The notes under the pieces: generated by a model
Seen by the model: the letters and a program-made list of their open reading frames with translations, nothing else
Told to the model about the DNA's origin: nothing
Database searches by the model: none
Assembly (NCBI GenBank): GCA_947627155.1
Contig: CANQUX010000014.1
Location: forward strand, 1-43,709
Length of the DNA stretch: 43,709 bases
From: an uncultured Alphaproteobacteria bacterium
GTDB lineage: Bacteria > Pseudomonadota > Alphaproteobacteria > CAAHEQ01 > UBA3637
Direction: 5' to 3'
Shown here: positions 1 to 43,709 of the stretch, in pieces
Layout: each line of letters starts with the position of its first letter
How positions within the stretch are numbered: position 1 is the first letter of the stretch
Translations under genes and position numbers: made by a program

Positions 1-2
1 TT

Positions 3-158
3 AACGGCGAAGAATTGAACCGGTTCGGTGTGGAATTGGGAGCCAAAGTGGCTGCTGATATTTGCACGAATTGGGAAATCGCCGCCGGATATGAAGCAAG
101 AATCCGTGAGGATTATGTTGATCATACCGGATTACTCAGTGTGAAGTATAAGTTCTAA
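3..158 (+). CDS. C-terminal end of an autotransporter-like outer-membrane beta-barrel protein (partial)
   Basis: Only the last 51 codons are inside the window; the reading frame enters from the left edge and stops at TAA 156-158. The peptide alternates polar and hydrophobic residues as in beta-strands and ends in ...LLSVKYKF. A terminal Phe preceded by an alternating aromatic strand is the usual outer-membrane insertion signal of autotransporter and other barrel proteins. This segment should be the last two or three barrel strands. The passenger domain and any signal peptide lie outside the window, so the protein's job cannot be stated. A strong intrinsic terminator follows 33 bp after the stop, so this is the last gene of its transcript. 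Assignment to a barrel is fairly secure; assignment to the autotransporter family specifically is an inference. Confidence 0.6.
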   Translation, partial: NGEELNRFGVELGAKVAADICTNWEIAAGYEARIREDYVDHTGLLSVKYKF

Positions 159-190
159 CTGAATATATAATCATTGAGCTCCTTACGAAG

Positions 191-222
191 CGTTCCGGAA
201 GCAATTCCGGAACGTTTTTTTT
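191..222 (+). terminator. Intrinsic terminator after the barrel gene
   Basis: A perfect 10-bp stem (CGTTCCGGAA 191-200, TTCCGGAACG 205-214) with a GCAA tetraloop is followed by eight T residues at 215-222. It ends the plus-strand transcript of the partial barrel gene. Confidence 0.92.
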
Positions 223-341
223 ACGCTTTGTCTTGAAAGGATTGTGCGGATATAACTTTTATGTTGAAAACGAATATCATACACTTTGAAAACAGATTTT
301 TATGTTTTCATCAACTTGTAAGCAAAAAAGCTGAAAATATC

Positions 342-368
342 AAAAAAACGACAGTTTTTTCTGTCGTT
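342..368 (-). terminator. Intrinsic terminator for tRNA-Glu
   Basis: Read on the minus strand, AACGACAG (368-361) pairs perfectly with CTGTCGTT (354-347) around a six-A loop and runs into a T tract (348-342). It lies four bases past the 3' end of the tRNA gene, so it should end that transcript. Confidence 0.85.
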
Positions 369-372
369 CAAT

Positions 373-447
373 TGGCGACCCTAACGAGATTTGAACTCGT
401 GTACCGACCTTGAGAGGGTCGTATCCTAACCGCTAGATGATAGGGTC
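373..447 (-). tRNA. tRNA-Glu (anticodon CTC)
   Basis: The minus strand folds into a full cloverleaf. The acceptor stem GACCCTA pairs with TAGGGTC, the anticodon stem CGACC pairs with GGTCG around the loop CTCTCAA (anticodon CTC, reading GAG), and the T stem ACGAG/CTCGT carries the loop TTCAAAT. The discriminator G is followed by an encoded CCA (375-373). The gene stands alone between two plus-strand genes and has its own terminator. A TATGAT hexamer at 466-461 on the minus strand could be its -10 box. Confidence 0.95.
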
Positions 448-522
448 ATATTTTTCTTTTATCATATTTCTTTCTTTTTTGCAATAAAAATTTTTTTATT
501 CTTTTTTCTTTTTATTTTTTTC

Positions 523-551
523 TTGAATTGTAACTTTTTTAATGATATTAA
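523..551 (+). promoter_or_regulatory. Possible sigma-70 promoter of the InsA-like gene
   Basis: TTGAAT (523-528), a 17-bp spacer and TATTAA (546-551) lie just upstream of the ribosome binding site GGAGG and the ATG at 568. The match is moderate and the surroundings are very AT-rich, so this is tentative. Confidence 0.3.
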
Positions 552-567
552 ATAAACGGAGGAAAAA

Positions 568-1005
568 ATGCAATATAAATGCCCGAAATGCGGTTTTACA
601 AAAATTGTTAAAAATGGTAAAGTGTTCGGAAAACAACGATATCAATGTAAAAAATGTTGCTATCAATTTACAAAAATGGCGCCTGCCGGAAAACCGATGT
701 TTTTAAAATTAGCCGTTCATTCGCTTTATCTTTCCGGTTTATCCATGCGTGAAATTGCAACGTTAACGGGGGTGACGGCACAATCCGTTTCGCGCTGGAT
801 TCGAAAATGGCATCCGGCGTATATGAATGAAATCGGCTCTAAAACAAAAATTAACGCCATTCAAGGAAATCAGCTGAAACAATTTTTGAAAATTTCTTCC
901 GAAGAACAGTTGCTTTTAATGACAACCCCGCTGCCCTCTCGTGCGTTTTTTCACACAATCATTCAATTACCGAAAGAAAAAAATAAAATATCATTAAAAA
1001 AGTGA
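568..1005 (+). CDS. Small zinc-ribbon/helix-turn-helix protein related to IS1 InsA, without a transposase domain
   Basis: The 145-residue product starts with a four-cysteine zinc ribbon (C5-x2-C8 ... C27-x2-C30) in the layout CPKCG...KNGK...G.QRYQCKKC. This is typical of the N-terminal zinc-binding domain of IS1-family InsA proteins. A helix-turn-helix follows at about residues 58-82 (MREIATLTGVTAQSVSRWIRKW). The last 60 residues match nothing I recognise. No InsB-like DDE nuclease frame is present on either side, and I see no flanking inverted repeats. So this is either a stripped IS remnant or a domesticated DNA-binding protein. The frame is intact with a good GGAGG site, which favours an expressed protein. 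It is 78 bp upstream of an RND efflux operon on the same strand. A regulatory link is possible but unproven, because a separate promoter candidate lies between them. Confidence 0.6.
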   Translation: MQYKCPKCGFTKIVKNGKVFGKQRYQCKKCCYQFTKMAPAGKPMFLKLAVHSLYLSGLSMREIATLTGVTAQSVSRWIRKWHPAYMNEIGSKTKINAIQGNQLKQFLKISSEEQLLLMTTPLPSRAFFHTIIQLPKEKNKISLKK

Positions 1006-1022
1006 CATTTGTTTTTTTCTGC

Positions 1023-1054
1023 TTGATTTTCTGATTTTTTCGGCATATACCGAA
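1023..1054 (+). promoter_or_regulatory. Candidate promoter of the RND efflux operon with a dyad over the -10
   Basis: TTGATT (1023-1028), a 17-bp spacer and TATACC (1046-1051) form a plausible promoter 33 bp upstream of the adaptor gene. The inverted repeat TTCGG (1039-1043) / CCGAA (1050-1054) brackets the -10 box, as expected of a repressor operator. The same dyad could instead be a weak terminator hairpin for the upstream gene. Confidence 0.4.
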
Positions 1055-1083
1055 TAATTATTTTTAAAAAAGAGAGGAAAAAA

Positions 1084-2181
1084 ATGAAAATTAAAAAAAT
1101 TAAAAGCAGTCGTATTTTAAAAAGAGTTGCGTTTTTTGTTGTCGCTTGTGCGTTCGGGTGGTATTTGCACGGAAAAATGATGCCCGCTTTTTCCGGTGCG
1201 GACGGGTGGAATCAAACACCGTTTGTTTTAATTTCCGGCTTGAAAAAACAAGATGTTTCGCCCAAGAAAAAGTTTATTGCCCAAGCCGAAGCCATTAACA
1301 GCGTTGATATTATTCCGCAGGTGTCGGGTTATTTGGAAAAAGTGTTGTTTCAAAACGGGTCACTCGTGCAAAAAGGCGATAATATTTTCCTGATTGAACA
1401 ACGGAAATACAAAGCCGATTTAAAATCGGCCGAAGCGGCGGTTTTCCAGCTCAAAAGAGATTATGAACGGATGGAAAAACTGCATAAAAGCGGCGATATT
1501 CCCGATAAACAGCTTGATATTGCTCAAAGTGCTTTGCAACAAGCGGAAGCGCAGCTTGATTTGGCACGCTTGAATTTGGAATATTCGGAAATTAAAGCGC
1601 CGATTACCGGTCGAATCGGTAAAGCCTTGGTAACGGAGGGCAATTTAGTCAGTCCGAATGCGCAAAAGTTGGCGCGCATTGTGCAAACCGATCCGATTCG
1701 AATTGCTTTTTCCGTGACCGATAAAGAACGGGCAAACTTTTTAAAGAAAGCAAAAGAAGATAAGGTTTTTGCGGATATTCGTCTGCCCGACGGCAATATT
1801 AAAAGTGTCAGCGCCTCAAAAATGTTTTCCGATAACGAAGTGAATCCCGACACGGCAACCATTCCCGTTTACATTGATTTGGAAAATGCCGATATGCAGC
1901 TGATTCCCGGAAACTATGTCGATATTTATATTCGATTCGGTGAAAAAAACGAATCGCTTTTGGTGCCGCAGGTGGCTTTATCCGCCGATGTGAACGGTAC
2001 ATATGTGATGACGGTGAATCAAGAAAACATTGCCGAACAAAAATATGTGAAATTAGGCGATGTTGTGGAAGACAACCAAGTTGTATTATCGGGCTTAAAC
2101 GAATCGGATCGCGTGATTGTGCAGGGATTACAACGCGTGAAAAACGGTTCGAAAGTTAATCCGACACTGGTCGGCGAATAA
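1084..2181 (+). CDS. RND efflux pump periplasmic adaptor subunit (membrane fusion protein, AcrA/MexE family)
   Basis: This 365-residue protein joins an inner-membrane RND pump to an outer-membrane channel. Residues 1-30 are a basic segment plus one hydrophobic helix. The sequence VVAC within it would also fit a lipobox, so it may be helix-anchored or lipidated. From about residue 60 the biotinyl-lipoyl half-motifs appear ([22 protein letters not shown], later [11 protein letters not shown]-like [11 protein letters not shown]). A coiled-coil hairpin lies near residues 115-165, followed by the beta-barrel and membrane-proximal domains ([22 protein letters not shown]). The pump gene follows after 10 bp, making a two-gene operon. 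No TolC-type channel gene is in the window, so a channel encoded elsewhere must serve. Substrates cannot be told from sequence. Confidence 0.92.
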
Positions 2182-2191
2182 GGAGGCACGC

Positions 2192-5100
2192 ATGTTTTCC
2201 GGATTTTTTATTCAGCGGCCGCGCTTTTCGTTCGTGATTTCCATTGTGATTGTGTTAGCGGGATTGATTTCGCTTTTTAAACTGCCGATTGCTCTCTATC
2301 CGGAAGTAACGCCGCCGCAAATTGCCGTACGGGCAACATATCCCGGCGCGAATGCCGATGTGATTGCCAAAACGGTCGGTATTCCGCTCGAAGATGAAAT
2401 CAACGGCGTGGAAGATATGCTTTATATGGATTCCACCTCCGAAGATTCGAGTTATACGTTAACGGTCACGTTTAAAGCCGGCATTGATCCGGATATTGCC
2501 CAAGTGAAAGTGCAAAACCGCGTGCAACAGGCAATGGCAAAATTGCCCGAAGAAGTCACGCGACAAGGGCTTTCCGTGAAACGACAGTCCTCAAACATTT
2601 TGGCATTCATTGTGTTTTCTTCGCCGAAAGGAACCTATAACGAAAAAGAATTAAGCGATTATATTTATAATAACGTTGAAAGAACAATTGCGCGGGTCAG
2701 CGGTGTCGGAAACGTGAATGTTTACGGCTCAAAACTCAGTATGCGCGTTTGGTTGAATGCCGATAAAATGGCGGCAATGCATATTACGGTTAAAGATATT
2801 CACGCGGCCGTTTCCGGACAAAATTATCAGCCCACGTTGGGCAGTGTGGGTGCATCGCCCACCAATTCCGATACGCCGATGATCTATTCTTTGCAAACCA
2901 AAGGCCGTATGAGTACGCCCGAAGAATTTGAAAACATTATTGTGCGCACGGCGGAGCAGGGCGGCTTAACGCGGTTGAAAGATTTGGCAACCGTTGAAAT
3001 CGGACAGGAATCTTATGCCATTTCCGGCCTTTATAACGGGCAAACGGCCGTAACCATGGCCATTAACCTGTCATCGGGTGCCAATGCGTTGGAAACGTTT
3101 CAAAACATTTCAAGCACCCTCAAAGAATTGTCGCAAACTTTTCCCGAAGACATTACATATGATTTCGGGTATGATGCCACGAAATATATTGATGCCTCGG
3201 TTGAAGAAGTGATTTTCACGCTCTTTTTAACGTTGGCGTTGGTGATTGGTGTGTGCTATTTCTTTTTGCAGGATTTTTATTCGACACTCATTCCGTCGCT
3301 GACGATTCCCGTTTCCATTTTAGGCACATTTTGCGTGATTTTGGCGCTCGGATACAGTATTAACATGTTTACCTTATTTGCCATGCTGTTGGCCATCGGT
3401 TTGGTGGTGGATGATGCCATTGTGGTGGTGGAACGGGTGGTTCACTTAATGCAAAACACGCAAATGACGGCGCGCGAAGCCACTTATCAGGCCATGAAAG
3501 AAATTACGGGCGCCTTGGTGGCAACCTCTTTGGTGTTGTTGGCTATTTTTATTCCTGTCGGCTTTTTGGACGGCATTGTCGGTATGATTTATCAACAATT
3601 TTCCGTTACCATTGCCACGGCTATTTTATTTTCGCTGCTGAACGCCTTAACGTTATCGCCCGCCTTGTGTTCGTTGCTGATTAAGAAAATCAAACCGCGC
3701 AAAAAAGGCTTTTGGGGCAAGGTGAACAATAGTATTGCGAAAAGCATTCACGGATACAGCGTTTCGGTTTCCGTTATTGCCAAAAAACCGCGCGTGATTG
3801 CAACATTGTTTTGTTTGTTGGTTCTGTTGGCCTATGCGTTGTTTTCCGTTACGCAAAGTTCCTTTATTCCCGATGAAGATCAGGGCGTGATTGTTTTAAA
3901 TATGCAATTGCCGGAAGGGGCTTCCAAAAAACGAACACATGCGCTTTTGAAAAAAGTTAATGAAGTGGTGGCATCGGAAAAAAGCGTTGCCGGTATTTCC
4001 GATGTGGTCGGATACAGTTTACTTTCCGGTCGCGGTGAAAACGTTGCCATGTCGTTTATTGTGTTAAAACCGTGGAATGAAAGAAAAGCCGATTCGGAAT
4101 ATTCCACCACGATTTTAAATCGATTGCGCGGCAAAATTTCTTCATTCCCCGAAGCCGAGTTTCAATTGTTTGAAATGCCCGCCATTCCGGGGTTGGGTAT
4201 GGCAAACGGGTTGGATATTCGTTTGGAATCGCGTCATTCCATGGACTATCAACAGTTAGATGCCGCATTGCAAAGCTTTTTAAGCAAGCTTAATCAGCTG
4301 CCGGAAATTGCTTATGCTTATTCCACGTTTAATGCGAAAACACCGAACGTGTTTTTGGATATCAATCGGGAAAAAGCCGAAAGTATGAATGTGCCGATCG
4401 GCAATATTTTCTCAACTTTGGAAAGCTATTTGGGCTCGGCCTATGTGAACGATATCAATTTGGGTACGCAGGTCAATAAAGTGATGTTGCAATCGGCCTG
4501 GCCGTATCGTAAAGATATTGACAGCATCAATAATTTATATGTGATGAATCAAAACGGCGCCATGGTTCCCATGCGCGGATTGGTCGATTTGCATAAAGTG
4601 TTGGCTCCCCGCGTGGTGAATCGGTATAATCAATATCCGTCCGCTTCCGTTACTGCCGTGCAAAAACCGGGCGTCAGTACGGGTGAGGCCATGAAAGCCG
4701 TTGAAAAATTAACGGCACAATTGCCCAAAGGATTCGGTATTGAATGGTCGACCACCAGTTTTCAGGAAAAACAGGCACACGGACAAATCGGTTATCTGCT
4801 TGTTTTGGCTGTTTTGTTCGCTTATCTCTTTTTGGTGGCGCAATATGAAAGTTTTGTGGTGCCTTTGCCCGTGTTGCTGTCCCTAATTGTTGCCGTAAAC
4901 GGCGCTTTAATCGGCTTGTTTTTCTCGGGATTATCTTTAAGTATTTATGCGCAACTCGGACTTATTTTGCTCATCGGACTGGCCAGTAAAAACGCCATTT
5001 TGATTGTGGAATTTGCCAAAGAAGAACGCCAAAAAGGTGCTACGATTACCAATGCGGCATTAAAAGGATTGAAAGAACGGTTCAGAGCCGTTTTAATGAC

Positions 5101-5290
5101 GGCCTCCGCCTTCGTTTTGGGTATATGGCCGATGGTTGTTTCCTCGGGAGCCGCTGCGGCCGGACGACAGGCCATCGGTGTGCCCGTGTTTTGGGGAATG
5201 CTCATCGGAACCGTCGGCGGCTTGTTAATGATTCCTTTAATGTATGTTTTGGTTCAATCAATTTATGAAAAAATACACGGGAAGAAATAA
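2192..5290 (+). CDS. RND multidrug efflux transporter, inner-membrane pump subunit (HAE1/AcrB family)
   Basis: The 1032-residue length is normal for AcrB/MexF proton-driven exporters. The N-terminus ([20 protein letters not shown]) is the classic start of this family. The proton-relay aspartates are at D407-D408 ([11 protein letters not shown]), the same numbering as in AcrB. The partner lysine is in [18 protein letters not shown] in the second half. Two large periplasmic loops separate TM1-TM2 and TM7-TM8, giving twelve predicted membrane segments. The Shine-Dalgarno AAGGAGG sits just before the ATG, and the adaptor gene is immediately upstream. The presence of DD and K argues for a drug/organic-solvent type HAE1 pump rather than a metal (HME) pump. 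The actual substrates are unknown. Confidence 0.95.
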
Positions 5291-5293
5291 CAC

Positions 5294-5325
5294 AAAAAAC
5301 GGCGGAGAGTTTCCGCCGTTTTTTT
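5294..5325. terminator. Bidirectional intrinsic terminator between the efflux pump and rne
   Basis: ACGGCGGA (5299-5306) pairs with TCCGCCGT (5312-5319). An A tract lies on the left and a T tract (5320-5325) on the right. It can therefore end both the rightward pump transcript and the leftward rne transcript, whose stop codon is 18 bp away. Confidence 0.9.
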
Positions 5326-5342
5326 ATTGCTTTTTTATTTTT

Positions 5343-7571
5343 TTAAGCCTCATCGGAGCTGACTAATTTATTCCACCAACCCCGTTTTTTCTTTTTGGGT
5401 TCCGTAATCGGTGTTGCCACAGTTTCCAGTGTTTCCGTTACGGTTGATTTAGGTGTTTCCGTTATTGTCTCTTCCTTTTTGGCATTTTCGGCTTCCCGCT
5501 GCATTTTAGCGGCATGACGGCTTTTAAATGACCGATATTTTTTTGGTGGTCTTTTATTAAATTTGTTGTTAGAAGCACCTTCTTCATGTGGTATCGATAC
5601 ATTTGTTTCGGATTGTTCTGCCGATGCCGGAATTTCGGTATAATTTTCCAGTGATTGCTGTTCAACAACCGTAAAATGCTCTTCAGCCGATGTGTCAGGC
5701 GCCGTTTCGGCTGCAACCTCGGATTGCATAAACCGTTCGCGCCGTTGGTCACGCCGTTTTTTCCGCCATTCGTACCGCCGCCGATTTTTACCTCTCCGAT
5801 TACCGAAGAAATTATTATTTTCTTCTTCAAAGTCAGAAGATTCCGTTAATTTTTCATTGTTTGACTCTTCCGCATTTCCTTTGTTGCGTTTGGCATAATC
5901 GTTTTGTTTTTTATCATTTGTTTTGGAATAATGCGCCGTTAAAGACAAATTGACGTATTCGCCGTCTTCCCGAATTCGTTCTAATTTATAATCGGATATT
6001 CTTTCAATGGAATTATCCACCGAAACCGTAACGGAACAAGCATACCGTTTTTCCATATCAACTAAATTTTTGCGTTTGTTATTCAAAACATATGTGGCAA
6101 CTGTCTGCGGTAACGATAAAACAATGTTTGTTTCCCTGTTTTTCAGACAAGCTTCTTCCAAAATATGTAACGCATGCATAGCGCAGGATTCAACCGAGCG
6201 AATCACGCCTTTGCCGGCACAATGCGGACACAAATGATAGCTGCTTTCCAAAAAGCTGGAATGCAGGCGTTGACGAGACATTTCCATCAGCCCGAAACCC
6301 GACATTTTCCCGACTTGTATGCGAGCGCGATCGCGTTTTAACGCTTCTTTTAAATGACGTTCCACGGCCGCATTGTTTTTGGCTTCATCCATATCAATAA
6401 AGTCAATCACGATTAAGCCCGCCAAATCGCGTAACCGTAATTGTCGCGCAAGCTCATCGCACGTTTCCAAATTCGTGCGCAGAGCTGTTTCTTCAATATC
6501 GTGTTCTCTTGTGGCTCGGCCGGAGTTCACATCAACCGCAACCAGTGCTTCCGTTTGATCAATCACCAAATAACCGCCCGATTTTAATTGCACAATGTTG
6601 CTGTGAATGGCCTCTAACTGCGATTCAACCTGATTGACCAAAAAGAGCGGATCTTCTCCTTTATATTGCTTAATCTTTTTGGCTTGCCCCGGCATTAACA
6701 TTTTCATAAAATCTTTAACGGATTTGAAAACACTTTCGCCCTCCACCCAAACTTCATCAATATCCGGCGAAAAAACATCACGCAAAGAGCGTTTAATAAT
6801 GTCACCCTCTTCATGAATCAATTTCGGTGCTAATGATTCAAGCGTGTTTTCCCGAATTTTCATCCACGTTTTAATTAAATAGTCATAATCGCGCTTAATT
6901 TCCGTTTTGGTTTTCCCCTGTCCGGCCGTGCGAATAATCACGCTCATTCCTTGCGGAATGGGCAGTTTATCAACAATGGTTCGCAACGATTTTCTGTCTT
7001 TGATATTCGTAATTTTACGGGAAACGCCGCCGCCTTTGCCGTTGTTGGGCATTAAAACGCTGTATCGTCCGGCCAGTGATAAATAGGTGGTTAAAGCAGC
7101 GCCTTTATTGCCGCGTTCTTCTTTGACAACCTGAACCAACATCACCTGTCCTTGACGAATCACTTCCTGAATTTTGTATTTTTTGTAGAAATACATGCGT
7201 TGACGCGGTGTTTCTTCCGATTCGCCAATCACTTCAACATCTTCGTTTTTATTGGAAACGGTTTCGACTTCCTCTTCTTCCTGTTTGGCGGCAATCATGG
7301 CTTTTAAAGCCTCTCTGTCCGCAACGGGAATTTGATAATAATCGGGATGAATTTCCCCGAAAGCCAAAAAACCGTGTTTGTTTCCGCCGTAATCGACAAA
7401 CGCCGCTTGCAAAGACGGTTCGACACGAATGATTTTGGCTAAATAAATGTTTCCTTTAATTTGTTTTTTGGTGGAGGTATCAACATCTAATTCTTCAACC
7501 CTCCCGTTTTCAACAACGACGACACGCGTTTCTTCGGGATGCGTGGCATCAATAAGCATTTTTTTTGACAT
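5343..7571 (-). CDS. rne: Ribonuclease E (RNase E/G family)
   Basis: This endonuclease (742 residues) starts mRNA decay and processes rRNA and tRNA precursors. Residues about 38-165 form an S1 RNA-binding domain, interrupted by an acidic insert at about 83-122. The DNase I-like catalytic part carries the two metal-binding aspartates, D347 (ALVAVDVNSGR) and D390 (GLIVIDFIDMD). The zinc-link C448-P-H-C451 joins the subunits. The C-terminal third is a low-complexity scaffold with an Arg-rich block (NRRGKNRRRYEWRKKRRDQR). It ends in KKKKRGWWNKL. A C-terminal GWW motif in Caulobacter RNase E is known to bind PNPase, so a degradosome contact is likely here too. The tail is shorter than in many Alphaproteobacteria. 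It is transcribed away from amiC after an unusually long leader (see the entry at 7572-7753). Confidence 0.95.
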   Translation of the reverse strand: MSKKMLIDATHPEETRVVVVENGRVEELDVDTSTKKQIKGNIYLAKIIRVEPSLQAAFVDYGGNKHGFLAFGEIHPDYYQIPVADREALKAMIAAKQEEEEVETVSNKNEDVEVIGESEETPRQRMYFYKKYKIQEVIRQGQVMLVQVVKEERGNKGAALTTYLSLAGRYSVLMPNNGKGGGVSRKITNIKDRKSLRTIVDKLPIPQGMSVIIRTAGQGKTKTEIKRDYDYLIKTWMKIRENTLESLAPKLIHEEGDIIKRSLRDVFSPDIDEVWVEGESVFKSVKDFMKMLMPGQAKKIKQYKGEDPLFLVNQVESQLEAIHSNIVQLKSGGYLVIDQTEALVAVDVNSGRATREHDIEETALRTNLETCDELARQLRLRDLAGLIVIDFIDMDEAKNNAAVERHLKEALKRDRARIQVGKMSGFGLMEMSRQRLHSSFLESSYHLCPHCAGKGVIRSVESCAMHALHILEEACLKNRETNIVLSLPQTVATYVLNNKRKNLVDMEKRYACSVTVSVDNSIERISDYKLERIREDGEYVNLSLTAHYSKTNDKKQNDYAKRNKGNAEESNNEKLTESSDFEEENNNFFGNRRGKNRRRYEWRKKRRDQRRERFMQSEVAAETAPDTSAEEHFTVVEQQSLENYTEIPASAEQSETNVSIPHEEGASNNKFNKRPPKKYRSFKSRHAAKMQREAENAKKEETITETPKSTVTETLETVATPITEPKKKKRGWWNKLVSSDEA

Positions 7572-7753
7572 AAATAATAATCCTTTAAAATAATGTGTGG
7601 TGTTATTGCCTTGTTTAAAAGCAACAAAATATCAACAAACAAACCGATTCGCATCGGAAATATCCCAAAATGAGGTGAAAGAATAAATGTTTTCATTGTT
7701 CATCCGTTCGGTTTGTTTAAAAAATAGTTCGGGCAATCATATTTTTGATTGCT
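7572..7753 (-). promoter_or_regulatory. Structured 5' leader of rne
   Basis: From the predicted start near 7753 to the rne ATG there are about 180 untranslated bases. The leader opens with a perfect 7-bp hairpin (GCAATCA 7752-7746 / TGATTGC 7739-7733). Two later structures exclude each other: a local hairpin CCGAT/ATCGG (7657-7644), and a long-range 11-bp pairing of 7718-7708 with 7647-7637. RNase E is known in E. coli to control its own mRNA through its 5' UTR; this leader could do the same. No known riboswitch was recognised. Confidence 0.5.
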
Positions 7754-7759
7754 TTTTTT

Positions 7760-7788
7760 ATTATATCGGTATATGAATAAATAAGCAA
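7760..7788 (-). promoter_or_regulatory. Predicted sigma-70 promoter of rne
   Basis: On the minus strand TTGCTT (7788-7783), a 17-bp spacer and a consensus TATAAT (7765-7760) form a strong promoter. Transcription would start near 7753, exactly at the base of the leader's first hairpin. Confidence 0.7.
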
Positions 7789-7821
7789 GTTTTTTTTACA
7801 CCTTTTTTATTATTTAAAGAA

Positions 7822-9120
7822 ATGACACTGAAAAAAGTATGGATTTTTACCTTAATATGCTGTTTATATTGTGTCCAAACAGTGGCGGCAACCGTTAAAG
7901 ACATTCGTTTTGCCAATTTTGAAACGGGTGATGTGCGCATTGTTGTTGAAACAGACGAGCGAACCGATTTTAAGCATCAGTTTTTATCAAATCCCGACAG
8001 ACTGGTGTTTGATGTGGAAAAATTAACCGTTCCCACCGCAATTAAACAGAAAAAATATCCGATAAACACGTTAATCGACGGTGTTCGATTCGGATCGCAT
8101 ACCGGCAATATTGCTCGCGTGGTTTTTGATTTACAACAAAAAGTGAGTATTACGAGAGAATTTATTTTGCCGCCGCAAGTCGGACAAACGGGTGGAATTT
8201 GGCGCTATGTCGTTGATTTGCGCGGGAACGGAAAAACCGCTCAAAAGGCAAATATTCAATCGTTAACGCCTAAAACAACCGCGGCGGCGGTCTCATCCGG
8301 TGTGCCGCTGATGAAAACAAAAGAAAACGCGTCCGGCATTAAAGCCGTGAATACGCCTCAAAAAACAACGGCCGCCAAACAGTCAAGCGGCGTTAAAGTG
8401 GGATTGCAACCGTTTAATAAAATGAAAAAACATATCGTTATGTTAGATCCCGGACATGGCGGAAAAGATCCGGGCGCCATTTCCAAAACAGGGCATTACG
8501 AAAAAGATTTAACGCTGAAAATGGGGCGGGAAACCAGAAAATTGTTGGAAAAAGCCGGTTATAAAGTGGTGATGACCCGCGATTCCGATGTGTATATTTC
8601 TTTACGCGGGCGTGTTAAAAAAGCGCATCAGGCGCAAGCGGATTTATTTATTTCCATTCACGCCGACAGTTCCACCAATGCCTCCGCCAAAGGCTTATCG
8701 GTTTACACGCTTTCGGAAACTTCATCGGATAAAGAAGCCGCTGCTTTGGCCGAACGGGAAAATAAATCGGATATTTTGTTTGAAATGGATTTGGGTGATG
8801 TGAAACAAGATGCCAGTATGGTTTTAATTGACTTGGCGCAAGGCGAAACCATGAAGCAATCGCGCCGCTATGCCGATTTATTGGCAACCGAAATGCGCAA
8901 GGCCGTTCACACGTTACCGCAGCCGCATCGCCATGCCGGGTTTGCCGTGTTAAAATCACCGAGTGTGCCGGCCGTTTTGCTTGAAATGGGCTATTTATCC
9001 AACCGAACGGAGGAAGCGCAATTGCAAAAAGCATCGTATCGGCAAAAATTAAGCGAAGCGCTGGTGCGAGCTGTTAATCAATATTTTTCCGAATACGACA
9101 GCGCGATTTATGATCAATAA
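7822..9120 (+). CDS. amiC: N-acetylmuramoyl-L-alanine amidase with AMIN domain
   Basis: The enzyme (432 residues) cuts the lactyl-amide bond between MurNAc and the stem peptide to separate daughter cells. Residues 1-23 form a signal peptide (cut near TVAA). An AMIN domain follows at about 24-135 and should target the enzyme to septal peptidoglycan. A Thr/Ala/Lys-rich linker spans about 136-200. The Amidase_3 catalytic domain spans 203-425, with the zinc ligands H212 (DPGHGG), E227 and H280 (SIHAD), and the catalytic E388 (LLEMGYLS). The ribosome binding site is weak (AAAGA). Divergence from rne is a common alphaproteobacterial arrangement. The usual downstream mrcA is not here; the next gene is convergent rdgB. 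Confidence 0.93.
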   Translation: MTLKKVWIFTLICCLYCVQTVAATVKDIRFANFETGDVRIVVETDERTDFKHQFLSNPDRLVFDVEKLTVPTAIKQKKYPINTLIDGVRFGSHTGNIARVVFDLQQKVSITREFILPPQVGQTGGIWRYVVDLRGNGKTAQKANIQSLTPKTTAAAVSSGVPLMKTKENASGIKAVNTPQKTTAAKQSSGVKVGLQPFNKMKKHIVMLDPGHGGKDPGAISKTGHYEKDLTLKMGRETRKLLEKAGYKVVMTRDSDVYISLRGRVKKAHQAQADLFISIHADSSTNASAKGLSVYTLSETSSDKEAAALAERENKSDILFEMDLGDVKQDASMVLIDLAQGETMKQSRRYADLLATEMRKAVHTLPQPHRHAGFAVLKSPSVPAVLLEMGYLSNRTEEAQLQKASYRQKLSEALVRAVNQYFSEYDSAIYDQ

Positions 9121-9130
9121 ATTTTATATT

Positions 9131-9170
9131 AACGCGCTTTTATTTTAATGAACACGCTTTTATTTTATTA
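9131..9170. repeat. 20-bp tandem duplication at the rdgB stop
   Basis: Two adjacent 20-bp units, 9131-9150 and 9151-9170, share the core CGCTTTTATTTTA and match at 17 of 20 positions. The second unit contains the rdgB stop codon. It lies between convergent amiC and rdgB, and no hairpin terminator is evident there. Confidence 0.7.
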
Positions 9171-9752
9171 TTGACGGTTTTTTAAAAATTCGAATAATTT
9201 TTCCAATGCTTTGGCGCGATGAGAGATTTTATTTTTTTCTTCCGCCGGAATGCATCCCAATGTTTTATGATATCCGTCGGGAATAAACAACGGATCATAT
9301 CCGAATCCGCCGGTACCTTCGGGCGCGAAAGCCAATGTGCCGTGCAATTCGCCCTCAAACGTGTAAACCTCTGTTTCGCTCATGGCCAAAGCAATCACGC
9401 ACACATAATGCGCTTTGCGATTCGGATTGTCTTTCAATTGTTCGTTTAAAACATTAAAAACGGCCGGATAACCGCCGTGTTTGATTGCAAACCGTGCCGA
9501 ATAAACCCCGGGCGCGTCATTGAGTGCCGATATACACAAGCCCGAATCATCTGCCAAAACGGGCATTTTCGTTTGTTTAAAACCTTCCGTTGCCTTTAAA
9601 ACGGCATTTTCCTTAAAAGTTTCTCCCGTTTCAATCACATCGGGCAAATGCGCTGTTTCGGAATCAATGATTTGAATGTTCAACGGTAATAAAATCCGCC
9701 GGATTTCTTCTAACTTATGCGCATTATGCGACGCTAAAACAAAAGTTGTCAT
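9168..9752 (-). CDS. rdgB: XTP/dITP pyrophosphatase (non-canonical purine NTP pyrophosphatase, RdgB/HAM1)
   Basis: This housekeeping enzyme removes deaminated purine nucleotides such as dITP and XTP from the pool. The 194-residue product shows the family signatures ASHNAHKLEEI at the N-terminus (phosphate-binding), LADDSGL (metal-binding acids), GTGGFGYDPLF and KNKISHRAKAL. The ATG at 9752 was chosen because AAGGAAAG lies six bases upstream and MTTFVLASHN is where family members begin. A TTG seven codons upstream is in frame but overlaps rph. The gene starts 13 bp after the rph stop, so the two form an operon, as often seen in Alphaproteobacteria. Confidence 0.94.
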   Translation of the reverse strand: MTTFVLASHNAHKLEEIRRILLPLNIQIIDSETAHLPDVIETGETFKENAVLKATEGFKQTKMPVLADDSGLCISALNDAPGVYSARFAIKHGGYPAVFNVLNEQLKDNPNRKAHYVCVIALAMSETEVYTFEGELHGTLAFAPEGTGGFGYDPLFIPDGYHKTLGCIPAEEKNKISHRAKALEKLFEFLKNRQ

Positions 9753-9765
9753 TATTCTTTCCTTT

Positions 9766-10485
9766 TTATTCAATTTTTAAAGCCGTTTTTTGTTTTTCAA
9801 TCAATTCCCGAATGCCTTTTTGAGCCAATGTCATTAAAGCCGTTAATTCGGGAGAAGAAAAAGCACCGTGTTCCGCCGTTCCCTGAATTTCAATCAACAA
9901 ATCGTTATTCGTCATAACAAAATTCGAATCGGTACCGGCATTTGAATCCTCCATATAATCCAAATCCAAAACGGGAACACCTTGCACAATACCGCAAGAA
10001 ACGGCGGCAATCATTTGCTTAATGGGAAATTTTTTAATTTTTTCGGCTTTTTTCAAATATTGACAGGCCAAATAAAGCGCCACAAACCCGCCCGTGATGG
10101 AAGCGGTACGCGTGCCGCCGTCCGCTTGCAAAACATCACAATCAATTTTAATGCAAAAACCGTCCAAGGCTCGTAAATCTACACCGGCTCTTAATGCTCG
10201 TCCGATCAATCGTTGAATTTCCTGCGTACGCCCCGATTGACCTTTTTTGGCTTCTCTGTCGGTTCGAACACCCGTTGCGCGCGGCAGCATACCGTATTCG
10301 GCGGTAATCCACCCTTGACCGGTATTTTTAACCCACACCGGCACTTTATCTTCCACTGTTGCCGTACACAGAACATGCGTATCACCGCATTTGATTAAAC
10401 AGGATCCCTCCGCATACTTATTGGGATTTACAATCAATTCAACAAAACGCAACTCATCGGGTTGCCGACCGGACGGTCTTGCCAT
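9766..10485 (-). CDS. rph: Ribonuclease PH
   Basis: This phosphate-dependent 3'-5' exoribonuclease (239 residues) trims the 3' ends of tRNA precursors and works as a hexameric ring. Family marks are the N-terminus [25 protein letters not shown], the Arg-rich [25 protein letters not shown] segment, [19 protein letters not shown] and the acidic [18 protein letters not shown]. The length is normal. It is the first gene of the rph-rdgB pair and is divergent from grpE. In many Alphaproteobacteria hrcA sits between rph and grpE, but not here. Confidence 0.96.
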
Positions 10486-10609
10486 ATTATACTCCTTCGG
10501 TTATTTTATTTTTTCCTTATACTATGCTTTTTTATTTGTTTATGCAAGTTTTTTATGAAGATTCGGTGAAATTAAAAATTTTTAAATTTTTCTCTTGATT
10601 TTTTCATGA

Positions 10610-10638
10610 CTTGCTTCTACATATAAACATAGTCATAT
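10610..10638 (+). promoter_or_regulatory. Possible heat-shock promoter of grpE
   Basis: CTTGCT (10610-10615), a 15-bp spacer and AGTCATAT (10631-10638) loosely resemble the sigma-32 pattern CTTGAA ... CCCCATNT. No CIRCE repeat is visible in the rph-grpE gap. The match is partial and the call is tentative. Confidence 0.25.
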
Positions 10639-10661
10639 TATTTTATTCGGAAAGGGTTATT

Positions 10662-11297
10662 ATGAGTCATAAACATCATCATAAACATCAAACGGCGGAA
10701 GCACAAAATTCGGAACAAGAAACAAATGCGGCGGAAACATCGGCCGAACAACAACAGGAAGTAACACAAGAAACATCGGCTGACACCGGTGATGAAACAC
10801 AACCGCAAACCGATTCTTCTTGTCCGAACGAAGAAGTTGAAAAATGGAAAGATTTGGCTATGCGTGCACAGGCGGAAATGGAAAATTTGCGCAAACGCAC
10901 ACAAATCGATATTGAAAAAGCCAATCGCTATGCCAATGCCTCTTTTGCGCGAGATTTACTGCCGGTTGCCGATTATTTGGCCAATGCCATTGATTATGCT
11001 CAAAAAGAAATTGAAAAAACAAAAGAATCCCATACCGATTGCAATTCGTTTTTAATGAATCTGCTCAAAGGCGTTGAAATGACGCAAAAACAGCTTCAAA
11101 CCGTTTTTGAACAACATCAAATTCGAAAAATGGAAACCGTCGGAACGATTTTTGATCCCAATTTACATAAAGTGATTCAAGAAACGGAAAATGCCGAAAA
11201 AGAACCGGGTACGATTGTGCAGGAATTGCAAAGCGGTTATACCATCGGCGGTGATCGTGTGTTGAGAGAAGCAATGGTTATTGTGACAAAACAATAA
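10662..11297 (+). CDS. grpE: Nucleotide exchange factor GrpE
   Basis: GrpE (211 residues) releases ADP from the DnaK chaperone. The N-terminus is low-complexity (His-rich, then Gln/Glu/Thr). It is followed by the long dimerising coiled coil (VEKWKDLAMRAQAEMENLRKRT) and the beta-wing domain with the family signature (EPGTIVQELQSGYTIGGDRVLREAMVIV). The ATG at 10662 has GGAAAGGG just upstream and gives the short charged N-terminus usual for the family. An upstream in-frame start would add a hydrophobic extension and lacks a ribosome binding site. dnaK and dnaJ are not in the window. Confidence 0.95.
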   Translation: MSHKHHHKHQTAEAQNSEQETNAAETSAEQQQEVTQETSADTGDETQPQTDSSCPNEEVEKWKDLAMRAQAEMENLRKRTQIDIEKANRYANASFARDLLPVADYLANAIDYAQKEIEKTKESHTDCNSFLMNLLKGVEMTQKQLQTVFEQHQIRKMETVGTIFDPNLHKVIQETENAEKEPGTIVQELQSGYTIGGDRVLREAMVIVTKQ

Positions 11298-11378
11298 TTT
11301 ATCTGATTTTTTTTCATATCGGACAAAATGTTTATCAAATCAATACGAAAAGAATTTTCAAAATTTTGCTAAAATAAC

Positions 11379-11406
11379 TTGCTTATTTTTCAAAAACAAA
11401 TATACT
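11379..11406 (+). promoter_or_regulatory. Predicted sigma-70 promoter of adhE
   Basis: TTGCTT (11379-11384), a 16-bp spacer and TATACT (11401-11406) give transcription from about 11413, roughly 29 bases before the adhE ATG. The -35 hexamer is identical to that of the predicted rne promoter. Confidence 0.6.
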
Positions 11407-11441
11407 AAACGCGAAAAATTCAGTTTTGTGAGGAGGATGTT

Positions 11442-14054
11442 ATGGCTGATTTAACAGAAGAGCAAAAAAAGAAAGTTGATTTAATTGTCGAGCGCGTCAA
11501 AAAAGCACAAGCCGTTTATGCAACTTATTCCCAAGAACAGGTTGATGCTATTTTTAAAGCGGCAGCTTTGGCGGCGGCTTCTCAACGGATTCCGTTGGCA
11601 CAAGCGGCGGTTCAGGAAACCGGTATGGGCGTGACGGAAGATAAAGTCATTAAAAATCATTTTGCGGCAGAATATATTTATAATGCTTATAAAAATACAA
11701 AAACATGCGGTGTTGTTTGTCAAGATGCGGAACACGGCTTTACGCAAATTGCCGAACCGGTCGGTCTGATTGCCGGTATTGTTCCGACAACAAACCCCAC
11801 CTCAACCGCCATTTTTAAATCATTGATTGCTTTAAAGACTCGAAACGGTATTATTTTTGCCCCGCACCCGCGTGCCGTTAACTGCACGAATGCGGCAGCT
11901 AAAATTGTTTTGGATGCAGCCGTCAAAGCCGGTGCACCGCAAGATATTATTGCCGGATTGGAGGAAATAACCCCGGCTGTTACCGGTTATTTAATGGCGC
12001 ATAAAGATATTTCTTTAATTTTGGCAACCGGCGGGCCGGGCATGGTGAAAGCGGCTTATTCGTCCGGTACGCCGGCTATCGGTGTCGGTGCCGGAAACAC
12101 ACCGGTCGTGATTGATGAAACGGCCGATTTACAAATGGCCGTCAGCAGCGTGATTATGAGTAAAACGTTTGATAACGGTATGATTTGTGCCTCCGAGCAA
12201 GCGGTTGTGGCGTTGGAATCCGTTTATGATGACATTAAAGCCGAATTCATTAAACGCGGATGCGTCTTTTTGAATGAAGCCGACAAGAAAAAATTAAAAG
12301 AATTGATTTTTAAAGACGGAAAACTCAATTCTGCCATTGTCGGACAACCGGCAGCCAAAATCGCGGAAATGGCCGGTATTAAAGTGCCCTTTACAACCAA
12401 AGTTTTGTTGGCGGAATCCAAAGAAATTGATGAAGCTAATCCGTTCGCGCATGAAAAACTGTCACCGATTTTAGGCTTTTTCAAGGCGAAAACATTTGAA
12501 GAAGCGGTGCAAGATGCTCAAAAACTCATTGTGCTCGGCGGTGCCGGACATACATCGGTTTTATATACGGCCGAATCGAATCAAGATCGGATTAAATTGT
12601 TCCGTGAAACATTAACCACCGGCAGAACCCTGATTAATATGCCTTCATCGCAGGGAGCCATCGGTGATTTATATAATTTCAGATTGGCACCGTCGTTAAC
12701 ATTGGGGTGCGGTTCTTGGGGCGGCAATTCCGTCAGCGAAAATATAGGAGTGAAACATTTGATGAATATTAAATCCGTGGCGGAACGCCGTGAAAATATG
12801 CTCTGGTTTAAAACCCCCGAAAAAATCTATTTTAAACGGGGCAGCCTTGATTTTGCTTTGGCCGAATTGCAAGGCCGTAAACGCGCCTTTATCGTAACCG
12901 ACAGAACAATGACGCAAATCGGCATTACGGGTCGAATCGGCGGCATTTTGGAAAAGAACGGTATGAGTTATCAGGTTTTTGACAGCGTGAAGCCCGATCC
13001 GGATTTATCAACCATCGGTTTGATTTTGGAACAAGTCAAGCGGTTTGAACCCGATGTGTTTATTGCCGTCGGCGGCGGATCACCGATGGATGCCGCTAAA
13101 ATCGTGTGGCTTATGTATGAACACCCTGAGTTGGCGTTTGAAGATATTGCCATGCGTTTCTTGGATATCAGAAAACGGATTGTGGAATTTCCGCGCTTAG
13201 GCAGCAAAGCCTTGATGGTTGCCGTTCCGACAACATCGGGAACAGGCTCGGAGGTTACGCCGTTTACCGTGATTACCGATGATAAAACCAACCAAAAATA
13301 TCCCATTACCGATTATGCCATTTTGCCGAATATGGCCATTGTCGATCCCGATTTGGCCATGAGTATGCCGAAAGGATTAACGGCATTTTCGGGTGTTGAC
13401 GTGTTAACGCACGCGTTAGAGGCTTATACGTCGGTTATGGCCAACAACTTGTCCGACGGGCAGGCATTGGAAGCGGCACGTTTGGTCTTTAAATATTTGC
13501 CGCGTTCCTATGAACACGGTGCCAAAGATCCCGAAGCGCGTGAAAAAATGCACTATGCCGCCACATTGGCCGGACAAGCGTTTGCAAACGCCTTTTTGGG
13601 ATTGTGTCACTCCATGGCGCATAAACTGGGCGGTGAATTCCATGTGGCGCACGGGTTGGCAAATGCCTTATTGTTGCCCTATGTGGTCAAATATAACGCA
13701 ACGGATGCGCCCACAAAACAAGGCACATTCCCGCAATATCGGTATCCGTTTGTTAAAGAGCGCTATGCCGAATTTGCCGATGCCATGGGTTTAACGGCGG
13801 GATTAACCGATTCGCAGATTGATGAAAAAGTGGCGCGCTTAATTCAAGCCATTCAGGATTTGAAAAAAGCCGTGAATATTCCCATGTCCATTCAAGAAGT
13901 GAATGTGGATGAAAAGGCTTTCTTGGCATCGCTTGATGCGTTGTCCGTGAAGGCGTTTGACGATCAATGCACGGGTTGTAACGCGCGGTATCCGTTAATC
14001 AGCGAAATTAAAGAATTATTCTTGGAAGCTTACTACGGAAAACCCGTTTTATAA
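11442..14054 (+). CDS. adhE: Bifunctional acetaldehyde-CoA/alcohol dehydrogenase AdhE
   Basis: AdhE reduces acetyl-CoA to acetaldehyde and then ethanol, re-oxidising two NADH during fermentation. Residues 1 to about 440 are the acylating aldehyde dehydrogenase half, with the catalytic cysteine C249 in FDNGMICASEQ and the nucleotide-binding GVGAGNTPVVID. From about residue 450 the iron-dependent alcohol dehydrogenase half follows. It has the NAD site VGGGSPMDAAK and the metal-binding stretches FSGVDVLTHALEAY and GLCHSMAHKLGGEFHVAHGLAN. The 870-residue length is typical of this fusion, which forms filaments called spirosomes. A strong GAGGAGG site and its own promoter suggest high expression. 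It stands alone between grpE and a bidirectional terminator. Confidence 0.97.
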   Translation: MADLTEEQKKKVDLIVERVKKAQAVYATYSQEQVDAIFKAAALAAASQRIPLAQAAVQETGMGVTEDKVIKNHFAAEYIYNAYKNTKTCGVVCQDAEHGFTQIAEPVGLIAGIVPTTNPTSTAIFKSLIALKTRNGIIFAPHPRAVNCTNAAAKIVLDAAVKAGAPQDIIAGLEEITPAVTGYLMAHKDISLILATGGPGMVKAAYSSGTPAIGVGAGNTPVVIDETADLQMAVSSVIMSKTFDNGMICASEQAVVALESVYDDIKAEFIKRGCVFLNEADKKKLKELIFKDGKLNSAIVGQPAAKIAEMAGIKVPFTTKVLLAESKEIDEANPFAHEKLSPILGFFKAKTFEEAVQDAQKLIVLGGAGHTSVLYTAESNQDRIKLFRETLTTGRTLINMPSSQGAIGDLYNFRLAPSLTLGCGSWGGNSVSENIGVKHLMNIKSVAERRENMLWFKTPEKIYFKRGSLDFALAELQGRKRAFIVTDRTMTQIGITGRIGGILEKNGMSYQVFDSVKPDPDLSTIGLILEQVKRFEPDVFIAVGGGSPMDAAKIVWLMYEHPELAFEDIAMRFLDIRKRIVEFPRLGSKALMVAVPTTSGTGSEVTPFTVITDDKTNQKYPITDYAILPNMAIVDPDLAMSMPKGLTAFSGVDVLTHALEAYTSVMANNLSDGQALEAARLVFKYLPRSYEHGAKDPEAREKMHYAATLAGQAFANAFLGLCHSMAHKLGGEFHVAHGLANALLLPYVVKYNATDAPTKQGTFPQYRYPFVKERYAEFADAMGLTAGLTDSQIDEKVARLIQAIQDLKKAVNIPMSIQEVNVDEKAFLASLDALSVKAFDDQCTGCNARYPLISEIKELFLEAYYGKPVL

Positions 14055-14075
14055 AAAATGTTTGTTTAAAACAGT

Positions 14076-14105
14076 AAAAAAGCCTTTCGCAAGAAAGGTT
14101 TTTTT
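14076..14105. terminator. Bidirectional intrinsic terminator between adhE and divK
   Basis: CCTTTC (14083-14088) pairs with GAAAGG (14093-14098) around a GCAA loop, with an A tract to the left and a T tract to the right. It can end adhE rightward and the long division operon leftward after divK. Confidence 0.85.
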
Positions 14106-14463
14106 ATATCCATTTTTGTATGGTTTTAAAAAAAGAGTTGAGTTCAATGGGTTTTGAAATATAATCGTTACATCCGGCTTTTAAAATGCGTTTTTTATCC
14201 TCCTCCATCGCAAAAGCCGATACGGCAATAATTTTGGTTGCTTTTAAGCGATAATCGGTGCGAATGCGCTGCGTTAATTCCAATCCGGAAATAAACGGCA
14301 GTTGAATATCCATTAAAACAACATCGGGATGGTGCTTTAAAAGCATATCCAACACATAAACCGCCTGATTGCATTGTAACACATCATACCCTTGTGATTT
14401 GAGTAAATCAGAAAAGAGTCGCATATTCATTTCATTATCTTCTACAACCAAAATTTGTGCCAT
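14104..14463 (-). CDS. divK: Single-domain response regulator, DivK type
   Basis: The 119-residue product is only a receiver domain, with no output domain. Acid pocket residues E8 and D9, phosphoacceptor D52 (VVLMDIQLP) and K104 (YISKPIE) are all present; S82 replaces the usual Thr. Close matches to Caulobacter DivK are VVEDNEMNMRLFSDLLKSQGY, MDIQLPFISGLE and SAFAMEEDKKRI. DivK works through the kinases DivJ, PleC and DivL to control cell-cycle progression and polarity. The usual neighbour pleD is absent. Here it lies 41 bp downstream of rsmB, and so at the 3' end of the ftsZ transcript. Its start codon and ribosome binding site sit in a hairpin (next entry). Confidence 0.85.
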   Translation of the reverse strand: MAQILVVEDNEMNMRLFSDLLKSQGYDVLQCNQAVYVLDMLLKHHPDVVLMDIQLPFISGLELTQRIRTDYRLKATKIIAVSAFAMEEDKKRILKAGCNDYISKPIELNSFFKTIQKWI

Positions 14464-14495
14464 TTTCTGCCTCTTTTAACAAAATAGGCAGAAAA
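14463..14495 (-). promoter_or_regulatory. Hairpin enclosing the divK ribosome binding site
   Basis: On the minus strand TTTTCTGCCT (14495-14486) pairs perfectly with AGGCAGAAAA (14472-14463) across a 13-base loop. The Shine-Dalgarno AGAGG spans the loop-stem boundary, and the last stem base is the A of the divK ATG. Folding should hinder translation. There is no T tract, so it is not an intrinsic terminator. Confidence 0.6.
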
Positions 14496-14504
14496 AGCAT
14501 TGAA

Positions 14505-15773
14505 TCAAGAGATTCTTTTTTCCAGAAGAACGGCATAAAAACCGTCTTGATTTTGAGTTGGCAAAATTTGTACGGCGCCTTTATCGTTTAAAAAAGAATG
14601 CCATCTTTTCGGCAGAGACACGCGCGCAATGTTTTTATTTTCGGCCAAAACGGCTTCAACCACCGCTTCATTTTCTTCCTTTTCGAGCGAACAGGTCGAA
14701 TAAACGATATATCCCCCTGTTTTCGTTAAACGAACGGCTTTTTGCAGCAATTTTTTTTGTGTTTGCGAAAGGCGTAAAATATCATCTTTCGATAAATGAA
14801 ACCATAAATCCGGGTGTCTTCGAACGGTGCCGGTTGCCGAACAAGGGGCATCCAGTAACACACAATCATATTTTTCTTCATCAGGCAAAGTTAACACATC
14901 GGCGCACCGAATTGACACCTGTTTTTCAAACCCCAACCGCTTCATATTTTCCCGCAGACGCTCTAACCGATGCGCAGAAATATCAAATGCCTCAACAAAG
15001 GCACCGCGGTTCATCAATTGTGCCGTTTTTCCGCCCGGTGCGGCACATAAATCGGCAATTTTTTTCCCTTTTACATCGGGGAAAAGCTGTGCCGGAACGG
15101 AAGCCGAGGCCTCCTGTACCCACCAAACGCCGTCCGAATAACCGTTCATTTGTGTCACGTCTTTTGAAAAGGCACATCTGATTCCGCCCGTGGGTAAAAG
15201 TGTGCCGTTTAATTTTTCCGCCCAGTCAGCGGCATTGTTTTTGACGAAAATATCAAGCGGCGCTTCCTGCATAAATGTTTCGACAAATTGTTTTATTTGT
15301 TCCGGTGTGTAATTTTGTAACCAGTTCTCATAAACCCATTTTGGCAAATTGAGTAAAACGGACGGTTCGGCAAAGCGGGATATATTTCGCATAAACGAAC
15401 GCAATACGCCGTTAACAAACCCCGCAAAAGCCGGTTGCTTTATTTCCCGCACTAAACAAACGCTTGTATCAACCGCCGCATGCGCGGGTGTTTTTAAATA
15501 ATAAAGCTGCACCAGCCCCAATACCAAAACAAGCTGAATATCTTGCCTCTTGGCGGGAAGCGGTTTTGAAACAAGCTGTTGAATGAAGGCCGTTATTTGT
15601 CCGTATCGGCGTAAAGCGGTTAAAACAAGCAATCGACAAAATTGCTTGTCCGAATCCGGCAGCGTTTCGTAAACAGGCAATCGATGAAATGCCGTCATTA
15701 ACGTTTGACGCATTTGAACAATGCGCTCCAACACCCGCAAGGCCGCCAATCGACTTTGAATTGCCTGTTTCAT
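14505..15773 (-). CDS. rsmB: 16S rRNA (cytosine-967-C5)-methyltransferase RsmB
   Basis: RsmB (422 residues) methylates C967 of 16S rRNA using S-adenosylmethionine. Residues about 1-140 form the NusB-like RNA-binding domain (SRLAALRVLERIV, FCRLLVLTALRRYGQI). The Rossmann methyltransferase domain has motif I CAAPGGKTAQLM, the motif IV cysteine in LLDAPCSATGTVRRHPDLW and the catalytic cysteine in VYSTCSLEKEENE. It begins only 7 bp after the ftsZ stop, so it is most likely read from the ftsZ transcript. A shorter paralogue lies at 40851-41930. This copy has the complete NusB domain and is the better candidate for true RsmB. Confidence 0.9.
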   Translation of the reverse strand: MKQAIQSRLAALRVLERIVQMRQTLMTAFHRLPVYETLPDSDKQFCRLLVLTALRRYGQITAFIQQLVSKPLPAKRQDIQLVLVLGLVQLYYLKTPAHAAVDTSVCLVREIKQPAFAGFVNGVLRSFMRNISRFAEPSVLLNLPKWVYENWLQNYTPEQIKQFVETFMQEAPLDIFVKNNAADWAEKLNGTLLPTGGIRCAFSKDVTQMNGYSDGVWWVQEASASVPAQLFPDVKGKKIADLCAAPGGKTAQLMNRGAFVEAFDISAHRLERLRENMKRLGFEKQVSIRCADVLTLPDEEKYDCVLLDAPCSATGTVRRHPDLWFHLSKDDILRLSQTQKKLLQKAVRLTKTGGYIVYSTCSLEKEENEAVVEAVLAENKNIARVSLPKRWHSFLNDKGAVQILPTQNQDGFYAVLLEKRIS

Positions 15774-15780
15774 TCAAAAC

Positions 15781-17418
15781 CTAACGCCGATGGCGCAAAA
15801 AGGCCGGTAAATCAACGTTTTCAAACGGATCTTCAAATAATTCGCTGCGGGAATTATTATCCGAAGTCGGTTGATTCTCTTGTTTTTCCGATAATTTTGT
15901 TGTTGTGTCCGGATAAATATTCAACATCGGTTCATTTTTCGAAGAAGCGGTATTTGAAGGCGTTGTTTCCCGCCGCCGATTTGATTTGCCGATAAAGCCG
16001 GGTAATAAGGTATCAAACAAACTGGCGCGCGGCGATTTCACGTTGGCATCAATTGTTTTGGTTTCCAAATTAACCGGTTCTTTTATTTCCGGTACTTCAT
16101 CAATCGGCACAATCGGATCAATTTCCGGCACTTCTTCCGTAAACAACGGCGGTTGTGCAATCGGTGTTGCTTCCGTTAAATCAACAGCCAGCGGTTCGGA
16201 TGTTTCTTCAAAATTTGTCGACCAATCATATTCGGTACTTTCCTTTTGAACGATGGGTTCTTTGGAAACGTTTTCCTGAATAAGCGGTAAAACTTCTTCC
16301 GAAGGACTTTCCTCCGGTTGTTCTTCTTTCGGTTCTTCCGCAACAGGCGGCACATTAACAACGGTTGGTTTTTCTTCTATTGCCACCGGTGTATATTTTG
16401 CGCCGGCGTTTTCATCAATACCCGTTGCAACCAATGAAACGCGAATTTTTCCGTGTAAAGCCTCATCAATGCAGGTACCGATTTTAATGTTGGCATCATC
16501 TTCTTGAATTTCCTGTAAAATTCTTTCGGCGGCATAATCAACTTCCATTAAGCCCAAATCGGAGCCGCCGGAAATGTTAATTAAAACACTTTTTGCACCC
16601 TGAATGGAAGAATTATCCAACAGCGGATTCATAATCGCCTGTTCGACCGCCACTTTAACCCGATTTTCGCCCTCGGCTTCGCCGGTTCCCATAACGGCGC
16701 GTCCCATGGCGGATAAAACGGTTTTAACATCGGCAAAATCCAAATTCATAATTCCCGGATTGATAATTAAATCGGTAATGGAGCGCACACCTTGACACAA
16801 AACTTCATCGGCAGCTTTGCAAGAATCGGTCAGCGACGTTGTTTCTTTGGCAATACGGAACAGATTTTGATTCGGAATAACAATTAAGGTATCGACATAT
16901 TTTTGTAATTCCTCAATACCGGCCAACGCCCGCTTCATACGTTGCGAGCCTTCAAATTTAAACGGTTTTGATACAACACCGACCGTTAAAATGCCTAAAT
17001 CTTTTGATATTTTGGCAATCACCGGTGCCGCACCCGTACCGGTACCGCCGCCCATACCGGCCGTAATGAACAAAAGATGTAACCCTTTTAAATATTCTTT
17101 GATTTTTTCGGCAGCTTCTTCGGCGGCAGCCCGGCCGATTTCCGGATTTGATCCGGCACCCAATCCTTGCGTGATGGTTACACCTAATTGAATTTTATCG
17201 GGAACCAATGATTTTGCCAATGCCTGCGCATCGGTATTTGCCGCAAAGAACGAAACATCGCCCAAATCTGCCATAACCATATTGTTAACGGCATTTCCGC
17301 CGGCACCGCCGACACCGATAACACCGATGTTGGGTGTGAGCAAAAACTCGGGTGAGGGTGATGCCAACCCGATGGATAAACTGTTTTCCTGTACTTCTAA
17401 AAATTCTGAATTAGCCAT
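15781..17418 (-). CDS. ftsZ: Cell division protein FtsZ
   Basis: FtsZ is the tubulin-like GTPase that forms the Z ring. The GTP-binding core covers about residues 28-345. It has [14 protein letters not shown] at the N-terminus, the tubulin signature GGGTGTG at 123-129, and a T7 loop with acidic catalytic residues ([13 protein letters not shown]). About 180 residues of Glu/Pro/Thr-rich disordered linker follow. The protein ends in a conserved tail, [12 protein letters not shown], that binds FtsA and other partners. At 545 residues it is long, as is usual in Alphaproteobacteria. The start ATG, with GGAAAGG upstream, overlaps the end of ftsA by 22 bp. lpxC, often next after ftsZ, is absent; rsmB and divK take its place. 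Confidence 0.98.
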
Positions 17419-18659
17419 TGTATTACCTTTCCGATAAAACCTTTTCTGGGTGTTGGTTGTGATTTAAAATTTTCATTCAATAAACTTCTCTCTTGTATCA
17501 TTACATATTTTAACAAGCCAATGCAAGTAGAAAATGTATATGGCGCAAATTGAGAAGATAAGCCCCGGAGTGTATCCGGTTTGCCGATTCGGACGAAACT
17601 TCTGTGGTTCGGATCGCCCAAAAATGTTGCCGTTGTTTCTTTAATTCCTTCCAGTGTACTACCGCCACCGTTCAGAATCAACTGTTTTCCGGCAATCATA
17701 AAATAGGAATCTTTTTGAAGAATATCTTTGACTTTTTCCAAAATTTCCTCCAATCTCGGAATAATAATGGAAATAAGTTCTGCTTGCGGAATTTGAATGT
17801 TGGTTCCTTCTTCTCCCAAAACGGGGACAATCAATCGTTCTATTTCATCTCGCGGTGATAAGAAAGCAGCGCCGTGCAACGTTTTTAAGCGTTCGGCAAC
17901 GGAAAAAGAAGTATTCAATCCGCGTGTGATATCTTTCGTTAATATATTTCCGCCCAACGGAATTAAATCCAAATGAATCAATCCGCCGTTTAAAAAGATG
18001 GCAACAGATGTGGTTCCGGCGCCGAAATCAATAACCGTAACTCCGACGGATTTTTCTTCTTCCGTTACCGTTGCCAAAGCAGAGGCATAAGGGGTTGCCA
18101 CTTTTGTATCAATACTGACATGGCATCTGTCCAAAGCGGCCACCAAATTACGAAGCTGACTTTCCGGTAAAGAAATAATATGCATGTAAACACCGAGTTT
18201 GGAGGCATAAATTCCGCGCGGATCTTGAATATTCGGTTCTTTATCAACCGTGTAACTGAGCGGGAACGAATGAATAACTTCTTCACCTTCTGCCAAACAA
18301 CCGGCAATAATACCGTCCACCAGCCGACGAACATCGTTGCCCGTGATTGCCCGGCTGTCACTGATGTCTATTTCTTTATAAATGTGATGAGCTTTCATTT
18401 GTGTTGATGAAATGTTGACAACAACACTTGTCGTTAATCGTCCCGCTTGCGTATCTGCCTGTGACAGTGCCGTTCGAATGCTTTCTGTTGCCGCTTCCAT
18501 ATCAATAATGGCACCGGCTTGAATGCCGTTGGCCGGCGCATAGCCGCAACCGATAACCTCCGGCACATTATCCGGACCGAATTTCACAATCAGACAACAC
18601 ACTTTCGAAGTGCCCACATCCAACAATGTTAAAACGGATTTTAAATTCTTTTTACTCAT
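17397..18659 (-). CDS. ftsA: Cell division protein FtsA
   Basis: FtsA (420 residues) is an actin-like ATPase that anchors FtsZ to the membrane and recruits later division proteins. The phosphate 1 motif ([16 protein letters not shown]), the SHS2/1C domain, phosphate 2 ([14 protein letters not shown]) and the adenosine motif ([13 protein letters not shown]) are clear. The C-terminal amphipathic helix ([14 protein letters not shown]) is the expected membrane anchor. The ATG at 18659 was chosen because AAGGAAAG lies six bases upstream and ftsQ stops 10 bp before it; an in-frame start 48 bp further up would overlap ftsQ. The gene overlaps ftsZ by 22 bp. Confidence 0.96.
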
Positions 18660-18669
18660 CTTACTTTCC

Positions 18670-19500
18670 TTACTTCTTTTTACTTTCCGTTGTTTTTTGG
18701 GGCGCACTCACACCGGTTTCACTGCGCACGATTAATCGATCCGGCAGTTTTAAATCAATCACGTTTAAATCTCTTTCCAAAATTTGTCCCGTTTCGTGAA
18801 ATTCCTGCAACCGTTTTAAAGCCGAGGCAATGTCTGTTTCCGGTAGTCGAACGACCATACCGTTTTCCACATCGTTTAAATATAAATCCCAACGCCGTTT
18901 TCCAACCCGTGTTGCCGATAAAACCCGCTTGGCAATGACGGGATATTTATTTAACTCTTCAATCAATTGCGGGGTGTGTTGCGGTGCATCTTCTCCCACA
19001 ACAAGAAGCACGTTGGAAATAACGGTTTTATCATCGGCAATGGTTTTTCCTTCGGCATCAATCGGCCAATATTTTTTGTGATTTTGCCAAATGGCAATCG
19101 GTGTTTTTTCTTTGAGCCGAATGAGTAATTGATTGGGTAATCGTCTTTCAATTAACACATCTTCTACCCAAGGCAATTGTTTGATTTTTTCTTTTTGTGC
19201 GTTTAAATCAACATCAAAAATCGGCATACCTTGTTCAACCTGAACGGCAGCATTGATATCTTCAAGTTTTGTGCGAACGCGCCCCTCCACATTGACCTGA
19301 TCTAATTTTAAATTTGATTTATCTTGTATGAGTGCAACAAAATCTTTGCTTTTTTCAAGGGTTATTTGTCCGTAAGGAGAGGTAAAAAACCAAGATCCGC
19401 CCCCGATCAACACCGCCAGGAACAACAGAGAAAAAAGGCGTTTTTTTGAGAACACTTTCTTCTTTGTTTTTTTATCTGTTGCTGTTTTTTTATTTTTCAT
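18670..19500 (-). CDS. ftsQ: Cell division protein FtsQ
   Basis: FtsQ (276 residues) is a bitopic division protein that bridges the cytoplasmic Z ring and the periplasmic septum enzymes together with FtsL and FtsB. A Lys-rich cytoplasmic head (1-20) is followed by one membrane helix (about 22-42). A POTRA domain follows (LKLDQVNVEGRVRTKLEDINAAV ... PIFDVDL) and then the beta domain (WVEDVLIERRLPNQLLIRLKEKTPIAIW). The C-terminus is a short Lys/Thr-rich tail. The gene overlaps ddl by 11 bp and precedes ftsA, the standard dcw order. Confidence 0.92.
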   Translation of the reverse strand: MKNKKTATDKKTKKKVFSKKRLFSLLFLAVLIGGGSWFFTSPYGQITLEKSKDFVALIQDKSNLKLDQVNVEGRVRTKLEDINAAVQVEQGMPIFDVDLNAQKEKIKQLPWVEDVLIERRLPNQLLIRLKEKTPIAIWQNHKKYWPIDAEGKTIADDKTVISNVLLVVGEDAPQHTPQLIEELNKYPVIAKRVLSATRVGKRRWDLYLNDVENGMVVRLPETDIASALKRLQEFHETGQILERDLNVIDLKLPDRLIVRSETGVSAPQKTTESKKK

Positions 19501-20401
19501 ATTCTGCCGCTTTCACCAATAAATCCACCAATTCGGGATAATTTATGTTTTTTATTTTTGCCACCACTTCCGGCACCAAAGAAAACGGTGTCATTCCGGG
19601 GTTGGCATTTAATTCCAAAAACACACCTCGCCCCGTTGCCTCATCAAATCGAAAATCGGAACGGGAAACACCTTTGCACCCTAATACCCGATGTGCAATT
19701 AAAGCTTGCCGTTTCAATTCTTCCTCCCATTTTTGCGGCAAAGGCGCGGGAACAACGTGTGTTGCAACGCCTGCCGTATATTTGGTGTGATAATCATAGA
19801 AACCGTCTCCTTGTTTAATTTCCACAATGCCGACGGCTTCATCAAACAACACAACAACCGATAATTCTCGTCCGGCAATGTATTCTTCCGTCAAAACAGG
19901 TTTATCAAAGGGCCAATCTGCTAGTAACTTTTGTTCCTCGTCATCTGTTTTGATAATATAAACGCCGACGGAAGAGCCTTCATCATTCGGCTTTATGACA
20001 TAAGGTTTCGGAAGGGCTTTTCCCGCTAAAATATCTTCTTTCGTAATGATTTTACCGTCAGCCACATCAACGCCGGCCGATTTCACCAACGTTTTTGCTT
20101 CCTGCTTGTTCATTGAAAGAGCCGAGGCCAACACGCCCGAGTGCGTGTAAGGAATGCGCATTAAATTAAGCAAGCCTTGAATACATCCGTCCTCACCGTA
20201 TTTTCCGTGTAAGGCATTAAAAATAACATCAGGTTTGTTTTCTTCCAAAAAACAAACCAACCCCGACAGTTTTTCGGGAACATCGAGTGCGATCGGTTCA
20301 TAGCCTTTTTCCGCCAACGCTTTCAGAACACCTTTACCGCTTTCCAACGAAACGGCTCGTTCCGATGATTGTCCCCCCATTAAAACTGCTGCTTTTTTCA
20401 T
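19490..20401 (-). CDS. ddl: D-alanine--D-alanine ligase
   Basis: Ddl joins two D-alanines with ATP to make the dipeptide that MurF adds to the peptidoglycan precursor. At 303 residues it is a DdlB-type ATP-grasp enzyme. Visible motifs are the N-terminal LMGGQSSERAVSLESG, NALHGKYGEDGCIQGLL, PYVIKPNDEGSSVGVY (ATP grip) and the metal-binding FLELNANPGMTPFSLVPE. The start codon overlaps the murB stop as ATGA, which suggests translational coupling. The product feeds the MurF half of the fused ligase encoded in the same cluster. Confidence 0.97.
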   Translation of the reverse strand: MKKAAVLMGGQSSERAVSLESGKGVLKALAEKGYEPIALDVPEKLSGLVCFLEENKPDVIFNALHGKYGEDGCIQGLLNLMRIPYTHSGVLASALSMNKQEAKTLVKSAGVDVADGKIITKEDILAGKALPKPYVIKPNDEGSSVGVYIIKTDDEEQKLLADWPFDKPVLTEEYIAGRELSVVVLFDEAVGIVEIKQGDGFYDYHTKYTAGVATHVVPAPLPQKWEEELKRQALIAHRVLGCKGVSRSDFRFDEATGRGVFLELNANPGMTPFSLVPEVVAKIKNINYPELVDLLVKAAEYEK

Positions 20402-21360
20402 TTATCCACTCCTATTTTTTTGACTTCCCATTCCAGTTGAATACCTTCTTTTTGAAAAACTTTTTCGCGAATTTGTTCGCCCAGTGTTTCAATATCTTTT
20501 GCCGTAGCATGACCCGTATTGATTAAAAAATTGCAATGCTTGCGCGAAACTTCGGCACCGCCGACTTTGGCGCCGCGCATACCGACTTTGTCAATCAGTT
20601 GCCAAGCCGGCATTCCTTCCGGATTTTTAAATGTTGATCCGGCTGTTCGAACGCCCGTCGGTTGTCCTTTTTCCCGCTTTTGACGATTGGCTTCCATTTT
20701 TTCCCGAATCACGGAAGAATCTTTGACTTTTCGTCCTTTTAAAACGGCAGAAACAAAAATCCACTCTTGCGGTAACAAACATTTTCGATAAGCAAAAGAA
20801 TCTTGTAATTCTTCGGCTTGTAACACACGAATTTCTCCTTCTTGCGTGACCACTGTCAGCGATTTTAAACAATTTTTCATTTCAAACCCGTAGGCACCGG
20901 CATTCATTCGAACGGCACCGCCGACGGAACCGGGAATGCCGCACAAAAATTCAAAATCGGCAATATTGTTTTTAAGAGCCGCACGCGCTACCTCCATCAC
21001 ACCGGCTGCTGCCCCGCAACATAAGCAATTTTCCGTGACCGTTATTTGCTGAAACGCTTTACCCAAGTGAACGGTAATGCCGGGAATGCCGCCGTCTCTG
21101 ATTAACACATTGCTGCCCGAACCGAGAACCTGCACGGGCACGGGCGGTATGTTTTGGCGGAAAAAGGCCAAATCGGCCGCATCTGCCGGTTCAAAATAAA
21201 CCTGCGCCGCACCGCCCACACCAAACCAATTTTTCTTATGAAGCGGTTCGTTTTCCGTGAGTTTTCCGCGCACGACCGGCATTTGCCGAATCAGTCTGTC
21301 TTTGGGTAAAAACGGTTTAATAAACAAAGATCCCAAAGCGTTTGTCCATCGTTGCGTCAT
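20398..21360 (-). CDS. murB: UDP-N-acetylenolpyruvoylglucosamine reductase MurB
   Basis: MurB reduces the enolpyruvyl group to give UDP-MurNAc, using FAD and NADPH. The 320-residue product has the FAD-binding stretch VLGSGSNVLIRDGG, FLCGIPGSVGGAVRMNAGAYG, the catalytic serine region RTAGSTFKNPEG and the C-terminal HCNFLINTGHATAKDI. The ATG at 21360 overlaps the murC stop as ATGA and has GGAGG just upstream. Start sites further upstream would run well into murC. Adjacent murC-murB is the usual alphaproteobacterial order. Confidence 0.96.
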   Translation of the reverse strand: MTQRWTNALGSLFIKPFLPKDRLIRQMPVVRGKLTENEPLHKKNWFGVGGAAQVYFEPADAADLAFFRQNIPPVPVQVLGSGSNVLIRDGGIPGITVHLGKAFQQITVTENCLCCGAAAGVMEVARAALKNNIADFEFLCGIPGSVGGAVRMNAGAYGFEMKNCLKSLTVVTQEGEIRVLQAEELQDSFAYRKCLLPQEWIFVSAVLKGRKVKDSSVIREKMEANRQKREKGQPTGVRTAGSTFKNPEGMPAWQLIDKVGMRGAKVGGAEVSRKHCNFLINTGHATAKDIETLGEQIREKVFQKEGIQLEWEVKKIGVDK

Positions 21361-22751
21361 TTTTTGCCTCCTTGCATACTTGCCAACAATTCGGTCATTT
21401 GCATTGAAATACTGCCCGCGCCCAAGCACACCAATTTATCATGCGGTGTCATCCCGCGGGTTAAGGGGATTAAATCGGAAAAATCAGCCAAATATTCCAC
21501 GTTCGGATGTTTTTGCGCCAAAGCCTGTACAAAGGCCGGCGCCGTTATACCGGATAAGGGTGTTTCACCGGCGCTGTATACATCGCACACAAAAACGGAA
21601 TCTGCCTGATTAAAACACGTTAAAAACGAATCCCACAAATCACGAAGTCGGGTATATCGGTGTGGTTGAAAAACGGCAATAATTTTTCCGTTTGTGCTGT
21701 CTCTTAACGCATTGAGCGTTGCGGCAATTTCAATCGGGTGATGACCGTAATCATCATAAACGGGCATGGTATTTAAAACACCGCGATAAGTTAATCGCCG
21801 TTGAATGCCGCCGAAATGAGCCAGAGCGTTGCAAATGGTTTTCATCGGTACATTTAAATATAACCCGACGGATATGGCCGCCAATGCGTTTAAAACATTG
21901 TGACGACCGAACATGGCCAAAAAAATGTTTTTCACGGCGTATGTTTTTTTATTTAAAGCGGCTTTTAAATCAAACACCATTCCTTTTTCCGTTGTTCGAA
22001 TATTTTCGGCGCGCACCTGCGCTTGAAGATCCGTGCCGTAAGTAATGACTTTTCGGTTCTCGATTTTTGAAACCGTCTCTTTCACGACCGGATGATCGAG
22101 ACAGGCAACACATGCTCCGTAAAATGCCGTGTTTCGCATAAAAAGACCGTAAGCGTTTTTCATATTTTCAAAAGTATGATAATGATCCATGTGTTCCGAA
22201 TCAATGTTCGTGACAACGGCAATCGTTACCGGCAGTTTTAAGAAAGAGCCGTCGGATTCATCGGCTTCCACCACCACATAATCACCTTTTCCCAATCGCG
22301 CGTTTGACAGTTGGGAATTTAAAATACCGCCGATCACAAAACTCGGATCTTTTTTATCTGCCATCAAAACACTGGCAATTAAAGAGGAGGTTGTTGTTTT
22401 GCCGTGTGTTCCCGAAACGCAAATACTTTGCTTGTAATGCAAAATTTCGGCCAACATTTCCGAGCGATGTCCGATGGGCAACCCCAATCTTTTGGCTTCA
22501 ATCAGTTCGGGATTATCCGCCTGAATGGCGCTGGAAACAACAACGGCATCAGCGCCCGCCAGATTTTCGGCTTTATGTCCGATATAAACGGGAATACCCG
22601 ATTTTCGCACCCGAACGGTATTCGCACTTTCTTTGGCATCGGAGCCTTGTACTTTTAAGCCTAAATCAGCCAACATTTCGGCAATGGCACTCATACCGAT
22701 GCCGCCGATTCCGATGAAGTGAATGCATTTTAACGGACAAGTTAATTTCAT
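21357..22751 (-). CDS. murC: UDP-N-acetylmuramate--L-alanine ligase MurC
   Basis: MurC adds the first stem-peptide residue, L-alanine, to UDP-MurNAc. In its 464 residues the N-terminal Rossmann motif IHFIGIGGIGMSAIAEML distinguishes it from MurD. The ATP loop is SGTHGKTTTSS, and the Mg/substrate region is VVEADESDGSFLKL with NIDSEHMDHY. The C-terminal ligase domain carries VYDDYGHHPIEIAATL. It overlaps murG by 4 bp (ATGA) on the upstream side and murB by 4 bp downstream. It is the only single-function Mur ligase in this cluster, because MurE and MurF are fused and MurD is absent. Confidence 0.97.
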   Translation of the reverse strand: MKLTCPLKCIHFIGIGGIGMSAIAEMLADLGLKVQGSDAKESANTVRVRKSGIPVYIGHKAENLAGADAVVVSSAIQADNPELIEAKRLGLPIGHRSEMLAEILHYKQSICVSGTHGKTTTSSLIASVLMADKKDPSFVIGGILNSQLSNARLGKGDYVVVEADESDGSFLKLPVTIAVVTNIDSEHMDHYHTFENMKNAYGLFMRNTAFYGACVACLDHPVVKETVSKIENRKVITYGTDLQAQVRAENIRTTEKGMVFDLKAALNKKTYAVKNIFLAMFGRHNVLNALAAISVGLYLNVPMKTICNALAHFGGIQRRLTYRGVLNTMPVYDDYGHHPIEIAATLNALRDSTNGKIIAVFQPHRYTRLRDLWDSFLTCFNQADSVFVCDVYSAGETPLSGITAPAFVQALAQKHPNVEYLADFSDLIPLTRGMTPHDKLVCLGAGSISMQMTELLASMQGGKK

Positions 22752-23890
22752 ACGCCTTTTCCTCTGATGATGTTTTTTGCCAATTCGGCAACTTGTTGAG
22801 CGGCTTGCGGTTTTGAACGCTTATAGGCATTTTGCGCTGCTTCTTTGAGTGTTTCGGGTTCTTCCAATAATTCCTGCAACCGTTTTGCCGTTTTATCGAC
22901 ATCAAATGTTTTTTCGTTAATCAACCAACCGGCACCGTCATCACAGAATTGACGGGCATTTTCCATTTGATGATTATCGGCAGCCGTGGGCAGCGGCACA
23001 ATCATGGCCGGCCGACCGATAATTTCCAATTCGGTAATGGTTGAAGCACCGCCGCGACAAATAACCAAATGCGATTCTTTCAATAACGCGGGCATATTAT
23101 CGAAAAATGCGGCAATCGTCACTTTTTGAAACGGAATTTTTTGATAAAACGCTTTTAAATAATCTAAATCCTCCGCCCGCGCCTGTTGTGTAATCACAAT
23201 CTTTTTTTGCAATTCTTTCGGCAGTTTTTTTAATACTTCGGGAAAGGTTCGACTGAAAAATGTGGCTCCCTGACTGCCGCCGAAAATAAGCAATCGAACG
23301 GGGCTTTTTTCTTTCGGATAAGGAGAATGTTGCGCTTGAATAATCGGGGTTCGCGCCGGCATACCGACACGAACGGCCGTGATTCCGCTCGGAATCATCA
23401 ATGTCGGGTCAAATGAAGTGACAATCAGTTTGGCGCTGTTTGCCAACACCCGATTGGCGCGTCCCAACACGGCATTTTGTTCATGCAATATCACGGGAAT
23501 ATGGCACATTTGCGCTGCCATAACCGCCGGAAAAGAAGCATATCCGCCCACACCGATGACCAACGACGGCCGCAGTTTTGCCATTAAGTGAATGCCTTGT
23601 ACGGCGCCCCAAAACAGTTTGGCTGTTGCCGTTAATTTATGAAAAATTGAGCGCCCCGCAACCGATTCGGCTGCTAATCTGTATGTTTGTACCGTCGGCA
23701 AAGAATGAAAAGCGGCGCCGCGTTTATCCGTGACGAAAACAACGCGGTAATTTTGTTCCACCAATGCGGCGGCAATCGCTTCTGCCGGAAAAATATGCCC
23801 GCCGCTTCCGCCGGTCGTTACAACAACTAACGGACGATTTTCTGCCGTTATTTTTTTGTTTCGGTTAGCCGGTTTTAATTTTTTTGTCAT
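22748..23890 (-). CDS. murG: UDP-N-acetylglucosamine--N-acetylmuramyl-(pentapeptide) pyrophosphoryl-undecaprenol GlcNAc transferase MurG
   Basis: MurG adds GlcNAc to lipid I to make lipid II at the inner face of the membrane. The 380-residue GT28 enzyme shows the N-terminal G loops TTGGSGGHIFPAEAIA and GVGGYASFPAVMAAQ, then ILHEQNAVLGRANRVLA. The C-terminal half has IFGGSQGATFF and the UDP-GlcNAc site CRGGASTITELEIIGRPAMIVPLP. A basic 18-residue N-terminal extension precedes the first strand. The start has GGAAAAGAG upstream. It lies 12 bp after ftsW and overlaps murC. Confidence 0.97.
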   Translation of the reverse strand: MTKKLKPANRNKKITAENRPLVVVTTGGSGGHIFPAEAIAAALVEQNYRVVFVTDKRGAAFHSLPTVQTYRLAAESVAGRSIFHKLTATAKLFWGAVQGIHLMAKLRPSLVIGVGGYASFPAVMAAQMCHIPVILHEQNAVLGRANRVLANSAKLIVTSFDPTLMIPSGITAVRVGMPARTPIIQAQHSPYPKEKSPVRLLIFGGSQGATFFSRTFPEVLKKLPKELQKKIVITQQARAEDLDYLKAFYQKIPFQKVTIAAFFDNMPALLKESHLVICRGGASTITELEIIGRPAMIVPLPTAADNHQMENARQFCDDGAGWLINEKTFDVDKTAKRLQELLEEPETLKEAAQNAYKRSKPQAAQQVAELAKNIIRGKGV

Positions 23891-23902
23891 TCTCTTTTCC
23901 TT

Positions 23903-25027
23903 TCATTCCAATCCGCGACCGAGAGTATGTCGCTTTGTCAAACACAAAATAATGCCGAATGCGAATCCGACAGATACAAGCGAGGATCCGCCGTAAGAAA
24001 TAAACGGTAATGTCATTCCTTTTGTCGGCAACATATTCAATGTTGAACCCATATTCACAATAGCCTGAATTGCAATTTGAGTCAATAAGCCGCCGACGGC
24101 AATTTGGCAAAAATAATTATTTTCATGCCGCATTAAATAAAATCCTCTCAACACCACAAAAGCAAAAATAACAATTAAAAAGACCGTGAGAATAAAACCG
24201 AATTCTTCCGCCGAAACCGCAACAATAAAATCCGTGTGTGCATCGGGAAGTTCATATTTTACAATGCCTTCCCCCGGCCCTTTGCCGAACCAGCCGGCAT
24301 TTTTAAGCGTTTCCAATGATTTGGCAACCTGATATGCTTCGCCGTTTTCGGGATTTAAAAACCGATTGACGCGTTCATGAACGTGATCAAACAAAAAGTA
24401 AGCCATACCCAATGCACCGGTGAACAAGCCGCCCAAAATAACCACAACCGCCATCGGAATGCCCGATAAAAACAGCTCAACGGCAAAAATACCCGAAACG
24501 GTAATAAACATACCGATATCCGGCTGTAACAAGAGTAATCCGGCAATAATAACATATAACACAATGGCAGAGCTGTATCCGGGCATTTGTTTAATGAGTC
24601 GACCCGTTGCCAAAAGCCAGGCACAAATAACGGCAAATGCCGGCTTTACGAATTCGGACGGTTGCAACCCCACACCCAACAAATAAATCCACCGTTTGGC
24701 ACCTTGAATTTCCGTTCCGAACAAAACAACGTAAACCATACAAATTAAAGAGCCGATTAACACAAGGCCGCTGATTCGGCGCACCAATTTAAAGTCAAAT
24801 AAGGCGGTTGCAAACAAAACCAAAACGGCAGGTACCAAAAAGATGAGTTGTCTGTCAATAAAATAGAATGTATCCCGATGCGTTCTTTCGGCTACACCCG
24901 GACCGGCGGCAAAAATTAAAAAGATACCATATAAAATTAAAATAAAGGCACTGTATAACAAGCCCCTATCCAAACTGCGATAGGTATCCGACAGAAAATG
25001 ACGATATTTTTTAATGAATGCCTGCAT
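23903..25027 (-). CDS. ftsW: SEDS-family septal peptidoglycan glycosyltransferase FtsW
   Basis: FtsW polymerises lipid II into glycan strands at the septum together with the transpeptidase FtsI. The 374-residue protein has about ten membrane helices. The SEDS signatures are present: GVGLQPSEFVKPAFAVICAW, LLLLQPDIGMFITVSG, LPDAHTDFIVAVSAEEFGFI and MLPTKGMTLPFISYGGSSL. The last two place it in the FtsW/RodA group, and its position between mraY and murG identifies FtsW. In most dcw clusters murD separates mraY and ftsW. Here only 4 bp separate them. Confidence 0.95.
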   Translation of the reverse strand: MQAFIKKYRHFLSDTYRSLDRGLLYSAFILILYGIFLIFAAGPGVAERTHRDTFYFIDRQLIFLVPAVLVLFATALFDFKLVRRISGLVLIGSLICMVYVVLFGTEIQGAKRWIYLLGVGLQPSEFVKPAFAVICAWLLATGRLIKQMPGYSSAIVLYVIIAGLLLLQPDIGMFITVSGIFAVELFLSGIPMAVVVILGGLFTGALGMAYFLFDHVHERVNRFLNPENGEAYQVAKSLETLKNAGWFGKGPGEGIVKYELPDAHTDFIVAVSAEEFGFILTVFLIVIFAFVVLRGFYLMRHENNYFCQIAVGGLLTQIAIQAIVNMGSTLNMLPTKGMTLPFISYGGSSLVSVGFAFGIILCLTKRHTLGRGLE

Positions 25028-25031
25028 GGTG

Positions 25032-26114
25032 TTACCTGATTTTTAATGTTGATAAAGCCAATAAGGCCAGTAAAATTGAAACAATCCAGAACCGAACGAC
25101 AACCGTTGTTTCACTCCACCCTTTTTTCTCAAAGTGATGATGAATCGGCGCCATTAAAAAGATTCGTTTTCCGCGTAATTTAAACGAACCGACCTGTAAA
25201 ATATCGGATAACGCTTCTACCACGAATAATCCGCCGGCAATAGCCAACAATAACTCTTGTTTCGTGGCAACGGATAATGTGCCTAAAATACCCCCCAGGG
25301 CTAACGAGCCGGTATCACCCATAAACACTTGTGCCGGGTGAGCGTTAAACCACAAAAACCCGAGCGTTGCCCCGATAACCGCACCGCAGAAAACGGCCAT
25401 TTCACCGGCACCGGCCACATAGTGAATTTGTAAATAATCGGTATAGTCAACCCGTCCGACCAAATAGGAAATAACGGCAAAAACAAGACAGCACATAATC
25501 ACCGGCATACTGACCAATCCGTCTAATCCGTCGGTTAAATTAACAGCATTCGAACTGCCCACAATCACCACCAACACAAAAGGAATGTAAAAATAACTTA
25601 AATCAATGAATACATTTTTGAAGAACGGAATGGTTAAAGTGGTACCCATGGGACCGTTTTCCAAACAAATAAGCCATAAACAGGCAATTAAGCTGATGAC
25701 AAACTGTACAAACAATTTTTGACGTCCCGAAATACCTTTGGAATTGTGCTTGGTGAGTTTTTTGTAATCGTCGACAAAGCCGGCCAACCCGAAACCGCTC
25801 ATCACAAAAATTAACACCCAAACGTAAGGATTGGAAAGCTGTGCCCAAAATAAAGACGAAACCAAAACGGCAATTAAGAGCAGCAATCCGCCCATGCAAG
25901 GTGTGCCTTTTTTGGCAAAATGCGTTTGCGGGCCATCTTCGCGAATCGGTTGTCCTTCACCTTGCTTTTTTTTCAGCCAGCCGATGAAACGGGAGCCGAA
26001 ACAAAGCATAATGAAAAAAGCCGTGACCAAAGCACCGCCGCTTCGGAAAGTAATATATCGAAAAAGATTTAAAAAACTGATATCAGATGAAAATAACGAT
26101 AAATAGTATAACAT
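25032..26114 (-). CDS. mraY: Phospho-N-acetylmuramoyl-pentapeptide-transferase MraY
   Basis: MraY moves phospho-MurNAc-pentapeptide onto undecaprenyl phosphate to make lipid I, the first membrane step of peptidoglycan synthesis. The 360-residue protein has about ten membrane helices. It carries the family motifs KKGTPCMGGLLLL, NAVNLTDGLDGL, FMGDTGSLALGG and MAPIHHHFEKKGWSETTVVVRFW. The start codon directly abuts the stop of murEF, so the ribosome binding site lies inside the upstream gene and coupling is likely. Confidence 0.97.
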   Translation of the reverse strand: MLYYLSLFSSDISFLNLFRYITFRSGGALVTAFFIMLCFGSRFIGWLKKKQGEGQPIREDGPQTHFAKKGTPCMGGLLLLIAVLVSSLFWAQLSNPYVWVLIFVMSGFGLAGFVDDYKKLTKHNSKGISGRQKLFVQFVISLIACLWLICLENGPMGTTLTIPFFKNVFIDLSYFYIPFVLVVIVGSSNAVNLTDGLDGLVSMPVIMCCLVFAVISYLVGRVDYTDYLQIHYVAGAGEMAVFCGAVIGATLGFLWFNAHPAQVFMGDTGSLALGGILGTLSVATKQELLLAIAGGLFVVEALSDILQVGSFKLRGKRIFLMAPIHHHFEKKGWSETTVVVRFWIVSILLALLALSTLKIR

Positions 26115-28967
26115 TTATTTAATTCCTTTCAATGCGGCAATCACTTTTTTCAAGCCCGTTCCGTTTGAGGCTTTCACAAGAACCGTATCGCCGTCTTTTA
26201 AATTTTTGGTTAAAACGGGGATTATTTCCTCCGCCGATAACACGCTTTCTCCCTGCATTTCTTTCGGCAACGATAAAAACAGAGCTTTCATTTCCGAACC
26301 GACGGTGAAAACCAAATCAATTTTATTGGCTATTAAAACCGGTGCCAAATTTTTATGAAATGTTTGACTTTCCGCACCCAGTTCCAACATATCACCCAAC
26401 ACGGCAACCCGTCGCGTGTTTTGATGTGCGCCGAGTGTTTGAACGGAAGCCGCCATGGAAAGCGGATTGGCATTATAGGCATCGTCAATCAGCAGAATGG
26501 TTTTACCGTCAACTTGCACTTTTTCCGTTGCACCGCGACCGGCGACCGGCTTTGTCTTATCAATATCTTTCAGCGCTTGCTCCACACTGGCGCCTGCGGC
26601 ATCAACCATGGCCAACACGGCTAATGAATCCAATGCGAAATGTCGGCCGGCAAAATGAATGGAATAGGTATATTCAAATCCGTTCCACCGAAACGTTACA
26701 TCTGTTTTTTCGGCAGAAACAACGCAGTTTGTCAATTCAAAATCAGCCCCTTTTTTTTGCCCGAACGAAACAATGTGTCGAATGCCTTTGGCACGCGCCT
26801 GTTCGCTCAAATAAGCATATAGCGGACTTTCAATGTTTAAAACCGCCGTTCCGTTTGTATCGGCAAATGTGTAAATTTCGGCTTTGGCTTCGGCAATGGC
26901 GGCATCATCTTTAAAATATTCCCGATGTGCGCCGCCGACCATGGTAATCACGGTGTGATTCGGCCGCACGATATCCGATAAATACGCCATTTCACCGAAA
27001 TGATTCATGCCCATTTCAATAACGGCATATTCCGTTTTTTTCGGCATTCTTGCCAATGTTAACGGCACGCCGATTTGATTGTTGAAGTTTCCGCCGGTGG
27101 CAAAAGTGAGCCCTTGTTCGGATAAAACGGTTTTTAACATTTCTTTGGTGGTTGTTTTGCCCGAACTGCCCGTAACGCCGATAAAAATTGCATCGCTTCG
27201 CATGCGCGCAAACCGTGCCAGTGCTTCCAGAGCATCGGTTGTATCGGAAACCACGATTTGTTTTTCGGGTAAAATATCACTCATTAAATGATCCGTCACA
27301 CACGCAACAGCGCCTTTATCCAAAGCCGTTTTCACATAGTGATGTCCGTCGGTATTTTCACCTTTGACGGCAATAAACAAATCACCGGGCATAAGTGTTC
27401 GCGTATCAATGGAAACGCCTGTTGCCTGAACGGTGGCGGCAACGGGAGTATTGAAAGCCAAAGACAATTCTTCGTGTGACCATAAAATTTCTTTTTCAAA
27501 AGCGGCGCTTTGAGCTAAAACTTCGGCTTTATCATTGTAATGGTAAACTGTTCCTTGAACGGTTTGCCCCGTTTCATGGCCTTTTCCGCAGATAACACAA
27601 ACATCGCCGGCTTTCAAATTATTCAGTGCCAGAAAAACGGCTTCAATGCGGGAACGACATTCAATGCCTTTGGGACAAGCCTCCATAATGGCATTTCGAA
27701 TATCAGCCGCTTCTTCAAAGCGCGGATTATCATCGGTTACATAAACAACATCGGCCAATCGATCGGCAATGGCGCCCATTTGCGCGCGCTTGCCGGTATC
27801 ACGATTTCCGCCGCATCCGAACACACAAAGCAATCGGCCTTGCGTGTGTGCCCGTAAAGAAATTAAAACACGTTCCAACGCATCAGGCGTGTGCGCATAG
27901 TCCGCAAAAACGCGGGCACCGTTTACGGTTGTTACCGCTTCCATACGTCCGGCGGGTGCCTTTAATGCGGGCAGAACTTTCATGATATCGGAAATTTTTA
28001 AATTAAGCCCCAAACACAACCCGACGGCACATAAAATATTCATCACCTGAAAGTTTCCGAAAACGGATAAAGAAACGGTATATTCTTTATCGAACGCTTT
28101 TAACGTAACCTCTTGTCCGTGCGCCGTCGGCGTTTGAGAAACAAGCTGCAATTCCTGCCCGTTTTGCCCGTAAGATATCACCCGAATCTGTTGTTTTTCG
28201 GCAATGGAGCGCAAAGCGGGATATTCCGGCACATCGGCATTTAAAACAATCAGGCCGTCGGGGGCTGTGCGCTCGGCAAATAAGCGTGTTTTGGCGGCCA
28301 GATAATTTTCCATTGTGCCGTGATAATCCAAATGATCCCGCGTTAGATTGGTAAATCCGCTCGCCGCGAAAGAAATGCCGTCTAACCGTCCTTGCGCCAA
28401 ACCGTGACTCGATGCCTCCATGGCCACATATCGCACACCTTTATCGGCCAGTTCTTTTAAGGATTGATGAAGAGTTACGCAATCGGGTGTTGTCATTGAA
28501 CCGCTTTTTTTCAACACGGGCGACTCAATGCCGATGGTGCCCAAACTGGCGGCACACCGGCCGAGATGATTTAATATTTCCCGCACAAAATAAACCGTTG
28601 ATGTTTTGCCGTTTGTTCCCGTTACGGCAATTTTTGTCAAATCGGGTGTCGGATAGAATAAATCGGCAATTTCGGCTGCCGTATGATTGGCATTTTCAAC
28701 CACCAAAACGGGGAGGCTTGAGGTTAAGTTTGCTCTGTCTGCCAACACGGCAACGGCTCCGTTTTGAACAGCCGTGTCAATAAAATCGGCGCCGTCTTTT
28801 TTTGTGCCTCGAACGGCCACGAAAATATGGCCTTTTTGTACGTTTTGTGCCGATAATGAAATGCCTGTTACCTCTTGTTCTTCAAACGCTTCAAAGGAAA
28901 TGCCTTTCGGTAATTGAACGGAAGATTTTGTTAATTGAAGTTCTTTTAACACTGCTGATATTTTCAT
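26115..28967 (-). CDS. murE-murF: Fused MurE-MurF ligase (UDP-MurNAc-tripeptide synthetase / tripeptide:D-Ala-D-Ala ligase)
   Basis: One uninterrupted frame of 950 residues encodes two consecutive Mur ligases. Residues 1 to about 492 are MurE: the ATP loop TGTNGKTS (116-123), MTTPDCVTLH, MEASSHGL and the DNPR motif at 413-416. DNPR marks specificity for meso-diaminopimelate. From about residue 493 (ILWSHEELSLAF) MurF begins with no spare linker. It has a second ATP loop, GVTGSSGKTTTKEM (near 597-610), GGNFNNQIGVPLTLAR, EMGMNHFGEM and DDAYNANPLSMAAS. The fusion could pass UDP-MurNAc-tripeptide from one active site to the next. The ATG at 28967 was chosen for its AGAGGTGG site and because it begins 1 bp after the ftsI stop; upstream in-frame codons would overlap ftsI by about 190 bp. 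Fused MurE-MurF proteins occur in scattered bacteria. Confidence 0.95.
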   Translation of the reverse strand: MKISAVLKELQLTKSSVQLPKGISFEAFEEQEVTGISLSAQNVQKGHIFVAVRGTKKDGADFIDTAVQNGAVAVLADRANLTSSLPVLVVENANHTAAEIADLFYPTPDLTKIAVTGTNGKTSTVYFVREILNHLGRCAASLGTIGIESPVLKKSGSMTTPDCVTLHQSLKELADKGVRYVAMEASSHGLAQGRLDGISFAASGFTNLTRDHLDYHGTMENYLAAKTRLFAERTAPDGLIVLNADVPEYPALRSIAEKQQIRVISYGQNGQELQLVSQTPTAHGQEVTLKAFDKEYTVSLSVFGNFQVMNILCAVGLCLGLNLKISDIMKVLPALKAPAGRMEAVTTVNGARVFADYAHTPDALERVLISLRAHTQGRLLCVFGCGGNRDTGKRAQMGAIADRLADVVYVTDDNPRFEEAADIRNAIMEACPKGIECRSRIEAVFLALNNLKAGDVCVICGKGHETGQTVQGTVYHYNDKAEVLAQSAAFEKEILWSHEELSLAFNTPVAATVQATGVSIDTRTLMPGDLFIAVKGENTDGHHYVKTALDKGAVACVTDHLMSDILPEKQIVVSDTTDALEALARFARMRSDAIFIGVTGSSGKTTTKEMLKTVLSEQGLTFATGGNFNNQIGVPLTLARMPKKTEYAVIEMGMNHFGEMAYLSDIVRPNHTVITMVGGAHREYFKDDAAIAEAKAEIYTFADTNGTAVLNIESPLYAYLSEQARAKGIRHIVSFGQKKGADFELTNCVVSAEKTDVTFRWNGFEYTYSIHFAGRHFALDSLAVLAMVDAAGASVEQALKDIDKTKPVAGRGATEKVQVDGKTILLIDDAYNANPLSMAASVQTLGAHQNTRRVAVLGDMLELGAESQTFHKNLAPVLIANKIDLVFTVGSEMKALFLSLPKEMQGESVLSAEEIIPVLTKNLKDGDTVLVKASNGTGLKKVIAALKGIK

Positions 28968-28968
28968 T

Positions 28969-30717
28969 TTACCACCTCTTTTTAGCCTTGTATGTCGCTT
29001 CGATTGCCCGTTGCATATAAGCCGGTTGTGCCCACGGTTCTTCCGGCGCAATGCCCAAATAAGGAGCAATCTGCGCAATAATTTGCAGTCCGGTCGGCTT
29101 GGCATTCCACCCGGCCGTGTTGAAATTATACGTTTCTTTAATGCGTTTCGGATTTTCAAGTGTAACCATCACGGCATATTTCGGATCATTCATCGGAAAA
29201 GCACTCACGAAACTGGTTCGCGATGTTCCCTCGACATATCGCCCGTTTTTAATCAGGTTTGCCGTTCCCGTTTTACCGCCGACGGCATATCCGTAAACGG
29301 GATTATTCGGCTTTATGTTCCAATTGATCACACCCCACATCATGTGCCGAATCATTTCCGATGTTTTTTCGGAAACAACCTGATATTCGGGTTTGCCTTT
29401 ATTTCCGTCTTTTAAAAACGTTGGAACACGATAATATCCGCCGTTTACCAATGCCGAAACCGCACTGATTAAATGCAAAGGTGAGACGGAAATACCATAT
29501 CCGAAAGCCACGTTGGCCGATGTAATTTCTGCCCACTTTTTCGCATGCGGATATTGCGTGCGTGTGCGTTCGGGCAGGGGAATGGGTAACGGTTTATAAA
29601 ACCCGAACCGCTCTAAAAATTCTTTTTGACGTTTATATCCGGCTTTTAAAGCAATGCGAATGGAGCCCAAATTCGAAGAGTGAATCAAAATTTCCGGCAC
29701 CAACAACGGCCGATTTTCCCCGCGATAATCCGTAAACGTTTTCCGCCCGATTTTAATGGCGTGCCCGGCATCATAACTGTCCGTCGGCTTAATAACGCCG
29801 GAATCCAGCCCCATGGCCGTATTGAATAACTTAAACACCGAACCGAATTCATAAGCGCCGAGTGTTGCTTTGTTAAATAATTTGTCTTTATCGTTTTCAT
29901 CTAACGGCAAATTCGGATTATAATCCGGCAGCGAAACGCTGGCAATCACTTCGCCCGTATTCACATCCATCACAATGCTCATACCGCCCTCCGCCTTAAA
30001 CTTTTCAATGTTTTCGATGAGCGTTTTACGCACAATTTCCTGAACGGATAAATCCAAAGAAAGTGTTAAATCTTTTTCCTGCAATACTTTGTCATAAGCT
30101 TTTTCCAAACCGGCCGTTCCGTGATTATCAATATCAACGCTGCCCAGTAAATGCGAAAATAAATTTCCTTGCGGATACACTCGTTTTTCACCGTTTGTTT
30201 CCTCCAAAAAGTAATAGCCGAGCCAGTTCACATCTTTTTGTTCAACCGGCGTAATGTTTCGTTTGATATACCGAAACGAACCGGGTGCCAACAGCTTTTT
30301 CATAATTTCACTTTCGGTCACGCCGGGCAAAACGGCAGCCAAATTTTTTGCAACGCTTTCGCGGGCTTCCGGCTTCACTTTGCGCGGATTAACGGATAAA
30401 TCTTTCGTCGGAACACTGGTGGCCAAAATCATACCGTTTCTGTCCAAAATGTTATAACGGGCAAAATCGACATCTGTTTTTAAAACCGAGGGAATAAACT
30501 GCCGGGAATGATAATTCATTACGCTTAATTGAAACAATCGGCAGATAATGGCTAAAAAGCAAAGACCGAATACCACCATCACAAAGGTAATGCGTCCGTT
30601 GGCTTTTTCAACAACACCGCGCGTTGCCGCATCAAGGCATTTATATTTATCCATCGGCGTGCGGGCAATTTCCTGTCCGGCATAATAAAACACTTCTTTT
30701 TTCTTGCGAAACAGCAT
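28969..30717 (-). CDS. ftsI: Septal peptidoglycan D,D-transpeptidase FtsI (PBP3)
   Basis: FtsI cross-links septal peptidoglycan and is a beta-lactam target. The 582-residue class B penicillin-binding protein has a short cytoplasmic head and one membrane helix (about 44-63). A pedestal domain starts near residue 86 (RYNILDRNGMILATSVPT). The transpeptidase motifs are SxxK at S293-V-F-K296, SxN at S347-S-N349 and KTG at K482-T-G484. Its start overlaps the ftsL stop by one base (TGATG), and murEF begins 1 bp after its end. This rsmH-ftsL-ftsI-murE order is the standard start of a dcw cluster. Confidence 0.97.
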   Translation of the reverse strand: MLFRKKKEVFYYAGQEIARTPMDKYKCLDAATRGVVEKANGRITFVMVVFGLCFLAIICRLFQLSVMNYHSRQFIPSVLKTDVDFARYNILDRNGMILATSVPTKDLSVNPRKVKPEARESVAKNLAAVLPGVTESEIMKKLLAPGSFRYIKRNITPVEQKDVNWLGYYFLEETNGEKRVYPQGNLFSHLLGSVDIDNHGTAGLEKAYDKVLQEKDLTLSLDLSVQEIVRKTLIENIEKFKAEGGMSIVMDVNTGEVIASVSLPDYNPNLPLDENDKDKLFNKATLGAYEFGSVFKLFNTAMGLDSGVIKPTDSYDAGHAIKIGRKTFTDYRGENRPLLVPEILIHSSNLGSIRIALKAGYKRQKEFLERFGFYKPLPIPLPERTRTQYPHAKKWAEITSANVAFGYGISVSPLHLISAVSALVNGGYYRVPTFLKDGNKGKPEYQVVSEKTSEMIRHMMWGVINWNIKPNNPVYGYAVGGKTGTANLIKNGRYVEGTSRTSFVSAFPMNDPKYAVMVTLENPKRIKETYNFNTAGWNAKPTGLQIIAQIAPYLGIAPEEPWAQPAYMQRAIEATYKAKKRW

Positions 30718-31379
30718 CAGCGTTTCCCCCTCTGTTGAGAAAGCGTTGACAAAGCCGCCGTGCCTTTCTTTAACGAATCGCTTTCACGCGTTTTTTGTAT
30801 CGGCTTTGATTTTGAAGGTTTTGATGCAAAAGCCGGTTTAACGGTTGCCTGTTTGACTGCCGGTTTCCAAACACCGCCGATAACGGCCCCTTTTCCTTTG
30901 GGTTGTACGAGGGTTGAAGCGGCATCGGGTTCATCGGCTTTTTTAGCGGAAAGCGGTTTTGATGTTTCTTCTTGTGCCTTCACCGCGGTTGGTTTGGCCG
31001 GTGTGATGGAAACAACCTCTTTGACTGTTTGTTTTTCGGGTTCCGCTTGATGTGCTTCTTCCTCCGTTTCAATTACTTCGGGTGCGGCCGGCAATAATTC
31101 GGGACGCAGCGGAATATCCGACAATATACTGATTTGATTGGCAGAAATTGTTTCCCAGTTTGTTTGACTTTTAACCAACTCTAACAAGCGTTGCGGATCG
31201 TTTAAATGTGCCCATTCGGCTTCAAGCATATGAATTTCTCGTTTGTTTTGCAAAATTTCCCGATGAATTTTTTGCAGCTGACGTTCTTCTTCTTTCACCT
31301 GATATTTTAAAATAAACAGGCAGATTCCCGATAAGACGGCAATGAATAAACACAAGGCGTTAATCAGTGTTTTTTTCAT
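30717..31379 (-). CDS. ftsL: FtsL-like bitopic cell division protein with a long C-terminal extension
   Basis: FtsL joins FtsQ and FtsB to activate FtsW-FtsI. A short head precedes one membrane helix (about residues 4-22). A periplasmic coiled coil (about 24-60, KEEERQLQKIHREILQNKREIHMLEAEWAHL) and a NDPQRLLELVKSQ segment follow, which together are the FtsL hallmark. After about residue 90 the protein continues for some 130 residues of Ala/Lys/Pro/Glu-rich low-complexity sequence ending in basic residues. With 220 residues it is about twice the usual FtsL length. The ATG at 31379 overlaps the rsmH stop as ATGA. Identification rests on topology and position between rsmH and ftsI. Confidence 0.82.
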   Translation of the reverse strand: MKKTLINALCLFIAVLSGICLFILKYQVKEEERQLQKIHREILQNKREIHMLEAEWAHLNDPQRLLELVKSQTNWETISANQISILSDIPLRPELLPAAPEVIETEEEAHQAEPEKQTVKEVVSITPAKPTAVKAQEETSKPLSAKKADEPDAASTLVQPKGKGAVIGGVWKPAVKQATVKPAFASKPSKSKPIQKTRESDSLKKGTAALSTLSQQRGKR

Positions 31380-32305
31380 GCGTCCCCCAAACGAATGCCG
31401 CACCGTAATTTCGCACTGTGCGAACGCGAATTTCTTTGAAGTTCTTCTTGTGAGGGGGTTATCGGGCGTTTGGTAACCACCTCAAACAAATTTTTTTGCA
31501 AGATCGGTTTGAAAGCCGCATGGCGATTTTCATTCGGACGCAATGCCGAATTTTGAATCAAAAAGTTTTTAACAATTCTGTCCTCCAACGAATGAAATGA
31601 AACCACAACCAACCGACCTGCGGGAGCCAATAAAATTTTTGATGCTTCCAACGCCGCTTCCAGTTCTTTCAACTCGTTATTCACAAAAATACGCAACGCC
31701 TGAAACGTGCGCATGGCGCTGTCGGAACCGTCTTTCGGTTTCGGCATCACCTGATGAACAATTTCGGCCAACTGTAATGTCGATAAAATCGGCCGATGCA
31801 ACCGCTCTTTGACAATAGCCCGTGCAATCCGTCGGGAAGCGCGTTCTTCGCCGTATTGATAAAAAATATCTGCCAACTGCTCTTCATCATACATATTCAC
31901 CACTTCCCGCGCACTGATTCCTTCCTGCCCCATACGCATATCAAGCGGGCCGTTCGCGCGAAAAGAAAATCCGCGGGAAGATTGATCGATTTGCATGGAA
32001 GAAACGCCCAAATCCAACACCAAACCGTTCACGCGTTCCGTTACATGCAACGGCATTTGACTGAAACAATCCTGCACGAAAGAAAAACGTGTGCCGAATT
32101 CGCGTTTAAAGGCTTCAACCGCGGGTAACACAAACGGATCTCTGTCAAAAGCAATCACTTTATTTTCACAATTGGCTTCCAAAACGGCGCGTGTATATCC
32201 GCCGGCACCGAACGTGCCGTCAATATAAACACCGGATTCGCTGCATTTTAAGTTCTTTATGACTTCTTTGAGCAATACCGGAATATGGGGTCGTTTTGTA
32301 ATCAT
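31376..32305 (-). CDS. rsmH: 16S rRNA (cytosine-1402-N4)-methyltransferase RsmH
   Basis: RsmH (309 residues) N4-methylates C1402 in the ribosomal decoding centre. Family motifs are HIPVLLKEV at the N-terminus, the SAM site DGTFGAGGYTRAVL, FDRDP, LDLGVSSMQIDQSSRGFSFRANGPLDMRM and VVSFHSLEDRIVKNF. The ATG at 32305 begins MITKRPHIPVLL, the usual start of the family. A GTG 13 codons upstream is possible but adds an unconserved basic leader. rsmH is the first gene of this dcw cluster. The regulator gene mraZ, usually directly upstream, is missing; the next gene upstream is ndk behind a terminator. Confidence 0.95.
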   Translation of the reverse strand: MITKRPHIPVLLKEVIKNLKCSESGVYIDGTFGAGGYTRAVLEANCENKVIAFDRDPFVLPAVEAFKREFGTRFSFVQDCFSQMPLHVTERVNGLVLDLGVSSMQIDQSSRGFSFRANGPLDMRMGQEGISAREVVNMYDEEQLADIFYQYGEERASRRIARAIVKERLHRPILSTLQLAEIVHQVMPKPKDGSDSAMRTFQALRIFVNNELKELEAALEASKILLAPAGRLVVVSFHSLEDRIVKNFLIQNSALRPNENRHAAFKPILQKNLFEVVTKRPITPSQEELQRNSRSHSAKLRCGIRLGDA

Positions 32306-32385
32306 TCTTCTGTTTAATCCTTTAAATTTTCTTAAACATATCACATCTTCATTAAGAATTTATAAACAAATCGACTTTTTTGCAT

Positions 32386-32416
32386 AAAAAAACCGTGTTT
32401 TTTACACGGTTTTTTC
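32386..32416 (-). terminator. Intrinsic terminator of ndk
   Basis: AACCGTGT (32391-32398) and ACACGGTT (32404-32411) form a perfect 8-bp stem with a five-base loop. On the minus strand it runs into a T tract (32390-32386), 27 bp past the ndk stop. It separates ndk from the dcw cluster, whose promoter should lie in 32306-32385. I could not pick a convincing one there. Confidence 0.88.
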
Positions 32417-32442
32417 ACAGAGCAATTTATTTTTGAAAAAAA

Positions 32443-32865
32443 TTACCCGACAATCTCGTTCACACTGAACCATTGAGCAATTTCACGCGCGGCCGATTCG
32501 GGCGAATCGGATCCGTGAACGGAATTACGTCCTTTACTTTCGGCAAATTCGGCGCGAATCGTTCCTTTATCCGCCTGAGCCGGATCGGTTTTGCCCATAA
32601 TTTGCCGATAAGCGGCAATGGCGTTTTCGCCCTCCAACACCTGAACAACAATCGGCGCGGAGGACATAAACGAAACCAATTCTTCAAAAAACGGTTTTCC
32701 TTCATGTTCGCCGTAAAATCTTTCGGCTTGTTCTCGGGTCATTTTCACGCGCTTTTGCGCAACGATTCTTAATCCTGCCGCTTCAATTTTGGCATTGATG
32801 GCGCCGGTTAAATTACGAGCGGTTGCATCGGGTTTAATCATCGAAAAAGTTCTTTCTTTTGCCAT
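32443..32865 (-). CDS. ndk: Nucleoside diphosphate kinase
   Basis: Ndk moves the terminal phosphate of ATP to other nucleoside diphosphates, balancing NTP and dNTP pools. The 140-residue length is standard. The N-terminus [16 protein letters not shown] carries the nucleotide-binding lysine. The active-site histidine is in [18 protein letters not shown], which also has the family signature. It has a good AAGGAGT site and its own terminator, so it is transcribed alone or as the last gene after hdaA (84 bp upstream). Confidence 0.98.
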
Positions 32866-32949
32866 TTTTTTTTACTCCTTATTTTATCATGAAAAACATT
32901 TTGTTCATACCACCAAATACCTTGTTTTGTCAAGCTTCATTTCAGCAGA

Positions 32950-33630
32950 TTATTCAAAAAAACTCAATTGTTCTTTTTTTCCTTTTTGTTTTTCTTCCCA
33001 TTCTCCCAGAACCCGACGGATAAACGGTGCCGTTATTTTTTGTTTTTGGCGTAAAGACAAGATATCCAGCATCTCGGCAAACTGCGTGATTGCTTCAAAC
33101 GAACGGGGCAGGCGCGTCACGACATATTCCGCCAAATCGGGATCCACGTCCAGCTGCTTTTCATATAAAATTTTCATCAAAACGGCACCCGATAATTCTT
33201 CATCGGGCATGGAAATAAACACTTTCGGAACGGCATTCATTCGGGAACGCAAATCTTTTAATTTAAAAAACGGAACCGTGCGTGCCGTCATTAAAAGCGC
33301 CCCTTTCCGTTCGGTTATTTGATTATAAAGACAAAATAATGCTTCTTCGCTTCCGAGCAAATCAACATCCTCCACCACAACTTTTTGTGCCGTTTCCGAT
33401 AATGCCCGTTGAAAAGAAAGCGTTTTCGCCGACAGCTGCGTTTGAGAAAAAATGGAAGCCAGATGCGATTTTCCGCAACCGGCTGCCCCGCAAATCAATA
33501 GTGCCGAACCCGGCCAGTGCGGATATCTGTCAATCCACGCAACGGCTTCTTCATTACAAGCGCCGACCAAAAAATCACGGCGACCGAATGCCGGCCGATA
33601 ACTTAATGAAAACGTCAGTTGATGACTCAT
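32950..33630 (-). CDS. hdaA: DnaA-like AAA+ regulator HdaA (regulatory inactivation of DnaA)
   Basis: Hda-type proteins bind the replication sliding clamp and make DnaA hydrolyse its ATP, preventing re-initiation. The 226-residue product has Walker A GAAGCGKS (48-55), a Walker B-like VVVEDVDLL and the DnaA-like lid (RSRMNAVPKVFISMPDEELSGAVL). An N-terminal QLTFSL (4-9) matches the clamp-binding position of Hda. The last residues, QLSFF (221-225), match the general clamp-binding consensus QLSLF, so there may be two clamp contacts. The ATG at 33630 overlaps the upstream permease stop as ATGA and has AAAGGAAA upstream. The PerM-hdaA neighbourhood is common in Alphaproteobacteria. Confidence 0.85.
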   Translation of the reverse strand: MSHQLTFSLSYRPAFGRRDFLVGACNEEAVAWIDRYPHWPGSALLICGAAGCGKSHLASIFSQTQLSAKTLSFQRALSETAQKVVVEDVDLLGSEEALFCLYNQITERKGALLMTARTVPFFKLKDLRSRMNAVPKVFISMPDEELSGAVLMKILYEKQLDVDPDLAEYVVTRLPRSFEAITQFAEMLDILSLRQKQKITAPFIRRVLGEWEEKQKGKKEQLSFFE

Positions 33631-34712
33631 TTTTTCCTTTCGCTGCCGTACAGCGTTGTTGCGTGATACCATTTCAAAAGACGTCGAATCATAATGCCGA
33701 TGACCGCCGCAACCGGCACGGCCACCAAAATACCGACAAATCCGAATAAAGCACCGCCGGCGAATAAGGCAAAAATCACCCAAACCGGATGCAATCCGAC
33801 TTTACCGCCGACCAATTTCGGCGTGAGTACATATCCTTCCAAAATTTGTCCGATAACAAACACAATACCCATGGCAATCCACAAAGAAAGCGGTGCATGC
33901 GCGGATATGCCCAAAATCACGCTTAAAACAACACCGGTTAAAAAACCGAAATACGGAATAAAAGATAAAATACCCGCTAAAAAACCGACCAATAAACCGT
34001 ATTCCAATCCGATGAGTGACAATCCGCAAGCATAATAAAGACCCAATAATAAACAAACGGTGGATTGTCCGCGAATGAAACCGGATAACGTGGTGTTAAT
34101 TTCCCGCCATAAACTTAAAACTTCTTTTTTATTCTTTTTCGGAATAAATGATTCCATTTGATTTTCAACATCCTTCCAATCACGCAAAACATAAAACAAA
34201 ATAATGGGCGTAATCATAAACATTGAGACAACGTTAAAGAAAACAACACCGCCCGAAACAACTTTCATGGCATTATTGACAACCGAATTTAGCATGCTTA
34301 ATGCCGATTGAGAAACGGCGCTTGAAATTTCCGATAATTGTTGTTGGGTAATGTTTTCTTTGGTATATAAAATTAATTGCTTAATATGTTCCCACACGGC
34401 GGAAACAATGGCGGGCGCTTTGGAAAGCAACATTAAAATTTGAGCCTGCAAAATAGGAAAAACAATCAACACGACACTCAAAATAAACAAACCGAACAGA
34501 GTTATAACGCCGGTGGTGGCCAACCAACGCGGCGCGCCTTTTTTCTCCAACGTTAACACGGCCGGATGCAATAAATAGGCCAACACAAAAGCCAAAATAA
34601 ACGGTAATAATATATCGGAGACCGCATAGAGAAATCCGAAAACACCCGATAAAATCAAGGCAATAATCAGTCCCGTTTTTTGCATTTTTGTCAATGTTAA
34701 TTTTTGCGTCAT
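33627..34712 (-). CDS. AI-2E family transporter (PerM/UPF0118 permease)
   Basis: This 361-residue inner-membrane protein has hydrophobic pairs at the N-terminus (about 12-45 and 60-85). An amphipathic middle region with PF-type loops follows, then a cluster of helices with the family motifs LGLYYACGLSLIGLEYGLLVGFLAGILSFIPYFG and QILEGYVLTPKLVGGKVGLHPVWVIFALFAGGALFG. The family includes transporters described for autoinducer-2 export and for Na+/H+ exchange, so the name does not fix a substrate. It is coupled by ATGA overlaps to the DUF2066-like gene upstream and to hdaA downstream. Confidence 0.9.
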   Translation of the reverse strand: MTQKLTLTKMQKTGLIIALILSGVFGFLYAVSDILLPFILAFVLAYLLHPAVLTLEKKGAPRWLATTGVITLFGLFILSVVLIVFPILQAQILMLLSKAPAIVSAVWEHIKQLILYTKENITQQQLSEISSAVSQSALSMLNSVVNNAMKVVSGGVVFFNVVSMFMITPIILFYVLRDWKDVENQMESFIPKKNKKEVLSLWREINTTLSGFIRGQSTVCLLLGLYYACGLSLIGLEYGLLVGFLAGILSFIPYFGFLTGVVLSVILGISAHAPLSLWIAMGIVFVIGQILEGYVLTPKLVGGKVGLHPVWVIFALFAGGALFGFVGILVAVPVAAVIGIMIRRLLKWYHATTLYGSERKK

Positions 34713-35839
34713 AAGTCCTCAATCGGTTCTTGTTCCGCCTTATTCGGCGCTTTGGGTTGAGCACCGGCTTCCGTTAACAAATAAACGGGTTGCCCTGCCG
34801 AATCGGTGTTAACGGTTAAAATTAACTGATTTAATCGCAATTTTTCCCCCAATTCTTCCGCCGATCCGCGATAATGAAAATCAACGGCCAGGTGCTTGTT
34901 TGAAAAGCCTTTAATATCTACTTTATCGGCAAAATTCAAGCGCGCCAGTTTTTGTTTGATTCGGGATAAATCCGAAACTTTTTCGATCGGAGCGAACACT
35001 TGATAAACGGTTAACGGTTGAGCCGAGTTTTGCGTTAAATACAACCATTTTTTCGTCATGGCACGGACGGTATCTTTTAACAAATCCGCACAAATACGCT
35101 GCGCCGATTCTCTGTCGTCGGTAACTTTAAAAGATACTTCCGCCTCGGGCGCCGACCCGTTCGGCCAAACGGTGGTTTGAACGGCATAAGAGGTATTTTG
35201 CCTGATTACTTTCAGAATTAAAATTTGTGACACATAATATTTTTGAGCCAGCTCGCTTAACGAATGCGGATTTTGGTTGATAACGCCGGATTGAGCCAGC
35301 ATTTCGTCATCGGCATCACCGCGAACGGGTTGAAAGGTAAAAAGACGCGTTGCCGGCAAATCGTTTTGAAGAGCTTTCCAAAGCGGATTGTTTTCCGAAA
35401 AAAGAAAAACGCCCTGTTCGGTTTGATAAACGGGAATCACGATAAACGGTTGCGGAAGCCGTGCCAAAAAACTCACTTGTGCCGCTTCCAACAGGCGACG
35501 AATCTCGGGCGCTTTAAAGCGCACGGTCAATGCGCCGTAATATTTTGTTGAACCGGCGCGTTCATTCGCAACGGAAATATCCTGCACGAAAGAATCAATC
35601 AGCTTTTCATCATCAACGGTTATTTTTTCTCGATCCTGCACGGCGACAACCGTATCCAACAATTCTTTAAATGCCGCTTTTTTGCCGTGACTTAAAGCCT
35701 GTTCCCGTGCTTGGGCAGCCGAATCGGATTCGCCCGATATCGGCACACCCGAAATAATATAGACATCATCTGCCGATGCGCATAACGGCAAGAAAGCCGC
35801 TAAAAGTGCCGTTAATATCGATTTTAAAATTTTTTTCAT
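34709..35839 (-). CDS. DUF2066-like secreted protein of unknown function
   Basis: This 376-residue protein has a clear signal peptide (MKKILKSILTALLAAFLPLCASA, cleavage before DDVY). The mature part begins VYIISGVPISGESDSAAQAREQALSHGKKAAFKELL, which resembles the DUF2066 family found next to PerM and hdaA in Alphaproteobacteria. The middle contains mixed alpha/beta sequence (QPFIVIPVYQTEQGVFLF; AQKYYVSQILILKVI). The C-terminus repeats a beta-alpha-beta pattern (LTVYQVFAPIEKVSDLSRIKQKL). It is probably periplasmic. No catalytic motif is visible. Its stop overlaps the permease start by 4 bp, so the two are made together. Confidence 0.7.
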   Translation of the reverse strand: MKKILKSILTALLAAFLPLCASADDVYIISGVPISGESDSAAQAREQALSHGKKAAFKELLDTVVAVQDREKITVDDEKLIDSFVQDISVANERAGSTKYYGALTVRFKAPEIRRLLEAAQVSFLARLPQPFIVIPVYQTEQGVFLFSENNPLWKALQNDLPATRLFTFQPVRGDADDEMLAQSGVINQNPHSLSELAQKYYVSQILILKVIRQNTSYAVQTTVWPNGSAPEAEVSFKVTDDRESAQRICADLLKDTVRAMTKKWLYLTQNSAQPLTVYQVFAPIEKVSDLSRIKQKLARLNFADKVDIKGFSNKHLAVDFHYRGSAEELGEKLRLNQLILTVNTDSAGQPVYLLTEAGAQPKAPNKAEQEPIEDL

Positions 35840-35857
35840 TCAAAATCCTTTTTTTCA

Positions 35858-35892
35858 TTGAACCTTTTTTCATCTGATGTTATTTTATCAGA
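35858..35892 (+). promoter_or_regulatory. Possible promoter of the HIT gene with a dyad
   Basis: TTGAAC (35858-35863), a 17-bp spacer and TATTTT (35881-35886) lie about 45 bp upstream of the HIT gene. The inverted repeat TCTGAT (35873-35878) / ATCAGA (35887-35892) brackets the -10 box and could be an operator. Tentative. Confidence 0.35.
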
Positions 35893-35931
35893 AGAAACAA
35901 AAATTGCAACCAAAAAGAAAGGATATTTGCT

Positions 35932-36288
35932 ATGGAATATAATTCGGATAATGTTTTTGCCAAAATTTTACGCGGTGAAATCCCGACAAACAAAATCTAT
36001 GAAGATGAATATGCGCTTGCTTTTTATGATATTGCGCCTAAAGCCAAAATTCATGCGTTAGTCATTTCAAAAGCCATGGCGGTTGATTTTGAAGACTTTG
36101 TGGAACATTCAACGGCTTCCGAAATTGAAGGCTATATGCGCGCCATTGTTCGCACGGCCGAAAAATTAGATGTGATTAAAGACGGTTATCGGCTTGTTTT
36201 TAATTCGGGCAAAAACAGCGGGCAGGAGGTTCCGCATTTGCATGCCCATATTTTGGGCGGCGAACCGTTACCGACGGATCACATGTAA
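35932..36288 (+). CDS. HIT family nucleotide-binding protein (HinT-like)
   Basis: The 118-residue protein has the histidine-triad active site VPHLHAHILGG near the C-terminus and the N-terminal segment NVFAKILRGEIPTNKIYEDEYALAFYDIAPKAKIHALVI, typical of the HinT branch. These enzymes hydrolyse AMP-linked substrates such as adenosine phosphoramidates; the physiological substrate is unsettled. The ribosome binding site AAAGGA is 9 bases upstream. It stands alone, divergent from the DUF2066-like gene and convergent with the lipid A acyltransferase (16 bp gap, no terminator visible). Confidence 0.93.
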   Translation: MEYNSDNVFAKILRGEIPTNKIYEDEYALAFYDIAPKAKIHALVISKAMAVDFEDFVEHSTASEIEGYMRAIVRTAEKLDVIKDGYRLVFNSGKNSGQEVPHLHAHILGGEPLPTDHM

Positions 36289-36303
36289 AAAAAATTTGAT
36301 TTT

Positions 36304-37203
36304 TTATTGATATTCCGATTTTTCAAACCGCCGATGAATCCAAAGCCATTGCTCGGGTTTTTCGTAAATCCATTTTTCAAGCTCTCGGTTGATTTTTTGC
36401 ATGGTATCTTCAATAAAAGCTTGCTTCTCTTTTTGTTTGTCAAGATTGAGCGGATAAACTTCAATATCAAACACACCGTCGGCGCCGCGCACGCATCGAG
36501 CCATATAAATCGGCAGATTCATTTTCAGTGCAATGGTTGCAACGGCAGGTGCGGTTTGCGCCGGCTTGTTAAAAAACGGCACGGGAATGCCTTCCCGCAG
36601 TTTTTGATCGCATAACATCACAACGGCACCGCCTTGTTTTAACACGTCAAGCATTTTTTTGGCTCCTTGCGCGCCTTTGGGAATTAAAACACCTTTGCGT
36701 CGTTGAAACAATATTTTATCCAACCACGGATTGTTGGCCGATCGATAAACCGGATTCAAACAATAGGTATCAAACAAATAAGTGGCAGCCGATATTTCAA
36801 AATTGCCGAAATGTCCCGAACAGACAAAACAACCCTGTTTTAAACGTGCCTGTTCCTGTAAATAAGATAATCCCTTTTTGCGGGCTTGTTTATAAAGCGT
36901 GGCGGCATGCGGTAATTCGCCGTAAACCCGTCCCCAATGACACCACATGGCTTTTAAAATTTTTTCGCGTTCGGCCGGCGTTTTTTGCGGAAAAGCAAAA
37001 CTTAAATTTTTTCGACCGATTTCATTGCGTTTTTTCATTACATAATAAAGTCCCGAACCCAAAATACCGCCGAGCGTTGAAGCAAAACGCACCGGCAAAA
37101 TCTTAAATAAAGTAATGAATATCAAAACAATCAGACCGACAATCGGATCGGTCAGATATTGTTGGATAAAGGAGCGTTGTGATTTTCGAAGAGCCAAACT
37201 CAT
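36304..37203 (-). CDS. Lipid A biosynthesis acyltransferase (LpxL/HtrB family)
   Basis: This inner-membrane enzyme (299 residues) adds a secondary acyl chain to lipid A. After a basic head comes one hydrophobic helix (about 20-45). The acyltransferase HX4(D/E) motif is in CSGHFGNFEISAATY. Further family marks are NPVYRSANNPWLDKIL, GAVVMLCDQKLREGIPVPFFNKPAQTAPAVATIALKMN and the C-terminal EKPEQWLWIHRRF. Whether it is LpxL- or LpxM-like cannot be told. It begins one base before the lpxK stop codon region ends, and follows waaA and lpxK in one operon. Confidence 0.88.
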   Translation of the reverse strand: MSLALRKSQRSFIQQYLTDPIVGLIVLIFITLFKILPVRFASTLGGILGSGLYYVMKKRNEIGRKNLSFAFPQKTPAEREKILKAMWCHWGRVYGELPHAATLYKQARKKGLSYLQEQARLKQGCFVCSGHFGNFEISAATYLFDTYCLNPVYRSANNPWLDKILFQRRKGVLIPKGAQGAKKMLDVLKQGGAVVMLCDQKLREGIPVPFFNKPAQTAPAVATIALKMNLPIYMARCVRGADGVFDIEVYPLNLDKQKEKQAFIEDTMQKINRELEKWIYEKPEQWLWIHRRFEKSEYQ

Positions 37204-38175
37204 TTAAAAAATCCCCATAATTAAATCAGATACCGCTTGCGGGTTATCAAACACAAACTGACCGTCAATAATTTCAACATACTTTAACAAATCGCGCGGA
37301 ATTTTAACGGCATCTTTTGTGGTGGTCACCAGCGGTAAACCGTTTGCCGCTTTAATTAAGCGCTCAATGTCAAAACGGGTATAATAATAATGATCGGGAT
37401 AGCTTTCCGTTTTTTCAACTTTAATTCCCAAACCGGATAAGGCATTAAAAAACTTTTTCGGTTGTCCGATACCGGCAAATGCCATTACTTTTTTGCCTTT
37501 TAATGCGGCAGCGGATTTTTTTTTGATGACAAAAGAACCGCCGAAAATCGGTAAATCAACTTTGTTTCGTTGCAGATAGAACCGAACACCCCAATCATCT
37601 TCACCCACAATCACAACGGCATCAGCGCGGGCTAACCCTTTTAAAACAGGCTCTCTGAGGGATCCGGCCGGTAAAACTTCTTCGTTTCCGAAGCCTTTTT
37701 TTCCGTCAACAACCACAAAAGATAATGTTTTAATTAACGACGGATTTTGAAAACCGTCATCCATAACAATGCATTCCGCCCCTTTTCGAACAGCTAATTG
37801 TGCGCCTCGGGCACGGCGATTATCAACGACTGTCGGTCCGTAATTAGCCAAGAGAACCGCTTCATCACCCACATCATAAGACGAATGATTTTCCAAATCA
37901 ACCATCACGTTTTTCAAGTGGGATTTATAACCGTGATTTAAAAAGAAAAAGTTTTTTTTGTTTTTATATAATAAAGAAGCAATGGCAATACAAACAGGTG
38001 TTTTTCCCGTTCCGCCGACAGACAGATTGCCGACGCAAATAACGGGAACAGGGGCCTGATAGGGTTTTGCCCGCCGAAAACGGGAAGCCGTTCCGTAGGC
38101 ATAAAACCACCCGAACGGTTTTAACAGTTTCGATAAGAAATGATTCGGTAAATCCCAAAATTCCGGTGTTTTCAT
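37204..38175 (-). CDS. lpxK: Tetraacyldisaccharide 4'-kinase LpxK
   Basis: LpxK phosphorylates the 4' position of the lipid A disaccharide, giving lipid IVA. The 323-residue protein has a short N-terminal membrane-associated helix, the P-loop CVGNLSVGGTGKTPVCIA, the Walker B-like CIVMDDGFQNPSLIKTLSFVVVDG, and the C-terminal YPDHYYYTRFDIERLIKAANGLPLVTTTKDAVKIP. The start overlaps waaA by 4 bp (ATGA). The order waaA-lpxK-acyltransferase is a compact Kdo2-lipid A operon. Confidence 0.96.
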   Translation of the reverse strand: MKTPEFWDLPNHFLSKLLKPFGWFYAYGTASRFRRAKPYQAPVPVICVGNLSVGGTGKTPVCIAIASLLYKNKKNFFFLNHGYKSHLKNVMVDLENHSSYDVGDEAVLLANYGPTVVDNRRARGAQLAVRKGAECIVMDDGFQNPSLIKTLSFVVVDGKKGFGNEEVLPAGSLREPVLKGLARADAVVIVGEDDWGVRFYLQRNKVDLPIFGGSFVIKKKSAAALKGKKVMAFAGIGQPKKFFNALSGLGIKVEKTESYPDHYYYTRFDIERLIKAANGLPLVTTTKDAVKIPRDLLKYVEIIDGQFVFDNPQAVSDLIMGIF

Positions 38176-39440
38176 TTAAGTTGAAACCTTTCATTCAGTA
38201 ATCGATAAACGCGATCCAAAACACTCATTTCCGATGTGGCCAAAGCTTCCCCTCTTAAAGACATTTTTTCGGCAGCATCCGGTTTCATCATGCTTGAAAG
38301 AAGCTGTTTTGTTAAATCCTCTTTATCTTTCACTTCAATTAAGGCTTTTTCTTTTTTGGCGCGTGCTACGATTTCCCGAAAATTAAAAGCATACGGCCCG
38401 ATAAACACGGCGCGACGCAAGCGCATGGGTTCCAACATATTTTGCCCGCCGAACGGAATAAGAGAACCGCCCACAAACACATAAAACGCCAACTGATAGA
38501 TTAAGCCCATTTCACCGATGGTATCGGCCAAATAGGCATCTGTTTGCGGCGTGATTGTTTCTCCGCGCGAGCGCCGAGCAACCCGCAACCCTTTCTTTTT
38601 GAGCATTTTTTCAATTTCATCGCCTCTGTCCGGATGACGCGGCGCAAAAACGGTGAGCAGATTTTTATATTCCTTTTTAATTTCCGTATGAACAACTGCG
38701 CCCATTTCTTCTTCATTGGGATGCGTGCTTGCCATACACCAACACGGCCGATCGCCGATGAGTTTTTTAAGCGCTTTTAATTCTTTCATATCAAACGGTG
38801 ATGAAACGGCGGCAAATTTTAAGTTCCCGACGCTGACGGCATCGTTTGCACCCAACACGCGCAAGCGACGGGCATCCTCCTGCGATTGTCCCAACGAGAG
38901 GGAAAACAATGATTGCACGGCATGAATCACATAAGGCACTTTTTGCCACCGCGCGAAAGATTTATCGGAAATTCGCCCGTTCAGCAGCACCAAAGGAATT
39001 TTTTGCCGATGGATTTCACACAGCATATTCGGCCAAAATTCCGATTCGAACCAAAGAGCCAGATCGGGATGCCAATAAGAAACAAACTTTTTAACGGCCC
39101 ACGGAAAATCAATCGGTAAAAATTGATGAAAAGCCCGTTTGGGCAGACGAGTCGCCATTAAAGCGGCGGATGTGACGGTACCGGAAGTGACCATCACCTG
39201 TAAATTTTGATTTTCTTCCAATATTTTTTTAATGAGCGGCATCATGGATAAACATTCGCCCACGCTGGCGCCGTGAAACCAAATCAATTTCCCTTTTTCA
39301 CGCTTTTTCCGCGGGAATCCCAGCCGTTCATTGAAGCGGGATTTCTCTTCCTTTCCCTTGTAAAGACGAATCAGCAGCCATATAAAAACAAGAGGGCTTA
39401 ACAAAATTGTGCAAATACGATATAAAAATAATATTGCCAT
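38172..39440 (-). CDS. waaA: 3-deoxy-D-manno-octulosonic acid (Kdo) transferase WaaA
   Basis: WaaA attaches Kdo to lipid IVA, linking lipid A to the core. The 422-residue GT30 enzyme starts with a membrane helix (about 1-25). It shows KLIWFHGASVGECLSMMPLI, VTSGTVTSAALMATRLP, LALWFESEFWPNML, LLNGRISDKSFARWQK and the C-terminal donor site FVGGSLIPFGGQNMLEPMRLRRAVFIGPY. The ATG at 39440 is preferred. A TTG three codons upstream is an alternative, since spacing to GAAGG is short for the ATG. It is the first gene of the lipid A operon and is divergent from the winged-helix regulator at 39516. The number of Kdo units added cannot be read from sequence. Confidence 0.95.
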   Translation of the reverse strand: MAILFLYRICTILLSPLVFIWLLIRLYKGKEEKSRFNERLGFPRKKREKGKLIWFHGASVGECLSMMPLIKKILEENQNLQVMVTSGTVTSAALMATRLPKRAFHQFLPIDFPWAVKKFVSYWHPDLALWFESEFWPNMLCEIHRQKIPLVLLNGRISDKSFARWQKVPYVIHAVQSLFSLSLGQSQEDARRLRVLGANDAVSVGNLKFAAVSSPFDMKELKALKKLIGDRPCWCMASTHPNEEEMGAVVHTEIKKEYKNLLTVFAPRHPDRGDEIEKMLKKKGLRVARRSRGETITPQTDAYLADTIGEMGLIYQLAFYVFVGGSLIPFGGQNMLEPMRLRRAVFIGPYAFNFREIVARAKKEKALIEVKDKEDLTKQLLSSMMKPDAAEKMSLRGEALATSEMSVLDRVYRLLNERFQLK

Positions 39441-39515
39441 TTCCTTCAACTTTCTGATACAATAGATTTCAATATGTATGTCATCTTAACGCAAATAAAA
39501 TAAAAAGGCAAGACT

Positions 39516-40103
39516 ATGATTCAAATTTATACAAAAAATGCACTGTTTCTGGATACACTTTTAACGGCGTTAAAGGATTTTCAGCCGATTGTTTATCAAC
39601 CGAAAAGTGTACCGGCACCGGTTTTAATTATTTGCGATTCACAAAAAAAGACCGATGAATTTTTGGCAACTCCCGTTCAAAGCAGCATTATTTTGTTGGG
39701 AACGCATCATGAAGAAGCCGATGTGGAATTATCGTTGCCCTGTTCGCTCAACAATTTAAGCGAGCAAGTTCAAAAACTGCTGCACAAGCGGGAAAATGCC
39801 CCCGATTTTGAAAATAAAACGTTTTTGTTTGAAGGGGCAAAACGTTCTTTAACATTCAAAGAAACGCAACGGGAAATTCGGCTGACGGAAAAAGAAACGG
39901 ATTTAATTATTTACTTAATTAAATCTCTGCCGAACGGTGTTTCCAGAGTTGATTTGTTGACGGGCGTATGGAATTATCGCGCCGACAGTGAAACACATAC
40001 CGTTGAAACACACATTTATGCGTTACGGCAAAAAATCGGTGAAAAATATGCCGATCATTTTATTACCAACACGCCTGACGGCTATTCGTTGGTTCAAGAT
40101 TAA
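39516..40103 (+). CDS. Orphan winged-helix regulator (OmpR/PhoB-type DNA-binding domain) with a degenerate receiver-like N-terminus
   Basis: The C-terminal 95 residues form an OmpR/PhoB winged helix. REIRLTEKETDLIIYLI is the start, GVSRVDLLTGVWNYRADSETHTVETHIYALRQKIG is the recognition helix region, and FITNTPDGYSLV is the wing. The N-terminal about 85 residues have a receiver-like beta/alpha rhythm (IQIYTKNALFLDTLLTAL; PVLIICDSQ; SSIILLGTH). They lack the paired acids of the phosphorylation pocket and the conserved lysine. No histidine kinase is nearby. It may therefore act without phosphorylation, as atypical response regulators do. It is divergent from waaA, and a strong promoter separates it from rlmE. 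Its targets are unknown. Confidence 0.75.
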   Translation: MIQIYTKNALFLDTLLTALKDFQPIVYQPKSVPAPVLIICDSQKKTDEFLATPVQSSIILLGTHHEEADVELSLPCSLNNLSEQVQKLLHKRENAPDFENKTFLFEGAKRSLTFKETQREIRLTEKETDLIIYLIKSLPNGVSRVDLLTGVWNYRADSETHTVETHIYALRQKIGEKYADHFITNTPDGYSLVQD

Positions 40104-40115
40104 AAAAAATTCACT

Positions 40116-40144
40116 TTGACAATTCGTATCAAACAAGTTATACT
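40116..40144 (+). promoter_or_regulatory. Strong sigma-70 promoter of rlmE
   Basis: A perfect TTGACA (40116-40121), a 17-bp spacer and TATACT (40139-40144) give transcription from about 40151, some 23 bases before the rlmE start. It is the best promoter match in the window. Confidence 0.85.
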
Positions 40145-40173
40145 TATTCCCGATAAAAAAAGGATAAAAAAGA

Positions 40174-40869
40174 ATGCAATTTAACGAGCGCCCTTTAAAA
40201 ACGCATTTGAAAAAAGTCAAAGGTCGAAAAGCCTCCAGCACGAAATGGTTGCAGCGGCAGTTAAACGATCCGTATGTTTCCAAAGCGCATCAAATGGGCT
40301 TTCGCGGACGTGCCGCTTTTAAAATTATGCAGTTAGATGATCAATTTCATTTTTTTAAACCCGGGCGCCGTGTGGTTGATTTAGGTTGTGCCCCGGGCGG
40401 GTGGTCACAGGTGGCCGTCGAACGGGTAAAATCAACCGCGCAAAATCCGCTGGTGGTGGGAATGGATTTACTGCCCGCGCAACCGATAGCCGGCGCTTTG
40501 CTGGTTCAAATGGATTTTACATCCGATGAAGCGCCGCAAAAATTGCAGGAATTGTTGGGCGGTCATCGCGCTGATATTGTTTTATCGGATATGGCGGCAA
40601 ACACAACGGGCATTCACGGTATTGATCATTTACGCATTATGAATTTGTTGGAATTGGCTTATGATTTTGCCTGTCAAATTTTAAATCCGAACGGCGTGTT
40701 TGTGGCCAAAATTTTTCAAGGCGGAACGGAAAATCAATTTTTGGCACAAATGAAACAAAATTTTGCCGTTGTCAAGCATGCCAAACCCGATGCCAGCCGT
40801 AAAGATTCATCGGAGGTTTATGTTGTCGCAACCGGATTCAGAGGAACAAAATGCAACCCGAAAAGTTAA
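40174..40869 (+). CDS. rlmE: 23S rRNA (uridine-2552-2'-O)-methyltransferase RlmE (FtsJ/RrmJ)
   Basis: RlmE methylates the ribose of U2552 in the A loop during late 50S assembly. The 231-residue product begins with a basic RNA-binding tail (KTHLKKVKGRKASSTKWLQRQ). It shows the catalytic lysine region GFRGRAAFKIMQLD, the SAM site VVDLGCAPGGWSQVAV, SDMAANTTGIHGIDHLR and the second catalytic lysine in NGVFVAKIFQGG. The second methyltransferase gene starts 19 bp before its end, so the two are co-translated. Confidence 0.95.
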   Translation: MQFNERPLKTHLKKVKGRKASSTKWLQRQLNDPYVSKAHQMGFRGRAAFKIMQLDDQFHFFKPGRRVVDLGCAPGGWSQVAVERVKSTAQNPLVVGMDLLPAQPIAGALLVQMDFTSDEAPQKLQELLGGHRADIVLSDMAANTTGIHGIDHLRIMNLLELAYDFACQILNPNGVFVAKIFQGGTENQFLAQMKQNFAVVKHAKPDASRKDSSEVYVVATGFRGTKCNPKS

Positions 40870-41930
40870 AAAACATAGCAGCCGATCTTTTGGAACAAAT
40901 TATTCATTCACCCAAACCGGCAGAAGAAATTTTAAATACGTTTACGCGCACGCATAAATCAATCGGCAGCGCAAACCGGCGTTTTTTAACCGATATTGTT
41001 TATCAGGTGTTGCGTTCGTTTCGGCGATTGAGTTTTTGTTATCCCGCGGCTGATTTCCGTGAAAAAACCGATTTAATCGAAAAGCCGCTGCCTTCTTTGG
41101 AAAAGGCGCCGCCGGCCGTTCAATGGGAAATTCCCGATTGGCTTTTGTCTCATATTGAAAAGCCGGAACAGGAATTGCCGGCATTAACACAAAAAGCCGA
41201 AGTGATTTTGCGCGCAAACGGTTCGCGCGAAGAAATTCGGCAAAAACTGGCGGCGGAAGGCATTGAAACGGAGCCGACAAAACTTTCGCCGTGGGGATTG
41301 ATCTTAAAAAAGCGCGCCAACTTAAAAGGTTCGGCCTGCTATCGGGAGGGCTTGATTGAAATTCAAGATGAGGGCTCGCAGCTGGTTGCTTTAAAAACAG
41401 GCATTCAAGCCGGAAACAGTGTGTTGGATTATTGTGCGGGTGCGGGCGGAAAATCGCTGATTTTTGCGCAAATGATGCAAAATAAAGGACAAATTACGGC
41501 GCATGATATTTCCGAGCGTTCTTTAAAAGAATTGAATCGGCGCGCCGAACGGGCAGGGATTCACATTATTCAAACAACAACGCATTTGCCTCAAAATGCA
41601 ACATTTGATTATGTGGTGGTTGATGCGCCGTGTTCGGGAACCGGTACGTGGCGACGCTTTCCGGACAGACGATTAAAACTTACGCCGGAACAGTTTGAGG
41701 CGCTTTTAAAAAAACAAAAAATAATTTTGCAAAAAGCAGCTTCTTATGTAAAAGAAAACGGTAAATTGGTTTATATAACCTGTTCAATCACGCAAGATGA
41801 AAATATCGGGCAAATTCGGTTGTTTTTAAAAACAAATAAAGCGTTTAAATTGTGTACGCATCAACAATTATCCCCGTATCGCACGCAAACGGACGGCTTT
41901 TTCTATGCCGTTATGCAACGTATCCGATAA
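40851..41930 (+). CDS. RsmB-like RNA (cytosine-C5)-methyltransferase (NOL1/NOP2/Sun family), second copy
   Basis: The 359-residue protein has an N-terminal helical, NusB-like region (about 1-75, RTHKSIGSANRRFLTDIVYQVLRSFRRL). It is shorter than in the rsmB gene at 14505-15773. The methyltransferase domain is complete: motif I VLDYCAGAGGKSLIFA, motif IV VVDAPCSGTGTWRRFPDRRL with the resolving cysteine, and motif VI VYITCSITQDEN with the catalytic cysteine. Such proteins act on rRNA or tRNA cytosines. The DAPCSGTGTWRR signature is shared by alphaproteobacterial RsmB-like proteins, but the target base is not known. It overlaps rlmE by 19 bp, forming a two-gene RNA-modification operon. Confidence 0.85.
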   Translation: MQPEKLKNIAADLLEQIIHSPKPAEEILNTFTRTHKSIGSANRRFLTDIVYQVLRSFRRLSFCYPAADFREKTDLIEKPLPSLEKAPPAVQWEIPDWLLSHIEKPEQELPALTQKAEVILRANGSREEIRQKLAAEGIETEPTKLSPWGLILKKRANLKGSACYREGLIEIQDEGSQLVALKTGIQAGNSVLDYCAGAGGKSLIFAQMMQNKGQITAHDISERSLKELNRRAERAGIHIIQTTTHLPQNATFDYVVVDAPCSGTGTWRRFPDRRLKLTPEQFEALLKKQKIILQKAASYVKENGKLVYITCSITQDENIGQIRLFLKTNKAFKLCTHQQLSPYRTQTDGFFYAVMQRIR

Positions 41931-42006
41931 AAAGTTTAAAATGCATATTTATTAGTATGATACGCATCGTATAAATGTCAGGAAGATTATATAATTTCCT
42001 CAAATA

Positions 42007-42160
42007 AACGTACGATTTTTGCAACACTTTTTTTTGATTTTTTCAAAAAAAATTTAATTTAAGCGGAATTCATTGATTTTTCGACTGTTTTTTAGTGGTG
42101 ATTTTTTGCCTTTTGAGGGCAAAATTTGCCCCGGAATCCGCGTTGCATTAAAGGTACGTT
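42007..42160. repeat. Pilin-upstream element, copy A (154 bp with imperfect terminal inverted repeats)
   Basis: The element starts with AACGTACGATTTTTGCAAC (42007-42025) and ends with GTTGCATTAAAGGTACGTT (42142-42160). These are inverted repeats at 15 of 19 positions. Its first 50 bp (42007-42056) are identical to copy B, and its last about 54 bp (from 42112) nearly so. The roughly 55 bp between differ. It fills most of the 355-bp gap between the methyltransferase gene and the first pilin gene. The rest of that gap is AT-rich leader and small dyads. No clear target-site duplication is seen. Confidence 0.75.
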
Positions 42161-42171
42161 TAATTTATGCT
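42117..42171 (+). promoter_or_regulatory. Predicted promoter and palindromic site of the first pilin-like gene
   Basis: Palindrome GGGCAA-AAT-TTGCCC (42117-42131) lies 11 bp upstream of TTGCAT (42143-42148). A 17-bp spacer and TATGCT (42166-42171) follow. The same arrangement, with the same 11-bp gap, occurs in copy B, so a shared regulator is plausible. Confidence 0.5.
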
Positions 42172-42177
42172 AATAAA

Positions 42178-42262
42178 TGAGAGAAAGAATCTCTCAAATG
42201 ATGAAAATAAGGCTTTAATGCCTTTAAAATGAACGTTTTTCAGACTCGGGGAGTTTGAAAAA
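42178..42262 (+). promoter_or_regulatory. Structured leader of the first pilin-like gene
   Basis: Three hairpins follow one another: TGAGAGA/TCTCTCA (42178-42196), AAGGC/GCCTT (42209-42224), and a 12-bp stem TTTTTCAGACTC/GAGTTTGAAAAA with one G-T pair around GGG (42236-42262). The ribosome binding site AAAGGA follows at about 42274. The second pilin gene has no such leader. A role in mRNA stability or control is inference. Confidence 0.45.
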
Positions 42263-42285
42263 TAACCTAAATGAAAGGATAAAAA

Positions 42286-42723
42286 ATGAGAAATACAAAC
42301 GAATCAGGCCGTTCCATGGTTGAAATGCTGGGCGTTTTAGCCATTATCGGTGTTTTAAGTATCGGCGGTATTGCCGGCTATTCCATGGCTATGAATCGCT
42401 ATCGCGCCAATGAAGCTTTGGACATGGCCAATAAATATGCCGTTGTTTTGTTTGCCGGAGCGCAAACTTATGCGGCAACACACGGAGAAACAAGCAGTTA
42501 TTCAAAACCGACACTATATGATGCCGGCTTAACGACAGATAGTACAAGCAAGTCTAAAACCCCGGGTGGTTCTACCATAACTGCAAACAGTATTGGTGAG
42601 GACGGTGTTACTTTGGATATTACTTTTCCGACAGATGCCGTTTGCAAAGCTGCAGTCAGTATTTTGGGTGAAACCGGTAATTGTAGCAGTAACAAGATTT
42701 CACATAATTTCAAACAAAGCTAA
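42286..42723 (+). CDS. Prepilin-like protein with N-terminal cleavage/methylation motif (first of two)
   Basis: The 145-residue product has an eight-residue leader ending in Gly8, then RSMVEMLGVLAIIGVLSIGG. This is a type IV prepilin peptidase site with glutamate at mature position +5, followed by the hydrophobic assembly helix. Mature residue +1 is Arg instead of the usual Phe or Met. The rest is a small pilin-like domain (helix to about residue 60, then Thr/Ser-rich strands) with two cysteines near the C-terminus (VCKAAV, GNCSS) that could form the D-loop disulfide. It is shorter than most major pilins, so it may be a pseudopilin or a variable pilin. No pilus assembly genes are in the window. 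It has its own upstream element and a terminator. Confidence 0.82.
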   Translation: MRNTNESGRSMVEMLGVLAIIGVLSIGGIAGYSMAMNRYRANEALDMANKYAVVLFAGAQTYAATHGETSSYSKPTLYDAGLTTDSTSKSKTPGGSTITANSIGEDGVTLDITFPTDAVCKAAVSILGETGNCSSNKISHNFKQS

Positions 42724-42768
42724 CACCTTATTTGCTTAAAAAGCAGTGCTTTTTAAGGCAAAGAACGG

Positions 42769-42817
42769 CGGGCAGGGCGGTTTTTCTTGAGTTTCCGTCT
42801 CTGCCCGTTGTTTTTTT
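42769..42817 (+). terminator. Terminator region of the first pilin-like gene
   Basis: CGGGCAG (42769-42775) pairs with CTGCCCG (42801-42807), extended inward by GGCGG/CCGTC-type pairs. It is followed by TTG and seven T (42811-42817). A separate perfect 10-bp hairpin, CTTAAAAAGC/GCTTTTTAAG with an AGT loop, lies between it and the stop codon (42735-42757). Confidence 0.8.
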
Positions 42818-42933
42818 ATTACAGAATGCATTTTTATAAAAAACAATAAAATCAATATATTATAAAGTTTGAAATACCTCTTAAATAATAAGAGAAATTA
42901 TTCATTAAGTTATTGAAATATCAATAAAATATT

Positions 42934-42972
42934 GTGTTGCAAAAACGTACGATTTTTGCAACACTTTTTTTT
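42934..42972 (+). terminator. Second, very strong terminator-like hairpin at the left edge of copy B
   Basis: GTGTTGCAAAAA (42934-42945) pairs perfectly with TTTTTGCAACAC (42953-42964) around CGTACGA. Eight T follow at 42965-42972. The right arm is the start of copy B; the left arm looks like an inverted element end. Copy A lacks the left arm. Between 42818 and 42933 I see only AT-rich sequence. Confidence 0.7.
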
Positions 42973-43098
42973 GATTTTTTCAAAAAAAATTTATTTGGAG
43001 GTTATTTTAATTCAATATCAATGGGTTATAAAAAGACTGTTTCACAAAAATTTGAGGGCAATTTTGCCCCCGAATCAGCGTTGCATTAAAGGTACGTT
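42944..43098. repeat. Pilin-upstream element, copy B (155 bp with imperfect terminal inverted repeats)
   Basis: The ends are the same 19-mers as in copy A (42944-42962 and 43080-43098). Its first 50 bp are identical to copy A, and 43051-43103 closely match the end of copy A. The centre (42994-43050) is unrelated in sequence but almost equal in length. It directly precedes the second pilin-like gene. Confidence 0.75.
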
Positions 43099-43110
43099 TA
43101 ATTGTATACT
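43056..43110 (+). promoter_or_regulatory. Predicted promoter and palindromic site of the second pilin-like gene
   Basis: Palindrome GGGCAA-TT-TTGCCC (43056-43069) is 11 bp upstream of TTGCAT (43081-43086). An 18-bp spacer and TATACT (43105-43110) follow. The arms match copy A while the centre differs (AAT versus TT). A further TATAAT at 43116-43121 is too close to the ribosome binding site to be preferred. Confidence 0.5.
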
Positions 43111-43137
43111 GTTTGTATAATGAAAGGGAGTCGAAAA

Positions 43138-43709
43138 ATGACAATGCAAATTAAAAAACAAGTTCAAAATCAAGCGCAACAAGGCCGGTCAATGATTGAA
43201 ATGCTTGGGGTGCTCGCCATTATTGCTATTTTATCAATCGGCGGGATTGTGGGCTATAAATTAGCCATGAATTATTATCAAGCCGATCAGGTTGCGAATG
43301 AAATTAATTTAATGCGTAACGATTTAAAAGTTAAATATGCTTTGGGGAATGAAGAATTGTTGCTCGGTGACCCTTATGATGATACACCCGAAAATAAAGA
43401 TTACAGCGGACATTTATCAACACAATATGACCGTTATCCCGTTGATTATGATTGCATCCGCAAAGACAAAGCAGAATTTTATAACTGCCGTGAAGCAGAT
43501 GCTTATTATATTAAAGTCGGAAATGTTTCAAAAGGCGTCTGTAAACCGCTTACAACGCTTGTTAATGCTATGGACGGCTTAATGTATATAAAAATCAATA
43601 AACAGCCTTATAAAGAAGATGATTTATGCACGAGTGATGAAGCCAATGAAATTTATGTTGAGTTCGATGCGGAAGATGTAAACGGAAATTACGATTCGAA
43701 TCGTCCGGA
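43138..43709 (+). CDS. Prepilin-like protein with N-terminal cleavage/methylation motif (second, cut by window end)
   Basis: The frame starts at ATG 43138 (AAAGGGAG upstream at 43123-43130) and is still open at the right edge; 190 residues are visible. A 16-residue Gln/Lys-rich leader ends at Gly16, followed by RSMIEMLGVLAIIAILSIGG with glutamate at mature +5 and Arg at +1. It shares the first about 35 mature residues with the first pilin-like protein (GRSMxEMLGVLAII...GGIxGYxxAMNxYxA), but the remainder is unrelated and much longer. The rest is rich in Asp, Tyr and Cys (YPVDYDCIRKDKAEFYNC). Shared signal with a different globular part suggests distinct subunits of one filament or a diversifying family. 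ATG at 43144 is an alternative start. Confidence 0.8.
   Translation, partial: MTMQIKKQVQNQAQQGRSMIEMLGVLAIIAILSIGGIVGYKLAMNYYQADQVANEINLMRNDLKVKYALGNEELLLGDPYDDTPENKDYSGHLSTQYDRYPVDYDCIRKDKAEFYNCREADAYYIKVGNVSKGVCKPLTTLVNAMDGLMYIKINKQPYKEDDLCTSDEANEIYVEFDAEDVNGNYDSNRP

Follow-up and report, generated by a model that had tools for sequence, protein, structure and literature searches.

At the end of the window, by which we mean the whole 43,709-nucleotide stretch analysed from an uncultured alphaproteobacterium, two pilin-like genes follow one another on the forward strand, and each is preceded by a short cassette, of 154 bp in the case of the first gene (cassette A) and 155 bp in that of the second (cassette B). 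A sequence-only reading had previously recognised these as two similar copies with unrelated centres. Our comparison bears this out: cassettes A and B share 98% identity over their first 54 nt and 93% over their last 44 nt, the ends of both form inverted repeats matching at 15 of 19 positions, and the window holds just two occurrences of each terminal 19-mer, where 0.01-0.03 would be expected. The centres agree at only 21 of 56 positions, the level of shuffled sequences in both orientations, which gives no support to the idea that the B centre is a flipped A centre. An Rfam scan of the window returned tRNA as its sole match and none for the cassette.

Table 1. Cassettes, putative promoter elements and genes at the end of the window
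Feature	Position	Strand	Remarks
Cassette A	42007..42160	+	Type A interior, one of ~55 copies in the genome; R orientation (right end adjoins the -10 of the pilin gene)
Cassette A, left terminal repeat	42007..42025	+	AACGTACGATTTTTGCAAC; ATAAAC just outside; putative invertase site
Cassette A, right terminal repeat	42142..42160	+	GTTGCATTAAAGGTACGTT; carries -35-like TTGCAT (42143-42148); its palindrome core falls in the promoter spacer
-10-like TATGCT of cassette A	42166..42171	+	Outside the cassette, 17 bp from TTGCAT; assigned from sequence and the spacing rule (182 copies)
Pilin-like gene, 145 aa	42286..42723	+	Prepilin N-terminus GRSMVEMLGVLAIIG; weak Pfam N_methyl match (E 0.017, below cut-off)
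Cassette B	42944..43098	+	Type B interior; R orientation
Cassette B, left terminal repeat	42944..42962	+	19-mer match
Cassette B, right terminal repeat	43080..43098	+	19-mer match; carries TTGCAT (43081-43086)
-10-like TATACT of cassette B	43105..43110	+	18 bp from TTGCAT (18-bp class); assigned from sequence
Second pilin-like gene	43138..43709	+	Open at the contig end; sequence: GRSMIEMLGVLAIIAILSIGG

Copies of the cassette and the genes behind them

We surveyed the cassette by sequence searches and by reading the stretches around its copies, in draft MAGs of which many contigs end at these repeats. The genome of the window (G000; 1.56 Mb, 32 contigs) has 83 exact matches to the right 20-mer and 59 to the left 19-mer. 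Pairing of the ends, a search that the sequence-only reading had proposed, yielded 86 complete cassettes at the first pass and 89-90 once the flanks had been read, and the one-ended matches that we inspected were mostly contig-end or partial copies. The same family is present in G006, G007 and G009, which belong to the same genus. Had there been just two copies, with similarity running on past their ends, simple gene duplication would have been the natural account; instead there are about 90, and the similarity of their flanks, which often continues beyond the cassette into a few recurrent flank families, does not do so uniformly.

The terminal repeats share the core AAACGTACGTTT. Measured from GTAC to GTAC, nearly all of 182 copies from four genomes (one per species) are 146-150 bp long, with a small class at 155-156 bp; a lone length of 136 bp reflected a mis-assigned end and became 148 bp on reading through. 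Two interiors predominate in G000, type A (154 bp, ~55 copies) and type B (155 bp, ~34 copies), and the window happens to hold one cassette of each. Copies of one type and equal length differ from each other at 14-25 positions on average; certain interiors are unrelated altogether. At the G006 counterpart of the cassette B locus, where the good match is limited to the gene side, the cassette is of type A.

All 86 informative G000 cassettes directly precede an open reading frame. Listing these downstream genes, another suggested check, revealed a prepilin-like N-terminus with the motif GRSMVEMLG in 76 of the 86; the other 10 reading frames, which start 4-94 nt from the cassette, include an ankyrin protein, glycosyltransferases and an arylsulfotransferase. 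The label 'pilin-like' rests on this motif, since the Pfam N_methyl scores of the pilin genes stay below the cut-off.

The position of the cassettes relative to putative promoter elements is regular. Of 182 right ends read outward, 139 have a -10-like hexamer 17 bp beyond TTGCAW and others form a class at 18 bp, by a spacing rule derived from and scored on the same 182 copies. In 18 copies the right end has no such hexamer, and in 13 of these the left end does. This pattern suggests that one cassette end provides the -35 region and the flank the -10, and therefore that the terminal repeat sits within the promoter spacer. The proposal that the element brings both a terminator and a promoter thus holds in part: the cassette appears to carry a partial promoter, whereas the terminator, often found just upstream, belongs to the flank rather than to the element.

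The upstream flanks have features of their own. Flanks 'U2' and 'U3' are recurrent intergenic hairpin repeats, for example CTATCGGCGGGTG...CCGATAGGGG and GGCGGGAAGTGCTATCCCG...GGGATAGCGCGGTG. Flank 'U1', present at ~24 G000 loci (e.g. L043 and L040, minus strand), places a multi-copy sRNA-like gene just 5' of many type B cassettes. This gene has a TTGACA-N17-TATACT promoter, a length of ~200 nt and a terminator that ends ~25 bp before the cassette; its consensus structure of 51 pairs shows double changes at 14 pairs (47 copies; prediction and count both come from one alignment), and its match to Rfam sRNA-Xcc1 reaches 39.8 bits, below the gathering score of 53 bits. Locus L064 (G000 C6:30290-44165) contains a duplicated stretch with cassettes at 3145, 7333 and 11521, each 4188 bp from the next; the cassettes at 3145 and 7333 have a U3-side flank in common, and those at 7333 and 11521 a gene for a 379-aa protein.

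Orientation of the cassettes and the Mpi-family invertases

The decisive locus is that of the 379-aa protein, which has no Pfam match. Its copies in G000 (L064:11524) and G006 (L190:1509) have the same flank order, and both flanks align colinearly (360/401 upstream, 380/399 downstream). The 148-bp segment between them aligns at 140 of 148 positions, and only as the reverse complement. This segment has been inverted in place between the sister species.

Flank similarity flagged 21 G000-G006 pairs, among which this was the one clean inversion; because the remaining 19 pairs have the same orientation in both genomes, flipping may be rare. The pair L091/L165, considered as a second inversion, was rejected by eye, both of its flanks having similar divergent leaders and fitting better when swapped. 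The G006-G007 pair L164/L142 is suggestive of inversion. Among paralogs in G000 and G006, flank families are shared by cassettes of opposite orientation. Before pilin genes the ratio of R to L is 75:1 in G000, 48:3 in G006 and 15:1 in G007; the L orientation thus accounts for 1/76, 3/51 and 1/16 pilin copies, respectively, and for ~5/80 in G001, or about one to six per genome. Such a skew would be expected if most cassettes were OFF, and equally if flipping were rare and orientation inherited with duplication.

Several pairs have a strongly conserved upstream flank but a different pilin gene or interior type downstream of it, and cassettes and pilin genes therefore appear to have been exchanged at fixed loci. 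Conserved upstream flanks with dissimilar downstream pilin genes, between G000 and G006 or G007, are found at L048:7063/L104, L057/L169 and L058/L118. The cassette family has probably spread mainly together with pilin genes, through duplication and recombination.

The pilin expansion extends through the family: we counted 102 matches to the pilin motif in G001, 47 in G008 and 26-31 in G004, G010 and G012. Pilin genes of G001 and G008 follow a diverged homologous cassette, 131 bp from core to core, or 155 bp in a second subtype. The ends of this cassette are GGGACGTAT...TGCAAC and GGGAAAAAAAGGTCCC; the cassette of G004 measures ~130 bp. Most G001 and G008 copies have the R end by the gene flank, so placed that GGGAAAA, adjoining TTACACT, occupies the place of the -35 without any -35-like hexamer. 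A few have the L end at the gene side, which creates TTGCAW-17-TACACT. Read from the match list in rows with no more than one mismatch, the latter form numbers ~5 against ~75 of the former in G001, and 3-5 against ~27 in G008. In nine copies that we read (L231, L300-L304 and L307-L309), the L end adjoins the flank normally found before the gene. Their R end adjoins the normal upstream flank, save in L301, which has a -10-like flank at both ends; since most of the nine were picked for looking flipped, they give no frequency.

These arrangements bear on which orientation might be active. Because TTGCAW is present at both cassette ends in G000, the ON and OFF states are not obvious there. We take the minority L orientation, which sets an A-tract and TTGCAA/T beside the -10, to be the probable strong state, and R, the commoner orientation, to be the probable weak or OFF state; this assignment is most legible in G001 and G008, with their R end devoid of a -35-like hexamer.

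An enzyme that could flip the cassettes is encoded in the same genome. Matches in G000 to NCBIfam NF009949 ('master DNA invertase Mpi family') score 315, 289, 282 and ~272 bits (cut-off 272), and one further small serine recombinase falls just under the cut-off. The Mpi-family genes of G000 are on contigs C2, C5, C13, C15 and C20; those on C13 and C20 lie upstream of a cassette by no more than ~1 kb, and that on C15 lies within ~2 kb of one. Published Mpi-type repeats read ARACGTTCGTN in B. fragilis and GTTCGTTTAA in B. intestinalis (PMC8375218), and the cassette end AAACGTACGTTTAA differs from each by one mismatch. Mpi-family genes also occur in the congeners G002, G003 and G005, which have no match to the cassette, so that the distribution of the enzyme does not follow that of the cassette. 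The sequences are thus compatible with, but not proof of, a pairing of an Mpi-family invertase with the cassette ends. All seven genomes searched also encode phage-integrase-type recombinases, for which we saw no connection with the cassettes. Near one cassette, a 191-aa reading frame (L054:2763-3335, plus strand) encodes a protein without a catalytic domain whose three HTH-like segments are similar to the DNA-binding region of Mpi; weak repeated NF009949 matches in G006 suggest similar proteins there, and we regard the L054 product as a candidate site-binding regulator.

Competing explanations

Taken together, the data make an Mpi-type invertible promoter cassette, or inverton, the likely identity of the 154/155-bp element. 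Paired repeats, a -10 in the flank, an adjacent reading frame, an in-place inversion, the occurrence of both orientations and the NF009949 genes all lend support to this interpretation. An Mpi-family invertase would act on the two cassette ends and flip the segment between them, swapping the -35 and the upstream part of the promoter while the -10 and the gene stayed in place. Since the evidence suggests such end-to-end flipping, the cassettes are probably genetic switches, and the earlier conjecture of independently switched surface genes is plausible.

Some of the same features could belong to a fixed regulatory cassette, whose palindromic ends would be operators of one regulator that loops the DNA at a pilin regulon, one operator lying in the -35/-10 spacer and the other ~144 bp upstream, and whose inversions would be rare accidents of recombination across the inverted repeats. 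The palindrome is indeed centred in the promoter spacer, the end-to-end length is constant within a species, orientation is kept in most orthologous pairs, and a protein with three HTH-like segments similar to the Mpi DNA-binding region is encoded near one cassette. Yet the spacing is ~144-145 bp in G000, 131 or 155 bp in G001 and ~130 bp in G004, with no common helical phase, and these differences between species led us to reject looping with a fixed phase. Resemblance of the cassette end to an Mpi recombination site, in the presence of that invertase family, also argues against fixed operators, as do the nine flipped copies of G001 and G008, which keep the same flank types. We therefore consider a fixed cassette unlikely.

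Correia-type and other bacterial MITEs combine terminal inverted repeats, outward promoter elements and high copy number, traits that the cassette shares along with their size range. A short non-autonomous transposon of this sort, mobilised in trans and bearing an outward -35, would account for terminal repeats that are nearly perfect or longer in some copies (G009 L158) than the 15/19 of the window, and for the appearance of the cassette before genes as unrelated as those for the ankyrin protein, the glycosyltransferases and the arylsulfotransferase. However, the 86 informative G000 copies are all placed as promoters rather than scattered, and the flanks of the element show no consistent target duplication: TA borders both sides in some contexts and is absent in others, in flanks that are A/T-rich. 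Nor did the suggested search for empty sites find any, the arylsulfotransferase orthologs that lack the element having different upstream sequence. For these reasons, and unlike in MITEs, random insertion finds no support here, and the in-place inversion is a further difference; a MITE is very improbable. Of the sequence-only reading, which had left the choice between a MITE-like element and a cassette spreading with pilin genes, what survives is a multi-copy element, bounded by inverted repeats and carrying part of a promoter, before pilin-like genes, and what does not is a randomly inserting MITE.

Duplication has evidently added to the number of copies, and left flank families and leaders do co-occur with interior types, such as U1 with type B. 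As a full account, in which the repeats would be the conserved upstream parts of duplicated pilin genes and have no activity of their own, it is contradicted by the reassortment of interior types and flanks, by cassettes before genes outside the pilin family and by the segment inverted alone between colinear flanks; we give it hardly any credence. Integron attC sites were rejected by eye, as their R''/R' core sites find no counterpart in the cassette ends, and so were CtrA or sigma-54 sites, for which the spacing is wrong.

Relation to known invertible promoters

If the invertible-promoter reading is true, uncultivated small-genome gut Alphaproteobacteria (host: rabbit gut) devote a visible share of the genome to ~90 flippable pilin promoters, Mpi-type phase variation extends past the Bacteroides cases, a recombination site can lie between -35 and -10, and the genomes offer a testable case of a large surface-protein repertoire kept mostly silent. 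We tentatively extend this to genome-scale antigenic variation, a possibility that we consider somewhat less likely than not: if every one of the ~75-100 pilin-like genes in a genome had an Mpi-flipped promoter to itself, with nearly all of them in the low state, few pilins would be displayed per cell, with the co-located sRNA family possibly involved.

A literature search of limited scope found no description of this cassette system. The claim that no element of this form has been described goes too far, nevertheless, as the invertible promoter segments of B. intestinalis, 183-186 bp long and with similar repeats, are on record (PMC8375218). Like the Mpi-controlled capsule promoters of B. fragilis and B. 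intestinalis (PMC8375218, PMC4747536), the cassettes are short, apparently invertible promoters before surface loci, they have an ACGTWCGT-like repeat core, their genome encodes an Mpi-family serine invertase, and many loci fall under one repeat type. They differ in their alphaproteobacterial host, in preceding pilin-like genes rather than capsule loci, in their length of 154/155 bp and in the roughly 90 loci with a single cassette family. Moreover, the repeat here would separate an invertible -35 region from a stationary -10; the B. intestinalis promoters, by contrast, have their transcription start within the repeat.

Large sets of invertible DNA near cell-surface genes are also known among gut-bacterial invertons; 181 are known in Mitsuokella multacida, and repeat-sharing groups of up to 72 are on record (PMC11892184). 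There inversion was seen in reads, while here it is deduced from orthologs and paralogs. Invertible surface promoters and Mpi are thus already known, as are genomes that hold over 100 invertons (PMC11892184); the novelty lies in a host among the Alphaproteobacteria, in one huge pilin-linked family and in the location of the repeat between -35 and -10.
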